Assembly: GCF_030295935.1 (NCBI RefSeq) | Contig: NZ_AP027362.1 | Span: 1,364,001 to 1,428,000, forward strand | Reading direction: 5' to 3' | Length of the DNA stretch: 64,000 nucleotides | DNA from: Thalassotalea piscium | Lineage (GTDB): Bacteria; Pseudomonadota; Gammaproteobacteria; Enterobacterales; Alteromonadaceae | Shown: positions 1 to 64,000 of the stretch, one piece after another | Numbering within the stretch: the stretch's first letter is position 1 | Layout of the letters: every line of letters starts with the position of its first letter | Notes under the pieces: model-generated | Database searches by the model: none | What the model was told of the DNA's origin: nothing | Seen by the model: only the letters and a program-made list of their open reading frames with translations | Program-made: the position numbers and the translations under genes

Positions 1-828
1 GGCGGTCGTCGTGGAGGTGGACAATCTCGCGCTCGTCGTGGATCAGATTTACGCTACAACTTAGACCTTACACTTGAAGAAGCCGTCAAAGGTAAAACCT
101 TAGAAATAAAAGTACCAACCTATGTTAGCTGCGACCCATGTAATGGTAGCGGTGCTAAAAAAGGCACTAGTGCTAAAACATGTACTACTTGTCATGGGCA
201 TGGTCAAGTTCAGATGCGTCAGGGACTATTTGCTGTTCAGCAAACATGTCCAACCTGTTCTGGTAATGGTAAGGTGATTGCTGATCCTTGTACTTCTTGT
301 CATGGTCAAGGCCGTGTTGAGAAAACCAAAACCTTGTCCGTTAAAATTCCACCAGGTGTTGATACCGGTGACAGAATTAGGTTGTCAGGCGAAGGTGAAG
401 CCGGAGAGCATGGCGCACCTGCTGGTGACTTATATGTTCAAGCAAACGTTAGAGAGCATAAGATATTTGTACGAGACGAAAACAGTCTATACTGTGAAGT
501 GCCAATTGGATTTACAACGGCCGCATTAGGTGGAGAAATAGAAGTACCTACGCTAGAAGGTAAAGTTAAGCTTAAAATACCAAAAGAAACACAAACAGGT
601 AAAATGTTTCGCTTACGTGGTAAAGGAGTTAAATCTGTTCGAAGTGCAACTGTTGGCGACTTAATGTGTAAAGTTGTAATTGAAACGCCTGTTAACTTAT
701 CAGGTGATCAAGCTGATTTACTACGTCAACTTGATGAAAAAATGGGTAAAAGTTCAAAAAAACATAGCCCAAAAGAAACCGGCTTCTTTGACGGCGTAAA
801 GAAATTTTTTGATGATTTAAAGTCTTAA
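1..828 (+). CDS. dnaJ: Chaperone DnaJ, C-terminal part (5' end outside window)
   Basis: Co-chaperone that delivers unfolded clients to DnaK and stimulates its ATPase in the cytoplasm. The reading frame is open from base 1, so the J domain and part of the Gly-rich linker lie upstream of the window. Visible are a G/R-rich linker remnant (GGRRGGG), then the four zinc-binding CxxCxGxG motifs ([32 protein letters not shown]) and the two beta-sandwich client-binding domains. Four intact zinc motifs identify a type I DnaJ rather than the CbpA type found at 57-58 kb in this window. The dnaK partner is expected just upstream but is not visible. A terminator follows, so the operon ends here. Confidence 0.97.
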
Positions 829-857
829 GTTTATTTTTGCGTAAATTAAGAAAATAT

Positions 858-887
858 AAGCCTTGCGATAGCAGGGCTTTTTTTATT
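858..887 (+). terminator. Rho-independent terminator after dnaJ
   Basis: Stem AAGCCTTGC / GCAGGGCTT with loop GATA followed by a run of T, 30 bp after the dnaJ stop. Confidence 0.85.
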
Positions 888-904
888 ATTTTTTAAACAT
901 AATA

Positions 905-1060
905 CCAGCTTCATTAATTAAGTGATCTATTTTATACGCAGTGAAAACAGTCAAATACAAGGCATTGATTTTCATAACTAGTTATTCTAGTTATAAAATA
1001 AATAACGCAGTAGTTGATTGTTTTAACCAGTAGAAATGATCACATAGTTAGTGAGATTGG
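905..1060. repeat. MITE-like element, family A, copy 1
   Basis: About 156 bp, flanked on both sides by TA (903-904, 1061-1062). Imperfect inverted ends: CCAGCTTCATTAATTAAGTG at one end and, on the opposite strand, CCAATCTCACTAACTATGTG. It has no coding capacity. It lacks a central module of about 50 bp (containing the CTACAAGGATGTAG hairpin) that is present in the copies at 29.0, 35.0 and 40.5 kb. It lies directly beside a family B element. Confidence 0.8.
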
Positions 1061-1068
1061 TATAATTA

Positions 1069-1297
1069 ACCTGAGTTCGGATAAGCTAAGTACACCAAAG
1101 CTAAGATTTTCGCATGTATCTGCGTATAATTTGCTACTAATAGCCAGCTATTAGGTACACAAATCAGCCTTGATTCACACAAAACTTTTAGCATTGGTTG
1201 AGTTACAATGCACCTAGTACTTATAAAAAGTCACCTAAAGCACTGTAAACTATTATTTTAAGTGTTTTTATGCACATCCATTATCCCGAACTCAGGT
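1069..1297. repeat. MITE-like element, family B, copy 1
   Basis: 229 bp with inverted ends ACCTGAGTTCGGATAA / TTATCCCGAACTCAGGT and TA on each side (1067-1068, 1298-1299), as expected for an IS630/Tc1-type target duplication. Nearly identical to the copy at 47820-48049. It ends 24 bp before the next gene and so may carry or displace that gene's promoter. Confidence 0.82.
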
Positions 1298-1321
1298 TAA
1301 TTACTACGGTGGAAGATTTTA

Positions 1322-1981
1322 ATGTTTAGAGTTTGTATTGTTTTATTATTTAGCTTACTAAGTGTATTAGTGGCAGCTCAAGAACAAGCGTTACCTCCCT
1401 TAGAATCTAAATATGAGGCTAGCCATGCCATGGTGTTGTTTACCCACAATTCAATCGTTTATGCTTATAATTTGCCACAATATAATTTGCCAAGTAATGT
1501 TCAAGTTTTATACAAACTTGAGGTAAAAGATGTCGCTTTACTACAATTGGTTAGAGATGCCCAAATAGTTACCATTAAACCTGAAGTCTTTAATATTCAG
1601 CGGTTAATGCAAGGTGAAGAACTTACAATAAACGCAGATATTTACATGGGGCACTTTGAACGAGACGGCATGCTAGTTCATGAAAAAAGACCGTTAACTT
1701 TTGCTAAAAAGCTTTATGCGCGTTATATGGCAGATTTACAAGCATCGAGTAAAAAGCAAATTTATGATGTAGTACCGTTGAATAAAAATAACAAAATATA
1801 TATCCATCAAATTCAGCAACCACCTAGCTATGATCACGTTATTCATATCGATATTGAAGCCAGTTGTTTGTCTACGTTTAATACGAGTTCGCCAGTGCCA
1901 AAACGTAGCGAATTACAATATAAGTTTATTAATTGCGGGACAATGAAACCGTTATACTACGAAACTAAAGACTTTCAGTAG
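1322..1981 (+). CDS. Hypothetical secreted protein
   Basis: Family not recognised. The 219-residue product starts with a clear signal peptide (residues 1-19, hydrophobic core IVLLFSLLSVLVA, cleavage likely after AAQ), so it is probably periplasmic. The rest is soluble, with two cysteines in the last third (ASCLST and NCGTMK) that could form a disulfide. No transmembrane segment or catalytic motif was seen after the signal. The start is supported by a GGTGGAAG ribosome site 8 bp upstream. A MITE-like element ends 24 bp before the gene. The gene converges on the lrp-type gene, with 25 bp between the stops. Confidence 0.7.
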   Translation: MFRVCIVLLFSLLSVLVAAQEQALPPLESKYEASHAMVLFTHNSIVYAYNLPQYNLPSNVQVLYKLEVKDVALLQLVRDAQIVTIKPEVFNIQRLMQGEELTINADIYMGHFERDGMLVHEKRPLTFAKKLYARYMADLQASSKKQIYDVVPLNKNNKIYIHQIQQPPSYDHVIHIDIEASCLSTFNTSSPVPKRSELQYKFINCGTMKPLYYETKDFQ

Positions 1982-2006
1982 TACTTCGCTAAGTTGTTCG
2001 TTGATA

Positions 2007-2477
2007 TTAATCATCTTCAAAGCTAGGCAAAACACCGCTTCGGCTATATTCAAATATTAATGAGGTTTCAACCGTTTGCACTTCATCGCGAGAGGTTACT
2101 GCGTTGAAAACAAATTGGCGAAGATGCTCGCTGTCTTTAACTGACATATGAATAAAGTAGTCATAATTACCACCCATATGATAAAGGCTAACTATTTCGG
2201 GTAATTTTAATAAGTCATCGCGTAATTGGTTTACAATTTCCTCGGAGTAGGGCTGTAATCTAACCGCTGCAATGGCTTCAATATTACCACCAATGCATTT
2301 AAAGTTAATTGAGATGTGAGAACCTTTGATTATGCCTTTAGCTTTCATGCGCTTAACCCGCTCTAAGCAAGTTGATGGAGCAATACCTATTTGAGCGGCT
2401 AATTCTTTATTCGTTATATCAGCATCCTTAAATAAAATTGTTAATATACGTAAATCAATATCGTCTAATTTTTTCAT
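2007..2477 (-). CDS. Lrp/AsnC-family transcriptional regulator
   Basis: 156 residues, the standard length of the family. The N-terminal winged helix-turn-helix (residues 1-50) contains NKELAAQIGIAPSTCLERVK, the typical AsnC/Lrp recognition region. The C-terminal RAM/ligand domain carries the expected GxYDYFIHM-type strand (GGNYDYFIHM). Lrp-family proteins bind amino acids and form octamers or hexadecamers on DNA. The effector and targets of this one cannot be deduced. It is transcribed divergently from nhaA across about 225 bp, which makes nhaA or its own promoter possible targets (inference only). Confidence 0.93.
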   Translation of the reverse strand: MKKLDDIDLRILTILFKDADITNKELAAQIGIAPSTCLERVKRMKAKGIIKGSHISINFKCIGGNIEAIAAVRLQPYSEEIVNQLRDDLLKLPEIVSLYHMGGNYDYFIHMSVKDSEHLRQFVFNAVTSRDEVQTVETSLIFEYSRSGVLPSFEDD

Positions 2478-2703
2478 TTCGGTTCCTAATAATGTATGTC
2501 TTTTAGCGAGTTAGCAAATACTACTATACTTATTTATGAGCTTTTAACTAGTAATAAATGGTGCAAATTAAAATAATTGTCGATTTTTTGTGCTTTTATC
2601 GAATTTACCTCAATTAAGCTGACATATTTATCAAATACTGTGGTAAATCTAGTGAATTTGACATATTATGTCTTTCGGTTGATTTTCAGTAGGAGAGATA
2701 AGT

Positions 2704-3906
2704 ATTAAAGCGATTCAAGATTTTTTAAGATTAGAGGCCGCAAGTGGCATTATTTTAATGTTTGCTGCCATAGCTGCAATGATTGTAGCAAATTCCCCTC
2801 TTACACATTTTTACGATATGTTTTTAAGTATCCCCGTACAAGTTTCTGCGGGTAGCTTTATTATCGCTAAACCTTTACTGCTGTGGATTAACGATGGTTT
2901 AATGGCATTATTCTTCTTCTTAGTTGGTTTGGAGTTAAAAAGAGAGTTTATTGAAGGTGACTTATCTAAACCTGGCCAGATCACTTTACCCGCAATAGGT
3001 GCTGTTGGTGGTATGGTAATTCCTGCACTTTGTTATGCTGCATTCAACTACGAAGACGGCAGTGCCCTTGATGGTTGGGCAATTCCTATGGCTACAGATA
3101 TCGCATTTGCGTTAGGTATTTTAGCGTTAATCGGTTCAAAAGTACCTCTGCAAGTTAAAGTGTTTTTAACTTCCCTCGCTATTTTTGATGATTTAGGTGC
3201 CATTATTATTATTGCCTTATTTTATACAGAGCAGCTTTCTATTACCTCACTTACTGTTTCTACAGTTGTGATTGTTTCTTTATTCATACTTAATCGTAAA
3301 GGCGTTAAAGATACTGCCCCGTATATATTTTTAGGTATTGTACTTTGGGTTGCTGTGTTAAAGTCAGGTGTGCATGCAACACTTGCCGGTGTAGTACTTG
3401 CATTATTTATTCCCATAAAAGGGCGAGAAGGTGAACCTTCGCCATTAAAACTCTTAGAAAACAACTTACATTCGCTTGTAGCTTTTATCATTCTTCCTGT
3501 TTTTGCTTTTGCAAATGCAGGTATAAACTTGTCTGGTGTAGGTTTGAATGAAGTAATGGCACCCGTTCCGTTAGGTATTATTGTAGGCTTATTTGTTGGT
3601 AAACAAATTGGTGTTTTTGGTTTTTGTTTTGTTGCCATTAAGCTTGGACTCGCTAAACTTCCTGACAATATGAATTTATCGCTTTTATACGGAATAGCCT
3701 TACTTTGTGGAGTTGGTTTTACAATGAGTTTATTTATCGGCTCACTTGCTTTTGAAGAAGGTGGTGAAAGCTTAATGTATCAAGATCGTTTAGGCATTAT
3801 TGTTGGTTCCTTAATATCAGGGATATTGGGTTATTTAGTGATAAAGTTTCAGGTGAAAAAACGCTTTGGTACTGATAAACCCTTAACCGTAAGCCAAAAC
3901 CAGTAA
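2704..3906 (+). CDS. nhaA: Na+/H+ antiporter NhaA, probable ATT start
   Basis: Inner-membrane electrogenic antiporter exchanging cytoplasmic Na+ for 2 H+, for pH and sodium homeostasis. The essential double aspartate is present in AIFDDLGAIIIIA, as is ATDIAFALG. The whole protein is a bundle of hydrophobic helices, about 400 residues with this start. The first ATG in frame is at 2758, but the preceding 18 codons encode the conserved N-terminus (IKAIQDFLRLEAASGIIL) and are preceded by AGGAGA at 2691-2696, 7 bp before an ATT. No ATG, GTG or TTG exists between the in-frame stop at 2680 and 2758. Initiation at ATT (2704), or less likely ATA (2698), is therefore inferred. A terminator follows. Confidence 0.93.
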   Translation: MKAIQDFLRLEAASGIILMFAAIAAMIVANSPLTHFYDMFLSIPVQVSAGSFIIAKPLLLWINDGLMALFFFLVGLELKREFIEGDLSKPGQITLPAIGAVGGMVIPALCYAAFNYEDGSALDGWAIPMATDIAFALGILALIGSKVPLQVKVFLTSLAIFDDLGAIIIIALFYTEQLSITSLTVSTVVIVSLFILNRKGVKDTAPYIFLGIVLWVAVLKSGVHATLAGVVLALFIPIKGREGEPSPLKLLENNLHSLVAFIILPVFAFANAGINLSGVGLNEVMAPVPLGIIVGLFVGKQIGVFGFCFVAIKLGLAKLPDNMNLSLLYGIALLCGVGFTMSLFIGSLAFEEGGESLMYQDRLGIIVGSLISGILGYLVIKFQVKKRFGTDKPLTVSQNQ

Positions 3907-3925
3907 CTGCGCATATAAATGAATA

Positions 3926-3954
3926 AAATGGCGATGTAATCATCGCCATTTTTA
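3926..3954 (+). terminator. Terminator after nhaA
   Basis: Hairpin AAATGGCGATG / CATCGCCATTT with a TAAT loop followed by T residues, 20 bp after the nhaA stop. Confidence 0.85.
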
Positions 3955-3999
3955 GTTAGAATACAGACAAATTTTTACATACGCTCTATTGCCGCTTTA

Positions 4000-4551
4000 A
4001 TGCAACATCAGTATCAAACCTTAATAATGCTTTTTAAGCAGACTTTCTTTAGCCAATATAATACGCGATTGGTGAAAGGTGCAAAAGAGCCTGTTTATCT
4101 ACCCGCAAATAATCAATGCAATTACCATCAAATTATTTTTGCTCATGGCTATTTTGCCAGTGCATTACATGAAATTGCGCATTGGTGCATAGCAGGAGAA
4201 TCGCGTCGCTTATTAGAAGATTATGGTTATTGGTATGTGCCTGACGGTCGTGATCAACAACAGCAGAATCAATTTGAACACGTTGAAGTAAAACCACAGG
4301 CGCTTGAGTGGGCATTTTGTGTGGCTGCAAATAAGCCCTTTAATGTATCAGCAGATAACTTAAATGGTTGCGAGGCTGATACAACAGGGTTTAGGCTGAA
4401 TGTTTATCAACAAGTACAATGCTACTTAAAAAATGGCTTTCCTGAAAGAGCGAATAAATTTATTCATGCGTTAGCACAATATTATCAAGTGAGTATCCCG
4501 TTAACGTTGTCACAATTTGAATTAGATCACGAGTTATATCAACATGTTTAA
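4000..4551 (+). CDS. epmC: Elongation factor P hydroxylase EpmC
   Basis: Hydroxylates the beta-lysylated lysine of elongation factor P, the last step of EF-P modification after EpmA and EpmB. The 183-residue length and sequence match the YfcM/EpmC family throughout: FNTRL-like SQYNTRLVKGAKEP near the N-terminus, the metal-binding LHEIAHWCIAG around residues 52-62, then GYWYVPDGRD and VEVKPQALEW. EpmA and EpmB are not in the window. The gene overlaps the next one by 8 bp (ATGTTTAA), so the two are translationally coupled. Confidence 0.95.
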   Translation: MQHQYQTLIMLFKQTFFSQYNTRLVKGAKEPVYLPANNQCNYHQIIFAHGYFASALHEIAHWCIAGESRRLLEDYGYWYVPDGRDQQQQNQFEHVEVKPQALEWAFCVAANKPFNVSADNLNGCEADTTGFRLNVYQQVQCYLKNGFPERANKFIHALAQYYQVSIPLTLSQFELDHELYQHV

Positions 4552-5668
4552 ATTAGGCTTAATTATTAATCCCATTGCTGGTATTGGTGGTAGTGTAGCG
4601 CTAAAAGGAAGTGATGGAGAAGGTATTGCCGAGCAAGCATTAGCGCTTGGTGCTACAGCAAAGTCAAATGAAAGAGCACAGTATGCGCTTGAAATTTTAG
4701 CCCCTTACTCTGATCAAATTAAAATATTTACGGCAAGTGGTTTAATGGGGGAAGATACGGCTAAGGCTTTAGGTTTTGATGTTACAGTTGTTCATCAAAC
4801 CCCTTCAGATAAAACATCAGCAACAGACACCGAAACTACGGTTAACGCATTATTTGCGCAAAATATAGATTTACTATTGTTTGCAGGTGGAGATGGCACT
4901 GCGCGTAATATCTGTAATATGGTGGGTGATCACTTTCCGGTACTGGGAGTTCCTGCTGGTTGTAAAATTCATTCAGGTGTTTACGCCGTTACGCCAAAAG
5001 CAGCAGGAAGAGTAGTGGAACTAATGGTGACCAACCAATTAGTAACATTAACTGATGCTGATGTAATGGACATTGATGAATCACTGTTTCGTGAAGGTGT
5101 GGTTAAAGCAAAACGCTATGGCGAAATGCAAGTACCCTGCGAGTTGCGCTATGTGCAGGCGGTAAAGTCGGGTGGCAAAGAATCTGACGAACTAGTGCTA
5201 CAAGATATTGCAGCAGATGTGATTAATCAGATGGACGAACAGTTATTTATTATTGGCTCTGGCTCTACCACTGCATTTTTAATGGAAGAGCTAGGGATAA
5301 ATAATACTTTGCTAGGTGTTGACGTTATTCAAGAGCAAACCTTAATTAAAAACGACGTAACAGAGCCTGAACTATGGGCGTTAATTGAGTCAAGCGAGCA
5401 AGAAATAAAATTAGTTATCACTTTAATAGGTGGCCAAGGCCATATTTTTGGACGAGGTAATCAACAACTAAGCCCACGTATTATTAAGAGGGTCGGAAAA
5501 AGTAATATTATTATCATTGCAACTAAAGCAAAATTAATGGCGTTAAATTCAAGACCATTAATTGTTGATACCGGCAGTAATGAAGTCGACCAATTATTAT
5601 CAGGATTTATGCCAGTAACCACAGGTTATAATGACCAAGTACTTTATCCTGTGGCGAGTCCGCAATAG
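4544..5668 (+). CDS. ATP-NAD kinase-like / AcoX-type protein
   Basis: 374 residues of the NAD-kinase-like superfamily. The N-terminus reads GLIINPIAGIGGSVALKGSDG and a GGDGTARNI motif near residue 115 is the GGDGT nucleotide-binding signature of NAD and lipid kinases. The following GVPAGCKIHSGVYAVTP stretch is also typical. It is longer than the housekeeping NAD kinase (about 290 residues) and matches the 'ATP-NAD kinase family / acetoin catabolism protein X-like' group. The true substrate is not known to me. The start overlaps the epmC stop and the yfcL-type gene follows within 20 bp, so the three form one operon. Confidence 0.85.
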   Translation: MFKLGLIINPIAGIGGSVALKGSDGEGIAEQALALGATAKSNERAQYALEILAPYSDQIKIFTASGLMGEDTAKALGFDVTVVHQTPSDKTSATDTETTVNALFAQNIDLLLFAGGDGTARNICNMVGDHFPVLGVPAGCKIHSGVYAVTPKAAGRVVELMVTNQLVTLTDADVMDIDESLFREGVVKAKRYGEMQVPCELRYVQAVKSGGKESDELVLQDIAADVINQMDEQLFIIGSGSTTAFLMEELGINNTLLGVDVIQEQTLIKNDVTEPELWALIESSEQEIKLVITLIGGQGHIFGRGNQQLSPRIIKRVGKSNIIIIATKAKLMALNSRPLIVDTGSNEVDQLLSGFMPVTTGYNDQVLYPVASPQ

Positions 5669-5686
5669 TATATTATGGAGAACAAT

Positions 5687-5959
5687 GTGAAATTTGAAAA
5701 CTTAACTCAGTTGTATCAACACTTAGATGATTTAGTCGCTAATGAAGCGAGTGATGATGAGTTATTTGCAAGCAGTTATTTACGAGGATTTATTAGTTTA
5801 GCTGCTAGCCAGTATGGTGATGAATCACAAGTGCTATCACAGGAATTAGCTATTGATATTTCTGAAAAATTACAATCAGCACGAACTGAACTGTCGCCAG
5901 ATGATAGAGCAATTGTGAAGCAATATTGGGCAGAATTAAGCCAAGCCTTCACTGCTTAA
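5687..5959 (+). CDS. yfcL: YfcL family protein
   Basis: Small cytoplasmic protein of unknown function, about 90 residues, resembling enterobacterial YfcL by the central ASDDELFASSYLRGFISLA motif and the C-terminal LSPDDRAIVKQYW region. In enterobacteria yfcL is also next to epmC and mnmC, which supports the call. I prefer the GTG at 5687, which has GGAG about 6 bp upstream, over the ATG at 5675 that overlaps this ribosome site. It is the last gene of the epmC operon and converges on mnmC. Confidence 0.85.
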   Translation: MKFENLTQLYQHLDDLVANEASDDELFASSYLRGFISLAASQYGDESQVLSQELAIDISEKLQSARTELSPDDRAIVKQYWAELSQAFTA

Positions 5960-5990
5960 GTTAAGACTTAAGTTTATGCTTACGCTTAAA

Positions 5991-7979
5991 TTAATTATCT
6001 ACACTCACCTGACGTTTTATTATGTCACGAATAATAAAGCGATTTGGCGCAAGGTTAAATAGCATTTGTGTATCTACAGGGTAAGGGTAACCACACAGAT
6101 CTGCAGTTAAAATTTCCGCGAGCAACGGGGCAGTGCACAATCCACGAGCCCCTAAACCTGTCAGCGTATATAAATTATCTATGCTAGGTGCGGGCGTATT
6201 AAAACGCCAATTTTTATCTTTTGCCAAATGTGCGTAGCTAACTTTGTGCGCGCTAATATCAGGCATTGCGCCAACAACAGGGATATGATCAGGTGTCATA
6301 CACCTTAATCGTGCTTTACTTGATGCCACATCTGATAATTGCCAGTTAACAAGGTCAGGTAAACATTTATTGAGCATATTAAGATTATATTCATCATCTG
6401 CTATCACAGCTTCTGTGCTAAAAGTGTCTTTATCAAATGTAGCACCAATACAGTGCACACCTTTATTTTTTGGTGTTAAATATCCTTTATGACAGATAAC
6501 TGTTGATAATTTGCTGGTATGCTCATTAGCATGCATTGCACTTATTTGTCCCCTCACTGAAGTTAACGGTAGTGTGCTGTTAACATTTAGTGGTATTGCT
6601 TCGGCGCCGCCTGTAAGTACAACAATACGAGCAGATATAGCTCCTTGATTAGTGTTAATTTGCCACTTTTTATTTTCAAGTTGCGTTAACGAAGTTACCT
6701 CAATATTATTTTTAATTCTTAAGTTATTAGTACTCGATGCTGCTTTAAAAATTTGTTGCACAAGCTCTGCTGGGGCGATCCAGCCTGCACGAGGCATAAA
6801 TAAACCACCGTAGGCTAAAGGTAAATTGGCAATGCTACTTGCTTTGTCTTGGTCAACACTGTGAATTAACGATGTTGGCCATGCTTTATGTTGGCTAAAT
6901 TGTTGCTGCCTTTTAACTAAGGATTCTTTATACGAAACTTCTAATAAGCCACACCAGTCATGGCTAAAGTGATAACCTTGATCAATAAGTTGTTGGTAAA
7001 AGATCACGGCATATTCAAAAGCCGATTGGTAAAAAAGACTAATATCATCTTTTTGTTGGTGCAATAACGGAAATAAAGCGCCAATTTTATTACTTGACGC
7101 ACCCTGAGCGATCGTATCGTCTTTACAGAGCAAGGTAACTTTTACGCCTTGCTGAGCAAGCATATATGCAGCACAAGCAGAGGCAATACCACCACCAATA
7201 ATGGTAACAAACTCAGGTTTGCTTATTTTTGGACGAATTTGGTAGCTTTTGCCTAAATTATTACCTTGTTGGTATACTCCTGTTAATACTTCTTTTTTTT
7301 GCCCAAGGTAGGTTTTTTTAAGCAATCTAAAACCAACATCTATCAGTTTTCTTCTTACATGACCTGCAACGGTAAAAGTGCTTATACTTGCCTGAGGCTT
7401 TGATAATCGAGCAATTTGTTCGAAAAGTGGAGCTTGCCACATATCGGGGTTTCTTGCCGGTGAAAAACCATCAAGAAACCAAGCATCTACATAGCCCTGT
7501 TTGCCGGTTTTAAGGCGTTTAAGTGCTTCTGTTGTATCTTTAAATATAAGGGTTAAGGTTATACGTCCATCAAGTAATTCTACTTGGTGATTTTGTGAAA
7601 AACTCTGCGGGTACTGTTCAATTAATAAATCTACTTTATCTGACAAGCTCGGAAAGATAGCTAAGGATTGTTTAATTTGTTCGCCAGTTAACGGAAATTT
7701 TTCAGTACTTATATAATGTAATTTAGCTTCTGAAAGCAGGTCTAACATAGAAAGATAAAGCTTTAAGGTTAAAATAAAGTTTAACCCAGTACCAAAGCCT
7801 GTTTCACCAATAGTTAACGTACCTTTGGTGTTTAGCAGCTTTTCTTTAATGTTATTGCCTTTAATAAAGACCTGCTCACTTTGCAGGTAACCAGATTCAG
7901 TATCAAAGTAGATATCGTCAAAGTTGTCTGAATAAACAGAGCCGTTAGCGTTAAAACTAATGTTGGGGTTATTGTTCAC
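5991..7979 (-). CDS. mnmC: Bifunctional tRNA 5-methylaminomethyl-2-thiouridine enzyme MnmC
   Basis: Completes the mnm5s2U34 wobble modification of tRNA. The C-terminal FAD domain removes the carboxymethyl group of cmnm5U and the N-terminal SAM domain methylates the resulting nm5U. The 662-residue product shows both: GETGFGTGLNF (SAM binding) and WFLDGFSPARNPDMW in the first 240 residues, then the Rossmann FAD motif VTIIGGGIASACAAYMLA from about residue 258 and GLGARGLCTAPLLAE near the C-terminus. It starts at GTG. It is divergent from fabB and convergent with yfcL, the same neighbourhood as in E. coli. Confidence 0.96.
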   Translation of the reverse strand: MNNNPNISFNANGSVYSDNFDDIYFDTESGYLQSEQVFIKGNNIKEKLLNTKGTLTIGETGFGTGLNFILTLKLYLSMLDLLSEAKLHYISTEKFPLTGEQIKQSLAIFPSLSDKVDLLIEQYPQSFSQNHQVELLDGRITLTLIFKDTTEALKRLKTGKQGYVDAWFLDGFSPARNPDMWQAPLFEQIARLSKPQASISTFTVAGHVRRKLIDVGFRLLKKTYLGQKKEVLTGVYQQGNNLGKSYQIRPKISKPEFVTIIGGGIASACAAYMLAQQGVKVTLLCKDDTIAQGASSNKIGALFPLLHQQKDDISLFYQSAFEYAVIFYQQLIDQGYHFSHDWCGLLEVSYKESLVKRQQQFSQHKAWPTSLIHSVDQDKASSIANLPLAYGGLFMPRAGWIAPAELVQQIFKAASSTNNLRIKNNIEVTSLTQLENKKWQINTNQGAISARIVVLTGGAEAIPLNVNSTLPLTSVRGQISAMHANEHTSKLSTVICHKGYLTPKNKGVHCIGATFDKDTFSTEAVIADDEYNLNMLNKCLPDLVNWQLSDVASSKARLRCMTPDHIPVVGAMPDISAHKVSYAHLAKDKNWRFNTPAPSIDNLYTLTGLGARGLCTAPLLAEILTADLCGYPYPVDTQMLFNLAPNRFIIRDIIKRQVSVDN

Positions 7980-8058
7980 AATTTACTGCAAATATTACTA
8001 TATCACTGAGTGTATTTTACCTATAATTCAGTGTCTTTGTCATGGTTTGTAAATAATC

Positions 8059-8076
8059 AGTGTACAAGTGTACGCT
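8059..8076. promoter_or_regulatory. FabR-type operator upstream of fabB
   Basis: AGTGTACAAGTGTACGCT, whose reverse complement is AGCGTACACTTGTACACT. This near-palindrome matches what I recall of the FabR operator (AGCGTACA-N2-TGT..). It lies 74-91 bp before the fabB start, where FabR represses unsaturated fatty acid genes in other gammaproteobacteria. fabR itself is not in the window. Confidence 0.7.
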
Positions 8077-8149
8077 GGACAGACCAGTTTGATGGGTAAA
8101 TATCTGTATGATACGCCCGTATTTTTAAAATTATTAGATGGTAAATTGA

Positions 8150-9361
8150 ATGAAACGTGTCGTAATCACCGGTTTAGGTATTGTCTCTAGTATTGGCAAC
8201 AACGCCGCAGAAGTATTAGCCTCATTAAAAGCAGGGCGTTCAGGTATCACAAAAGCAGAAAGCTTTGAAGAAAAAGGTCTCCGTAGTCAAGTGTGGGGTA
8301 ATCCTACACTTGACACTAAAGAGCATATCGATCGTAAAGCGCTTCGCTTTATGGGCGATGCAGCAGGTTATGCCTACGTAGCTATGCAAGAAGCTATTAA
8401 TGATGCCAAATTAACAGATGAACAAGTATCTAACTTTAGAACGGGTATTGTAGCTGGTTCTGGCGGTGCGTCTTCAGATAACGTTGTCAAGGCGGCAGAT
8501 ACCTTACGTGAAAAAGGCGTAAAGCGTGTAGGCCCTTATGCTGTGCCAAAAACAATGTCGAGTACATGTTCAGCATGTTTAGCGACACCTTTTAAAATTA
8601 AAGGCGTAAATTATTCAATTAGCTCTGCGTGTGCAACAAGTGCACATTGTATTGGTCATGCAGCAGAATTAATACAACTAGGCAAACAAGATATTGTTTT
8701 TGCTGGTGGTGGTGAAGAACTTGATTGGTCTTTAGCTATGATGTTTGATGCAATGGGGGCATTATCGTCTAAATATAACGATACGCCAGAAAAAGCTTCT
8801 CGCACTTACGATGCTAACCGTGACGGTTTTGTTATTTCTGGCGGCGGCGGCATGGTTGTTGTTGAAGAGTTAGAGCATGCACTAGCCCGTGGCGCACATA
8901 TCTATGCTGAAATTGTTGGCTATGGTGCAACTTCAGATGGCTTTGATATGGTAGCACCAAGTGGTGAAGGTGCTGTTCGTTGTATGCAACAAGCAATGCA
9001 TGGAGTAGAAGGTAAAGTTGATTACCTTAATACGCATGGTACATCAACGCCGGTTGGTGATGTAAAAGAATTAGGCGCAATTCAAGAGGTTTTCGGTAAA
9101 GATTCACCTGCAATCAGTGCAACTAAAGCTATGACTGGTCATGCGTTAGGTGCTGCAGGCGTTCATGAAGCGATCTACTCATTATTAATGATGGAGCATA
9201 GTTTTGTAGCCCCATCAATTAATATTGAAACACTTGACGAGCAAGCCCAAGGCTTGGATATTGTAACTGAAATGCGTGAAACTGAAATAAACATGGCTAT
9301 GTCTAACAGCTTTGGTTTTGGTGGAACAAACGCAACGTTATTGATGAAAAAGTACAAATAA
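8150..9361 (+). CDS. fabB: 3-oxoacyl-[acyl-carrier-protein] synthase I
   Basis: Condensing enzyme extending acyl-ACP with malonyl-ACP. FabB, with FabA, is required for unsaturated fatty acids and so for membrane fluidity in cold seawater. The 403-residue length is normal. The Cys-His-His triad is visible: Cys in [11 protein letters not shown] (about residue 163), His in [11 protein letters not shown] (about residue 298) and His in [11 protein letters not shown] (about residue 333), followed by [11 protein letters not shown]. The start [16 protein letters not shown] is family-typical. It sits behind a FabR-like operator and ends in a terminator before pdxB. Confidence 0.97.
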
Positions 9362-9394
9362 ACCAATTACGGTTTATTTTACCAGTTAGGTATC

Positions 9395-9427
9395 AAAGCC
9401 GTTAACGAGAGTTAGCGGCTTTTTCTT
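9395..9427 (+). terminator. Terminator after fabB
   Basis: Hairpin AAAGCCGTTAAC / GTTAGCGGCTTT with a GAGA loop and a T-rich tail, between fabB and pdxB. Confidence 0.85.
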
Positions 9428-9450
9428 TTATAAAAATAGTTAGTGGGTCA

Positions 9451-10593
9451 ATGAATGCTAAAGCGATTAGTAAGAATATGAATATTTATTACGATGAAAA
9501 TATGCCGTATGCTGTCGACTTTTTTAAAGATTTAGGTACTTTACATCCGTTTGCGGGCCGTTCATTAACCGCTGATGATATTAAAGACGCAGACGTTTTA
9601 TTAGTTCGTTCTATCACACAAGTAAATCAGGCATTATTAGCTAAAAACACTTGTTTAAAGTTTGTTGGAACGGCAACTATTGGAGTTGATCATATTGATC
9701 AACCTTATTTAGCTTCACGCAATATTGCTTTTACATCGTCACCTGGCTGTAATGCAATTTCTGTCGCTGAGTATGTGATAAGTTGTTTAGTGGTTTTAGC
9801 TGAACGATATTGTTTAACTCTGTCAAATTTAACTGTGGGTATTGTAGGTGCAGGTAACACCGGCTCTAGGCTAAGTGAAAAGTTAACCGCCTTGGGTATT
9901 AAGCATCTGTTATGTGATCCTTTGCTAGCAGAGCAAACGCAAGATAATCGTAAATTTTATTCTTTAGATGAAGTGCTTAAATGCGATGTTATTTCATTGC
10001 ATGTGCCAAAAACGATGACAGGCCCACACGCAACTTATCATTTACTGAATCAGTTAAAATTAAGTCAATTAACCGACCAACAAATACTAATTAACGCATG
10101 TCGCGGAGAGGTTATCGATAATCAGGCATTGCTAGCGTTAAAACAGGCAGGAATGCAGACAAAATTAGTGCTTGATGTCTGGGAAAACGAGCCTAATATT
10201 CTATGTGAACTTATTCCTTATTGTGAAATAGCCACAGCGCATATTGCTGGTTATAGCTTAGAAGGAAAAGCTCGTGGTACTGAAATGCTCTATCAGGCAT
10301 TATGTAAACAGTTAGGGGTATTCGCTGAAAAACAGCTTAAAAATTTTATTGAAGAAGCAAATATTTCACAATTAACAATTAATCAGCCATTTAGTGAAGT
10401 TTTACTAAACCAAATGGTGAAATTGGTTTACGATGTGCGCCGTGATGATGGTATATTCCGTCAACAAATTTCTAGTTATGGTTTTGACCACATTCGGAAA
10501 ACATATCCGGCTCGCAGAGAGTTTTCCGCAGTAAACATTAATATAACTAAACAAGCACAAGGTGATGTCTGGCATCACCTTGGATTTAATTAA
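9451..10593 (+). CDS. pdxB: Erythronate-4-phosphate dehydrogenase PdxB
   Basis: NAD-dependent oxidation of 4-phosphoerythronate in the DXP-dependent pathway to pyridoxal 5'-phosphate. The protein is a D-isomer 2-hydroxyacid dehydrogenase with the PdxB N-terminus (YYDENMPYAVDFF), the Rossmann motif GIVGAGNTGSRL around residue 132, and the catalytic region NACRGEVIDNQALL followed by LDVWENEP and TAHIAGYSLEGK. The PdxB-specific dimerisation domain is at the C-terminus. The start could instead be ATG 9478 (MNIYYDENMP), which aligns better with E. coli PdxB; neither has a strong ribosome site. The Asd-like gene follows 32 bp downstream, as in E. coli pdxB-usg. Confidence 0.94.
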   Translation: MNAKAISKNMNIYYDENMPYAVDFFKDLGTLHPFAGRSLTADDIKDADVLLVRSITQVNQALLAKNTCLKFVGTATIGVDHIDQPYLASRNIAFTSSPGCNAISVAEYVISCLVVLAERYCLTLSNLTVGIVGAGNTGSRLSEKLTALGIKHLLCDPLLAEQTQDNRKFYSLDEVLKCDVISLHVPKTMTGPHATYHLLNQLKLSQLTDQQILINACRGEVIDNQALLALKQAGMQTKLVLDVWENEPNILCELIPYCEIATAHIAGYSLEGKARGTEMLYQALCKQLGVFAEKQLKNFIEEANISQLTINQPFSEVLLNQMVKLVYDVRRDDGIFRQQISSYGFDHIRKTYPARREFSAVNINITKQAQGDVWHHLGFN

Positions 10594-10625
10594 CAGTAAT
10601 ATAGAGATAAAAAAGAGAGAGGGGC

Positions 10626-11645
10626 ATGGCACAAAAATTTGACGTTTGCGTATTAGGAGCAACAGGACTAGTTGGTAAAACTATTATTGAAATTCTTGAG
10701 CAAAGAGATTTCCCAATAAATAAACTATACCCGTTAGCAAGTTCCCGAAGTGCAGGTGAAATTATTGAATTTAATGGTGAAAGTATTGAAGTAATTGATG
10801 CCGATACCTTTGATTTTAGTTTAGCTCAAATAGGTTTTTTCTCTGCTGGTGGTAATATTTCTGCTAAATTCGCGCCTCTTGCAGCCGATGCTGGTTGCAT
10901 AGTTATTGATAATACTTCTGAATTTCGCTACGACGACGATATTCCATTAGTTATCCCTGAAGTTAATCCTCATGCATTAGCCGAATATCGAAATCGTAAT
11001 ATTATTGCTAACCCTAACTGTTCAACAATCCAAATGCTTGTGGCGTTAAAGCCAATTCATGAAGCGGTAGGTATAGAGCGTATTAATGTGTGTACATACC
11101 AATCAGTATCAGGCGCAGGCAAAGAAGCTATGGATGAGTTAGCCAAGCAATGTGCGAATTTATTAAGCGGTAAACCAGTTGATCCTAAAGTGTTTTCTCG
11201 TCAAATTGCGTTTAATGTTATACCTCAAATTGATGCGTTTCAAGACAATGGTTACACCAAAGAAGAAATGAAAATGGTATGGGAAACCAATAAAATTTTG
11301 GGTGATAATACCATTCGTGTTAACCCTACAGCGGTACGTGTTCCGGTATTTTTTGGTCACGGAGAGGCTGTTCACATTGAAACCCGCTCTCCTATTTCAG
11401 CTGAAGAAGTTAAAGCGTTACTTCGAGAAGCACCTGGCGTTGAAGTATGTGAGAAAGATGAAGACTTCCCAACACAAATTGGAGAAGCAAGCGGTGTAGA
11501 TGCTACCTTTGTGGGGCGTATTCGAGAAGATATTAGCCATAACAATGGTATAAACATGTGGATAGTGGCAGATAACGTGCGCAAGGGTGCAGCAACTAAT
11601 AGCATTCAAATTGCCGAATTACTTATTAAAGAGCATTTATCTTAA
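10626..11645 (+). CDS. Aspartate-semialdehyde dehydrogenase family protein (Asd/Usg)
   Basis: Reduces aspartyl phosphate to aspartate semialdehyde, the branch point to lysine, threonine and methionine, if catalytically active. 339 residues with an NADP-binding N-terminus (GATGLVGKTIIEILEQR), the SAGG segment FFSAGGNISAKFAP and the active-site Cys in NPNCSTIQM (about residue 133). GHGEAVHIETR follows near the C-terminus. In E. coli the gene at this place is usg, an Asd-like protein. Here the NCST active site is kept, so this copy may be a working Asd. GAGG-type ribosome site 5 bp before ATG. Terminator downstream. Confidence 0.9.
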   Translation: MAQKFDVCVLGATGLVGKTIIEILEQRDFPINKLYPLASSRSAGEIIEFNGESIEVIDADTFDFSLAQIGFFSAGGNISAKFAPLAADAGCIVIDNTSEFRYDDDIPLVIPEVNPHALAEYRNRNIIANPNCSTIQMLVALKPIHEAVGIERINVCTYQSVSGAGKEAMDELAKQCANLLSGKPVDPKVFSRQIAFNVIPQIDAFQDNGYTKEEMKMVWETNKILGDNTIRVNPTAVRVPVFFGHGEAVHIETRSPISAEEVKALLREAPGVEVCEKDEDFPTQIGEASGVDATFVGRIREDISHNNGINMWIVADNVRKGAATNSIQIAELLIKEHLS

Positions 11646-11684
11646 GCTGATAAGCTAAATGTCAGATATATTAAAGAAAAAGTT

Positions 11685-11718
11685 AAGCCCGTCGTTAAAG
11701 TAATGATGGGCTTTTTTG
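11685..11718 (+). terminator. Terminator after asd-family gene
   Basis: Hairpin AAGCCCGTCGTTA / TAATGATGGGCTT followed by TTTTTT, ending the pdxB-asd unit. Confidence 0.85.
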
Positions 11719-11869
11719 TTTAATAGCCAGTATATTCTTTGTTTTTTTAAAAGACATTCAGCGTGAAATTGTTATTATAGTGATAGTTGGAATAAACTTT
11801 GCTTTAAAATTATTAGATCACCTATTGCCAAATTATTGGCAATAGCTTATGAATAGCTAGGAAAACTTA

Positions 11870-14800
11870 ATGCAGCGACTGTTATGCTTGCGTATTTGGC
11901 AGGTTTTATTTATCAGTATTAGCGTCTTTAGCGCAACACTACTTGCGTATGAAGAAACAGGTGTACGTATTCGCGGTGCGAAAGCGACTGATGCATATGC
12001 GTTTAGTCAATATGGTCCTATTACTTCACAAGACACCTTGTGGAATATTGCTATTAAAAGCCGTCCTGATCCTAAATTCACCGTATATCAAATGATGCAG
12101 GCAATTTTTATTAAAAACCCGCATGCCTTTAATGATAATAATATTAATCATATGATTGACGGAGAAGTCTTATTATTGCCTTCAATTATTGAGATCGGCA
12201 GAATTGATCCGCTTACGGCAAAACAAAGGTCGGAGCAAGACGATGCCAATTGGAGTGCTGGAAGTAGCAACACTACAACTAAAAATACAGTAAACAAGCA
12301 ACAGTCAATTCAAAAGAAAGACCTCGACGACGCTAAAACTGAAATCAATGAGAAATTGAAAACCTTTGGTAATGATCAAACAAAACAGTTAGAAACAATT
12401 CAGAGGGATGTTCTCGATTCAATCGATGGCTTACAAGCTATTTTAAGAGAAAATGAAAACTTAAGAAATAAACTCAATAGCTTTGATAATCAACTTAATA
12501 CCATGCAGGAAGAAGTTGCGAAAGGTAAAGAGGTAGAATTACAAATGAACAGTGCTAATGCTATGTTGCAGGCGCTGTTAGAAAAAGCTGAAGCGCGCGA
12601 ACAAGAGTTATTATTAGCGAAACAAAAAGCAGAGTTAGAAGGGGAAAGCTTTTTATCAAGCCCAGCCTTTTTAATCATGAGCATTTTGCTTCCTGTGAGC
12701 TTACTGTTAGGTGGAGCATTTTGGTTCTTTAACCGAAAAAAATCAGAAAAATCTACGAATGAACAAGAGTCAAGCATCACAGATACCCTAAATGAAGAAG
12801 GTGATGTTAGTGTTAAGGTCCCTGAGAATGAGTCATTATCTTTAGACGATGAGCTGTCATTAGACGATGAGCTATCGCTTGATGATGAATTATCGCTTGA
12901 TGACGAACTGTCACTTGATGATGAACTGTCTATCGACCTTTCTGAGAATGCTGATGGTGATGACAGTGATCTATTTGCAGATGATTTAGACACGCTTAGC
13001 GAAGAGTTATTAGATGATGATGTAATTCATTTAGATGACGATATTGGTGATCTTGATGATTTAGACGACCTAGAAGAAATCTCTTTGGGCGACGATGGTG
13101 AAGCGTTAGAAGGTGGCGAGCTGGATCAAAGTGATTTAGACTCATTACTCTCAGGTTTAGATGAAGAATCTAGCAACGAAAAAAAAACCACTGAGGAAGA
13201 GCCCCTTGAAGGTGGAACACTAGATCAGAGTGATTTAGATGATTTATTAGTAGATACATCGGATATAGATGAAAGCCTTGAAGATATTCAAGAAGAAAAG
13301 TCAGAGCTGACTGACCCTGATGACATTGATGCTTTAATGGATTCAATGGCAAGTGTACCTAAAGACGAGAATGAAGACGATTCAATTGTTGATGTTGCGG
13401 AAGATGATAGTAACGCAGAATTAACCGATCCCGATGATATTGACGCGCTAATGGACTCAATGGCAGCTGATTCAAAAGCTGCTGAAGACAATGAACCTGT
13501 AGAGCCAGCAGCGGTTGATGATAACGCAGAATTAACCGATCCCGATGATATTGACGCGCTAATGGACTCAATGGCAGCTGATTCAAAAGCTGCTGAAGAC
13601 AATAAGCCTGTAGAGCCAGAAGCAGTTGATGATAACGCAGAATTAACCGATCCCGATGATATTGACGCGCTAATGGACTCAATGGCAGCTGATTCCGAAG
13701 CTGCTGAAGATAATGAACCTTTAGAGCCAGCAGCAGTTGATGATAACGCAGAATTAACAGATCCCGATGATATTGACGCGCTAATGGACTCAATGGCAGC
13801 TGATTCAAAAGCTGCTGAAGATAATACACCTGCAGAGCCAGAAGCAGTTGATGATAACGTAGAATTAACCGATCCCGATGATATTGACGCGCTAATGGAC
13901 TCAATGGCAGCTGATTCCAAAGCTGCTGAATACAATAAGCCTGTAGAGCCAGAAGCGGTTGATGATAACGCAGAATTAACCGATCCTGATGATATTGACG
14001 CGCTAATGGACTCGATGGCAGCTGATTCAAAAGCTGCTGAAGATAATAAAGCTGCAGAGCCAGAAGCGGTTGATGATAATGCAGAATTAACCGATCCCGA
14101 TGATATTGACGCGCTAATGGACTCGATGTTGCCTGACTCAACACCTAATGAGCCTAAATCATCAGAACAAGCAAGCGAAGAGTCAAATTTAGACGAAAAT
14201 CAAGCAAGCGAAGAAAGTGATCATAAAGCGTTAATTGATAACTTTAGTGAAGATTACGTAGCACCATTTCTATCAGCAGATTTCAGCGATATTCTATCAA
14301 GTAATGAACAGGATGAGACTACATTAGCTCAAGAAATTGATGACGAAATTACTCAGGCTATTGATGACGATTCAGATATAGATATTGATGCACTTTTAGC
14401 CGAGAATTCAACTGAGAATCCAGTTGAAGATGAACAAACTGATACTGTAGCAGACGACTTATCAGAAACCGATAATAACTTAGCTATCGAAGATGTATTA
14501 GCTGAAGTTGATAATGCTTTGCTAGATCCATCAACAGAAAAAAAAGAAACACCTGCTGAGGCTGACGGACCAGATTCAAAGCTTCCAGAAGTCAACTTAG
14601 ACGATGTTTTCAATTTAGTAGAAAGTGATGCTGCTGATAGTGTTATTGACCTGTCAAGTGAGGGTATATTTGGTGACAGCCAAGATGCAGACAATACTGA
14701 TAAAGTTGATGATGATATCTTAAAAAGTATTTCAGATGATTTTGATGAATCAACATTATCTGACTTATTAAACGATGATTTATCACCAGACGCTCAGGAA

Positions 14801-15397
14801 TCAGAAGAACCGATTGAGCTGGCCCCTGACTTTACGGATAGCAACGTATTAGCTGATTTACTTTCAGACTCTACAGATGAAGCAGCAAGCGATACTGGTT
14901 CAGATACTAAAGAGTTAGACGATATTCAAGACTTAGATAATTTAGACTTTGATGAGTTACTTGCCAATATTGAAGAAGAAACGTCAAACGTTTCGGATGA
15001 TGGCTTTGATTTAGACGATGAGCTAGATATTGGTGATGATCTTACAACCGAAGCATCTGGCGAAGAAACACAAGAAGAAAACGATAATGTCGATGATTTT
15101 ATCTCAGTTGACTCCTTGTTATCTGACAGCTTAGATGCAGATGGAATTGAACCATACGAGCGCACTAATATTGATGTTGGCCTGAATGAATTCCCTGAAT
15201 TCTCTATGGGCACAAATGAATTAGATGTTGATGATGAAGACGATAATGGTGCTGCCGCTAAATTAGACTTAGCCAAAGTTTATATAGAAATTGGCGATAT
15301 TGAAAACGCTGAAGTTATTTTGATGGATGTGGTTAGCATCGGTGATGCACAACAACAGTTTGAAGCTCAGCAATTATTAGACAATATTAAGAGCTAA
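11870..15397 (+). CDS. fimV: FimV-family polar hub / peptidoglycan-binding protein
   Basis: Inner-membrane protein that organises the cell pole (type IV pili, chemotaxis and cyclic-di-AMP/GMP proteins in other genera). The order of parts is diagnostic: a signal sequence; a FimV N-terminal periplasmic region with LysM-like DTLWNIAIKSRPDPKFTVYQ; a coiled coil (about residues 145-260); one transmembrane helix (about 264-288, SILLPVSLLLGGAFWFF); a very acidic cytoplasmic tail; and a C-terminal FimV TPR-like motif (AKLDLAKVYIEIGDIENAE). The tail contains six LSLDDE repeats (about 324-350) and near-identical 37-residue repeats (about 515-755) built around ELTDPDDIDALMDSM. At 1175 residues it is within the range of the family. 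truA, which follows fimV in pseudomonads, is absent. Confidence 0.95.
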   Translation: MQRLLCLRIWQVLFISISVFSATLLAYEETGVRIRGAKATDAYAFSQYGPITSQDTLWNIAIKSRPDPKFTVYQMMQAIFIKNPHAFNDNNINHMIDGEVLLLPSIIEIGRIDPLTAKQRSEQDDANWSAGSSNTTTKNTVNKQQSIQKKDLDDAKTEINEKLKTFGNDQTKQLETIQRDVLDSIDGLQAILRENENLRNKLNSFDNQLNTMQEEVAKGKEVELQMNSANAMLQALLEKAEAREQELLLAKQKAELEGESFLSSPAFLIMSILLPVSLLLGGAFWFFNRKKSEKSTNEQESSITDTLNEEGDVSVKVPENESLSLDDELSLDDELSLDDELSLDDELSLDDELSIDLSENADGDDSDLFADDLDTLSEELLDDDVIHLDDDIGDLDDLDDLEEISLGDDGEALEGGELDQSDLDSLLSGLDEESSNEKKTTEEEPLEGGTLDQSDLDDLLVDTSDIDESLEDIQEEKSELTDPDDIDALMDSMASVPKDENEDDSIVDVAEDDSNAELTDPDDIDALMDSMAADSKAAEDNEPVEPAAVDDNAELTDPDDIDALMDSMAADSKAAEDNKPVEPEAVDDNAELTDPDDIDALMDSMAADSEAAEDNEPLEPAAVDDNAELTDPDDIDALMDSMAADSKAAEDNTPAEPEAVDDNVELTDPDDIDALMDSMAADSKAAEYNKPVEPEAVDDNAELTDPDDIDALMDSMAADSKAAEDNKAAEPEAVDDNAELTDPDDIDALMDSMLPDSTPNEPKSSEQASEESNLDENQASEESDHKALIDNFSEDYVAPFLSADFSDILSSNEQDETTLAQEIDDEITQAIDDDSDIDIDALLAENSTENPVEDEQTDTVADDLSETDNNLAIEDVLAEVDNALLDPSTEKKETPAEADGPDSKLPEVNLDDVFNLVESDAADSVIDLSSEGIFGDSQDADNTDKVDDDILKSISDDFDESTLSDLLNDDLSPDAQESEEPIELAPDFTDSNVLADLLSDSTDEAASDTGSDTKELDDIQDLDNLDFDELLANIEEETSNVSDDGFDLDDELDIGDDLTTEASGEETQEENDNVDDFISVDSLLSDSLDADGIEPYERTNIDVGLNEFPEFSMGTNELDVDDEDDNGAAAKLDLAKVYIEIGDIENAEVILMDVVSIGDAQQQFEAQQLLDNIKS
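13412..14131 (+). repeat. 111-bp (37-aa) tandem repeats inside fimV
   Basis: Seven in-frame units start at 13412, 13523, 13634, 13745, 13856, 13967 and 14078, spaced exactly 111 bp. Each encodes N-x-ELTDPDDIDALMDSM plus a variable AADSKAAEDN-type linker. A more diverged eighth motif begins near 13306. The DNA is nearly identical between units, indicating recent duplication or gene conversion and probable length variation between strains. Confidence 0.95.
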
Positions 15398-15410
15398 GAA
15401 TTTATAAACA

Positions 15411-15438
15411 AAAAAAACCTCAAGATTGAGGTTTTTTT
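15411..15438. terminator. Bidirectional terminator between fimV and metK
   Basis: AAAAAAACCTCAA GAT TTGAGGTTTTTTT-type hairpin with A-run and T-run on either side, so it can stop both convergent genes. Confidence 0.9.
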
Positions 15439-15481
15439 GTTGAAGTTGAACTTATTTATTCGATTGTTATTTGTTCGATTA

Positions 15482-16669
15482 TTATAAGCCAGCAGCAGTT
15501 CTTAAAGCGTTAGCTTTATCTGTTTTTTCCCAAGAAAAGGCAGTGAAAGTGTCTTCACCAACGGTCATTTCGTATGGTTCACGCCCAAAGTGACCGTATG
15601 CGGCAGTTTGACGATACATAGGGTGAAGCAAGTCTAACATCTTAGTAATACCGTAAGGGCGCAAATCAAAGTGTTCACGCACTATTTCTACAAGCTTCTC
15701 TTCAGATATTTTACCGGTACCAAAAGTATCAATAGAAATAGAAGTAGGCTCAGCGACACCAATAGCATAAGATATTTGAATTTCACACCGGTCAGCAAGC
15801 CCCGCTGCAACAATGTTTTTAGCTACGTAACGACCAGCATAGGCAGCACTTCGGTCAACCTTTGAAGGATCTTTACCTGAAAATGCTCCTCCGCCATGTC
15901 GAGCCATGCCACCATAAGTATCTACAATGATTTTACGACCTGTTAAACCGCAATCACCTACCGGACCACCAATTACAAAACTCCCTGTTGGGTTAATAAA
16001 GTATTTCGTGTCTTTTGTAAGAAACTCAGCTGGTAACGTATGTTTAATAATGCTTTCCATTACCGCAGTGTGTAAATCTTCCTGCTTAATATCAGGGTTA
16101 TGCTGAGTTGAAAGTACAACAGTATCAATAGCAACCGGCTTGCCATTTTCATAGACAAAGGTTACCTGACTTTTTGCATCAGGGCGCAACCAAGGTAAGA
16201 TCCCCGACTTTCTTGCTTCTGCTTGGCGTTCAACTAAACGGTGAGAATAGTAGATTGGCGCAGGCATTAATGTTTCTGTTTCATTAGTTGCATAACCAAA
16301 CATGAGCCCTTGATCGCCAGCACCTTGTTCTTCGGGTTCAGTGCGGTCAACACCTTGGGCAATTTCTTGTGACTGCTGTCCAATTAAGTTCATGATCCCA
16401 CAAGTTTCACCATCAAAACCGACATCTGATGAGGTATAGCCAATATCACAAATAACTTTACGGGTTATATCTTCTAAATCAACCCATGCTGATGTAGAAA
16501 TTTCACCAGATATAATGGCAACGCCCGTTTTCACCATTGTTTCACATGCTACACGAGCATTTTTGTCTTTGGCGATAATAGCGTCTAAAACAGCGTCAGA
16601 AATTTGGTCAGCAATTTTATCTGGATGGCCTTCAGATACCGACTCAGAAGTAAAATAATACCTAGACAT
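15482..16669 (-). CDS. metK: S-adenosylmethionine synthetase
   Basis: Forms S-adenosylmethionine from methionine and ATP, supplying most methylations including MnmC above. 395 residues, usual length is about 384-396. Signature motifs are [17 protein letters not shown] (about residues 14-30), [12 protein letters not shown] (about 117-128) and [19 protein letters not shown] (about 261-279). The start [18 protein letters not shown] is family-typical. A MetJ-type operator is found 165-188 bp upstream. It converges on fimV. Confidence 0.98.
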
Positions 16670-16833
16670 AGAACCTCAATATTTATAAAAATAAATGTAA
16701 ATGGATAAGCAATTTATCTGACACAATTGCAATGGCAACTGAACAAGCTAACTGCGTATTAAATGAGTTAAATATTATTCATTTAATATTAATATGATAA
16801 TTCTAACGGGATTTTCGAAGATTGCTAGTTTTT

Positions 16834-16857
16834 TTACGCCTAGACGTCTAAATGGCT
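16834..16857. promoter_or_regulatory. MetJ operator (three tandem met boxes) upstream of metK
   Basis: A perfect met box AGACGTCT at 16842-16849 is flanked in register by TTACGCCT (5 of 8 matches) and AAATGGCT (5 of 8). MetJ with SAM binds tandem 8-bp boxes cooperatively, so metK is probably repressed by methionine surplus. metJ is not in the window. Confidence 0.78.
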
Positions 16858-16912
16858 TAAGTTAAAAGTGTGTAAAACTAAGAGTTATTTGACTTTTTAG
16901 TATATTTATCAA

Positions 16913-17716
16913 CTAGATGGCTAGTTTTTTAAGTGTTATCTTTTTTTCCCATAATTGTGAGAAAATTATTTCTTGTTGTTCACTGATTTTCGTTGAATAG
17001 AATAATAATTGCGCTACATTATCTGGATGAGCACTTAACTGGTACATAGCTAACTGCCTTTGTAATTGCTTAGCAACAGGCGTGGCTGTTTCTACTAAAG
17101 TTACGGTATCTCCGATTACACATTGTATTTGATCACTTAAAAAAGGGTAATGGGTGCAGCCAAGCACTAGCGTATCAATATTAGCATTTACTAAAGGGGT
17201 TAAGTACAGTTTAAGTAGGTTGGTGCAGTGTTCACTATCTATATTATCAGACTCTACTACTTCAACTAGCCCAGGACAGGCTTGAATAATAACGTCAGTA
17301 TTTTGTTTATGGCTATTAACTAAATTTATAAAGCGTTCATTTGTTGCAGTAGCTTGGGTGACCATAATGGCAATTTTATGTGTAGCGCTTTTTTCAACTG
17401 CAGGTTTTATACCTGGTTCAACACCAATAATAGGTATGTTAACCAGAGTGCGAAGTTGATCAATAGCATTAACCGTTGCAGTATTACAGGCAATAACAAT
17501 TGCCTTTGCATTTTGTTTGATAAACCATTGCGCTATTTTGTTTACACGTTCTTTAATTTGCTGTGAAGTTAAATTACCGTATGGCGCATTTAGCGAATCT
17601 GCGAGATAAATAAAAGACTCGTTAGGTACAAGTGCTGAAATAGACTTAGCAATAGATAAGCCACCAACGCCAGAGTCAAATATACCGATAGGGTGGTTAT
17701 TATAAATTGCAGACAA
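16913..17716 (-). CDS. murI: Glutamate racemase
   Basis: Converts L- to D-glutamate for peptidoglycan precursors in the cytoplasm. 267 residues. IGIFDSGVGGLSIAKSI at the N-terminus and the two catalytic cysteines in AIVIACNTATVNAID (about residue 74) and LVLGCTHYPFL (about residue 186) are diagnostic. The start is taken at TTG (17716), the only upstream initiator that keeps the conserved IGIFDSGVGG, and no ATG precedes it. It lies between metK and the 6S RNA gene on the same strand. Confidence 0.96.
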   Translation of the reverse strand: MSAIYNNHPIGIFDSGVGGLSIAKSISALVPNESFIYLADSLNAPYGNLTSQQIKERVNKIAQWFIKQNAKAIVIACNTATVNAIDQLRTLVNIPIIGVEPGIKPAVEKSATHKIAIMVTQATATNERFINLVNSHKQNTDVIIQACPGLVEVVESDNIDSEHCTNLLKLYLTPLVNANIDTLVLGCTHYPFLSDQIQCVIGDTVTLVETATPVAKQLQRQLAMYQLSAHPDNVAQLLFYSTKISEQQEIIFSQLWEKKITLKKLAI

Positions 17717-17802
17717 AGAAGTATCTCAGACTTAGTGTAATTAATAGCATAATAACAAAGTATAAAGATCAATAAAATTAATAATATGAGAGAAAGTAAG
17801 AG

Positions 17803-17990
17803 AAAGGTAAGCCTTCCAGAATGCCGTAGTCAACATTAGTCCTGAACACCGTGTGTTCAGGGCGGAAACTGCACATTTGCCGTAGGCTTCCCAGTACGAG
17901 CTGGGCTTGCACAATAGCGAATGATAAGTTTCCTAAGGTAAAACTTATCGGCTCAGGGACATAGCTAACAACGAACATCCCAGAAGACTT
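17803..17990 (-). ncRNA. ssrS: 6S RNA
   Basis: Regulatory RNA that mimics an open promoter and sequesters sigma-70 RNA polymerase in stationary phase. On the minus strand the sequence contains the 6S hallmarks seen in E. coli: GGGATGTTCG near the 5' end, GTCCCTGAGCCGATA, GGAAGCCTACGGC, a strong CCTGAACAC/GTGTTCAGG hairpin and a closing GGCATTCTGGAAG 3' arm. It lies downstream of zapA, exactly as in E. coli zapA-ssrS. The 5-formyltetrahydrofolate cyclo-ligase gene that usually follows is missing here. Ends are estimated from the closing stem and a -10 box and may be off by several bases. Confidence 0.92.
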
Positions 17991-17996
17991 AAGCTC

Positions 17997-18002
17997 AGTA
18001 TA
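17997..18002 (-). promoter_or_regulatory. -10 hexamer of 6S RNA promoter
   Basis: TATACT on the minus strand, about 7 bp before the estimated 6S RNA 5' end. No convincing -35 is visible. Confidence 0.55.
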
Positions 18003-18101
18003 GCTAATATTGGGAAGAAACTTAAGGTTTATTGTTGAAAGTAAGCTTGAATGACTACTATCTAGGCATAGTGGATAAAAACTGACTTAATGTTTTTATG
18101 A

Positions 18102-18157
18102 AATATATAAACAGTAATAAGGCTTAACTATTTTTTTGTATTGACTGTTTATATATT
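18102..18157. repeat. 14-bp perfect inverted repeat between 6S RNA and zapA
   Basis: AATATATAAACAGT at 18102-18115 and its exact reverse complement ACTGTTTATATATT at 18144-18157, 28 bp apart. There is no T-run on the minus strand, so it is not an obvious terminator for zapA. Role unknown. Confidence 0.75.
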
Positions 18158-18200
18158 CAACTATTCCTTTATGCCTTTAATGAATTATGATTTCACTGAA

Positions 18201-18509
18201 CTAGGCTTTTTTCTTGGAGTTTCCAACGGCTTGTTTAATTGTTGATTGCAATAAATCTATTTGGTTTTGCATTGCTAGTTTTTCTTGATCGTGTTGATGT
18301 TGGTTTTTTAACAAGTCGTTTGCCAAATTTAACGCTGTCATCAACAAATTTTGTTCAGGTGTTTTTGTTGTCCCTGCATTTTGCTTAACAAGTGATAAAC
18401 GATCATTTACCTCTTGGGCCGCTTGCAACAGTGCAGATTCTTGTCCTTGCGGGCAAGCAATCTTAATTCTGCGATCAGCAATTTCAATGGTCACACTGTG
18501 TTGACTCAT
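18201..18509 (-). CDS. zapA: Cell division protein ZapA
   Basis: Small cytoplasmic protein that bundles FtsZ filaments at the division ring. 102 residues: an N-terminal beta-hairpin domain (SVTIEIADRRIKIACPQGQE) and a C-terminal coiled coil containing the family motif LMTALNLANDLL. It starts at ATG and is divergent from ygfB across about 230 bp, with the 6S RNA gene downstream, the conserved gammaproteobacterial arrangement. Confidence 0.95.
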   Translation of the reverse strand: MSQHSVTIEIADRRIKIACPQGQESALLQAAQEVNDRLSLVKQNAGTTKTPEQNLLMTALNLANDLLKNQHQHDQEKLAMQNQIDLLQSTIKQAVGNSKKKA

Positions 18510-18737
18510 ACAACAAAATACTCTTTATGATGGTAAATGACGATAATGCCCACTATCTTATTATAATCATTAATAAAAAACATTAATTTAATTAAAAATA
18601 ACGCAATGATCGAAACTATAACGAGTGCGATCTTTAGATGCAAGTATAACGAAGGAATTTATTTGCTCGTATATTATTGTCGCTTACCCAGTGCAATGGT
18701 AGGATACGGCAATTATCTTAACGGACAGAAAACTTAG

Positions 18738-19307
18738 ATGGCTGACGAATCTTCTTTAGATTTTGCTTCTGTGCAAGCAATTATTACCACTGAAAATGTT
18801 AAAGCACACGCAGCTGAAGTTCACGGTGTTTTAACTGGGCTTGTATGCGCGGGCTACTCCTTTGAAAGTAACGACTACATTAACTTAATTAATGACATGC
18901 TTAATAATGGCGAAGGCTTACCAAACAATCTAAAAGACACAATAAAAATATTGTTTAGTGAAGTGTGGCAAACTATTTTAGACGACTCTTACGGCTTTAA
19001 GTTATTACTGCCAGATGATGATGATTCAATAGAAGAACGAGGTCATGCATTAGGTATTTGGGTTCAAGGTTTTAATTTAGGCTTTGGTTTACAGCAAAAA
19101 AATCAAAAGATTTTGTCTGACGATGTAAAAGAAATTTTGACCGACTTTGGTGAAATTGCCAACTTGTCTGATGAATTTGAAGATGATGAAGCAACTGAGC
19201 AGGCTTATTACGAAATTTCTGAATATGTACGTATGTCTGCTTTAGTCTGCTTTACCGAGCTAGGCTCACCACCAGTAGCTAATGACAAGCCAGAAGTATT
19301 ACATTAA
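18738..19307 (+). CDS. ygfB: YgfB/UPF0149 family protein
   Basis: 189-residue acidic protein of the UPF0149 (YecA/YgfB) family. The region AEVHGVLTGLVCAG (about residues 28-41) is the family signature and the C-terminal half has YEISEYVRMSALVCF. Its biochemical function in this organism is unknown; in Pseudomonas a homologue affects expression of an amidase. It is the first gene of ygfB-pepP-ubiH-ubiI. Spacing to pepP is 25 bp, so co-transcription is likely. Confidence 0.93.
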   Translation: MADESSLDFASVQAIITTENVKAHAAEVHGVLTGLVCAGYSFESNDYINLINDMLNNGEGLPNNLKDTIKILFSEVWQTILDDSYGFKLLLPDDDDSIEERGHALGIWVQGFNLGFGLQQKNQKILSDDVKEILTDFGEIANLSDEFEDDEATEQAYYEISEYVRMSALVCFTELGSPPVANDKPEVLH

Positions 19308-19332
19308 TTAATAAGGTTAAAGTACATTACTG

Positions 19333-20664
19333 ATGAAAACTCTTGAGTTACCAATAAGCGAATTTGTTATCCGCAGACAACAGTTTTGTGATCAAATGCC
19401 AGACAACTCAGTGGCTGTTTTTTTTGCTGGCAAAGAAGTAACACGCAGCAATGATACCGAGTACCTTTTTTGCCAAAATAAACACTTTCTTTATTTAACT
19501 GGTTTTCATGAACCAGACGCAATTTTGGTGATGGTAAAAAACTCAACACACCAAAGTGTGCTTTTTTGTCGTGAAAAAGACCCATTGAAAGAAGTGTGGC
19601 ATGGGAAAAGAGTGGGTGCTATAAAAGCCAAATCTAGCTATCAGTTTGATCAAGCATTTAACTTAGACGATTTCGAATTAACATTTGCAGACTTGCTTAG
19701 TGATAAAAGCCAATTATGGTTTTGTCAGGGAACGGACAGCGCGAACGAAGCAAGGCTAATGGCGTTATTGTCTACTGTTAAAGGGAAGTCTCGCCAAGGA
19801 ATTGTTGCGCCAACCACATTGTTTGATTGCCAAGAGATCATAAATGAAATGCGCTTAATTAAAAGTGCTGCTGAAATCGACATAATGAAGCAGGTAAACA
19901 TTATAAGTGGTGGAGCGCATACTCGAGCAATGGAAAAATGCCGAGCAGGCCTTTACGAATATCATATAGAAGCTGAACTATTACATGAGTTTGCACGAAA
20001 TGGCGCAAGACACGCAGCATACAATAGTATTGTGGCGAGTGGTGATAACGCTAATATATTGCATTACAACGAAAATGATCAACAATTGGTTGCGGGTGAA
20101 CTACTTTTAATTGATGCCGGTGCTGAATTACATGGTTATGCTGCCGATATTACCCGTACTTTTCCAATAAATGGCACTTTTACAGAACCACAAAAACACT
20201 TATATCAAGTGGTATTATCTGCCCAAAATAAAGCGATTGCTGCCATTAAACCTGAGGTAACTCTTGCTCATTTAAACGACATTGCCTGTGAAGTATTAAC
20301 CCAAGGCTTACTCGACTTAGGGATTTTATCCGGTGATTATCAACAGTTACTGGCTGATAAAGCGTGCAAAAAATATTTTATTCATGGGTTAGGGCACTGG
20401 CTAGGGCTAGATGTACATGATGTTGGTAATTACCAAGTAAAAGACAAACGCCAGCTACGACCTTTTAAGCCGGGTATGGTGTTAACCATTGAACCTGGTC
20501 TTTATATTCCTGCCGATGATACAGAAGTTGAAGCGAAATGGCGTGGTATTGGTATTAGAATTGAAGACAACATCCTAGTTACTGATCTAGGTCATGAAAA
20601 TCTAACAGTAAATGCGCCAAAATCTATTGAAGACATAGAATCCCTAATGGCTAAGCATCGATAA
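19333..20664 (+). CDS. pepP: Xaa-Pro aminopeptidase P
   Basis: Metalloaminopeptidase (M24B) releasing an N-terminal residue preceding proline. 443 residues, with an N-terminal creatinase-like domain (about residues 1-170, including NKHFLYLTGFHEPDA) and the pita-bread catalytic domain. Metal ligands are seen in LLIDAGAELHGYAADITRTFP (D, D), the HGLGHWLGLDVHDVG segment (H), MVLTIEPGLYIP (E) and GIGIRIEDNILV (E). It is cytoplasmic. It sits between ygfB and ubiH in the same order as in E. coli, with a 12-bp gap to ubiH. Confidence 0.97.
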   Translation: MKTLELPISEFVIRRQQFCDQMPDNSVAVFFAGKEVTRSNDTEYLFCQNKHFLYLTGFHEPDAILVMVKNSTHQSVLFCREKDPLKEVWHGKRVGAIKAKSSYQFDQAFNLDDFELTFADLLSDKSQLWFCQGTDSANEARLMALLSTVKGKSRQGIVAPTTLFDCQEIINEMRLIKSAAEIDIMKQVNIISGGAHTRAMEKCRAGLYEYHIEAELLHEFARNGARHAAYNSIVASGDNANILHYNENDQQLVAGELLLIDAGAELHGYAADITRTFPINGTFTEPQKHLYQVVLSAQNKAIAAIKPEVTLAHLNDIACEVLTQGLLDLGILSGDYQQLLADKACKKYFIHGLGHWLGLDVHDVGNYQVKDKRQLRPFKPGMVLTIEPGLYIPADDTEVEAKWRGIGIRIEDNILVTDLGHENLTVNAPKSIEDIESLMAKHR

Positions 20665-20675
20665 AAACTAAACTT

Positions 20676-21896
20676 ATGACAGCAACAAAGCAAGAGTTCG
20701 ACATAGTAATCGCAGGCGGTGGTTTATCCGGCGCATTAGCCGCAATTGCTTTGTCTGCTATTACAGCGAAAAAGGGTAAAACACTTTCTATTGCTGTTAT
20801 CGAAAAAAGTCCGTTGCTCAGTGAACCAAAACAAAGCTTCGACGACCGTGTATTGGCTTTGTCGCACGGAAGTGCCAGCTATCTTAAGAAATTAGGAGTG
20901 TGGCAACACTTAACCCATGTGAGCCAGGGCATTTCTGATATCCATATTTCAGATAGAAGTTATTACGGCAAAGCTCGTATTAGTGCTACTGAACATCAAG
21001 TAGAAGCGCTAGGTTATGTGCTTGAAATGTCGAAAATTGGCAAAGCAATGTATCAGCAATTACAAAATAGTAAGCAAGTTACTTGGTTTTGTCCTGATAC
21101 TATTAATGAAATTTCATGGCAAAAAGAATCTGTAAACATTGAACTGGAATCAGGCAGTAAGTTAACCGCTCGATTACTATTAGGGTGCGACGGCGCACAA
21201 TCTCAATGTCGAAAAGCGGCGAATATTGCGATTACGTCTAAACCTTATCAACAGTGTGCATTAATTACCAACGTTACTATGGCTAAACCTCATAAAGGTG
21301 TAGCTTTTGAGCGTTTTACCGAGTTTGGTCCTATTGCTATGTTACCGCTAAGTTCAGCGCATAGTAACAAAGAAAGCCACCGGTGCTCTTTAGTTTGGAC
21401 TTTACCACCAGAGCAAGCACAGCAGAGTCAGTCGCTTAATGAAAACGACTTTAAACTTACCTTAGAAAAAGCCTTTGGTAGTTGGCTTGGTGGTGTAAAC
21501 AAGGTGGGCTTACGCCATGTATACCCGCTGAGTTTAGTACAAGCTCAAGAGCAGGTGTATCATCGTATGGTGCTTATTGGTAATGCCTCTCATACTATTC
21601 ACCCAATAGCAGGACAGGGTTTTAACCTAGGGTTAAGAGATGTGCAACAGTTAGCACAGCACATTGAAACTGCGCTTGAGCAAGGAACTGACTTTGCCTT
21701 GTTCTCAGCACTTTCAGTTTATGCAAATAAAAGGCAGGAAGATCACCAAACAATTATAAACTTAACAGATTCGCTAGTAACACTATTCTCAAATAAGTTG
21801 CCACCACTGGTTTGTGGACGCAATGTTGGCTTAAAAGTATTAAATTATTTCACTCCGCTTAAAAATACTTTTGTGAATAAAACAATGGGTTATTAG
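20676..21896 (+). CDS. ubiH: 2-octaprenyl-6-methoxyphenol hydroxylase
   Basis: FAD monooxygenase acting at C1 of the ubiquinone ring. 406 residues, with an N-terminal GxGxxG-type dinucleotide fold (DIVIAGGGLSGALAAIAL), the DG motif LLGCDGAQSQCRKAA and the second FAD motif IGNASHTIHPIAGQGFNLGLRD near residue 305. It is assigned UbiH rather than UbiI from gene order (pepP-ubiH-ubiI) and from the IGNAS.T.HPIAGQGFNLGLRD wording of the motif. Its neighbour ubiI is a paralogue hydroxylating C5. Confidence 0.94.
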   Translation: MTATKQEFDIVIAGGGLSGALAAIALSAITAKKGKTLSIAVIEKSPLLSEPKQSFDDRVLALSHGSASYLKKLGVWQHLTHVSQGISDIHISDRSYYGKARISATEHQVEALGYVLEMSKIGKAMYQQLQNSKQVTWFCPDTINEISWQKESVNIELESGSKLTARLLLGCDGAQSQCRKAANIAITSKPYQQCALITNVTMAKPHKGVAFERFTEFGPIAMLPLSSAHSNKESHRCSLVWTLPPEQAQQSQSLNENDFKLTLEKAFGSWLGGVNKVGLRHVYPLSLVQAQEQVYHRMVLIGNASHTIHPIAGQGFNLGLRDVQQLAQHIETALEQGTDFALFSALSVYANKRQEDHQTIINLTDSLVTLFSNKLPPLVCGRNVGLKVLNYFTPLKNTFVNKTMGY

Positions 21897-21961
21897 GCTG
21901 TGTTAACACAAAAAAAGAATAACTGGCCCTAACGCTTATATAAAGGTTAAACGTAACTTTA

Positions 21962-23170
21962 ATGCAAAAATTTGATATTTTAATAGTTGGTGGTGGAATT
22001 GTTGGTTTAACTACAGCGTTGGCCATTCGTAAACTAACAACATTAACCGTAGCGATTGTAGATACCGCTGAATTAACGCCACTTTCACTAGTGCCAGAAA
22101 CCCGCGTAAGCGCAATTAATATTGCCAGTCAGCAATTATTTGAAAACTTAGGCGTTTGGCAAAAAATTATTGAACTGCGACTGCAACCATACCAACATAT
22201 GCATGTATGGGACAAAGCTGGAAGTGGCCATATTGATTTTAGTAGCACACAGCTGTCACTATCTCCTTCGCTTGATCAATTAGGTTGGATAATTGAAAAC
22301 AAAGTAACGCGACAAGCGTTATGGCAACAAGCCGAGCTTGATGAGGGAATTCACTTCTTTACTCAAGAAAAATTAACCAATTTATCTATTGGCGAAAGCG
22401 AAGTGTTTGCTAGCTTTACTAGCCAGGCGCCTATTATCGCTAAATTAGTGATTGGTGCAGACGGCGCTCAATCATGGGTGCGAAAACAAATGCAAGTGAG
22501 CTTAACTTTTAGTGATTACGACCATCATGCGATTGTTGCAACAGTGAAATGTAGCCAAGAACATAATAACACCGCTTGGCAAGTATTTTTGCCGACAGGG
22601 CCTTTAGCCTTGTTGCCTTTATATCAACATAATATGTGTTCAATTGTTTGGTCAACATCGCCACAAGAAGCACAACGTTTAATGGCATTACCAGCTGAAG
22701 AGTTTGCTAAGGAACTGACAGCACAAAGTGATGCAAAACTTGGCAATATAACATTGCAAAGTGAACGTTTTACCTTTCCGCTAACCATGCGTTTTGCCCA
22801 AGACTTCGTTCAAGATAAAGTTATTTTAGTAGGTGATGCTGCTCATACTATTCACCCCTTAGCAGGACAAGGGGTAAATTTAGGTTTATTAGATGCGGCG
22901 GCACTAGCACAAACCTTAGCTGAAAATAATCAGAGTGTTAATGCTAAATCATTAGCGAGCTTTCAACGTTGGCGAAAGGCCGAAGCTAGCGACATGATCG
23001 CTGCAATGGCATTACTTAAAAAAGCATTTGAACCGCATCACCCTGTTATAAATGCAATTAGAGGCCTAGGCTTAAGCGCGCTAAATAAATTAACGCCGCT
23101 AAAAAGTGTGTTAATTAAACAGGCATTAGGCTTTAAAACACACCAGCCTGAATTAACTAAGAAACAATAA
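21962..23170 (+). CDS. ubiI: 2-octaprenylphenol hydroxylase (UbiI/VisC)
   Basis: FAD monooxygenase hydroxylating C5 of the ubiquinone ring. 402 residues, with FAD-binding DILIVGGGIVGLTTALAIR, LVIGADGAQSWVRKQM and the second FAD motif LVGDAAHTIHPLAGQGVNLG (about residue 290). It follows ubiH after 65 bp, as in E. coli. UbiH, UbiI and UbiF-like enzymes work in the cytoplasmic Ubi complex with accessory factors not encoded here. The gene is followed by the repeat array that separates it from gcvT, and no clear terminator was seen between them. Confidence 0.94.
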   Translation: MQKFDILIVGGGIVGLTTALAIRKLTTLTVAIVDTAELTPLSLVPETRVSAINIASQQLFENLGVWQKIIELRLQPYQHMHVWDKAGSGHIDFSSTQLSLSPSLDQLGWIIENKVTRQALWQQAELDEGIHFFTQEKLTNLSIGESEVFASFTSQAPIIAKLVIGADGAQSWVRKQMQVSLTFSDYDHHAIVATVKCSQEHNNTAWQVFLPTGPLALLPLYQHNMCSIVWSTSPQEAQRLMALPAEEFAKELTAQSDAKLGNITLQSERFTFPLTMRFAQDFVQDKVILVGDAAHTIHPLAGQGVNLGLLDAAALAQTLAENNQSVNAKSLASFQRWRKAEASDMIAAMALLKKAFEPHHPVINAIRGLGLSALNKLTPLKSVLIKQALGFKTHQPELTKKQ

Positions 23171-23233
23171 AAGCTAAACACGCCACTCTATTTTTACATT
23201 GCTTTTGGTAGGCTCGGCTTCCACTTAGCACAA

Positions 23234-23973
23234 TTGTAGATTGGGCTTGTGCCCATCAAATATGGTTTGTATCTGAGCTGAACAACAGAAATTAATTCTG
23301 ACGGTATAAATACCGACCTACAAGTGAGCACAAGACTAAAATAGTGAATAGTTTTGTAGATTGGGCTTTGCCACCACGGATGGCGGTAGTAGGGTAATGC
23401 AGGAGCTATTACCGATAAGCCATTATTTACTTAATTCAATTGTAGGTTGGGCTTCAGCCCATCAAATATGGTTTGTATCTGAGCTGATCAACAAAAACTA
23501 ATGTGACGGTATAAATACCGACCTACAAGTGAGCACAAGACTAAAATAGTGAATAGTTTTGTAGATTGGGCTTTGCCACCACGGATGGCGGTAGTAGGGT
23601 AATGCAGGAGCTATTACCGATAAGCCATTATTTACTTAATTCAATTGTAGGTTGGGCTTCAGCCCATCAAATATGATTTATACTTGAGCTGAACAACAAA
23701 AACTAATGTGACGGTATAAATACCGACCTACAAGTGAGCACAAGACTAAAATAGTGAATAGTTTTGTAGGTTGGGCTTGTGCCCATCAAATATGGTTTGT
23801 ATCTGAGCTGAACAACAGAAATTAATTCTGACGGTATAAATACCGACCTACAAGTGAGCACAAGACTAAAATAGTGAATAGTTTTGTAGGTTGGGCTTGT
23901 GCCCATCAAATATGGTTTGTATCTGAGCAGATCAACAAAAATTAATTCTGACGGTATAAATACCGACCTACAA
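23234..23973. repeat. Array of five 90-bp folded palindromic repeats
   Basis: Core units lie at 23234-23323, 23440-23528, 23645-23733, 23764-23853 and 23884-23973. Each begins TTGTAGRTTGGGC and ends CGACCTACAA, so the ends pair. Inside each are two further hairpins, GGGCTT..GCCC and CGGTATAAATACCG, so a single strand can fold into a three-way junction. The last three are separated by 30-bp spacers (120-bp period). The first gaps are 116 bp and contain an extra module with TTTGCCACC..GGTGGC-like and GGTAATGC..GCTATTACC pairing; the two 116-bp gaps appear identical. The array fills the ubiI-gcvT intergenic region. The long frame on the minus strand here is an artefact of the repeats. Confidence 0.92.
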
Positions 23974-24180
23974 GTATGTTCCTCATTATAATGGCTGTAT
24001 AAATGCCTACCTTCTTCACCTCTCATTATTTAATTTACATCATCTGCTGAATTTTCTTTGTTGGAATATGTAAATTACTTGTTTTTATCAGAATAACATT
24101 GTTTTTGTGATGTAAAATAAAATTATGTTCGGAATAATTCTTTTTTATGGTTTTATATTTCAATTTAGCAATTTTACTTG

Positions 24181-24209
24181 TTGTATCAACATAAGGTCGG
24201 GGGTATAAT
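24181..24209 (+). promoter_or_regulatory. Candidate gcvT promoter
   Basis: TTGTAT (24181-24186), a 17-bp spacer and a perfect TATAAT (24204-24209), 97 bp before the gcvT ATG. I found no glycine-riboswitch core in the leader. Confidence 0.6.
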
Positions 24210-24306
24210 CTGGCTCAATTTTCAACAGGTCGTGTGTCTACTCTTTGCTATTTACTAGGTTTAAGTACCGCAAGAGTAATCTCACCAGATAAATGAGTAC
24301 ACTATT

Positions 24307-25395
24307 ATGATTAATAAAACCGTATTACATGCAAAGCACCTTGAGTCAGGCGCTAAAATGGTAGATTTCCATGGTTGGGAAATGCCTATTAATTACGGCT
24401 CTCAAATTGAAGAGCATCACGCGGTTCGTCAAAGTGCCGGTATGTTTGACGTATCACACATGACTATTGTTGACATAAACGGAAGCGATGCAAAAGCCTT
24501 TTTGCGCCGTTTAGTAACAAATGATGTAGCAAAGTTAACTGTTCCAGGCAAAGCGCTTTATACCGGAATGTGTAATGAAGCTGGTGGTGTAATTGACGAT
24601 TTAATTATTTATTACTTCACAGAAACTGATTATCGCTTAGTAGTAAACTCTGCAACTCGTGAAAAAGATTTAGCTTGGATAGGTAAACAAGCGCAAGGGT
24701 TTGATGTAACTGTAACTGAACGCCCAGAGTTCGGTATGATCGCAGTGCAAGGCCCAAAAGCGAAAGGCATTGTCGCCACTTTGTTAAATGAAGAACAAAT
24801 AAAAGCCGTTGAAGGTATGAAGCCGTTTTTTGGTGTTCAAGCAGGAGATTTTTTCATAGCAACTACAGGTTATACCGGTGAAGACGGCTATGAAATAGTT
24901 GTACCAGAAGCCCAAACAGCTGACTTATGGCAAAAATTACTAGATGCAGGTGTAAAACCTTGTGGTCTAGGTTCACGCGATACTTTACGATTAGAAGCTG
25001 GTATGAACTTATACGGTTTAGATATGGATGAAAGCGTTTCGCCATTAGCCGCTAACATGGCATGGACCATTAGTTGGGAACCGGAAGACCGCAACTTTAT
25101 TGGCCGCGAAGTATTAGCTGCTCAGCGTGAAGCTGGCGACCAACTTAAACAAGTAGGTTTAGTGTTAACTGAAAAAGGCGTGTTACGTGCAGGCGTAAAG
25201 GTTATTAGTGAAGCGGGAGAGGGTGTTATTACTTCTGGCACCTTCTCACCTACGTTAGGCCATTCAATTGCTATTGCACGCGTACCACGTAGTGTTAAAA
25301 TTGGTGACACCGTAGAAGTTGAAATGCGCAAAAAATTAGTTAAGGTTAGTGTAGTAAAACCTGGTTTTGTTCGTAACGGTCAAAGCCTTTTATAA
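24307..25395 (+). CDS. gcvT: Glycine cleavage system T protein (aminomethyltransferase)
   Basis: Transfers the methylene group from the lipoamide-bound aminomethyl intermediate on H protein to tetrahydrofolate, releasing ammonia. 362 residues: the N-terminal folate-binding domain has [16 protein letters not shown] and [13 protein letters not shown], and the central region has [14 protein letters not shown] and [17 protein letters not shown], the canonical T-protein motifs. It is the first gene of gcvT-gcvH-gcvP. A good promoter lies about 100 bp upstream. Confidence 0.97.
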
Positions 25396-25491
25396 TACCC
25401 ATTGTAATAACTTGAATTGATGTTCTATAGTAAGTAATTCAATAGCGCATCAACCGATTTAAAAATTAATAAAATATTAGGAAATATAAAA

Positions 25492-25881
25492 ATGAGCAAC
25501 ATTCCTTCAGAATTAAAATATGCTACAACTCACGAATGGGTTCGCAATGAGGGTGACGGTACCGTTACTGTTGGTATTACAGACCATGCACAAGGCCTTT
25601 TAGGAGATATGGTATTTGTTGAGTTACCTGAAGTTGGTGACACGGTAAGCACTGGCGACGACATTGTTGTAGCTGAATCAGTAAAAGCGGCATCAGACAT
25701 TTATGCACCTGTTACTGGCGAAATTGTTGCCGTAAATGAAGAATTAGAAGATTCACCAGAGTTAGTAAACTCAGACCCATTTGGCGATGGTTGGATGTTT
25801 AAAATTAAATTCGACGATGCAAGCGAGATAGAAAGCCTTCTCGATGCTGAAGGTTATGAAAACTCAATCGACGAAGACTAA
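25492..25881 (+). CDS. gcvH: Glycine cleavage system H protein
   Basis: Lipoyl-carrier protein shuttling the aminomethyl group between P, T and L proteins. 129 residues, with the lipoylated lysine in [15 protein letters not shown] (about residue 65), preceded by [13 protein letters not shown]. The N-terminal [12 protein letters not shown] and C-terminal [10 protein letters not shown] complete the family pattern. An AGGAAAT ribosome site precedes the ATG. A strong terminator lies between this gene and gcvP. Confidence 0.98.
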
Positions 25882-25900
25882 CTATTGCTAACAATTAGTT

Positions 25901-25935
25901 AAAAGCCCTGAACAAAGTTCAGGGCTTTCTTTTTA
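25901..25935 (+). terminator. Terminator between gcvH and gcvP
   Basis: AAAAGCCCTGAAC / GTTCAGGGCTTT hairpin followed by CTTTTTATTT, 20 bp after gcvH and 36 bp before gcvP. It should reduce read-through into gcvP. Confidence 0.88.
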
Positions 25936-25971
25936 TTTATTAATAACGTTATTTTATAGAGACGCTGTTTT

Positions 25972-28866
25972 ATGACTACTCCATCTTTGTTTGAATTAGA
26001 GCAAACGCAAGACTTTATTCGTCGTCACATTGGCCCAGACGAAGCGCAAACCCAAGCGATGTTAAATGAAATTGGTGCAGAATCAGTTGATGCACTAATT
26101 GATGAAATTGTACCAAGTGATATTCGTTTAGCTGATTTACCCAATATTGAAGCAAGTAAAACAGAAGTTAAGGCACTTTCAGACTTAAAAGAAATTGCTC
26201 GCAAAAATATCGTTAACGAAACGTATATTGGTTTAGGCTACTACGGCACATTAACGCCAAATGTAATTTTGCGTAACGTATTAGAAAATCCAGGTTGGTA
26301 CACAGCTTATACCCCGTATCAGCCAGAAATTGCGCAAGGTCGTTTAGAGTCGTTACTTAACTACCAACAAATGTGTATTGACCTAACAGGCTTAGAGCTA
26401 GCATCAGCCTCATTACTTGATGAAGGCACCGCAGCCGCTGAAGCAATGGCATTAGCCAAGCGTGTTTCAAAAAACAAAAAATCAAACCTATTCTTTATTT
26501 CAAGTGATGTGTATCCACAAACAATTGATGTGGTTAAGCAGCGTGCAGAAATGTTTGGTTTTGACATTATTGTTGCTCCTGCAGTTGAAGCCCCAGAACA
26601 TGATGTTTTTGGCGCATTATTACAATACCCAAGCGCTACGGGTGAAGTAACAGATATTGGCGATTTAATTGCTAAAATTCATGACAATAAAGGTATAGTT
26701 GCCGTTGCTGCCGACATTATGAGTTTAGTTATGTTAAAAGCGCCAGGCGAACTTGGTGCAGATGCTGTTATTGGTTCAACCCAGCGTTTTGGTGTGCCAA
26801 TGGGTTATGGTGGCCCTCATGCTGCATTCTTTACCACGTCAGACAAATACAAGCGTTCACTGCCAGGGCGTATTATTGGTGTTTCTAAAGATACTCGCGG
26901 TAACCAAGCATTGCGTATGGCAATGCAAACACGTGAACAACATATCCGTCGTGAAAAAGCCAACTCAAATATTTGTACAGCACAAGTCTTATTAGCCAAT
27001 ATGGCTGCATTTTATGCAGTTTACCATGGACCAAAAGGCTTAAAAGTAATAGCAGAACGAATTCATCGCTTTGCTGATATTTTAGCGCACGCAGCAAATA
27101 TTAAAGGCTTAACGCCACTGCATGGTTTTTACTTTGATACCTTAACGTTTAACGTTTCTACCGACTTAAAAGCAGAAATAGTTGCTCGCGCATTGGCAAA
27201 AGGCGTAAACCTGCGCACCGATGTTGAAAGTCAAATCAGCATTTCAGTTGATGAAACAACCACCCGTGAAAATATGTTCACCTTATTTGATATTTTATTT
27301 GGTGAGGATCATGGCTTAAACATTGAAGGTATTGACGCAGAAGTACGTGCACTTGGTAATATTTCAATTCCAGAATCATTAGTACGTGAATCTGCAATAT
27401 TAACGCACCCAGTATTTAACTCATACCACTCAGAAACTGAGATGTTACGTTACATCAAAAAGTTAGAGAATAAAGATTTAGCGCTTAACCATTCAATGAT
27501 CTCGCTTGGCTCATGCACAATGAAGCTAAACGCAACTGCACAAATGATACCAGTGTCTTGGCCTGAATTTGCCAATATGCATCCATTTGCGCCAATTGAA
27601 CAAGCACAAGGTTATAAGCAAATGCTTGACGAATTGGGCGATGCGTTAATTGAATTAACCGGATACGACAATATTTCTCTACAACCAAACTCAGGTGCGC
27701 AAGGGGAATATGCCGGACTTATTGCAATTCATAAATATCACCATAGCCGTGGCGATGCACACCGTAATATCTGTTTAATACCTTCATCAGCCCATGGTAC
27801 AAACCCAGCATCTGCAATGATGGTTGGTATGAAAGTGGTAGTCGTAGATTGTGATAAGCAAGGTAATGTTGACATGGCTGATCTTAAAGCCAAAGCGGAA
27901 GAATTAGCAGACAACCTTTCTTGCATTATGATCACCTACCCGTCAACACACGGCGTATATGAAACAACCATTGCTGAAATTTGTAACATTGTTCATGAAC
28001 ATGGCGGCCAAGTATACCTTGACGGCGCAAACATGAACGCACAAGTAGGTTTAACTTCTCCAGGTTATATTGGTGCAGATGTTTCTCATCTTAACTTACA
28101 TAAAACATTTTCAATACCACATGGCGGCGGCGGACCAGGTATGGGGCCGATAGGTGTTAAATCTCACCTTGCACCATTCTTACCTGATCATAGTTTAGTT
28201 ACAGTAAACGAAGCTACCAAAGGTAATGGCGCAGTTTCAGCAGCACCATTTGGTAGTGCGGGTATTTTATGTATCTCATACCTTTACATTGCTTTATTAG
28301 GTAGAAAAGGTGTAACTGACTCAACTAAATACGCAATTACCAATGCAAACTACTTAGCGAAAAAACTTAGCGAGCATTACCCCATTTTATACTCAGGTAA
28401 AAATGGCCGGGTAGCGCACGAATGTATTATTGACCTACGTCCAATTAAAGCCGCTTGTGGTATCACTGAAGTAGATATGGCAAAACGCTTAATTGACTAC
28501 GGCTTTCATGCGCCAACTATGTCTTTCCCGGTAGCTGGCACATTCATGATCGAGCCAACAGAGTCTGAGTCTAAAGTAGAGCTAGACCGCTTTATTGAAG
28601 CAATGGTTTGTATTCGTAACGAAGCCCGCAAAGTAGAGTCTGGCGAGTGGAGCAGTGAGAACAACCCATTACACAATGCACCGCATACCTTAGCTGATAT
28701 TACCGACGCTAATTGGGATAGAGATTACAGCATCGCTGAAGCAGTATTCCCTGTGCCAGCAGCGGCTGCTAATAAATTTTGGCCAACAGTAAACCGCATT
28801 GATGATGTTTATGGCGACCGTAATTTAATTTGTAGCTGTCCTCCGATTGAAATGTATAAAGACTAG
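25972..28866 (+). CDS. gcvP: Glycine dehydrogenase (decarboxylating), P protein
   Basis: PLP enzyme that decarboxylates glycine and loads the aminomethyl group onto H protein. 964 residues is the length of the fused homodimeric P protein (N-terminal and C-terminal halves in one chain). The N-terminus [15 protein letters not shown], the central [20 protein letters not shown], and the PLP lysine in [19 protein letters not shown] (about residue 708) identify it. It starts at ATG after a terminator, so it either has its own promoter or depends on read-through from gcvTH. Confidence 0.98.
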
Positions 28867-28963
28867 GTAATTATTGTTGAGGATCATTAATTAAGTTGGT
28901 TAACGATTTAATTTAGATGGTTAATTTAATTAAGTTGGTTAACTTCCTCATTAACTAATTTTG

Positions 28964-28996
28964 AAAGGCGAATCAGAAATGATTCGCCTTTTTTAT
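28964..28996 (+). terminator. Terminator after gcvP
   Basis: AAAGGCGAATCA / TGATTCGCCTTT hairpin with a T tail. Just before it (28880-28945) the motif TTAATTAAGTTGGTTAAC occurs twice as a short direct repeat. Confidence 0.88.
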
Positions 28997-29045
28997 ATTT
29001 TACAATCAAATGAAAAGGGGTGGTGATATTTAATTGTTTATTATA

Positions 29046-29251
29046 CCAATCTCACTAACTATGTGATCATTTCTACTGGCTAAAACAATCAACTACTGCG
29101 TTATTTATTTTATAATTATTGCTACAAGGATGTAGCTTATGTGGGCAATGCAGGAGCATCACTGCCCTGAGCAACTAGTTATGAAAATAAACGCCTTGTA
29201 TTTGACTGTTTTTACTGCGTATAAAGTAGAACACTTAATTAATGAAACTGG
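29046..29251. repeat. MITE-like element, family A, copy 2 (full form)
   Basis: About 206 bp with inverted ends CCAATCTCACTAACTATGTG and, on the other strand, CCAGTTTCATTAATTAAGTG, flanked by TA on both sides. It contains the central CTACAAGGATGTAG hairpin module missing from copy 1. It ends shortly before the NUDIX gene. Confidence 0.82.
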
Positions 29252-29317
29252 TATTATTTCTTGATTATGCTGCTTGTGCGCCCCATAACTGAAATACACT
29301 ACTATCAAAAGCTTATT

Positions 29318-29833
29318 ATGCGTCTATTAAAGTCAACAAAAGTAACCGATTTACATTCTAATATTGATCACCACTTTACGCGTGAAGCCACTCGCGCGAT
29401 TGTATTAAATGGTGAGAATATTCTCTTGTTATATACCAAGCGCTATCATGATTACAGCTTACCTGGTGGCGGCATTGATGACGGTGAAGACAATATAACC
29501 GGCTTAATACGTGAATTACGCGAAGAAACTGGCGCGCAAAATGTTACTAATGTAGAGGCATTCGGCTGTTATGAAGAGTATCGTAATTGGTATAAAGAAG
29601 GGTATGACGTAGTGCGTATGCTTTCCTATTGTTATACCTGCGAAATAGATCAAGAACTTCTAGCTCCCCAATTTGAACCGCATGAAGTTAACAATGGTAT
29701 GCAAGCACTTTGGATGAACATCCACGAAGCCATCCGTCATAATGAATTGGTGATGCAAGGTAGTGAGAAAAAAGGCTTGTCGATTGAACGTGAAACCTTT
29801 TTATTAAAGCGTATAGTTGCTGAGTTAATTTAA
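29318..29833 (+). CDS. NUDIX hydrolase
   Basis: Hydrolyses a nucleoside diphosphate linked to another group; the substrate is unknown. The Nudix box is complete: GGGIDDGEDNITGLIRELRE followed by ETG fits GX5EX7REUXEEXGU. The start ATG 29318 (MRLLKSTKVTDLHSN) is chosen because it fits related proteins. The frame is open further upstream to a TTG at 29261, but that would run to within 10 bp of the MITE-like element. About 171 residues, cytoplasmic, not obviously in an operon. Confidence 0.88.
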   Translation: MRLLKSTKVTDLHSNIDHHFTREATRAIVLNGENILLLYTKRYHDYSLPGGGIDDGEDNITGLIRELREETGAQNVTNVEAFGCYEEYRNWYKEGYDVVRMLSYCYTCEIDQELLAPQFEPHEVNNGMQALWMNIHEAIRHNELVMQGSEKKGLSIERETFLLKRIVAELI

Positions 29834-29989
29834 ATAATATTAACAGGGACGCGTCAGCTATAAAAAATTAAATGTCTCCGTTCCCTTTTATTCTTATATT
29901 TATTAATCTAAACATAAATTATTGTACATAACTTATGTTTATATTAAAATTTTTAAAAATATTTACTTAAAAAACAAGCGATAACAATA

Positions 29990-31186
29990 ATGATGTTACT
30001 CAAAAACTATTTCTTAATAGTACTTTTTTTCTGCTCTTTTAATTCATTTTCAAGTGAGACTGTTAATTTAAAAAATAGTGAATCTATTTACACCTTATCT
30101 TTAACTTCTAGGTCTCATTTTGATAACTATGTATCTGAAAACATGGACGGAACATTAAATTATAATTGGGATAGCGCTACAGCTTGTCTTAGTCCTTATG
30201 TGGATAATGTGGCAATGAAGAAGATCCTCAACAATAATATTGATTGGTTCAAAAAGGTAAAAACTAAGCCTTTTTATAACCGCGAGGTGTATTTGAAAAA
30301 CAATGATTTTTTGCAGTCTATCAAGCAACCTAACTCTCATGCATACATGATAATGAGAGGGCCTGTTTCTTATAGTTTTTTTACGTTAGGGACAAATAAA
30401 AAAGAATGTGACATTCTTATATTCAGTGAGAGTGAATTGAATGTTTTGGCCGAGAATGAAAAGCGCGGTCGATACGATTGGATTAAATTAAAAGATAAGT
30501 ACCGTAATTTAAAGAGTTTTAGCATAAAGTCGATTTGGGAAGGGGATATATTTAAACCTAGTAGTAATTGGGAAATGGGAATATTGAAATTTGATCAAAT
30601 AATAGATAGCAAGTCGTTAAATAAGTACATGATGAGCAATGCTAATGATATAGAAAACAAAAAAAACGTTCAGAAAGAATTATACAAGAATGGGGTTGAT
30701 TACTTTTTTGTTAAACTGCCAAGTTATAAAGTCAATTATGAATTTTGTGGAATTCAATACAAAGTTAACAAAGAAACTCCATTGGAGTCTGCGATGGTTC
30801 ATTTGGCCAATAAACCCCAAAATACATATATTGCAAAAAACATTACTGAATTGTTTAGGCGTATTATTAAAGACTCAAATGCTTGCGGAATTCTACAGGC
30901 AGAACCCGCTGATTTAGACAAATTAAAAACTGCTCTTAAAAGAAGAGATATGACCGTCGAACTCATGGATTATTATGTTTCTAAAGAAAAGTTTAACGCT
31001 TTAGATAAAGCAATAAGTAAAAGAAAAATAGAAATTAAGAAAAATAAAGCTTTACTCAATGAACGTATGACTGACTACGAATGTACTGATGGATTAGCAT
31101 ACCTTGCAGAGCAATGCGTTTTGACTGATAAAACTAAGGCTTGTTTAGCATATAATGCCATGTATGACAGGTGTGCAAAAAGATAA
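29990..31186 (+). CDS. Hypothetical secreted protein with C-terminal cysteine cluster
   Basis: Family not recognised. The 398-residue product has a clear signal peptide (about residues 1-22, FLIVLFFCSFNSFSS), so it is predicted to be periplasmic or exported. No catalytic motif was recognised. Cysteines are spread through the chain and concentrated in the last 35 residues (YECTDG, AEQCVLTD, KACLAYN, DRCAKR), suggesting disulfides. Base composition is noticeably more AT-rich than the flanking metabolic genes and codon use is Lys/Asn-heavy, compatible with acquisition by transfer (inference). It stands alone, with about 290 bp of apparently non-coding DNA after it. Confidence 0.72.
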   Translation: MMLLKNYFLIVLFFCSFNSFSSETVNLKNSESIYTLSLTSRSHFDNYVSENMDGTLNYNWDSATACLSPYVDNVAMKKILNNNIDWFKKVKTKPFYNREVYLKNNDFLQSIKQPNSHAYMIMRGPVSYSFFTLGTNKKECDILIFSESELNVLAENEKRGRYDWIKLKDKYRNLKSFSIKSIWEGDIFKPSSNWEMGILKFDQIIDSKSLNKYMMSNANDIENKKNVQKELYKNGVDYFFVKLPSYKVNYEFCGIQYKVNKETPLESAMVHLANKPQNTYIAKNITELFRRIIKDSNACGILQAEPADLDKLKTALKRRDMTVELMDYYVSKEKFNALDKAISKRKIEIKKNKALLNERMTDYECTDGLAYLAEQCVLTDKTKACLAYNAMYDRCAKR

Positions 31187-31476
31187 GTTATATATATTGG
31201 TCTGTCCTTTTATGGACCCCATCTATGCACCGACTAGACATCTAAGGCTAAAAGAAACGCTTGAGCAAATTGAGAAAGTTCAATCTCTGCTTGTTCAAGC
31301 GGACTACCCCAACAGAGACCTTCACTATTTAAAAGGGGAGTGCAATTTAATTGTTTTTATAATCAGTCAGACTAAATTGACATGAACTTGGCAAAGCTTC
31401 AATTATTTACACCGCTCATATTTATTATTATGGTTACCTAATAATAAGTGATACCAAATCAGCAAAAGGAAGACGA

Positions 31477-32433
31477 ATGAAATTGCATAAATTACTCTCT
31501 ATATTATCTATATCAATTACTTTGAGCGCTAGTGTTAGTGCTAATGAAGCTAAACTTTATCAAGTTGAACAGTTAAAGGTAACTACGCTGTCAACTATGT
31601 TAGCAAACCGCGGAATAGGTGAGTGGGGTTACGCTGCACTTATTGAAGTTGACGGTCGTAAAATATTATTTGATACAGGTAATCGACCGCAAACTGTACT
31701 GCAAAATGTTAAAGATCTTAATGTAGACCTTTCGGATGTTGAAGATGTTATTTTAAGCCATAATCATGGCGATCATACTGGTGGGCTAGAAACCTTAAGA
31801 GCACACTACCAAAAGTTAAACCCTAAAGCGCTTTCGCACGTGCATGTAGGGAAGGGGATTTTTGCAAAACGTGTTGGGCGAGCTAATCGAATGTTAGCAA
31901 TGAAAAGTGCGCTAGAAAATCAAGGAGTAGTGTTTAGTGAGTATGCTAATGTTAAAGAAATTTATCCGGGTGTTTGGTTAACGGGTAATGTTGCACGTGT
32001 CCATCCTGAAAGAAACTGGGGAGGAAGAGGTAGAATTGAAACGTCAGATGGGCAAATAGAAGACAATATCCCTGAAGATATGTCGTTAGTTATTAATACC
32101 AAAGACGGTTTGGTATTGGTTGCTGGCTGTGGACATGCGGGTATTATTAATACGATGGAGCATATTGTTAAACATATTTCTCCTCATAAAATTACTACGG
32201 CAATAGGCGGCTTTCATTTAGTTAATGCTGAAGATCAACACTTGGCTTGGACGGCGAATAAGCTTAAGCACTTTGGTTTACAAAACTTGATGGGAGCGCA
32301 CTGTACAGGTATCAATTCTGTATTTGCATTGCGTGAGTTATTACAGTCAAACAGAGAGCAAGTAGTTGTAGGTTCAGTTGGCGACAGTTTTAGCTTAAGC
32401 GAAGGGGTTAAACCTGGTGGTATCGCGAGGTGA
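31477..32433 (+). CDS. Metallo-beta-lactamase-fold hydrolase, exported
   Basis: 318 residues starting with a signal peptide (LLSILSISITLSASVSA), so probably periplasmic. The metal-binding motif HNHGDHTGG (about residue 97) and the later GCGHAGI and GGFHLVNA histidines identify the fold. The arrangement resembles the group annotated as 7,8-dihydropterin-6-methyl-4-(beta-D-ribofuranosyl)aminobenzene-5'-phosphate synthase-like. The true substrate is unknown and nothing points to beta-lactam hydrolysis. An AAAGGAAG ribosome site precedes ATG. The gene is monocistronic. Confidence 0.88.
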   Translation: MKLHKLLSILSISITLSASVSANEAKLYQVEQLKVTTLSTMLANRGIGEWGYAALIEVDGRKILFDTGNRPQTVLQNVKDLNVDLSDVEDVILSHNHGDHTGGLETLRAHYQKLNPKALSHVHVGKGIFAKRVGRANRMLAMKSALENQGVVFSEYANVKEIYPGVWLTGNVARVHPERNWGGRGRIETSDGQIEDNIPEDMSLVINTKDGLVLVAGCGHAGIINTMEHIVKHISPHKITTAIGGFHLVNAEDQHLAWTANKLKHFGLQNLMGAHCTGINSVFALRELLQSNREQVVVGSVGDSFSLSEGVKPGGIAR

Positions 32434-32657
32434 TTTTAGCCAAAGTAAAAGGGATTCAAGTTTTATTGTTATAGGTATTTTTCTTTCTAAACAGAAACTT
32501 TTAGGGATATTTCTATTTTTATTCTATATTAATTGAGGAATTTTTACTTGTGATTACTGTTCGGGTTAAGTTTCACATTAAGAATACTCTAATGAGAGTA
32601 ATACAATGAGTTTAGTACTCATTTATGAGCTCTAAAATGAATCAGGGAAATAATAAT

Positions 32658-33473
32658 ATGAATACAGATGAAATAATTAGCCAAATTACCAGTATGGCTG
32701 TGCTTTACGGACCAAAACTCATTGGCGCGATATTGGTTTGGATCATTGGTGGCTGGGTAATTAAAGTTATCAGTGGTGTTGTTCAAAAAACAATGAATAA
32801 AGCGGGTACTGATCCGTCGTTGAAGCCATTCTTATCAGGCATTGTAAATGGCCTGTTGAAAGTAATGTTAGTTATTACGGTGCTGGGAATGTTAGGCATC
32901 GAAATGACCTCGTTTATTGCTATTATTGGTGCGGCTGGTTTAGCTATTGGTATGGCTATGTCGGGCACATTACAAAACTTTGCTGGTGGCGTAATGATCC
33001 TTGTTTTTAAACCGTTTAAAGTAGGCGATGTGATAGATGCACAAGGTTATGTCGGTACTGTTTCACAAATTCAGATCTTTAATACCATCTTAAAAACGCC
33101 TGATAATAAAACGATAATAATTCCAAATGGTGGGTTATCAACGTCATCTATGACCAATTACTCTACTGAGCCGAAAAGACGTGTTGATTGGACTATTGGT
33201 GTTGCCTACGGTGACGATTTAGATAAAGCGCGTGAGGTTATTAAGCGTTTATGTGATGCTGATGAGCGTATTTTAAAAGATCCTGAAGTGTTTATTGCTG
33301 TTTCAGCACTTGCCGACAGCTCAGTTAACTTTGCTGTTAGAGCATGGGTAAATGCGCCAGATTATTGGGCTGTATACTTTGCAATGAATGAAAATGTTTA
33401 TAAAACGTTTGCTACAGAAGGGTTAAATATTCCTTTCCCACAAATGGATGTTCATTTACATAAAGATACTTAA
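32658..33473 (+). CDS. Small-conductance mechanosensitive channel, MscS family
   Basis: Inner-membrane tension-gated channel that releases solutes on hypo-osmotic shock. About 271 residues, the MscS size. The pore helix TM3 is AAGLAIGMAMSGTLQNFAGG (about residues 95-114), with the Ala/Gly-rich face of MscS, preceded by two further helices. The cytoplasmic beta domain begins VFKPFKVGDVIDAQGYVGTV and contains IIIPNGGLSTSSMTNYS. I chose ATG 32658, which has AGGGA 10 bp upstream, over upstream ATGs at 32625 and 32637 that lack one. Terminator downstream. Confidence 0.93.
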   Translation: MNTDEIISQITSMAVLYGPKLIGAILVWIIGGWVIKVISGVVQKTMNKAGTDPSLKPFLSGIVNGLLKVMLVITVLGMLGIEMTSFIAIIGAAGLAIGMAMSGTLQNFAGGVMILVFKPFKVGDVIDAQGYVGTVSQIQIFNTILKTPDNKTIIIPNGGLSTSSMTNYSTEPKRRVDWTIGVAYGDDLDKAREVIKRLCDADERILKDPEVFIAVSALADSSVNFAVRAWVNAPDYWAVYFAMNENVYKTFATEGLNIPFPQMDVHLHKDT

Positions 33474-33495
33474 GCTGTAGATGTCACTTTATAAG

Positions 33496-33529
33496 AAAGC
33501 GCTAATCATAAATGTGGTTGGCGCTTTTT
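33496..33529 (+). terminator. Terminator after mscS-family gene
   Basis: AAAGCGCTAATCA / TGGTTGGCGCTTT imperfect stem followed by TTATT. Confidence 0.78.
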
Positions 33530-33533
33530 ATTA

Positions 33534-33759
33534 ACTCGGGTTAAGCAAAGTTACTCAGTAAGCTATTTTTGAGCCTATCTACGTTGAATTTGTTGCCAAT
33601 AGCCCGCTATTGGATCAAAAAATTCGCCTTGATATTCACAAAACTGTCAATACTGAGAAATAAAGGTTAGATTTTTTAAACAGTGAATTAAATTAAACTA
33701 ATTAAAAAAAAACAATGTTTTATGTGAGAAAATCAACGTTCATTAACCCGAGTACAGGT
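33534..33759. repeat. Diverged MITE-like element, family B-related
   Basis: About 226 bp flanked by TA. Inverted ends are ACTCGGGTTAA on one side and, on the opposite strand, ACCTGTACTCGGGTTAA on the other, so one end appears to have lost 6 bp. It shares TTGCCAATAGCCCGCTATTGG- and CCTTGAT..CACAAAACT-like interior words with family B copies. Confidence 0.6.
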
Positions 33760-33781
33760 TAACTAGAACAATGATTTACTA

Positions 33782-34909
33782 TTATTTTGGTTCGAGCCTT
33801 TTTATACCTTCTCCATCAATTCCCACATAAATATAACCATCGTTACCTTGTAGTAAACTTCGTGTACGGCCAATATTTTCAAATACCCTCTCTTGGCTAA
33901 TAACTTGTTTCTCTTGGATAGTTAGTAACACTAAATGATTAAATTTCATTGAACCTGCTAAAAACTTCCCCTTCAAAGAAGGGTATTTATCACTAGAGAC
34001 ATAAATCATACCTGATGGAGCAATTGATGGTGTCCAATGTAGAGCAGGTGATTGCATACCTTGCATCTCAGTTTTATCTGTAAAAGTTGTACCACTATAG
34101 TTGATGCCATAACTTACTAAAGGCCAGCCATAATTAGCGCCTTTTTTAATTATATTGACTTCATCACCGCCGCGAGGACCATGTTCATGAGACCAAATAT
34201 TTTGGGTAACAGGGTCTATACTTAAACCTTGTGGATTACGATGACCATAAGAATAAATTGCGGTTTTAGCTCCCTCTGTAGTTACAAATGGGTTATCAAT
34301 TGGAATACTACCGTCGTCATGTAGCCGATATATTTTGCCGCCATCTTTGCTAATGTCTTGTGGGAGTAAATCACGTTGACCTCTGTCACCTATCGAGAAA
34401 TATACATAGCCTTTATCATCGAAAACAATTCTACTGCCATAGTGTTGGCCTTTTTGAGTGTTAGGCGTGGCTTTATACAGTAATTGTTGATTAGTTAATG
34501 ACATTGTCGTTATGTTTAATTTTGCTCGCATAAGCGCTGTATTACTGCCAGAGTCTTCACCTTGTGGGCTTGCAAAAGTAAAATATAGCCATTGGTTTTT
34601 GCTAAACTGGGGGTGAAGGGCAAGATCAAGCAAGCCACCTTGTCCGTTACTATGAATTTCAGGTAGCCCAGTAATAGATTGAGTTAATAAACGGTTATTT
34701 TTAATTACACGAAGCTCACCCGAGCGTTCACTAATAACAATTTCTTTACTAGGCAGTTGTACCATAGCCCAAGGTATAGAAACGCCTTTCACCACTACAT
34801 TGGCAGAAATATTTTTATCTAAACCGTTTGTTAGCATGGGTTGGCTATCGTAAGCATTGCTAACCTTACTAAGTAATAAAGCCAAGAATAATGTTACATA
34901 TAATTTCAT
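33782..34909 (-). CDS. PQQ-dependent sugar dehydrogenase family protein (YliI/Asd type)
   Basis: Six-bladed beta-propeller of the soluble glucose dehydrogenase (GSDH/YliI) family, periplasmic. About 375 residues from the ATG at 34909, which begins a signal peptide (KLYVTLFLALLLSKVSNA); a longer in-frame start at 34966 would bury it. Family motifs include GQGGLLDLALHPQF, FSIGDRGQRDLLPQD and HEHGPRGGDEVNIIKKGANYG, the last carrying the His and Arg that contact PQQ/substrate in homologues. The physiological sugar is unknown, and no PQQ biosynthesis genes are present in the window. Confidence 0.9.
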   Translation of the reverse strand: MKLYVTLFLALLLSKVSNAYDSQPMLTNGLDKNISANVVVKGVSIPWAMVQLPSKEIVISERSGELRVIKNNRLLTQSITGLPEIHSNGQGGLLDLALHPQFSKNQWLYFTFASPQGEDSGSNTALMRAKLNITTMSLTNQQLLYKATPNTQKGQHYGSRIVFDDKGYVYFSIGDRGQRDLLPQDISKDGGKIYRLHDDGSIPIDNPFVTTEGAKTAIYSYGHRNPQGLSIDPVTQNIWSHEHGPRGGDEVNIIKKGANYGWPLVSYGINYSGTTFTDKTEMQGMQSPALHWTPSIAPSGMIYVSSDKYPSLKGKFLAGSMKFNHLVLLTIQEKQVISQERVFENIGRTRSLLQGNDGYIYVGIDGEGIKRLEPK

Positions 34910-34999
34910 TATTTTCTCTATTGCGCGATTTATGTACAGTGTTATAAATATAGTAGGTAGAGTCAATAATCATTGAGTTTTTAACAAGGCGAACTTATA

Positions 35000-35199
35000 C
35001 CAATCTCACTAACTATGTGCTTATCTCTATTGGCTAAAAATAACCAACCACTGTGTTATTTGTTTTATAATTATCGCTACAAGGATGTAGCTTATGTGGA
35101 CAATGCAAAAGCATAATTGCCCTGAACAGCTTGTTATGAAAGCATGCATTTGAATGTTTTTACTGCGTATAAAGTAGAGCACTTAACTGATGAAACTGG
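35000..35199. repeat. MITE-like element, family A, copy 3
   Basis: About 200 bp, flanked by TA, with ends CCAATCTCACTAACTATGTG and (opposite strand) CCAGTTTCATCAGTTAAGTG. It contains the CTACAAGGATGTAG module. It occupies the gap upstream of the PQQ-type dehydrogenase gene and downstream of the DUF885 gene. Confidence 0.8.
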
Positions 35200-35266
35200 T
35201 ATTAGGCGTTGAAGTTATAATGACTAGAGGCGGGAGTTTAAGGTTTTGTTAGGGGGGATTTCTGAT

Positions 35267-35301
35267 AAGAATCAATAGACCGCATGGGTCTATTGATTCT
35301 T
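35267..35301. terminator. Perfect 15-bp hairpin after DUF885 gene
   Basis: AAGAATCAATAGACC / GGTCTATTGATTCTT with a GCAT-type loop, just downstream of the minus-strand DUF885 stop. There is no strong T-run, so termination is probable but not certain. Confidence 0.6.
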
Positions 35302-35324
35302 GAGTGTTGGCCTAAAGTAGCAGG

Positions 35325-37151
35325 TTATTTAGCTAATGTATCTGCAATATATTTATCAATAAATCGCTCTAAAAGGTTAAGTGGTACAGCGCCATTTTTT
35401 AATACAACGTCGTGAAAGTCACGTAAGTCGAACTTATCACCTAGCGCTTTTTTAGCTTTTTCGCGCAAATCGAGTATTTTCATCATTCCCACTTTGTAAG
35501 AAGTTGCTTGTGCAGGCATTACAATATAGCGCTCAATTTCGGCGACAACATCAGACTGAGCCATGCCGGTATTTAATTTCATATAGTGAATGGCTTCTTC
35601 ACGCGTCCATTTTTTATAATGAATGCCTGTGTCAACAACTAAACGAACCGCTCTAAATAGCTCAGCTTGTAAACGACCAATATTATCGAAAGGGTCGTTT
35701 TGAAATCCCATTTCCCATGCAAGATATTCACTATATAGCGCCCAACCTTCAACATAAGCGGTAAAAGGTGAAAACATTCTAAATAGTGGTAAACCTTCTA
35801 GCTCCATTGCTACTGCAATTTGAAAGTGATGTCCCGGAATACCTTCATGATAGGCCAAGGTGCGCATTGAATATTTTGGAGTCGCTTTAATGTCGTATAA
35901 GTTGGCAAAAAAGCGGCCTGGCCTACTACCATCAATAGCAGGTTGTTGGTAATAGGCACCTGGAGAAGTTTTTTCTTTAAATTCAGGAATTCTTACCACT
36001 TCCATTCCAGCCTTTGGACGTATTCTAAATGCGGAATCTAAACCAGCATCTATTTCATCAAGTATTGTTTGATAATCAGCTAAAATTTGTGCACGGCCAG
36101 CATCACTGTCTTCATAATAAAAACTCTCTTGTGCAGCTAAACTCTCAATTGCTTCAGTAAAGCCTTGAGTAACGTCGTAATTTTGTGCAGCTAAAATAGT
36201 CATTATTTCTGATTGGATACGGTTAACTTCTTTTAGGCCAACATCATGAATATATTGAGGTGTATAATCAGTTGTGGTGTAGAATTTCAAAGATGCAACA
36301 TAAGCAGCTTCGCCATTGGGTAAGCGCCAAAAACCATCGTCGTTGGTCGCTTTTGATTGTAATGTTGTGAAGTAGTCAATTAATAACTGATAAGCAGGGT
36401 GAACATATTTATTAATATTACTTTTAGCTTTTGCGAGTAATTCTGTTTGCTCACTTTCTGTAACATTACCGCTATCTGTCATTTTTTTAGCTAAAGACGT
36501 ATACAGAATGTTTTCTTCAATAGGCGTGTTTACAAAGCCATTCATTTCTTCAAGCACGCGCTCAATAACAAATAATGGTGGAATAATCCCTTTGTCTTCT
36601 CTTAACTTTATGCCTTCTAATTCTTGGGTAAATTTAGTTTTAATGAGCATTAATCGCGATAAATAATTATTAACATCATCAACATTATTTATTTGGTGCT
36701 GGGCTTCCATAAAGCTTGGGTAAGCGCTTTGAATACCAAATAATTGGTTTACAGGGTAGTCATGAAAACGAAACTGCTCGGTTTCCTGTGCAAAGTTAAG
36801 TAAATATAATGCGATTTCTTTAGAAAGAAGATCTGATTCACTTAAGCTTGCGTCATCGTACGAGTTGAGTGTGTTAAGTACTTGTTTCAACTTTACATAC
36901 AGCTCATCAGATTTAGCTAAACTTGCATCGTCTAGCTTAGCATTATGACCTGTTATTCCTAACGACTCTAAAAAGCCTAACGAGGTTAATGTTTCAGGAC
37001 TTTGAAATGCCATTTTAAGCACTTCACGATCGACAAAAGAACGAAACCTTATCGGTTTATCTGAATACCATTCATAAGATGCGAAACTTCCTGCAATAAC
37101 GATTACCGAAAGTAATAATATGCCGAACCATTTTACTATTTTTTTAACCAT
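35325..37151 (-). CDS. DUF885 family putative metallopeptidase
   Basis: 608 residues, with an N-terminal signal-anchor helix (WFGILLLSVIVIAGSFASY), so it is likely attached to the inner membrane facing the periplasm. The motif YHEGIPGHHFQIAVA (about residues 434-448) resembles an HExxGHH zinc site, as described for DUF885 proteins, which are regarded as putative M32/M3-like peptidases. A second conserved segment is VEGWALYSEYLAWEMG. Substrate unknown. It is divergent from the M16 peptidase gene across about 310 bp; this gap holds no recognised feature. Confidence 0.88.
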   Translation of the reverse strand: MVKKIVKWFGILLLSVIVIAGSFASYEWYSDKPIRFRSFVDREVLKMAFQSPETLTSLGFLESLGITGHNAKLDDASLAKSDELYVKLKQVLNTLNSYDDASLSESDLLSKEIALYLLNFAQETEQFRFHDYPVNQLFGIQSAYPSFMEAQHQINNVDDVNNYLSRLMLIKTKFTQELEGIKLREDKGIIPPLFVIERVLEEMNGFVNTPIEENILYTSLAKKMTDSGNVTESEQTELLAKAKSNINKYVHPAYQLLIDYFTTLQSKATNDDGFWRLPNGEAAYVASLKFYTTTDYTPQYIHDVGLKEVNRIQSEIMTILAAQNYDVTQGFTEAIESLAAQESFYYEDSDAGRAQILADYQTILDEIDAGLDSAFRIRPKAGMEVVRIPEFKEKTSPGAYYQQPAIDGSRPGRFFANLYDIKATPKYSMRTLAYHEGIPGHHFQIAVAMELEGLPLFRMFSPFTAYVEGWALYSEYLAWEMGFQNDPFDNIGRLQAELFRAVRLVVDTGIHYKKWTREEAIHYMKLNTGMAQSDVVAEIERYIVMPAQATSYKVGMMKILDLREKAKKALGDKFDLRDFHDVVLKNGAVPLNLLERFIDKYIADTLAK

Positions 37152-37464
37152 AGAGGCCTCTGTTTTATATCAAGCTATTATTGAAATAGCCGAATTTATT
37201 ATTATTGTTGTAATTCTTAATGGCAGTAAAAACTAACACGCCTTAATAACTCAGAATAATCTAAAAAAGCATCACTGTCTTTTTTTATATCATGATTTAA
37301 GTACAGCTAACCTTTTACGGAATTTAATAAATTTAGTAAATAATGTCTTACATTTATACATTGTACTTAAATTGTTACATATCGTTAGGCTTTATCCTGA
37401 CAAAACTAATGAAAAACTTGTAATAGTTACTTAAGATATAGCAATAATAAAATAGGGAATTACC

Positions 37465-40353
37465 ATGAAAAAGACATATTTAGCTGCGATTATCGCCGCA
37501 AGTTTATCGTTAACCGCTTGCGTGGCTACCAATACTGGTGCTAAAAATAGTGCATTAGCACAAGCATCTGAAAACAGTGCTAACAAAGTGTTCAGCCAGA
37601 AATATCTATTTAAAGAATTAGATAATGGTTTACGCGTTTTAGTGGTTAAAACAGACTATCCAGACCTAGTTTCCGTACAAATTCCTGTGTCTGTTGGTTC
37701 TCGAGATGAAAATGAAGTAGGCAAAACCGGCTTTGCACATTTCTTTGAACATATGATGTTTAAAGGTTCAGACAAGTACCCTCAAGCTGTTTATGCCGAC
37801 TTATTTAAAAATGCAGGCGTTGATAATGGTGCATACACTACTAACGACTACACTAATTATCACCTAGACTTTTCCAAAGATCACTTAGATACCGTATTAG
37901 AAATTCAAGCTGATCATTTTAAAAACCTAAAATACACAGATGCACAGTTTAAAACTGAAGCATTAACAGTAAAAGGTGAATACTTAAAAAATAATGCGAG
38001 TCCTACACGTAAATTATTAGCGGCTGTGCGTAAAGAAGCGTTTGATACACATACCTATAAACATACCACTATGGGATTTTTTGAAGACGTAGAAGCAATG
38101 CCAAACCAAATTGCTTACGGTGAAAAATTCTTTAAACAATTTTATAAGCCAGAGTATGTGTCGTTAGTTATTGTGGGCGATGTTGATCCAAAAGCTACTA
38201 TGGCAATGGTAGAAAAACATTGGGGAAATTGGGAAAAAGGTGACTTTGTTAACAACATTGCTCCTGAGCCAAAGCAGCAAGCACCGAAGTATGTTCATGA
38301 GAAGTATGATGGTTTACCAGGGCATTGGTTACTTGTTTCTTATAAAGGGGCCGATTGGCAACCTAAAGAAAAAGATAGAGCGGCATTAGATTTAGTATCT
38401 GAATTATACTTCTCAAATAACTCAGCACTATACCAAGAGTTAGTGGTAGAAAAGCAAGTGGCAAGCCAAATGTTTAACTACAACCCTGAAACTAAAGATG
38501 CTGGGCTACGTCATGTGTTCATTAAAGTAAACGATGAAAAAGACTTAGCCGTTGTGCGTGATGCGGTTAATGATACCTACGCGAAACTTCGCACAGAGTT
38601 AGTGTCAAGTGAAAAGCTAAATAACTTAAAGTCTAATTTGAAATATAGTTTTATCAATCGCCTAGACTCTTCTGAGTCTATTGCTTCAACGCTTGCGAGG
38701 TACATGCATTTTGACCGCGATCCTGAAACAATAAACCACCTTTATAATAGTTTTGACAATATTTCAGCAGAAGACATTAACCGTATTGCTAATAAGTATT
38801 TCATTGATGAAAACCGTACAACCGTTACTATGTCTGCATTAGACAAAGTGCCGGGCTTTGATCAAGAAGTAAACTTAAATGCTGCAGTTGCACAAATTGA
38901 GCAAGCCAAAACTAACCCAAGCGCGCCATTGTTTACTGTGCTTGATAAAACGAATGACTCACCGTTAATTGATGTGAATTTTCTTTTTTATACTGGAGCA
39001 GCAGCCGATCCTAAAGGTAAAAAAGGCGTAGCGGCATTAACAGCAGCTATGCTAACCAGAGGCGGCTCACAAACACGTAGTTATAAAGAAATTCAAAAAG
39101 AGCTGTATCCACTAGCCGGGCGCTTTTCGTCTCAACTTGATAAAGAAATGATGTCGTTCACTGGACGAGTACATAAAGATAACGCAAGTCAATGGTATCA
39201 GTTGATCAGCGATCAGTTATTAAATCCTGGCTGGCGCGAAGATGATTTTAAGCGTATTAAAAAAGACTTAATCGACAGCATTAAAGCTGGCCTTAAAGCG
39301 TCTAACGATGAAGAGTTAGGTAAAGAGGTGCTTTATAGTAAACTTTATCAAGGCCATGCGTATGAAAGCTTCAACAGCGGTGACTTATCTGATTTAGACA
39401 GTATTACCCTTGACGATGTTAAAGCATTTTACAGCGCACAATTAACACAAGCTAAATTAAACGTTGGTATTACTGGTGCTATGCCAAATGCGTTAAAAAC
39501 TCAGTTAATGAGCGACCTAAGTACATTGCCAGCGGGAGATGAAAAACGTTTAACTATTGCTAAAGCACCTAAGTTAACTGGTCATCAAGCCACTATTGTT
39601 GAGAAAAACGCACAATCGACAGCTGTATCATTTGGTTTTCCAATCGACACAATACGTAGTGATCAAGATTGGGCAGCACTTTGGTTAGTTCGTTCGTATT
39701 TTGGTGAACATCGTAGCTCTAACAGTTACTTATACCAACAAATACGCCAAGAGCGTGGTATGAACTATGGCGACTATGCATATATTGAATACTTCCCTCG
39801 CGGTATGTTTCAAACAAAGCCTGATGCAAACTTAGGTCGTTCAAGCCAAATATTCCAAGTATGGTTACGTCCGCTACGTTCAAATAACGACGCGCACTTT
39901 GCCACTCGTGCTGCGTTATATGAGTTAGATAAGCTAATAGAAAATGGTATGAGCGAGAAAGACTTTTTAGCAACGCGTAATTACTTAACGAACTACGCAC
40001 CGCAATTAGTTGCAAGCCAAGACAAACAGTTAGGTTACGCACTTGATAGTGAGTTTTACCAAACACCAGAGTTTGTTAAATACGTTCGCGACCAGTTTGC
40101 TCAGTTATCGTTAGCTGATGTTAATCGTGTTATTAAAGAAAACTTACAAACGGATAATATTCATTATGTTTTCATCTCTGGCGACGGTAAAGACATGAAA
40201 AAACGCTTATTGTCTGAGCAAGTATCACCACTGAAATACAACAGTGACAAGCCCGCTGATTTACTTGCTACTGATAAGATTATCGAAAGCTACAAATTAG
40301 CTTTACCAGCAAAAAATGTTGAAGTAATTGCCGTTGATAAAGTGTTTAAATAA
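37465..40353 (+). CDS. M16-family (pitrilysin-type) zinc peptidase, lipoprotein
   Basis: 962-residue two-repeat M16 peptidase. The N-terminus is a lipoprotein signal with lipobox LTAC (Cys19), so the enzyme is probably anchored in the outer membrane facing the periplasm. The inverted zinc motif HFFEH (HXXEH, about residue 92) lies in the first half, followed by the downstream glutamate region TVKGEYLKNN. The second half is the inactive partner (LLTRGGSQTRSYKEIQ-type start is visible around residue 530). M16 enzymes degrade short peptides inside a closed chamber. It is monocistronic with a strong terminator. Confidence 0.94.
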   Translation: MKKTYLAAIIAASLSLTACVATNTGAKNSALAQASENSANKVFSQKYLFKELDNGLRVLVVKTDYPDLVSVQIPVSVGSRDENEVGKTGFAHFFEHMMFKGSDKYPQAVYADLFKNAGVDNGAYTTNDYTNYHLDFSKDHLDTVLEIQADHFKNLKYTDAQFKTEALTVKGEYLKNNASPTRKLLAAVRKEAFDTHTYKHTTMGFFEDVEAMPNQIAYGEKFFKQFYKPEYVSLVIVGDVDPKATMAMVEKHWGNWEKGDFVNNIAPEPKQQAPKYVHEKYDGLPGHWLLVSYKGADWQPKEKDRAALDLVSELYFSNNSALYQELVVEKQVASQMFNYNPETKDAGLRHVFIKVNDEKDLAVVRDAVNDTYAKLRTELVSSEKLNNLKSNLKYSFINRLDSSESIASTLARYMHFDRDPETINHLYNSFDNISAEDINRIANKYFIDENRTTVTMSALDKVPGFDQEVNLNAAVAQIEQAKTNPSAPLFTVLDKTNDSPLIDVNFLFYTGAAADPKGKKGVAALTAAMLTRGGSQTRSYKEIQKELYPLAGRFSSQLDKEMMSFTGRVHKDNASQWYQLISDQLLNPGWREDDFKRIKKDLIDSIKAGLKASNDEELGKEVLYSKLYQGHAYESFNSGDLSDLDSITLDDVKAFYSAQLTQAKLNVGITGAMPNALKTQLMSDLSTLPAGDEKRLTIAKAPKLTGHQATIVEKNAQSTAVSFGFPIDTIRSDQDWAALWLVRSYFGEHRSSNSYLYQQIRQERGMNYGDYAYIEYFPRGMFQTKPDANLGRSSQIFQVWLRPLRSNNDAHFATRAALYELDKLIENGMSEKDFLATRNYLTNYAPQLVASQDKQLGYALDSEFYQTPEFVKYVRDQFAQLSLADVNRVIKENLQTDNIHYVFISGDGKDMKKRLLSEQVSPLKYNSDKPADLLATDKIIESYKLALPAKNVEVIAVDKVFK

Positions 40354-40417
40354 ACGTTATTAACAATTAACAATTAAGCATTAACCCTTTAATACTTAAT
40401 GTAATTACCTCTAAGTT

Positions 40418-40447
40418 AAAACACCACGCTAGTCGTGGTGTTTTTTA
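40418..40447 (+). terminator. Terminator after M16 peptidase gene
   Basis: AAAACACCACG / CGTGGTGTTTTTT hairpin with a CTAGT loop. Confidence 0.88.
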
Positions 40448-40511
40448 TTGGTTAATGCGTTTTTTCTAAGGTGTATTCATTTTGAAGATTGTATTAAACC
40501 TATACCTTATA

Positions 40512-40686
40512 ACAATCTCACTAACTATGTGATCATACCTACTGGTTAAAACAATCAACTACTGCGTTATTTATTTTACAATAACCGCTACATGGATGTA
40601 GCTTATGTGGACAATAGGAGCATTATTGTCCTGAACAACTAGTTATGAAAATAAATACCTTGTGTTTGACTGTTTTCATTGCGTAT
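40512..40686. repeat. Truncated MITE-like element, family A, copy 4
   Basis: Begins ACAATCTCACTAACTATGTG after TA and follows the full copies through the CTACATGGATGTAG module to ..TTTTCATTGCGTAT. It then breaks off, lacking the last 30 bp or so. The break lies inside the end of the cyclophilin gene, whose last two or three codons and TGA stop are element sequence. Confidence 0.75.
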
Positions 40687-41296
40687 CTTCTTTTTCTTCT
40701 TCAAGCACTACTACTCTAATAATAGTGATCATTTTTTTGGGGACGGTTGGATAGCCTAACTTGTCGCTATAGCCTACTTCTACTGCAGAGATTGCTTCAA
40801 GTACTTCGTAACCTTCGATAACCTCACCAAAAACAGCATAGCCCCATGAGTTCCCGGGGTCTAAATTAGTATTGTCGTTTAGGTTAATAAAAAACTGGTT
40901 GGTTGCAGAGTGGGCGTCGCTTAACTGTTTTGCCATTGCAATAGTACCTGTTTTATTTTTTAAACCGTTACCCGATTCATTGAAAATAGGTGGTGCAGGT
41001 TCAACCTCGCTGTAGTTGGTGTTAAAGCCTCCTGCTTGAATAAGGTAGTCTTGCTCTACCCGATGAATAAGCGTACCGTTGTACTGCTCTCGAACTACAT
41101 ATCCTAAGAAATTATCAACAGTAATTTGGGCTTTGTATCGGTCTAGTTCTAAAATTATATTACCCATAGACGTTTCAATTCGTACTTTAGGGAATATATT
41201 ATTTGGCTGAATGTATTGCCCTTTGTTTTTTATAGCGTGCACTTGTAGCGACAATAATAGCGTAAAAATACATAATGAAATTCTAAACACAACCAA
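40676..41296 (-). CDS. Peptidyl-prolyl cis-trans isomerase, cyclophilin type, periplasmic
   Basis: Proline isomerase that assists folding of exported proteins. 206 residues with a signal peptide (ISLCIFTLLLSLQVHA). The cyclophilin core includes TSMGNIILELD, GTLIHRVEQDYLIQAGG, GTIAMAKQLSDAHSATNQFF and WGYAVFGEVIEGYEVLEAI. The C-terminal tail is unusually acidic (LEEEKEDTQ). The last residues and the TGA stop come from a family A repeat remnant, so the original C-terminus may have been altered. Confidence 0.93.
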   Translation of the reverse strand: MVVFRISLCIFTLLLSLQVHAIKNKGQYIQPNNIFPKVRIETSMGNIILELDRYKAQITVDNFLGYVVREQYNGTLIHRVEQDYLIQAGGFNTNYSEVEPAPPIFNESGNGLKNKTGTIAMAKQLSDAHSATNQFFINLNDNTNLDPGNSWGYAVFGEVIEGYEVLEAISAVEVGYSDKLGYPTVPKKMITIIRVVVLEEEKEDTQ

Positions 41297-41436
41297 CCCT
41301 TTTATATGATAAAAAACACCGCTAGTTTAGCAGTAAAATCTTTCATTAATCAAAAGGCATATATCACTGACCAGCACCTAACGTTTAGCCTATTTTTACG
41401 ATAGAATATATTTGCCATTAATTACTGTTAACCCCA

Positions 41437-42678
41437 ATGCCAACTAATTTTTCAACTGTTACAAACGCATCTTCACTTTCACCGCTTGAGCAATATCAAG
41501 CGTTAGTTAACGCAAAGAAAATAAGCTTTGATCCTTCGCAACAACAAGCAATATCGCTACTGCAGCAATTATATAAAACACTAAACTCTACCAATGTTAA
41601 TGGTGATCGCCCTAGTAAAAATGCGGCAATTAAAGGTGTGTATTTATGGGGTAAAGTAGGACGTGGTAAAACATTTTTGATGGACTTATTTGTTAATAGC
41701 TTGCCCAGTATTATATGTAAACGTCAGCATTTTCATCATTTTATGCAAGAAGTACATCAAGAGCTAAATGCGTTATCAGGCAAGGCTGAGCCGCTAAGGT
41801 TTATTGCCGAGCAGTTTAGCCAACAATATAAGGTATTATGCTTTGATGAATTTTTTGTTACCGACATTGGCGATGCAATGTTGCTAGGTAATTTACTTAC
41901 CTTTATGTTTGAATTAGGTATTGTAGTAGTAAGCACAAGCAATTGTGCGCCGCATGAGTTATATCGAAATGGCTTGCAACGCGAGCGTTTTTTGCCCGCT
42001 ATTACCGCCATAGAACAACATACTGATGTTATCGCATTAACAGGCGCGTTAGATCACCGAAATCGCAGTTTAACTTATGTACAAAACTATTTTGTCTTAC
42101 CAGAATTTACCGACCAACAAATAGCATTACATCGAAAACTATTGCATCGTTTTGAACTAGATTTACCAAGCCAACTTAACAAAAAACCAGATAACTCTGC
42201 GAGTGAAATTAATATTTTAGGTAGAAAAATTACCTATATTGCTAAAAGTACTAATGCGAGTAATCGTACTATATGCTTCGATTTTACCGACTTATGTCAA
42301 GGACCTCGTAGTCATTTTGATTATGTAGAGTTAGCTAAACGGTTTAGTACGTTACTCTTATTTAATGTACCTCCGATGAGTGGCCAAGCTTATGAGAGAA
42401 TAAAAGCAAGAGGTACTGAAGATAACGGTTCAAATATAAACGTTTCAGCTGGTCAAACAGGTGAACGCGAAGTAATACTTGCCCCTATGGACGATGCAGC
42501 AAGGCGTTTTATTGCATTGGTTGATGAATGTTACGATTGTAATTTAAATTTAATAATAACGGCTTATGTCGCGCAAGATCAGCTGTATAATAACGGTAGT
42601 TTATTGTTTGAATTTGAACGAACTAGAAGTCGGTTAGTTGAAATGGCTTCGCAGGAATATTTACACCAATCCTACTAG
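41437..42678 (+). CDS. zapE: AFG1-like ATPase / cell division protein ZapE
   Basis: 413-residue AFG1/ZapE-family AAA-type ATPase. The Walker A motif is GVYLWGKVGRGKTFLMDLF (about residues 67-85) and Walker B is LCFDEFFVTDIGDAMLL. FNVPPMSGQ is the usual family segment. In E. coli ZapE associates with the Z ring when it is constricting. An N-terminal stretch of about 60 residues precedes the ATPase core. Its TAG stop uses the TA target plus the first G of the adjacent family C element. Confidence 0.92.
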   Translation: MPTNFSTVTNASSLSPLEQYQALVNAKKISFDPSQQQAISLLQQLYKTLNSTNVNGDRPSKNAAIKGVYLWGKVGRGKTFLMDLFVNSLPSIICKRQHFHHFMQEVHQELNALSGKAEPLRFIAEQFSQQYKVLCFDEFFVTDIGDAMLLGNLLTFMFELGIVVVSTSNCAPHELYRNGLQRERFLPAITAIEQHTDVIALTGALDHRNRSLTYVQNYFVLPEFTDQQIALHRKLLHRFELDLPSQLNKKPDNSASEINILGRKITYIAKSTNASNRTICFDFTDLCQGPRSHFDYVELAKRFSTLLLFNVPPMSGQAYERIKARGTEDNGSNINVSAGQTGEREVILAPMDDAARRFIALVDECYDCNLNLIITAYVAQDQLYNNGSLLFEFERTRSRLVEMASQEYLHQSY

Positions 42679-42941
42679 GGCGTGTTGATCTTTCGAGTAC
42701 GAATTTTGTACGGATTAAGCATAATTTAATTGAGGCGTATCGAGTAAAATGTAGTTATTCTACAGAAATGAGCTAGAACGAAAAGTAAATCATGTTTAAA
42801 CGTATCCGTAGGACAGCGCCTCTTTGGTATTTCTTCAGCGTTTTCAATTATTTATGGGGAACACCCTCATTACATAAGTTCAGCCTTGTATAAATACCAA
42901 ACAAATCGCTGCAAAAATGTACAAAAAAGATCAACACGCCC
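42678..42941. repeat. MITE-like element, family C, copy 1
   Basis: 264 bp with inverted ends GGGCGTGTTGATCTTT / AAAAGATCAACACGCCC and TA on both sides (42676-42677, 42942-42943), the pattern of an IS630/Tc1-type target. It has no coding capacity. It is inserted exactly at the stop codon of zapE. Confidence 0.85.
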
Positions 42942-43053
42942 TAGCGATAGGATTATTTCAACTCGCTAATATAATCAATTACTGTATACAAAGTAGACTT
43001 CATCATTAAGGAAGCTGGTAATAAACAGAGCCAAGTGAAATGATTGAAAGCAG

Positions 43054-43671
43054 ATGAAAGGCATAAATATGCACAGTTTAAACTCTTATTTATCACCAAT
43101 ACTCGATGCGATTGAGCAGTTTTTAAATGGATGTTCGCAATGTAATGAACACCAAATTATTACGTACTTACAAGAAAAGAAAGTAGCGCCTTTTGAGCAG
43201 TTTTCATTAGCTGACTCCCAAGATTTATTTAGCGCACACTTTCTATGTATGCATGCGCTTTATCATTTAAAAAAACACTATCGGCAAACTAAGCAATTTG
43301 CACTTGTTATTGAGTCTGTACGAATTCAACGTATCGCTTTAAGTACTGTCATGGAGGTTACTGATGACTCATCAACTGCGCTTGAGCGAAATGACCCACT
43401 TGAAGAGTATTACTTAAATGCTAAACATTACTTTGACACACAAGAAAACGAAATTAACGAGATGATTAAGTCGTTTTGGCAACGATATTTCGCACAAGAC
43501 AACAAGCAAGAAGCACTTAAAGTACTAGGCCTTCCAGCAAGTGCAGATGCAAACATGGTTAAAGCGCAGTATTTACGACTTGTGCAAGTGCATCACCCTG
43601 ATAAAGGTGGCTGTGCTGAAATGTTTAATCAAATACGTCAAGCAAAGTCGGTGTTAGACAAAACGCTATAA
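43054..43671 (+). CDS. DnaJ-related protein with C-terminal J domain
   Basis: 205 residues. The N-terminal two-thirds matches the 'DNA-J related' domain found in marine gammaproteobacteria (SPILDAIEQFLNGC.., DLFSAHFLCMHALYHLKKHY). The C-terminal 55 residues are a J domain with the DnaK-stimulating HPDK motif (VQVHHPDKGGCAEMFNQI). It should recruit a DnaK to an unknown client. The ATG at 43069 (MHSLNSYL) is an alternative start. It follows a MITE-like element after about 110 bp. Confidence 0.85.
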   Translation: MKGINMHSLNSYLSPILDAIEQFLNGCSQCNEHQIITYLQEKKVAPFEQFSLADSQDLFSAHFLCMHALYHLKKHYRQTKQFALVIESVRIQRIALSTVMEVTDDSSTALERNDPLEEYYLNAKHYFDTQENEINEMIKSFWQRYFAQDNKQEALKVLGLPASADANMVKAQYLRLVQVHHPDKGGCAEMFNQIRQAKSVLDKTL

Positions 43672-43716
43672 ATTAACGTTACCCTGAACAGGCTTTCTTT
43701 ATGGCTATGCCTATAG

Positions 43717-44826
43717 CTATGAGCGTAAGGTTAACGTAACCTGCACAACACCATGGTCGGTACTTTCACCATCACGTTCAAATACAGGGTTAATTAAGTG
43801 CCTGTCATAAGTATTATAAGCACTTACTTGATAAAGGCTATCGTGGTAACTCGCATCGAACTCGCAAGATAATAAAATATAGTCAAGTACTGAACTACCT
43901 GCGCCAAAATAATGCGTTGGTGTTCGCGTTAACTCATTCTTGCTTTGTGTTTCGTTGGTTTGTGCTACTTCAAATAAGTGCCATGCATCATATAAACAGT
44001 ACTTTGCCAGGTATGCCTCTCGGTCAATAGTAGATACAAAGTGAAGGGTATTCGTTAGTAAATGGTTTAATACACCATCAGTTAAGGTGTTGTTAAAGTC
44101 GCCCATTAATATCATTGGGTTATTGGTAGCTTCGCGCCTTGCTATCATATCAATTATTAATAACGTTGCTTCACTACCGCGTTGTAAGGTTGAGCCCCAA
44201 CTACCAGCAATATTGGCTTTTAGCTGTTCAATAATGATTTTCTCAGGTGTAAAGTTTTTCTCTCTTTTATCAAGTTCTATCATTGAGCGCTTAGATTTAA
44301 AGTGCACTACGTAGCAATCGCAGTTGCCAGCATGAGGTACATTAATTGTTGCTCTTAATGCTTTACGACTAAAAGAAAAGTTATCAGTTAAGCCTAGTGC
44401 TTGTGCTAGTTCAATATCGGGCTTAACTGCTGTTATCTCAACAATAGGATAGCGCGATGCAATGGCAACCACTGGTTTTTTAAAAATAAAATCGTCAATA
44501 ACCTCTGGTTGGTCAACCACAGCAAAGTAATTATAACCTTGTGTTGCCACTAACGCTTTTAGTGATTCGCTGCTAAATACCTCTTGAAAACCAATAATAT
44601 CAGGTTGATATTCTGTTAAGTAGTTTGTTATCCACCGTTGCTTTTTCGCCCATTGCTCAGCGCTATAAATGCGTTCAAATTCATAAAAAGCATTAGGGGG
44701 TTCAAGGTAGTTGAATAAATTAAAGGTAGCAATACTAAGTTGTGTGTCTGCTACGGTAATTGTTTCAAAAAGATCTTTTGAGTGTATTTCTTGTTTATCG
44801 TGGTATTTAATCGTGTTAACTCGAAT
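43717..44826 (-). CDS. Endonuclease/exonuclease/phosphatase family protein, no canonical start codon
   Basis: EEP-fold metal-dependent nuclease/phosphatase. The frame is open from 44847 down to the stop at 43717. The family start is plainly encoded upstream of the first usable initiator: LSIATFNLFNYLEPP, then QPDIIGFQEVF (catalytic Glu) at about 44585. Further catalytic motifs are MILMGDFNNTL (Asp/Asn) and the terminal STDHGVV (Asp-His). The first GTG (44550) would remove the catalytic Glu, and no ATG, GTG or TTG lies in frame between the upstream stop (44850-44848) and 44550. I set the start at an ATT (44826) only as a guess. It is either a non-canonical start or a gene whose start has been lost. 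TATAAT at about 44851-44856 (minus strand) may be its -10. Confidence 0.75.
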   Translation of the reverse strand: MRVNTIKYHDKQEIHSKDLFETITVADTQLSIATFNLFNYLEPPNAFYEFERIYSAEQWAKKQRWITNYLTEYQPDIIGFQEVFSSESLKALVATQGYNYFAVVDQPEVIDDFIFKKPVVAIASRYPIVEITAVKPDIELAQALGLTDNFSFSRKALRATINVPHAGNCDCYVVHFKSKRSMIELDKREKNFTPEKIIIEQLKANIAGSWGSTLQRGSEATLLIIDMIARREATNNPMILMGDFNNTLTDGVLNHLLTNTLHFVSTIDREAYLAKYCLYDAWHLFEVAQTNETQSKNELTRTPTHYFGAGSSVLDYILLSCEFDASYHDSLYQVSAYNTYDRHLINPVFERDGESTDHGVVQVTLTLRS

Positions 44827-44925
44827 AAAATAGGCGACTAATTGGTGTTAATTATACCTTATCGCTGATATAAAGCGATATTGCTATGTTGGTATGTTTA
44901 TTTTTATGAAAAGGTGTTGGCGTTA

Positions 44926-45720
44926 ATGCAAGAAAAGTTTAGTCAGTTCAGTCGCCAGTATCACGATAAAGGCTACTTTGTTATTAGAAATTATTTTAAT
45001 AGCCAAGAGGTTTTACAGTTAAGAACTGTTATTTTGAAGTTTCATCAATTATGGAAGCAAGATCATGCAACCTTCTATCAAGAAGATGCATTCAACTCAT
45101 CGTTAATTACAGGCAGTCATTATTTATCATATAACGATAGGGTCGCGCTGTTCAATTTTATTAGCTCAAAAAAAATGATGGCAGTTATCGATTCACTCAT
45201 ACCCAATAGCCCTGCATTTATGAATACACAATTATTTTTTAACCCGGTAAACCCCGAGTTAAAAGACTTTTGGCACAGAGACTGCCAATACGATCATGAC
45301 ATTGAAGGGCAAAAACAAGCGATTAAAGACACCCAAGTACTGCATCTTCGTGTACCACTGTTTGATGAACCTGGCATGGAGCTAATACCCGGGACTCACA
45401 AACGCTGGGATAACGACGAAGAATTTTCCGTTCGCCAAGAAACTCACGGAAGGTATAGTTTTGAAGAACTTCCTAATGGTAAAAAAATAGCATTAGCAGC
45501 GGGAGACTTATTAGTGTTTTCAGCAGATATGATCCACCGTGGTTTATACGGATTAGACCGCTTAGCGTTAGATATTTTAGTATTCGATCCTAGTGGTGAT
45601 TTTGCTGATTATGTTGACGACGACTGCTTGCCTAATAATTCAATGCTAGCAGAAATTAGCGATGCTAGGTTATTTGTAAATACCCTCAAGTTAAAGTCTC
45701 AGCAGTTCGATAAATTATAA
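44926..45720 (+). CDS. Phytanoyl-CoA dioxygenase (PhyH) family protein
   Basis: 2-oxoglutarate/Fe(II) oxygenase fold, about 264 residues. The N-terminal DKGYFVIRNYFNSQEV is typical of the family. The facial triad can be read as HRD in FWHRDCQYDH (about residue 117) and the distal His in FSADMIHRGLYG, with the 2OG-binding Arg in LDRLALDILVF. Substrate unknown. I prefer ATG 44926 (MQEKFSQFSRQY); an in-frame ATG at 44881 adds 15 residues. It is divergent from the EEP gene. Confidence 0.85.
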   Translation: MQEKFSQFSRQYHDKGYFVIRNYFNSQEVLQLRTVILKFHQLWKQDHATFYQEDAFNSSLITGSHYLSYNDRVALFNFISSKKMMAVIDSLIPNSPAFMNTQLFFNPVNPELKDFWHRDCQYDHDIEGQKQAIKDTQVLHLRVPLFDEPGMELIPGTHKRWDNDEEFSVRQETHGRYSFEELPNGKKIALAAGDLLVFSADMIHRGLYGLDRLALDILVFDPSGDFADYVDDDCLPNNSMLAEISDARLFVNTLKLKSQQFDKL

Positions 45721-45723
45721 ATA

Positions 45724-46000
45724 ACCTGAGTTCTGGATAAGCTAAGCACGTCAATGTCACGATTTTTGCGCGTATCTACGTTGCCTGCATGGACGTAGGT
45801 ACTTGGTTTTTGTCTGGAACTAAAAAACCGTTAATTTGCTACTAATAGCTGGCTATTAGGTACGCAAACTTGCCTTGATTCAGTCAACACTTATAACATT
45901 GATATATAACTAGATAAGCAATACGATTGTTCTATAATAAATAATTGAAAAATATAGCTTTATCTGTGTTTAACGTACATCCGTTATCCAGAACTCAGGT
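45724..46000. repeat. MITE-like element, family B, long variant
   Basis: 277 bp with inverted ends ACCTGAGTTCTGGATAA / TTATCCAGAACTCAGGT, flanked by TA. Compared with the 229-230 bp copies it carries an extra internal stretch (ACGTTGCCTGCATGGACGTA region) and a diverged right half. It lies 3 bp after the PhyH-family stop. Confidence 0.82.
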
Positions 46001-46075
46001 TAAATACTATTGAGAAAGTCTATTTGATAGTTATAAAAAAATTTAGATTTATGAAAAAAAATTATAATTTGTATC

Positions 46076-46104
46076 CTTGTTTTTCTTTTCTTAATCGCTA
46101 TCTA
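46076..46104 (+). promoter_or_regulatory. Weak candidate heat-shock (sigma-32) promoter for hsp20
   Basis: CTTGTT, 14 bp, then CGCTATCTA, compared with the sigma-32 consensus CTTGAA-N13-14-CCCCATNT. It lies about 87 bp before the hsp20 ATG. Two mismatches in each box make this tentative. Confidence 0.35.
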
Positions 46105-46190
46105 TAGTGGTGTGATGAGATTGTCTTAAAATGAGATCAAATCACTTTTAATTGTTTTTATTATATTTTGCTTCTTACGGAGGATTTATT

Positions 46191-46676
46191 ATGAATTCGG
46201 TTGATTTAACCCCACTTTACCGCAGTAGCATTGGTTTTGATCGCTTAGCATCATTAATTGATCATGCGCTTACTTCAGAAGCTACAATAGGCGGTTACCC
46301 TCATTATAATATTGAAATTCTTGATGAAAACCGTTATGCGATCACCTTGGCCGCTGCTGGTTTCTCTCAAGAAGAACTTGATATTCAGGTTGAAAAAGGA
46401 GTGTTAACAGTACGAGGTAACAAAAATACTAAAGATGATCGTAAGTATTTACACCATGGTATTGCTAATCGTACTTTTGAACGCAAGTTTAATCTAGCTG
46501 ATTATGTTGAAGTGACTGATGCTAATTTCTCGAACGGATTATTAACCATTAATTTAGTTAAAGAAATTCCGGAAGCGATGAAGCCAAAAACTATTACCAT
46601 TAATCAAAAAGATAAGGTAATTGAACATAAAGCTGACGCCGATAGCAAAGACACTAAAACCGACAAGGCAGCGTAG
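46191..46676 (+). CDS. Small heat-shock protein, Hsp20/IbpA family
   Basis: ATP-independent holdase that binds unfolding proteins for later DnaK/ClpB refolding. 161 residues, with the alpha-crystallin domain (about residues 35-125) containing NRYAITLAAAGFSQEELDIQ and the C-terminal part of the domain GLLTINLVKEIPE. The N-terminus LTPLYRSSIGFDRLASLID resembles IbpA. The start is fixed by a strong ACGGAGG site 6 bp before ATG 46191. rpoH-like and DegS-like genes follow on the same strand. A GGGGTGTAC..GTATACCCC hairpin just after the stop (46682-46703) may attenuate transcription. Confidence 0.94.
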   Translation: MNSVDLTPLYRSSIGFDRLASLIDHALTSEATIGGYPHYNIEILDENRYAITLAAAGFSQEELDIQVEKGVLTVRGNKNTKDDRKYLHHGIANRTFERKFNLADYVEVTDANFSNGLLTINLVKEIPEAMKPKTITINQKDKVIEHKADADSKDTKTDKAA

Positions 46677-46838
46677 AAATTAGGGGTGTACTTTGTATAC
46701 CCCAAACTTTCTTTAGTTAAATATTTAGAAAATCAATTTATATAATATCTGAACGAAGTGTATTAGCGTTATACAGTACGCTTTTATTTGTATATAAACA
46801 TATTTACTTGTTAATTTATTTAGTAGGAGGATGGTGTT

Positions 46839-47693
46839 ATGACACTGCAGTTACCCATAACACTTAAAAAAACGAGTAGTTTTGAATCATATATGACCTA
46901 TGTTACAAGCTTACCAATGCTGAGTGAGACCCAAGAGAAAGCGCTGTTTAAAAAGTACCAAGAGCACAATGACCTGAATGCAGTACAAGAAATTGTATTA
47001 TCGCATCTGCGTTTTGTTGGGTTTATTGCTCGATCTTTTAAAGGCTATGGTTTACCTATAGAAGATCTTGTTCAAGAAGGCTCAATAGGTTTAATGAAAT
47101 CAATTAAAAAGTTTCGGCTTGATTTTGGCGTGAGGCTTTCAAGTTTTGCTGTTCATTATATCAAAGGGGAAATTCAAGAATTTGTAATACGAAATTGGCG
47201 ATTAGTTAAAGCAACAACGACAAAGGCAAAGCGTAAATTGTTTTTTAACTTAAGACGATTAAAAACGAATACAGAGTGGTTAGAGTATAGTGATAAAACG
47301 GCTATAGCTGAGTCATTAGGCGTTAGTGTCGAAGATGTGACTGAAATGGAAGTACAGCTAACGCAATCTGATGTTTTTATTGATTCATCAACTAAGAATG
47401 ACGATGAAAACTCCAGCTTCATTTGTGAAAAGTTATTGGAAGATAAGACTACCTCATTAGACAGTCAAATAATAAGAGAAGATTTTTCTGATAAGGCGAT
47501 GGCGAAAATTTATAGTGCCATTAAAGATCTCGATGATCGCAGTAGAGATATTATTACCCAAAGGTGGTTGTCAGATGATAAAAAACCGCACAAGTATTTC
47601 GCAGCAAAGTATAAAGTCTCACAAGAACGAATTAGGCAAGTGGAAGAAAAAGCTTTGGCTACAATAAAAAATAAATTATACCAGTTTCATTAA
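46839..47693 (+). CDS. RNA polymerase sigma-32 family factor (second RpoH-type)
   Basis: 284-residue group sigma factor of the RpoH type. Region 2 contains HLRFVGFIARSFKGYGLPIE, DLVQEGSIGLMKSIKKF and VHYIKGEIQEFVIRNWRLVK. The RpoH-specific box reads KRKLFFNLRRLK. Region 4 (SDDKKPHKYFAAKYKVSQERIRQVEEKA) is a helix-turn-helix for the -35. The gene is not next to ftsX, so it is probably an accessory copy (inference). An AGGAGG ribosome site precedes ATG. The last four residues (YQFH) and TAA stop are contributed by a family A repeat end. Confidence 0.92.
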   Translation: MTLQLPITLKKTSSFESYMTYVTSLPMLSETQEKALFKKYQEHNDLNAVQEIVLSHLRFVGFIARSFKGYGLPIEDLVQEGSIGLMKSIKKFRLDFGVRLSSFAVHYIKGEIQEFVIRNWRLVKATTTKAKRKLFFNLRRLKTNTEWLEYSDKTAIAESLGVSVEDVTEMEVQLTQSDVFIDSSTKNDDENSSFICEKLLEDKTTSLDSQIIREDFSDKAMAKIYSAIKDLDDRSRDIITQRWLSDDKKPHKYFAAKYKVSQERIRQVEEKALATIKNKLYQFH

Positions 47694-47811
47694 TTGGCTG
47701 AGTTATTTTATGGACAGGTTGCAGTTAAATAAACGCCTTAGCTGTTCTAATGGACAGATAAATGACCTCGAAGTTGGCTAGTAGAAATGCTCACTTAGTT
47801 AGTGAAATTGG
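47681..47811. repeat. MITE-like element, family A, copy 5
   Basis: 131 bp, TA-flanked, with ends CCAGTTTCATTAATT and (opposite strand) CCAATTTCACTAACTAAGTG. It begins inside the last codons of the rpoH-like gene and supplies its stop. A family B element follows immediately. Confidence 0.75.
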
Positions 47812-47819
47812 TATAAATA

Positions 47820-48049
47820 ACCTGAGTTCGGGATAAGCTAAGTACACCAAAGCTAAGATTTTCGCGTGTATCTGCGTATAATTTGCTACTAATAGCCAGC
47901 TATTAGGTACACAAATCAGCCTTGATTCACACAAAACTTTTAGCATTGGTTGAGTTAAAATGCACCTAGTACTTAAAAAAGTCAGCTAAGGCACTGTAAA
48001 CTATTATTTAAAATGTTTTTTATGCACACCCATTATCCCGAACTCAGGT
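47820..48049. repeat. MITE-like element, family B, copy 4
   Basis: 230 bp, ends ACCTGAGTTCGGGATAA / TTATCCCGAACTCAGGT, TA on both sides. It is almost identical to 1069-1297, including the interior TTTGCTACTAATAGCCAGCT, and lies in the same relation to a family A element. It separates the rpoH-like gene from the DegS-like gene. Confidence 0.85.
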
Positions 48050-48075
48050 TATAAATAGCTCAAAGGATGTTAACA

Positions 48076-49188
48076 ATGAACAGCAAGGTAAGTGCTTTAA
48101 AAGTCATTCGTTTAGCAATATGGGTTATTGGTGGCTTATATTTATTTACTTTGCTTTTTGCTTACTTCGAGCAATATTGGCTTGTTAAGCAAGCTCAACC
48201 TCGCGCTGTGCTTGCGAGAGGTAACCTTGCTGATAATGAATTAAGCACTATTAATATTTTTAATACAACAAGTCCCTCGGTTGTATTTATTTCTACCAAC
48301 AAGATTGTTCGTAATTATTGGACAAGAGATATTCGTAAAGTCCCTAAAGGGACAGGCTCTGGCTTTATTTGGGATGAATTTGGGCATGTAGTCACTAATT
48401 ACCATGTGATTAAAGGCGCATCTGAAGCCAATATTAGATTGAACGATGGTAGAACATTTCAAGCCAGGTTAGTGGGCATTAGTCCTAACCACGACTTAGC
48501 CGTGTTAAAAATTAATGTGCCGCTAAACATACCGCCTGCTATTCCTATAGGCTTGAGTTCAAATTTACAGGTTGGACAGTCTGTTTATGCCATTGGCAAC
48601 CCTTTTGGGCTTGACCATACATTAACCAGTGGTATTGTTTCGGCGTTGAATCGTTCTTTATCAGCAGATTCAGATCTTATTATCAATAACCTCATTCAAA
48701 CTGACGCGGCGATAAACCCTGGAAACTCTGGTGGGCCATTACTCGATAGTGCAGGGCGGTTAATTGGCATTAATACCGCAATATATAGTCCTTCTGGCGC
48801 ATATGCGGGTATTGGTTTTGCTGTGCCTGTTGATACGGTAAATAAAGTTGTACCTCAACTTATTGTTTTTGGTAAATATAGCCGTCCTTCATTGGGCATT
48901 TTTGTCGATGAAAGTATTAATAAACAAATCGCCAGCGAGCTTGGGATTGACGGAGTGATTGTGTTAGAAGTTAACTCAGATTCAGCCAACAGTTCTAAAT
49001 TGCACGCTGTAAAGGTGTCCCGTTTTGATTTTGTTATTGGTGATGTTATTCAATCGATTAATCAAGTTCCTGTAAATTCAGTTAAGTCATTATTCACAGA
49101 GTTAGATAAATATAAGATTGGTGATACCGTCTCACTTTCCCTCTTTAGTCAGGGTGAAAATAGAACAGTGCTCGTTGTTTTAGAATGA
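48076..49188 (+). CDS. HtrA-family serine protease, DegS-like
   Basis: Trypsin-like protease with one N-terminal membrane anchor (residues about 8-30, IRLAIWVIGGLYLFTLLFAY) and a single C-terminal PDZ domain, the layout of DegS. 370 residues. The catalytic triad is His in VVTNYHVIKG, Asp in NHDLAVLKI and Ser in AAINPGNSGGPLLD. DegS itself senses misfolded porins and starts sigma-E release; whether this copy does so is unknown. The start ATG 48076 has AAAGGA 9 bp upstream; an ATG at 48067 overlaps that site. It forms a stress cluster with hsp20 and the rpoH-like gene. Confidence 0.92.
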   Translation: MNSKVSALKVIRLAIWVIGGLYLFTLLFAYFEQYWLVKQAQPRAVLARGNLADNELSTINIFNTTSPSVVFISTNKIVRNYWTRDIRKVPKGTGSGFIWDEFGHVVTNYHVIKGASEANIRLNDGRTFQARLVGISPNHDLAVLKINVPLNIPPAIPIGLSSNLQVGQSVYAIGNPFGLDHTLTSGIVSALNRSLSADSDLIINNLIQTDAAINPGNSGGPLLDSAGRLIGINTAIYSPSGAYAGIGFAVPVDTVNKVVPQLIVFGKYSRPSLGIFVDESINKQIASELGIDGVIVLEVNSDSANSSKLHAVKVSRFDFVIGDVIQSINQVPVNSVKSLFTELDKYKIGDTVSLSLFSQGENRTVLVVLE

Positions 49189-49335
49189 TTTTAGTTATTT
49201 ATTTTGAAAGGATAAGTCCTTGGTGAAATAAAAATAATATTTTTATCAATAGCTTACGTTTTTGTTTTTATCCGAAAGCATAGTTCAAGTAAATAAAACC
49301 TTCTCTAGCTAAAGTAAAATATTACCCATAACGTC

Positions 49336-49355
49336 AAATGAGACTTGTTCTCATT
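49336..49355. promoter_or_regulatory. Fur-type box in the siderophore receptor promoter
   Basis: AAATGAGACTTGTTCTCATT is a near-palindrome of the Fur-box type. It overlaps a plausible -35 (TTGTTC, 49345-49350) placed 16 bp before TAATAT (49367-49372), so iron-bound Fur would block the promoter. Confidence 0.7.
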
Positions 49356-49413
49356 CGTGTTTGTGTTAATATTTGCGCCTCTTAAAAACAGTTAACCAAT
49401 TTATTGAACCGTC

Positions 49414-51504
49414 ATGAAGTTAAATCAAATTTTTATTAGTGTAAGTCTTGGGCTTTTAGCCTTATCAAATACCGCGTCTTCTAACGAAGTAAGCAATTAC
49501 GAAACAGACATTGAAGTTATACATGTAAATGGAACGTATTTTAATGACTATCAAGTTGAAAATGCCTCAGGTGCTATGCGTTCAAATGTGTCATTGCTTG
49601 AGACAGCGCAGGCGGTTACCGTAATTCCAGAAACCATTATTGACGAACAATTAGCGACCACTTTAGGTGAGGTGCTTAATAATGATGCAAGCTTATCGCC
49701 AGGCTCTAAGCAAAGAAACCGTGAAGTATTCAGCGCTAGGGGCTTTGAGTTAAGCTCTTCTACCGGCTACTTAAGAGACGGTCATCAGCATTGGTCCCAC
49801 TATCAGCAACCCATTGAAACCTTATCGCGTGTTGAAGTTATAAAAGGTCCATCAAGCATTTTATATGGTCAGTCAGCCCCTGGTGGTTTAATTAATATGG
49901 TAACTAAACAGCCTACATCTTCGCCGTTACTTGAGGTAAGCGCTGATACTGATCAAAATGGTTCAACACGCTTTATGCTTGATGCTGGGGGAGAAGTATT
50001 CGCCGACACTAATTACCGTGCGGTCTTAGTTAAGCAAGATGTTAACTTTGAACGTGAGTATCAAAATGGCGAAAAACGTGAACGTGACCGCTTTTTAGGA
50101 TCTCTGGTACTTGAGCATCAGTTAAATGATAGCCTTGTATTAAATGCTTATTATGACCGTACAAATGACAAAGCCGGTTTAGATACAGGCGCATGGTTAG
50201 ATAACAATGGTAATATTGTGAGTAATAAACACACAATAAATGACTTTTCGTGGGCGTTTACAGACATTAATGTTGAAAATATTGGCGCTAAGCTAACGTA
50301 TTTTATTAACAATGCATGGGAAGTTAAACTTGGCTATAACGAGCAGTCTTTTAAAAGGCAACGTTTCGAATCTTCTCCGAAAAAACCTTCTGATTATCAA
50401 CAGGGCGAAAGCTATGTATCTAAACCTTATGATCGTTTTGACAATTGGCAATTTAAAACGGCCTTTATTGACCTAAATGGCGAGGTTACTTTAGCAGGTG
50501 TAGAGCATAAGTTACTTTTTGGTGCTAATGGTCTCGACTATTATTACGGGCAACTAAAAACTAATGGCGACAGCATTAATTATACTCCAGGGCAACCTGA
50601 ACCAGTTCAACCTAATATTGATTATATTACTGATACTAGCTTGTATTCTAGTGAATATGATTACTATGGTATGTATTTTCAAGACTTAATTACGTTTAAC
50701 GAACAATGGCAAGTCGCCCTTGGTGCTCGTTACGATAAACAAAATAAAGAAGGTGCAGATAACGAATCATTATTACCAAAAGTAGGTGTGCTATATCATC
50801 CAATTGAAGGTAGTACAGTTTATTTAAATTATTCTGAAGGGTTTGAACCTCAACGTAGTGAAACAATAGTCAATGATCTTGATAAAAACGATGGTATGAG
50901 CCTTGATGCTATCACGTCTAAACAAGTAGAGTTAGGTGGAAAGTGGCAAGTTTCAGATCGTTTATTATTAAATGCGGCAATTTTTAATATTGAAAAAAGC
51001 GGCACGTTAATCTCTGAGCAACTTGTGGATGACCCTATTTATGAAACAGTTACTACTCAATCAGGTCTACAAAGGCATAAAGGTGTTGAATTGTCTGCGC
51101 AAGGTGCACTTACCGATAAATGGTTTGTTATGACCTCTGTAATGTATTTGAATGCAAAGTTTGAACAAGATGAAAAATATCAAGGGAAAACGCCGGTTGA
51201 TGCCCCAAAGTGGTCTGCTTCTTTGTGGTCACGTTATGAATTAACCGAAAAGTTAGCGCTTAACGCAGGGATATTTTTTCAAGGTGAACGTTATGCCGAT
51301 AATGCAAATACAGTGTCTAAAGACGCCTACAGTCGTATAGATATTGGCGCAAATTACCAAACACAAGTTATGGGTAAAAAAGTGAATTTACGACTCAATG
51401 TCGAGAATGTGCTTGATGAAGACTACTTAGCGGGTGGTGGTGTTAACAATGTAACCATTGGTGACGGTACAACTACTCGCTTTGAAATTAAAACATCGTT
51501 TTAA
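49414..51504 (+). CDS. TonB-dependent siderophore receptor
   Basis: Outer-membrane active transporter for a ferric siderophore, energised by TonB. 696 residues: a signal peptide (about 1-23), a plug domain with VSLLETAQAVTVIPETIIDE and VEVIKGPSSILYGQSAPGGL, then a 22-strand barrel ending in aromatic Phe (KTSF), as required for BAM assembly. The plug wording resembles the FhuE/FpvA/FoxA group for hydroxamate siderophores, but the ligand cannot be fixed. A Fur box precedes it and a PepSY protein follows after a hairpin. Confidence 0.94.
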   Translation: MKLNQIFISVSLGLLALSNTASSNEVSNYETDIEVIHVNGTYFNDYQVENASGAMRSNVSLLETAQAVTVIPETIIDEQLATTLGEVLNNDASLSPGSKQRNREVFSARGFELSSSTGYLRDGHQHWSHYQQPIETLSRVEVIKGPSSILYGQSAPGGLINMVTKQPTSSPLLEVSADTDQNGSTRFMLDAGGEVFADTNYRAVLVKQDVNFEREYQNGEKRERDRFLGSLVLEHQLNDSLVLNAYYDRTNDKAGLDTGAWLDNNGNIVSNKHTINDFSWAFTDINVENIGAKLTYFINNAWEVKLGYNEQSFKRQRFESSPKKPSDYQQGESYVSKPYDRFDNWQFKTAFIDLNGEVTLAGVEHKLLFGANGLDYYYGQLKTNGDSINYTPGQPEPVQPNIDYITDTSLYSSEYDYYGMYFQDLITFNEQWQVALGARYDKQNKEGADNESLLPKVGVLYHPIEGSTVYLNYSEGFEPQRSETIVNDLDKNDGMSLDAITSKQVELGGKWQVSDRLLLNAAIFNIEKSGTLISEQLVDDPIYETVTTQSGLQRHKGVELSAQGALTDKWFVMTSVMYLNAKFEQDEKYQGKTPVDAPKWSASLWSRYELTEKLALNAGIFFQGERYADNANTVSKDAYSRIDIGANYQTQVMGKKVNLRLNVENVLDEDYLAGGGVNNVTIGDGTTTRFEIKTSF

Positions 51505-51517
51505 TAACCTAAAACAG

Positions 51518-51544
51518 CCCGTTACTAGCAGCGCGAGTAACGGG
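51518..51544 (+). terminator. Hairpin between siderophore receptor and PepSY gene
   Basis: CCCGTTACT / AGTAACGGG, 9-bp perfect stem with a 9-nt loop, without a T-run. It probably attenuates transcription or protects mRNA rather than fully terminating it. Confidence 0.55.
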
Positions 51545-51599
51545 TAATAATTATTCTGCTCAAGTAAAATTTTGGGTTGCGAAAATATAAGAAAAAGAA

Positions 51600-52718
51600 A
51601 TGAATACTAGAAAACTATTTTTTTGGCTACACCTTATTATTGGTTGTAGTGCCGCACTGTTTATATTCTTAATGTCTATTACGGGTGTTGGTTTAACTTA
51701 TGAGAGACAAATGATTCAGTCAGCGCAAAGGGCTGACTTTCCTCAAATGCCAAGTACAGGAGCGGATCGTTTATCGCTTGATAATGTTATTCAAATCGCT
51801 AAAAGGTATGATACTGAAAAACCACCAACAATAAGTTTAACTAATGAGCCTAATGCGCCGTTTGTTGTGAAAGAAGGTCGTAAAACCCTTGCTTACTTAA
51901 ATCCTTATACTGGCGATGAAATGGTAGAGCCGGGAATTGATACCAAACTTTTTTTAGGTAAATTAAGAGCATTTCATCGTTGGTTAACTTTCGATGGTAA
52001 GTTCAGTGAAGTAGGGCGTTGGGTTAATGGTATTGCAAATGTAATATTTCTAATATTAGCGCTAAGCGGTTTATATTTATGGCTGCCCGTTAAATTTAAA
52101 AAAAAGGCATTTAAACAAAAGTTGATGTTAACTAAGCACCATAAAAATACACAGGCAAGGGATTATCAGTGGCATAATGTCTTTGGTTTTTATATGGCAC
52201 CTGTTTTAGTTGTTATAATTTTTACGGCTTTCTTCTTTTCATTCAAATGGCCTGGCAATACGTTAAAATCTTATGTTTCAACTGCTGCAAACCCTCTACC
52301 AACAGCTCAAGCACTAACACCAGAAGAACACGCACATCAGCTTTTGTGGCAAGCTTTATTTAATAAATTGGATACGGCATATCCTCAGTGGAAAACCATT
52401 AACTTTTCTGTGCCAAAGCGTGTTCAGAATAGGCAAACATTTACTGTTGATATGGGCAATGGCGGTGAGCCACAAAAACGTAAAACGGTTATTGTAGATA
52501 CTATGAGTGGTAGGGTAGTTGCCGAGCAGAGTTTTAATGAGTTATCTACTTATCGTAAGGTGAGAAGCTATATACGTTTTTTACATACGGGTGAAATATA
52601 TGGTTTATTCGGTCAAACCTTAGCGGGTATCGCATCGCTAATAGCTTGTTTGTTGGTGTATACCGGTGTAGCTATGTCGCTAAGACGATGGCAAAGAAGT
52701 AGGCGAGAGCTGAGTTAA
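51600..52718 (+). CDS. PepSY-associated transmembrane protein
   Basis: 372 residues with four hydrophobic helices: near the N-terminus (FFWLHLIIGCSAALFIFLMS), about 150-170 (ANVIFLILALSGLYLW), about 200-220 (APVLVVIIFTAFFFSF) and the C-terminus (LAGIASLIACLLVYTGV). Conserved His residues flank the helices (AFHRWLT, WHNVFGFY, FLHTGEIYG), typical of PepSY_TM proteins. Such proteins next to siderophore receptors are thought to be inner-membrane ferric-siderophore reductases (family knowledge, FoxB/FsrB-like); here that is inference. Likely co-transcribed with the receptor. Confidence 0.9.
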   Translation: MNTRKLFFWLHLIIGCSAALFIFLMSITGVGLTYERQMIQSAQRADFPQMPSTGADRLSLDNVIQIAKRYDTEKPPTISLTNEPNAPFVVKEGRKTLAYLNPYTGDEMVEPGIDTKLFLGKLRAFHRWLTFDGKFSEVGRWVNGIANVIFLILALSGLYLWLPVKFKKKAFKQKLMLTKHHKNTQARDYQWHNVFGFYMAPVLVVIIFTAFFFSFKWPGNTLKSYVSTAANPLPTAQALTPEEHAHQLLWQALFNKLDTAYPQWKTINFSVPKRVQNRQTFTVDMGNGGEPQKRKTVIVDTMSGRVVAEQSFNELSTYRKVRSYIRFLHTGEIYGLFGQTLAGIASLIACLLVYTGVAMSLRRWQRSRRELS

Positions 52719-52743
52719 CACGCTCTATAAGACAGCCTAATAA

Positions 52744-52771
52744 AAAACCCCTAATAAATATTAGGGGTTTA
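52744..52771. terminator. Bidirectional terminator between PepSY gene and dnaK2
   Basis: AAACCCCTAATA / TATTAGGGGTTT hairpin with A-rich left and T-rich right flanks, between convergent genes. Confidence 0.85.
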
Positions 52772-52847
52772 GGTTAGTTGCAAACATTAGTAAGTATTAA
52801 GCGCAATCAAAAGTGATGTTACTTGCTATACACATAAAGCCTAATGT

Positions 52848-54740
52848 TTATCCGTTGCTAACATCTTCAAAGTCAGCGTCTATCACATCGTCGTTACTCG
52901 CCTCTGTATTAGCTGCAGTATTGTGCTGCTCAGTTTGTTGCGATTGTGACGTTTGCATTATTTTTGCGTAAGCTTCTTCTAATGCTTTTTGTCGCATAAC
53001 AATGGCTGACTTATCATTACCATTAACGGCCATTTTTAGTTGCTCAATTAACGTTTTTAGCTCAGTTTGTTGCTCATCTGCAAAGTTGCTCATTGAAGTT
53101 TGCACCGTATGAATTAACTGATCTGCTCGGTTACGTTGCTCAACGAGTTCACGCTTTTGCTTGTCTTCAGCAGCGTGTTTGTTTGCATCATTGACCATGC
53201 GATTGATCTCATCTTCAGTTAAGCCGCTTGATGCTGTAATTTTAATGCTTTGCTCCTTACCTGTTGCTGTATCTTTGGCTGATACATGTAAAATACCGTT
53301 AGCATCAATATCAAAGGTAACTTCAACTTGTACCGAACCACGTGGGCCTTGCTTAATATCGGTTAAGTTAAATTGACCTAACGACTTATTATCTGCTGCC
53401 ATTTCACGTTGTCCTTGCAGCACATGTACCGTTACCGCAGGTTGGTTATCTTCAGCTGTTGAAAACACTTCAGAAGCCCGTGTTGGTATGGTGGTATTCT
53501 TCTCAATCAGTTTTGTCATTACGCCACCCAATGTTTCAATACCGAGTGATAATGGCGTTACATCAAGTAATAACACATCGCCAACTGTGCCTGATAAAAC
53601 ACCTGCTTGTATTGCAGCGCCCATTGCTACCGCTTCATCAGGGTTTACATCTTTACGTGGCTCTTTACCAAAGAAGGCTTTAACCGCGTCTTGCACTTTT
53701 GGCATACGTGTTTGACCACCAACCAAAATAACTTCGCTAATATCACCTTTACTTAATCCAGCATCTTTTAGTGCTTGTTCACATGGCGCTATAGTGTTTT
53801 TAACTAAATCATCAACCAACGACTCTAATTTAGCCCGAGTAACTTGCACATTTAAGTGTTTAGGGCCACTTGCATCTGCGGTAACATAAGGTAAGTTTAC
53901 GTCGGTTTGTAACGCCGATGATAACTCTATTTTTGCCTTTTCTGCCGCTTCTTTAATGCGTTGTAGTGCGAGTGAATCTTGTTTAATGTCAATCCCGCTG
54001 TCTTTTTTAAATTCATCAGCAAGGTAATTAATTAACCGTAAATCAAAGTCTTCACCACCTAAAAAGGTATCGCCATTAGTTGCTAATACTTCAAACTGCT
54101 TTTCACCATCGATGTTTGATATTTCAATAATTGACACATCAAAAGTACCCCCACCTAAGTCATAAACAACAACTTTTTGGTCGGCTTTGCTGTTTTTATC
54201 AACACCGTACGCTAATGCAGCGGCTGTTGGTTCGTTAATAATACGTTTAACATCAAGCCCTGCAATTTTACCTGCGTCTTTAGTTGCTTGGCGTTGTGAG
54301 TCATTAAAGTAAGCCGGTACGGTAATAACTGCTTCCGTTACTGTTTCGCCTAAGTAGGCTTCTGCATCTTTTTTTAACTTGCGTAGTAACTGTGCTGACA
54401 CTTCTTGTGGCGAAAGCTTTTTACCGTTAACTTCAACCCAAGCATCACCGTTATCAGCCTTAATAATTTTATATGGGGCTAACTTAATATCTTTTTGTAC
54501 TTCTTTGTCGTCGAATTTACGCCCAATGAGTCGTTTTATCGCAAATAAAGTATTGTCAGCGTTGGTTACTGATTGTCTTTTTGCAGGTTGCCCTGCTAAC
54601 GTTTCATTGTTTGCATAAGCAACAATAGAAGGGGTGGTACGACTTCCTTCTGCGTTCTCTATAATTTTTGCAACACCTGCTTCCATTACCGATACACATG
54701 AGTTTGTTGTACCTAAGTCAATTCCAATAGTTTTAGTCAT
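52848..54740 (-). CDS. Second DnaK-type Hsp70 chaperone
   Basis: Hsp70 ATPase, 630 residues, full length. Nucleotide-binding domain motifs are [15 protein letters not shown], the [18 protein letters not shown] phosphate loop and [14 protein letters not shown]. The interdomain linker is [20 protein letters not shown], followed by a substrate domain and an acidic tail ending [10 protein letters not shown]. The housekeeping dnaJ at the window start implies that the normal dnaK lies just outside, so this is probably a paralogue. ATG 54740 has AGGTG upstream. A TGTCA-N6-TGACA palindrome with a well-placed -10 lies 175 bp upstream, shared with cbpA. It is divergent from the Crp/Fnr gene. Confidence 0.95.
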
Positions 54741-54887
54741 AATATTCACCTATTTCATAAAGCTTAATATAAAGGCCTGGTGCGCTTTGCTATGAAGTAG
54801 TGCGCAGTGTGACCCAATAAACAACTTGGTATAAACCTATTACTGTTTGCTTTTCGGTTTACGTTTGGTTGTTTTGTTAATGAGGCT

Positions 54888-54893
54888 ATGATA
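54888..54893 (-). promoter_or_regulatory. -10 hexamer of dnaK2 promoter
   Basis: TATCAT on the minus strand, predicted start near 54881. The centre of the upstream palindrome would then be at -41.5, the class II activator position. No good -35 hexamer is present, as expected for activator-dependent promoters. Confidence 0.55.
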
Positions 54894-54914
54894 CGGAACT
54901 AGTAGCGATGCTTC

Positions 54915-54930
54915 TGTCACAAAAGTGACA
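54915..54930. promoter_or_regulatory. Crp/Fnr-type palindrome TGTCA-N6-TGACA upstream of dnaK2
   Basis: TGTCACAAAAGTGACA, a perfect 16-bp palindrome in the dnaK2 / crp-fnr divergent region, continued by CTTAACACA. The same half-sites and the same continuation (CTTATCACA) occur at 58283-58298 before cbpA. Confidence 0.72.
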
Positions 54931-55071
54931 CTTAACACAATGTTTTTTTATTTATTTATCAGTTGTTTATTTTAGAGTGTAGCTGTAATTTTTAATTATA
55001 ATTTTTGCTATATGGCTGTAATTAGGTAAAATAAAGCCATTATTATACGTTTCGATTAAGTTAGCTTATTT

Positions 55072-55839
55072 ATGAAAGATGATGCTGTTCATTTACCACA
55101 AAAAGCAAGCCCTGTACTCGTAAAGCAAGCTAATCTTTTTTCTGATTTGCCGGCAAAGTTAATTGAAGACTTTCAGCAAGAGTTTCAATTAAACGAATGG
55201 CATAAAGATGATTACATTAATTCAGATATTTTAATGGAACGTTTTTTTGTCGTGATCGATGGTCAGTTAGAAATAAAGCAAAGTAATCCAGATACCGGTA
55301 GAGAGGCGACGTTAGACATGCTTTATGCTGGCGACTGTTTTGATTTAATAGTGCTATTTGATGACCAACCACATGATGTGATTATTTCGCCTCTTACTAC
55401 GGTAAAGTTATTGTCGGTGAAGCTTGCAACAATGCGACACTGGTTATGGACTTATCCTGAATTTAATAAGCAGTTCATGCCTTACCTAGCTAAAAAAATG
55501 CGTGAAAAAGAGCAGCAAGCCAGTAGCTTAGTATTAAATGATGTAGCCACCCGTTTAAGTCGTATTATTTTACAGCATATCAATAAAATTAAATTTTATA
55601 ACGGTACTAAAGAAGATGAGCACCACCATCATTTAGTTAATGGGTTAAATGATGAAACCTTAGCGCGAATGACAGGTTCAGTTAGGCAAGTAATTAATAA
55701 ACAATTACAGCTTTGGAAAAAAGAAGGGACTATTGACAAAAAGCGCAATCAACTGATGATTAAAGATTTAGAAGCACTTGAGCAAGAGGCAAATTTTACT
55801 CAAACCTTACCCAATGTCCCTTTCGCAAAAAATAGTTAA
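55072..55839 (+). CDS. Crp/Fnr-family transcriptional regulator
   Basis: 255 residues. A cyclic-nucleotide-binding-type beta barrel occupies about residues 20-125 (MERFFVVIDGQLEIKQ, DMLYAGDCFDL), then a long dimer helix and an HTH domain (about 155-225). The recognition helix reads MTGSVRQVINKQLQLW, so the positions matching CRP Arg180-Glu181-Arg185 are Arg205-Gln206-Lys210. A Gln at the second position fits TGTCA half-sites, as in CooA (family knowledge). The barrel does not show CRP's cAMP-contacting RE(E)xxxxRSA segment, so the signal is unknown. A His-rich loop (EDEHHHHLVNG, about 181-191) before the HTH is unusual. It lies between dnaK2 and the Bcr/CflA gene. Confidence 0.92.
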   Translation: MKDDAVHLPQKASPVLVKQANLFSDLPAKLIEDFQQEFQLNEWHKDDYINSDILMERFFVVIDGQLEIKQSNPDTGREATLDMLYAGDCFDLIVLFDDQPHDVIISPLTTVKLLSVKLATMRHWLWTYPEFNKQFMPYLAKKMREKEQQASSLVLNDVATRLSRIILQHINKIKFYNGTKEDEHHHHLVNGLNDETLARMTGSVRQVINKQLQLWKKEGTIDKKRNQLMIKDLEALEQEANFTQTLPNVPFAKNS

Positions 55840-55893
55840 AACTAGCGTTAAACACTTGGCGTTAACCATATCGTCATTATTATTGAGATTTAA

Positions 55894-57075
55894 ATGACCA
55901 ATAAAAAGCTTTTACCCTTATTGATCCTAATGGTTGTTTTTAGTCCATTAGCTATTGATATATTTCTACCTGCCTTACCTATTATGGCCCAAGAATTTTC
56001 AGTTCGTATGACGAAAATTCAGTGGAGTATAACGGTATTTATTTTAAGTATGGGGTTTGGTCAGTTAATCAGCGGTCCACTAGCCGATAGGTATGGTCGT
56101 CGTTCTGTTGCTTTGGGTGGCATAATCATTTATGGCTTGGCTTCACTCCTTTCTGTTTATTCAGATAGTTTAACGTTCTTTCTTATTAGTCGTGCAATAC
56201 AAGGTTTTGGTGCTTGTGCTATTGTCGTTTCAGCCTTTGCCAGTGTGCGCGATAAATATAATGCTATTGAAAGTGGCGTTATGTACTCTTATTTAAATAG
56301 TGCAATTTGTTGTATTCCTGCACTCGCGCCTTTGCTTGGCAATGTTCTGACAGAATGTTTTGGCTGGCGTAGCAACTTTGAGTTTATGGTAGGCTATGCA
56401 GTTTTTGCAGGTTTGATTTTATTATTTACCTTAAAAGAAACAAGGCCAGAGCACACAGAAAATCCTAAAAAGATTATTACTATTACTAACTTTATACCAG
56501 TATTGAAACATCCAGTTTTTCTGTTTAATGCATTGCTTGTAATGCTATCTATGGCAATTATCATAGCTTATGTTAGTAGCTCTCCTGCTTGGTTAATGGT
56601 GAGGCTAGGTTTAGATCAACAGAGTTTTGTTTATTGGTTTAGTTTAAATGCTGTGGTTAATATTGTTGCTTGTTATATCGCGCCTAGACTTTTAGTTAAA
56701 TTCGGTGCCAGAGTCACTATAGGTGCTGGAATGATCTTGCTGATTATTGCTGGATTATTAATGTTAGCCTTGTTAGCTTGGCAAACAGCTATTGCTTTTA
56801 TGATCCCTGTAATGCTTAGCTCTCTTGGTTTTTCTTTGCTTTTAGGCACTTGTGCGGGACAAGCCCTTGCGCCTTTTGGAGAAAGTGCAGGTTCAGCTTC
56901 AGCACTGTTAGGCTTTGTGCAAATGAGTGGTTCGGCGGTTATTGTTTACTTATTACAATTATTACCGCTCAATGAAGCCGAGCAATTGGTGCTATTAATG
57001 CTGAGTATTATTCCAGTGTATTTAATATGGAAATTACCGCGAGTGAAAAAACATATCATGTTAGATCAGTCGTAA
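55894..57075 (+). CDS. Bcr/CflA-family multidrug efflux MFS transporter
   Basis: 12-helix proton-coupled drug exporter of the DHA1 group, 393 residues. The N-terminus MVVFSPLAIDIFLPALPIMA is the Bcr/CflA signature. Motif A is GPLADRYGRRSVALGG between helices 2 and 3, and helix 5 contains LAPLLGNVLTECFGWRSNF (motif C region). It follows the Crp/Fnr gene by 54 bp on the same strand and may be co-transcribed; the substrate is unknown. A small family A repeat begins 5 bp after the stop. Confidence 0.92.
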   Translation: MTNKKLLPLLILMVVFSPLAIDIFLPALPIMAQEFSVRMTKIQWSITVFILSMGFGQLISGPLADRYGRRSVALGGIIIYGLASLLSVYSDSLTFFLISRAIQGFGACAIVVSAFASVRDKYNAIESGVMYSYLNSAICCIPALAPLLGNVLTECFGWRSNFEFMVGYAVFAGLILLFTLKETRPEHTENPKKIITITNFIPVLKHPVFLFNALLVMLSMAIIIAYVSSSPAWLMVRLGLDQQSFVYWFSLNAVVNIVACYIAPRLLVKFGARVTIGAGMILLIIAGLLMLALLAWQTAIAFMIPVMLSSLGFSLLLGTCAGQALAPFGESAGSASALLGFVQMSGSAVIVYLLQLLPLNEAEQLVLLMLSIIPVYLIWKLPRVKKHIMLDQS

Positions 57076-57082
57076 AAGAGTA

Positions 57083-57152
57083 CCAGTTTCATTACTCTTT
57101 CTATGCAAAAAACTGTCAAATAGGAAATATTTCGCCTAATAAATGAAACTGG
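57083..57152. repeat. Minimal MITE-like element, family A, copy 6
   Basis: 70 bp flanked by TA, with a near-perfect inverted repeat CCAGTTTCATTA / TAATAAATGAAACTGG. It keeps the ends and AAAACTGTCAAATA-type sequence but has lost nearly all of the interior. It sits between the bcr and cbpA stops. Confidence 0.72.
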
Positions 57153-57172
57153 TATAAAAGCTAAACCAAGAG

Positions 57173-58156
57173 TTAACTCTTGGTTTTTTCTTTGTACCCC
57201 TGAGTGTTAGCGCCATTTGAATTAGTTGTTGATGCTTTTAACGATTGATAAAGCGTTTCTTCTTCAGTTGATAAAGCCTTTGGAAACACAATTTTTAATT
57301 TTACAAAAAAATCACCTGGCACTTTACTTGGTAATCCTCGACCCTTTAGACGCATTTTACTACCACTACTTATTAATTTAGGGATAGTTAAATCTATTTC
57401 ACCGCTCGGTGTTGGTATTTTTACTTTATCCCCTAACGCTGCTTGCCAAGGAGCGATAGCAAGCTCTGTGGTAATGTCAGCGCCGTCAATACTAAATAAT
57501 GGACTTGGGTTAAAACCTACCTCAATGTATAAGTCGCCATTATTTGATCCGCCTGCACCTTGTCCACCTTGCTTTTGCAGACGAATTTTTTGACCCGGCT
57601 TTATACCTTTAGGTATTTTTACCTTTAGCGTTCGTTCATTTGTTTGTGTTTGCCCATGCTCGTTTATACCTTGATCTCTAAGCGTAAAATTGCGGGTTGC
57701 GCCTGTATAAGCATCTTGTATATCGATCAGTATTTTTGTATGGCTGTCTTGACCTTTTCTGCTATTTTGGTTTGCGTGACGACCTCTACCCGAATGCTGG
57801 TTAGCGCTAAAACCACTACCAAATAACGACTCAAAAAAGTCACTGAAATCACCTTGACCACTCCCATTAAAATTACTGCCACCTTGATGAAATTGATCTT
57901 GCCAATTGGGTGGTGGAGTAAAGCCTGATTGACCTGCCTTCCAATTACTACCAAGTTGGTCGTATGCGGCACGTTTTTCTTTATCGCGCAATACCTCATA
58001 AGCCTCGTTAATATCTTTGAAACGAGACTCTGCATCTTTTTCTTTGCTTACATCAGGATGAAATTTTCGTGCGAGTTTTCGATACGACGTTTTAATTTCA
58101 TCTTCGGACGCTGCTTTATCAACGCCCATAATTTTATAGTAATCTTTATAGTTCAC
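57173..58156 (-). CDS. cbpA: CbpA-type DnaJ co-chaperone
   Basis: Type II J protein, 327 residues. The J domain (1-70) has DYYKIMGVDKAASEDEIKTS and the HPD motif in RKFHPDVSKEKD. A Gly/Phe-rich linker (GFTPPPNWQDQFHQGG) follows, then two C-terminal client-binding domains. The four zinc CxxCxGxG motifs of DnaJ are absent, which places it with CbpA/DjlA-like proteins. The start is GTG 58156 with AGGAGG 5 bp upstream. A TGTCA-N6-TGACA box lies 127 bp upstream with a TATAAT at 58257-58262. It is the likely partner of dnaK2, while cbpM is not seen. Confidence 0.94.
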   Translation of the reverse strand: MNYKDYYKIMGVDKAASEDEIKTSYRKLARKFHPDVSKEKDAESRFKDINEAYEVLRDKEKRAAYDQLGSNWKAGQSGFTPPPNWQDQFHQGGSNFNGSGQGDFSDFFESLFGSGFSANQHSGRGRHANQNSRKGQDSHTKILIDIQDAYTGATRNFTLRDQGINEHGQTQTNERTLKVKIPKGIKPGQKIRLQKQGGQGAGGSNNGDLYIEVGFNPSPLFSIDGADITTELAIAPWQAALGDKVKIPTPSGEIDLTIPKLISSGSKMRLKGRGLPSKVPGDFFVKLKIVFPKALSTEEETLYQSLKASTTNSNGANTQGYKEKTKS

Positions 58157-58256
58157 AGTGACCTCCTGCGTGAAAAACTTAATCAAGGTGTTTACTTATT
58201 TTTATCGATAAAAAGGAAATGTTGATTAAGCTTCAATTAACCTAATTTATGGCGTT

Positions 58257-58262
58257 ATTATA
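58257..58262 (-). promoter_or_regulatory. -10 hexamer of cbpA promoter
   Basis: Perfect TATAAT on the minus strand. The centre of the TGTCA-N6-TGACA box is 28.5 bp from its first base, within 1 bp of the spacing at dnaK2. Confidence 0.6.
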
Positions 58263-58282
58263 AGGATTGAAACAAATAATAA

Positions 58283-58298
58283 TGTCAGTAATGTGACA
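58283..58298. promoter_or_regulatory. Crp/Fnr-type palindrome TGTCA-N6-TGACA upstream of cbpA
   Basis: TGTCAGTAATGTGACA, half-sites identical to those at 54915-54930 and followed by the same CTTA-CACA extension. It lies in the divergent cbpA / GNAT gap and could also affect the GNAT gene. Confidence 0.72.
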
Positions 58299-58452
58299 CT
58301 TATCACAAAACTATTAATACATACTGTTAATGTTACTAATTATGCGTGTTATAAACGTTATAGTCGATGGTGTTAGCTTACTACATACAGTACATTATTA
58401 CCTTATAACAACGGTTAGTGTTATCCCTATATATTATAATTAAGGAAATAAA

Positions 58453-58728
58453 ATGTCTTACACACTTATACACAATATTGAAGAACATAAGTACGAGTAT
58501 CATATTGATGGTCAAATTGCTTACATTAGTTATGATGATCAAAATGGTAAAATGCATTTAACGCATACCATTGTGCCCGATGAGCTGTCAGGTAAAGGCC
58601 TTGCTAAAGTGTTACTAGAAGATGTACTTGAACAGATTAAAAAAGACGGTAAAAAAGCAGTAGCTAAGTGCACATATATTGTAAAATATCTTGAAAAAAA
58701 TCCAGAAAAAATTGATTTGTTTGCCTAG
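58453..58728 (+). CDS. Small GNAT-family N-acetyltransferase (COG2388 type)
   Basis: 91 residues, the size of the minimal YidJ/COG2388 acetyltransferase group. The HTIVPDELSGKGLAKVLLED segment carries the acetyl-CoA loop (G-x-G-L-A) and the C-terminus has YIVKYLEKNPE, also typical. The substrate is unknown. It is divergent from cbpA, with the shared palindrome between them. Its TAG stop is formed by the TA target and first G of a family C element. Confidence 0.87.
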   Translation: MSYTLIHNIEEHKYEYHIDGQIAYISYDDQNGKMHLTHTIVPDELSGKGLAKVLLEDVLEQIKKDGKKAVAKCTYIVKYLEKNPEKIDLFA

Positions 58729-58816
58729 CGCGTGTTGTTCTTTAGAGTACAAATTTCGTACGAATTAAACATAATTTAATTTGTATAATTTTGTTCGTTA
58801 TAGCTTGACACGCCCG
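58728..58816. repeat. Short MITE-like element, family C, copy 2
   Basis: About 89 bp, ends GCGCGTGTTGTTCTTT and (opposite strand) GGGCGTGTCAAGC, a diverged and internally deleted relative of 42678-42941; both share GAGTAC.AATTT.GTACG and ..AAGCATAATTTAATT-like interior words. The left flank is TA; the right end is decayed and its position approximate. Confidence 0.65.
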
Positions 58817-58924
58817 AATAGTGCTTACTTTGTTTTCAAGTAATTGGATTGATGTACATTATCTAGGCAGAATTAATACATTAGGTCTATTATTAAGTTA
58901 CGGTGTAATTTCATTTCAATCTAT

Positions 58925-61018
58925 ATGGAATCGAGTAAAATTAATCATATAAGTCACGAGTTTATTATTAATGACCCACTTCATCAGTTGTTTGATGCGG
59001 TAGCTGCTATATCAGTGCAAGGTTATGATGAACAACGCAGAGTAATTTATTGGAACCTTGGTAGTGAATTACTTTATGGGTATTCTAAAGAAGAAGCCTT
59101 CGGCAATAAACTCGAAGATCTTATTATTCCACATGCAATGCGTGAAGGGGTTATACAAGCGCATAGTAAGTGGATAAATAAAGGAATAGAAATTCCCGCA
59201 GCTGAAATTACGTTAAATAATAAAGATGGTTCTGATGTTAATGTTTTTTCCAGCCATGTAATGTTTATTAATCAATATAATAAAAAACAAATGTATTGTA
59301 TTGATATTGATTTAAAGGCGGTTAAAACAGCCCAAGCAGAGGCGTTATTACGTGGGAAGATGCTTGCCACTGTACTTGAGGCCACCCCTGATCTCTTCTT
59401 TTTAATGGAAGAAAACGGCACTATTATTGATTATCATGCAAGTGATAAAAGTTACCTCAGGCTACCTCCAAATAAATTTTTGGGTAAGTCAATGCTAGCT
59501 ATGTTACCAAAGGCAATCGCCGCTGAATTTAAATTAAACCTAGATAAAGCTATTGAACAACAAGGCGTTGCAAGTTTTATTTATGAGTTAACTATGCCTC
59601 ATGGGCTTGTTAACTTTGAAGCAAGAATTAGCCACTTACCTGAGCACAAACATGTAGTTACGATTGTGCGTGATGTAACCGAACAGCATAAGACGGCTGA
59701 GGTTATTCGCAAACATGCATATTTTGATACATTAACGCTACTACCTAACCGATTTTTATCACTTGATCGTTTAGACAAAATGTTACAAGAGGCTAAAAGA
59801 CATAATGAAAAAGCCGCTGTATTCTTTCTTGATTTAGACGATTTCAAAAAGGTTAACGACACACTAGGACATGAGGTTGGGGATACCTTACTTAAAGAGG
59901 CTTCTAAAAGGTTAAATCAAGTTATTAGGGAGGAAGACACTGTTGGTCGCTTGGGTGGTGACGAGTTTATTGTGTTAACTAAAAGTTTAACCAATAAAAA
60001 CAGTGCGTTATCAATTGTTGAAAAGTTGCTTAATGCGTTTAGAGAGCCTTTTAGTATTAATGGCCGAGAATTAATAATCACATTGAGTGTTGGTATAGCG
60101 GTTTACCCTGAAAATGGCACAAATGCTTCAGACCTTTTGCGCAATGCAGATACTGCGATGTATCAAGCAAAAGCTTTAGGACGTAATTCACATTCGTTTT
60201 TCACTAAAGAAATGAATGTGGGAATATTACGCAGGTTTGAAATTGAAGAGCAAATGCGGGGTGCGCTCGAACGTAAAGAGTTTGAGGTTTATTATCAACC
60301 TCAGTTTAATGTTGAAAGTGGGGCTGTTATTGGTGCCGAGGCTTTACTTCGATGGCATAACCAATCATTAGGTACTATTACCCCCGATGAGTTTATACCT
60401 ATTGCTGAGCATACAGGGTTAATTGTTGATATTGGTCGGTTTGTAATTGAGCAAGCCTTAGACTTTTTAAACACATGGCAAATGCAAAGTAAGCAACACT
60501 ATACGATGGCGGTTAATTTATCACCTCGCCAATTTAGAGATAATCAATTACTGTCATTTATTAAAAGTGCGTTACAGCAATCTAATATACCCGCCGAATA
60601 TTTGGAGTTAGAAATAACTGAGGGTGTTTTAATGACAGGGCAATCATTTATTGATGATACGTTAGCTCAAATTAATGCCGCAGGAATAAAGCTATCAATG
60701 GATGACTTTGGCACGGGTTATTCATCATTAAGTTATTTACGCCAATACGATTTCGATGTATTAAAAATAGATCGAAGCTTTGTCAATGGAATTGCGCTTA
60801 ATAAAGCTGATAGAGATTTGGTGAAAGCTGCCGTAGCGATGGCACATAGTCTTGACTTAATGGTAGTTGCTGAAGGTGTTGAAACTAAGGAACAGCTGAC
60901 AATATTAGAAGAGTTTAATTGTGATTATGCGCAAGGGTATTATTTTAGCAAGCCATTACCCGCAAAAGCGTTTATTAAATTTGTTAACACATATACTTAT
61001 AAGTTTGGTAAGCAATGA
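58925..61018 (+). CDS. PAS-PAS-GGDEF-EAL cyclic-di-GMP protein
   Basis: 697-residue cytoplasmic signalling protein without membrane segments. Two PAS domains (about 10-125 and 140-255) precede a GGDEF domain (about 262-420; motif RLGGDEF near residue 341, substrate site DLDDFKKVNDTLGHEVGD intact) and an EAL domain (about 440-690). The EAL domain keeps AEALLRWH, LELEITEGVLM, the DDFGTGYSSLSYL loop and LKIDRSFV, so both synthesis and breakdown of c-di-GMP are possible. The PAS ligand is unknown. It stands alone and is convergent with the broken PAS-GGDEF gene. Confidence 0.94.
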   Translation: MESSKINHISHEFIINDPLHQLFDAVAAISVQGYDEQRRVIYWNLGSELLYGYSKEEAFGNKLEDLIIPHAMREGVIQAHSKWINKGIEIPAAEITLNNKDGSDVNVFSSHVMFINQYNKKQMYCIDIDLKAVKTAQAEALLRGKMLATVLEATPDLFFLMEENGTIIDYHASDKSYLRLPPNKFLGKSMLAMLPKAIAAEFKLNLDKAIEQQGVASFIYELTMPHGLVNFEARISHLPEHKHVVTIVRDVTEQHKTAEVIRKHAYFDTLTLLPNRFLSLDRLDKMLQEAKRHNEKAAVFFLDLDDFKKVNDTLGHEVGDTLLKEASKRLNQVIREEDTVGRLGGDEFIVLTKSLTNKNSALSIVEKLLNAFREPFSINGRELIITLSVGIAVYPENGTNASDLLRNADTAMYQAKALGRNSHSFFTKEMNVGILRRFEIEEQMRGALERKEFEVYYQPQFNVESGAVIGAEALLRWHNQSLGTITPDEFIPIAEHTGLIVDIGRFVIEQALDFLNTWQMQSKQHYTMAVNLSPRQFRDNQLLSFIKSALQQSNIPAEYLELEITEGVLMTGQSFIDDTLAQINAAGIKLSMDDFGTGYSSLSYLRQYDFDVLKIDRSFVNGIALNKADRDLVKAAVAMAHSLDLMVVAEGVETKEQLTILEEFNCDYAQGYYFSKPLPAKAFIKFVNTYTYKFGKQ

Positions 61019-61123
61019 ATTATCAGGCTGGGTAAACCTTAACAATTACAGCGTGATAATTTATAGATACTAGATGAATAAAGCAATAACCACAACAACC
61101 AAGGTGGTTATGCACAATATAAA

Positions 61124-62331
61124 CTAGGTATACAAAACTGTATTTCTTCCTTTTAGCTTGGCTTGATTCAAATGTTTATCTGCTAGAAGGATCATTTGCT
61201 CAAAAGAGGTGATTTCTTTAGAGTTTTCAACCATTCCTATTGATGTAGTTATTGCAAGTTTTTGAGCTTCAAAGGGAATTTCGAGTGATTCAACCGAGCT
61301 TCTTATTCGTTCAGCAATAACATAGCCTAGTTCAGCTTCAGTAGCTGGCAGTAAGATAGCAAACTCTTCGCCACCAATGCGTGCGAAAAGGTCGTAATCT
61401 CTTATTAATTTATTTATAATCCTAATAACAGTACGGACAACTTTGTTTCTTCTCTTTTGCTACGATTAAACTCCGCTCTACCTTTTTCATAAAAGTAGCG
61501 TCTATTACGAATGCCTGTTAAATAATCGGTTGTAGCAAGTTGTTCAAGCTCTTGTGACATTACTGTAAGTTTATGTTCGTATTTTTTCTTCTCAGTTATA
61601 TCAGTAACATAGGTATATAAATAATTGTTTTGTACAATTTGCTCTGTAACAATAAAGTGTGCACCTTGAGCGGTATCTGTTTCAAATGTGCGGTAATTAC
61701 TTTTTCTTCTTTTTGATAAAGCCATTTCCATCCAAGCATTAAAATCCTCAGATTCAATATTGATGCCCAACTTGCTATTAAAGCAACTGAAACATAATTG
61801 TGAAAATGTTTTGTGAAGAGCTTCGGTTGCAGTAACGCCAAAAATTATTGCGAGTGCATCATTACAAAATATAAGCCTGTCTTCAGGATCGAAGATTCCA
61901 ACACCATCATTTGTTAACAAAATTGATTCAATTAGGGTCTGTTGATCTTTCATTTTAGCCTCTGCTATAGACTATTTTTTAAGATAACAAGGCGAAAATG
62001 GTGCAATGTAGCATTCTCGGCTTTGGCATCCTGCGTCGCTCTACCTTCTGCATCCGTGCAGTCGTACTTTAACCATTTTTAACGATGTTAGGTTGAAAAA
62101 TAGTCATAGCCCTTTGGGTTGCCTTGAAAAAGCGTCACTCTTTGTTGCCTACAGGATGTAGGTACTTAACGAGAGCAGGACGCGGCAGTTGTACTTAATG
62201 TGCATTTGGAACAACCAAACATTACATTAAGTGCCTCGACTGTCATCTTTTTCAAATGCAACAGAGCTATAAACTGAAAGATCAACAGACCCTAATATAT
62301 CTTCTATTTTATTATTTAATTGTTTTGTCAT
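61124..62331 (-). pseudogene. Broken PAS-GGDEF diguanylate cyclase
   Basis: The original gene starts at ATG 62331 (MTKQLNNKIEDIL) and ends at TAG 61126-61124. Two lesions are visible. A 358-bp family C element (61935-62292) interrupts codon 13; removing it with one TA restores the frame as ..IEDIL-IESILLTNDGVG. Near 61414-61430 the frame stops after KLSVLLLGL, while RIINKLIRDYDLFARIGGEE continues in another frame. About 20-25 codons that should carry the metal-binding Asp and FKxINDxxGHxxGD region are missing. CTGTTATTA at the joint suggests a deletion between short repeats. A shorter open frame (61414-61953) starts within the element and contains only the PAS domain and the GGDEF beginning. 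Confidence 0.88.
61935..62292. mobile_element. MITE-like element, family C, copy 3, inside the PAS-GGDEF gene
   Basis: 358 bp with inverted ends GGGTCTGTTGATCTTTCA / TGAAAGATCAACAGACCC and a TA duplication (61933-61934, 62293-62294). The duplication is confirmed by the host frame, which is restored exactly when one copy is removed. It has no transposase frame. The minus-strand ATG in its end (61953) creates a new start MKDQQTL for the downstream part of the gene. Confidence 0.88.
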
Positions 62332-62751
62332 GAACAAATACCTTTGCACTTATTTGTTTGTACTAGGCATTTTTTATATCTCTCACCTAGAGTCTATCGC
62401 TACTATATAGGATTTTGTAAAGATTGCATATTGTATGGTATAGGGTAATTAATTCTGTACGTTTATAGAGCTGCTACTTGGCTATTATGCAAAGGTAAAC
62501 TTATGTAATACTCATTCCCTCAATGATAAAAGATAATATTTTAATAATATTCCATTAAACGTAACTTTAAAAATGATTTGCTATTGGCTTTTTCTGCGAA
62601 TAAACAAGAGGATAAATATTAGTAACTATAGAACTTAAAACAAATTACTTTTTTGAAAAATTGTTCACGCTTATTACAACGCATAGTGGTAATATGACAC
62701 TTACAAAATTAAGTTGTTTAGCTTGTCATGTTATCCTAAGGAAACACTTCA
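62332..62751. other. Intergenic region without recognised features
   Basis: 420 bp of AT-rich DNA between the divergent broken PAS-GGDEF gene and the oxygenase gene. No convincing gene, repeat or RNA was seen. A single TGACACTTA half-site at 62695-62703 resembles part of the dnaK2/cbpA palindromes but lacks the other half. Confidence 0.6.
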
Positions 62752-63429
62752 TTGACTTTTGCACAAAGCACTTACTCAGAAGATAACACTTTTCTTTTTG
62801 AGTCAATCGCTACAGACATAGCAGATAAAGGCTTTAGCATTCGCCCTTATGCACTTCCTGAAAGCTTAGCCACTTTACTTTTACAGCATATTAATACGTT
62901 GTCAGATGACCAATTTAAGCGTGCAGGTATTGGTCGAGCTAACGATCACATGATCAACGATTTTATTCGCTTAGATGAAATTTGCTGGATAACAGGTACT
63001 AGCGATGCTGGAACTGCATGGATAAAATGGGCTGAATTATTACAAACCTATCTAAATAGGCATTTATTTCTTGGCTTATTTTCTTTTGAAAGTCACTTTG
63101 CTCATTATGCAAAAGGTGACTTTTATAAAAAGCACAAAGATGCATTTAAGGGTGAAGGTAACCGAGTGTTGTCTGTTGTCGTTTATTTGAACCCTAATTG
63201 GTCATCAGAAGATGGTGGCGAATTAGTTATTTATGACCAAAACACATCAGAATCATCTCTTCTTAATAATAACAAAATTACGGTTTCCCCAAGCTTTGGT
63301 ACCATAGTGGTGTTTCTTAGTGAAGATTTTCCGCACGAAGTATTACCTGCACAACGTGACCGCTACTCTATTGCGGGTTGGTTTCGTTTGAATAACAGTA
63401 TTGCCAATAATATTGATCCACCAAGTTAG
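62752..63429 (+). CDS. 2-oxoglutarate/Fe(II)-dependent oxygenase, prolyl 4-hydroxylase-like
   Basis: 225 residues with the P4Hc-type double-stranded beta-helix. The iron ligands HxD can be read in FYKKHKDAFKGEGNR (about residue 128), and the distal His and 2OG Arg in FPHEVLPAQRDRYSIAGWFR near the C-terminus; GNRVLSVVVYLNPNW and DGGELVIY are family strands. The target (protein prolyl, as in EF-Tu or ribosomal protein hydroxylases, or a small molecule) is unknown. The start is TTG 62752, with AAGGA 9 bp upstream. It is followed at 25 bp by the CTG-start gene, probably in one operon. Confidence 0.88.
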   Translation: MTFAQSTYSEDNTFLFESIATDIADKGFSIRPYALPESLATLLLQHINTLSDDQFKRAGIGRANDHMINDFIRLDEICWITGTSDAGTAWIKWAELLQTYLNRHLFLGLFSFESHFAHYAKGDFYKKHKDAFKGEGNRVLSVVVYLNPNWSSEDGGELVIYDQNTSESSLLNNNKITVSPSFGTIVVFLSEDFPHEVLPAQRDRYSIAGWFRLNNSIANNIDPPS

Positions 63430-63454
63430 TTCGCCTCAAGCGAAGGAGTAACAT

Positions 63455-63928
63455 CTGGCCAAAGTCATTAAAGCGTTACATACACTAAATGAGCTAAAAA
63501 TAATTAACCAAGCGCTTATTCCATTAAAAGCCTTAGCTGATAGAGACCTTGCGTCTATAAAAGGCTTAACAGGTAAGGTGTATACCCCGCATTTAGATTT
63601 ATATATGAAAGAAAGTATAAATAAAGCCGAAATTTTAGCATGCTTAAAAAAGCAGGGGCTTATTCCCTTTACTGAAGTTGAGGTAATTAGTGATAAACTT
63701 AACGCATTACATCAACGAGTTAGAAGTAAAACGGTTGTTGAATACAATGGAAACAGTTATGAACGGCGCTATTCACCATTAAAACTGAGCAAATCTGGTA
63801 AAAATGTACATAAATGGGCAAAGTTTTGGCTGTTACTATTACCTAATGGCAAAGTTGACCGAGAGTGGGAACAACAAGTTCGAGAAATTTGGCCTACATA
63901 CTTTTTAATTAGAACAATTGAGTTGTAA
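63455..63928 (+). CDS. Hypothetical protein with probable CTG start
   Basis: Family not recognised. The frame is open from an in-frame TAA at 63449 to 63928. AAGGAG at 63443-63448 lies 6 bp before CTG (63455), which is the only credible initiator matching that site, giving 157 residues (first residues MAKVIKALHTLNELK). A GTG at 63578 would give 116 residues but lacks a ribosome site and drops a well-formed helical N-terminus. The product is basic, soluble and helical, with a tryptophan-rich C-terminal part (KWAKFWLLLLPNGK, WPTYFL). Likely co-transcribed with the oxygenase gene. Confidence 0.7.
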   Translation: MAKVIKALHTLNELKIINQALIPLKALADRDLASIKGLTGKVYTPHLDLYMKESINKAEILACLKKQGLIPFTEVEVISDKLNALHQRVRSKTVVEYNGNSYERRYSPLKLSKSGKNVHKWAKFWLLLLPNGKVDREWEQQVREIWPTYFLIRTIEL

Positions 63929-64000
63929 TAATAAGTTTAATTGATGTGCTGTTTTTTAACGCTCTATATTCATCTTTTGAGGGGGGAATTAGGTGCATGT

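Follow-up and report, generated by a model that had tools for sequence, protein, structure and literature searches.

A PAS-GGDEF diguanylate cyclase gene disrupted by MITE insertion and by a separate small deletion

Interrupted cyclase locus

Do two adjacent reading frames, one with a PAS domain and one with part of a GGDEF domain, represent two proteins, a remodelled sensor or the remains of one gene? The locus lies in a stretch of 64,000 nucleotides (the window) from a Colwellia-related marine bacterium whose genome is a single closed contig of 3.90 Mb with 0.15% contamination. As the initial annotation had it, the pieces extend on the minus strand from a start codon at 62331 to the end of the last stop at 61124. 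On the plus strand, a GGDEF-EAL gene at 58925-61018 lies on one side of them and a gene for a 2OG-Fe(II) oxygenase at 62752-63429 on the other. All of the evidence is consistent with a cyclase gene that was disrupted by a MITE and, in a separate event, by a small deletion. We are very confident that the locus was once a gene of about 300 codons for a PAS-GGDEF diguanylate cyclase and became a pseudogene through two independent events (Table 1); it is properly annotated as such, rather than as one protein with PAS and another with GGDEF.

Table 1. Features of the broken cyclase gene and of the element within it, in window coordinates.
Feature	Positions	Strand	Basis
5' cyclase fragment (ATG, MTKQLNNKIEDI..)	62294..62331	-	Sequence and translation
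TA target duplication, one side	61933..61934	.	Sequence; TA on both sides in 18/22 copies
TA target duplication, other side	62293..62294	.	Sequence; TA on both sides in 18/22 copies
MITE GGGTCTG...CAGACCC, 358 nt (360-nt subfamily, counting flanking A/T)	61935..62292	.	Inverted repeats; 22 complete copies aligned
Module 1, 48-nt palindrome in MITE	62017..62064	+	Clean absence from 266-nt copy L016; in frame in pglX; other genera
Module 2, 46 nt in MITE	62146..62191	-	Absent from 314- and 267-nt copies; genome copies in GGGTCTG-/GGGCGTG-ended elements
AGAGG and ATG reading outward at MITE end	61951..61963	-	Sequence; accessibility computed
179-aa ORF MKDQQTL...: PAS, truncated GGDEF, frameshift stop	61414..61953	-	ORF list; Pfam PAS_7, GGDEF positions 1-39
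PAS domain	61576..61911	-	PF12860, residues 15-126
76-nt deletion joint (GTTATTAG)	61422..61429	-	Alignment with ten relatives
3' GGDEF relic with GGEEF, out of frame	61124..61438	-	PF00990 positions 60-160, E 2.3e-20

The terminal arms of the element (61931-61957 and 62270-62296, 27 nt each) are 96% complementary, and its single-strand fold is much stronger than those of shuffled sequences (z -7.2). The ORF list contains no transposase-sized ORF within the 358 nt. Short, without a transposase, bounded by 27-nt terminal inverted repeats (TIRs) and a TA duplication, and present in 22 complete copies, the element is the MITE it had been called. It is not a chance structure, since the genome has at least 22 complete copies and the TIR pattern, allowing up to two mismatches, gave 91 matches against 0 for a reversed control. 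Insertion was after codon 13 of the cyclase gene, and leaving out the MITE with one TA rejoins the frame exactly as proposed (..IEDIL-IESILL..), giving an empty-site ORF of 191 aa that ends at the deletion. In this event a non-autonomous MITE inserted at TTAA and duplicated TA; a DDE transposase that targets TA probably acted on it in trans.

Intact PAS-GGDEF relatives occur in Colwellia hornerae (L061, 302 aa) and in another genus of the family (genome G027; L032, 307 aa). Both have PAS and a full GGDEF in Pfam and are 56-57% identical to the broken cyclase. Their N-termini begin MADISIEKIIIESLALTKDGVG in the C. hornerae protein and MIESASNHTLQLLAKSLLLTKDGVG in the G027 protein, and they match the predicted join at codon 13 in length and frame, which was the comparison called for by the initial annotation. 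The genus of the broken gene is represented by one genome, with no near-identical lesion-free strain in the comparison. Because these closest copies are 56-57% identical and sit in other gene neighbourhoods (not syntenic), the join is backed by family length and frame and not by a near-identical allele. The relatives resemble the broken gene in domain order (PAS, then GGDEF), in N-terminal length before PAS and in GGDEF spacing; they differ in being intact, whereas the copy here is split by the element and lacks 76 nt.

Loss of the GGDEF active site

In the two closest intact relatives, 41 residues (123 nt) separate the serine of SVLLL from the aspartate of RDYD. The same span is 47 nt in the broken gene, so 76 nt (25 1/3 codons) are missing; the loss first suggested was 20-25 codons. 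From the b1 strand to the RxYD preceding GGEEF, ten related PAS-GGDEF proteins align without any indel. The lost segment includes the D-x-D...N-D...G-D motif of the active site, and the resulting frameshift leads to a stop ending at 61414. The 3' part, GGEEF included, runs on to 61124 in a different frame; for this relic the ORF list has no start that would give an ORF of at least 40 aa.

Profile searches agree with the earlier description of a deletion that takes out the metal-binding part and shifts the frame, leaving the GGEEF downstream. In the genome GGDEF search the locus gives two separate matches, to profile positions 1-41 and to 57-160; Pfam assigns PAS and GGDEF 1-39 to the first piece and GGDEF 60-160 to the second. 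No complete in-frame GGDEF domain, with its metal- and GTP-binding D, N and D and its GG(D/E)EF, is therefore present, profile positions of approximately 42-56 being absent. A PAS domain is recognized by PF12860 (E 4.9e-6), just over the cut-off of that profile. The conserved tyrosine of L-Y-x-A-K is an asparagine in the 3' relic (LNQAK), as expected of relaxed constraint. The deletion took out the part of the domain that binds metal and GTP, which lies between strand b1 and the GGEEF loop. It probably arose at a short repeat, through slippage or end-joining, with GTTATTAG left at the joint. Judging from the family, the insertion alone or the deletion alone should abolish cyclase activity. Both lesions look recent, since the pieces show no other stop or frameshift.

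The frame break at the deletion could instead be a sequencing or assembly error, leaving only the MITE insertion as real; the sequence does come from one genome, as deposited. We think this highly improbable. A loss of 76 nt is not a one-base homopolymer error and is atypical of assembly errors, the coding sequence is intact on both sides of the joint, and the genome is closed and has the low contamination given above.

With two inactivating events preferred, the gene itself is a case of ordinary decay, one more lost member of a large signalling family. A GGDEF profile scan of the genome gave 47 matches, two of them pieces of the broken gene, which corresponds to about 46 GGDEF genes with the broken one included. 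Loss of the cyclase was probably buffered by the approximately 45 other GGDEF domains. An Rfam scan of the window matched only 6S RNA.

A start codon at the element end

At the end of the MITE, AGAGGCTAAA is followed by ATG AAA GAT CAA CAG, which is in frame with PAS in this copy, and an AGAGG sits 5 nt before the ATG. The initial annotation proposed that this start (MKDQQTL) could give a PAS-only product of about 179 residues. Both the start and the ORF exist (179 aa in the ORF list); the product fares less well. RNA read through the MITE is predicted to have its start codon largely paired with the other arm (unpaired probability of A/U/G 0.55/0.02/0.00), and the predicted fold of an RNA begun at 61985 leaves the start codon mostly free. 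No sigma-70-like site was found on that strand of the MITE or in the sequence leading directly into the new start. A PAS-only product is thus possible and not favoured by these predictions, as it would need a transcript starting very near the MITE end.

A stronger version would hold that the locus was remodelled and not killed, the MITE end supplying a ribosome binding site and start for a regulatory 179-aa PAS-only sensor. The spacing of AGAGG and ATG, the frame shared with PAS, and a PAS part that is free of stops and still recognized by Pfam all speak for such remodelling. Against it, the AUG and its Shine-Dalgarno sequence are largely paired in the predicted read-through RNA, the MITE lacks a sigma-70-like promoter on that strand, and the protein would finish with a broken piece of GGDEF and have no partner domain. 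In addition, a long read-out from the MITE start occurs in only one of the 22 copies, the other 21 giving at most 43 residues. The in-frame start is for that reason best attributed to chance, and the MITE was rejected as a general donor of start codons. We regard remodelling as very unlikely and retain the pseudogene reading.

The element family

The complete copies, at least 22 in the genome, comprise seven of about 360 nt, eight of about 314 nt and seven of about 267 nt. The seven 360-nt copies are 98.6-100% identical, one being identical to the copy in the cyclase gene (L001, L002), and because of this identity they have probably spread recently. Insertions target YTAR, and 18 of the 22 copies have the TA duplicated. 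Of 147 genomes from the family, 24 contain the exact TIR, and they belong to 13 of 52 genera. For one other copy (L009, contig 972703-973017), the empty site has a 231-aa ORF, and the insertion point falls approximately 10 codons into it.

The small size, lack of a transposase, near-perfect TIRs, TA duplication at YTAR and many near-identical copies are those of bacterial TA-target MITEs with IS-like ends; unlike those, the element in the cyclase gene has no parent IS that we could find in the genome. No autonomous IS with the same ends was found in the host genome or in the relatives examined. None of the ORFs beside single TIRs, and no member of the DDE_Tnp_1 family, fits as the partner transposase, and IS630-type DDE_3 and IS5-type DUF4096 have zero matches in the genome. 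Among 48 loci of relatives, inverted TIR pairs spanning an ORF were few, and with one end degenerate they are likely due to neighbouring genes or chance. TIRs at contig ends in genome G166 look like collapsed MITE copies and not an IS. A nine-copy, 1490-bp IS was ruled out as the parent by its other ends and its 9-bp duplication.

The nine near-identical copies of that IS in the host genome (L188-L196) encode a 470-aa DDE transposase and have Tn5/IS50-like ends and perfect 9-bp duplications; it is recently active and unrelated to the MITE. A search of open-licence papers found no literature on the MITE or on the 48-nt unit described below.

Palindromic modules within the element

The 267-, 314- and 360-nt forms differ by clean palindromic inserts of 48 nt (module 1, between CATTC and TAC) and 46 nt (module 2, before TAC). 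With the two modules set aside, L016 (266 nt) matches one of the 360-nt copies at every position. Gain of the modules is probably the simpler direction, because the older, more diverged 267-nt copies carry neither. These clean pairs with and without the inserts, which show short palindromic units entering a MITE, make the element more important than the gene it interrupts.

Allowing up to three mismatches, the genome has 48 occurrences of module 2 or its close variant, and the sites examined adjoin the TIR of this MITE family or of a second family with the TIR GGGCGTGTTGATCTTTC. For module 1, 15 of 78 genomes from the order gave matches; the flanking sequences differ, and some of the occurrences lie within such elements while others do not. 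The module is a short palindrome found at unrelated sites: across 25 contexts its ends are conserved and identity drops outside the unit. The two modules share the layout GCRTCCTGC...CATCC, which is suggestive of a relationship between them and may indicate one. As candidates for a linked RAYT transposase, the genome has two Y1_Tnp genes, and the 2-2.5 kb stretches around them contain no module match.

The second family (sister family B; L118-L124, L133, L134), with ends GGGCGTGTTGATCTTTC, contains one to four tandem palindromic units with a 47-nt period. At one locus (L125 84-755), a GGGTCTG-ended and a GGGCGTG-ended MITE abut, separated by a single TA, one having inserted at the end of the other.

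Pneumococcal BOX elements have the layout boxA-boxB(n)-boxC (PMC3049150). Like family B, they are short repeats built of modules in which the number of internal units varies; they differ in sequence and host, and units of the module class also occur outside elements. Rickettsia palindromic elements (RPEs; PMC10969869) and the GTAG-15 dimer REPs of A. variabilis (PMC3733652) are similar in being short palindromes that lie in frame in ORFs or are nested in larger palindromes. RPEs are about 150 nt, in contrast to the 48 nt of module 1 with its boundaries CGACTGC...AGCCGA. The module 1 sequence was not found in the open-licence papers searched.

Module 1 in BREX pglX

Module 1 is also present, at 96% identity, in the BREX gene pglX of a Moellerella plasmid (NZ_CP093250) and a Salmonella plasmid (NZ_CP133280). 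The Moellerella gene is longer than its counterpart on a Salmonella IncY plasmid by exactly 48 nt, an in-frame insert bounded by the ends that the module has in the MITE. In NZ_CP133280 the Salmonella copy shows an additional local rearrangement. In both genes (L249 1501-1549, L250 1501-1549) the unit amounts to 16 in-frame residues, which are absent from three other aligned plasmid pglX genes. A phage-defence gene on enterobacterial plasmids, in another order, carries in frame the 48-nt unit of the MITE with unchanged ends.

On balance we lean toward a composite origin for the MITE, in which a 267-nt TA-target core would have gained 46-48-nt palindromic mobile units in two steps, at two sites and in inverted orientation. 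Unit 1 would then be an undescribed discrete mobile repeat of the Alteromonadales that inserts without a scar, that also forms the 16-residue in-frame insert in BREX pglX of the Moellerella and Salmonella plasmids, and that has hitch-hiked to high copy inside MITEs. The MITE and pglX pairs together offer a concrete system for asking how REP- and RPE-like units move.

Other repeats in the window

Two further repeats occur in the window. At 23231-23975 is a tandem array of 205- and 120-nt units of high identity that contain TTGTAGGTTGGGCTT...CCATCAAATATGG. A 111-nt (37-codon) tandem repeat at 13411-14128, in 6.5 copies that are 93% identical, is probably within the gene for an acidic protein.
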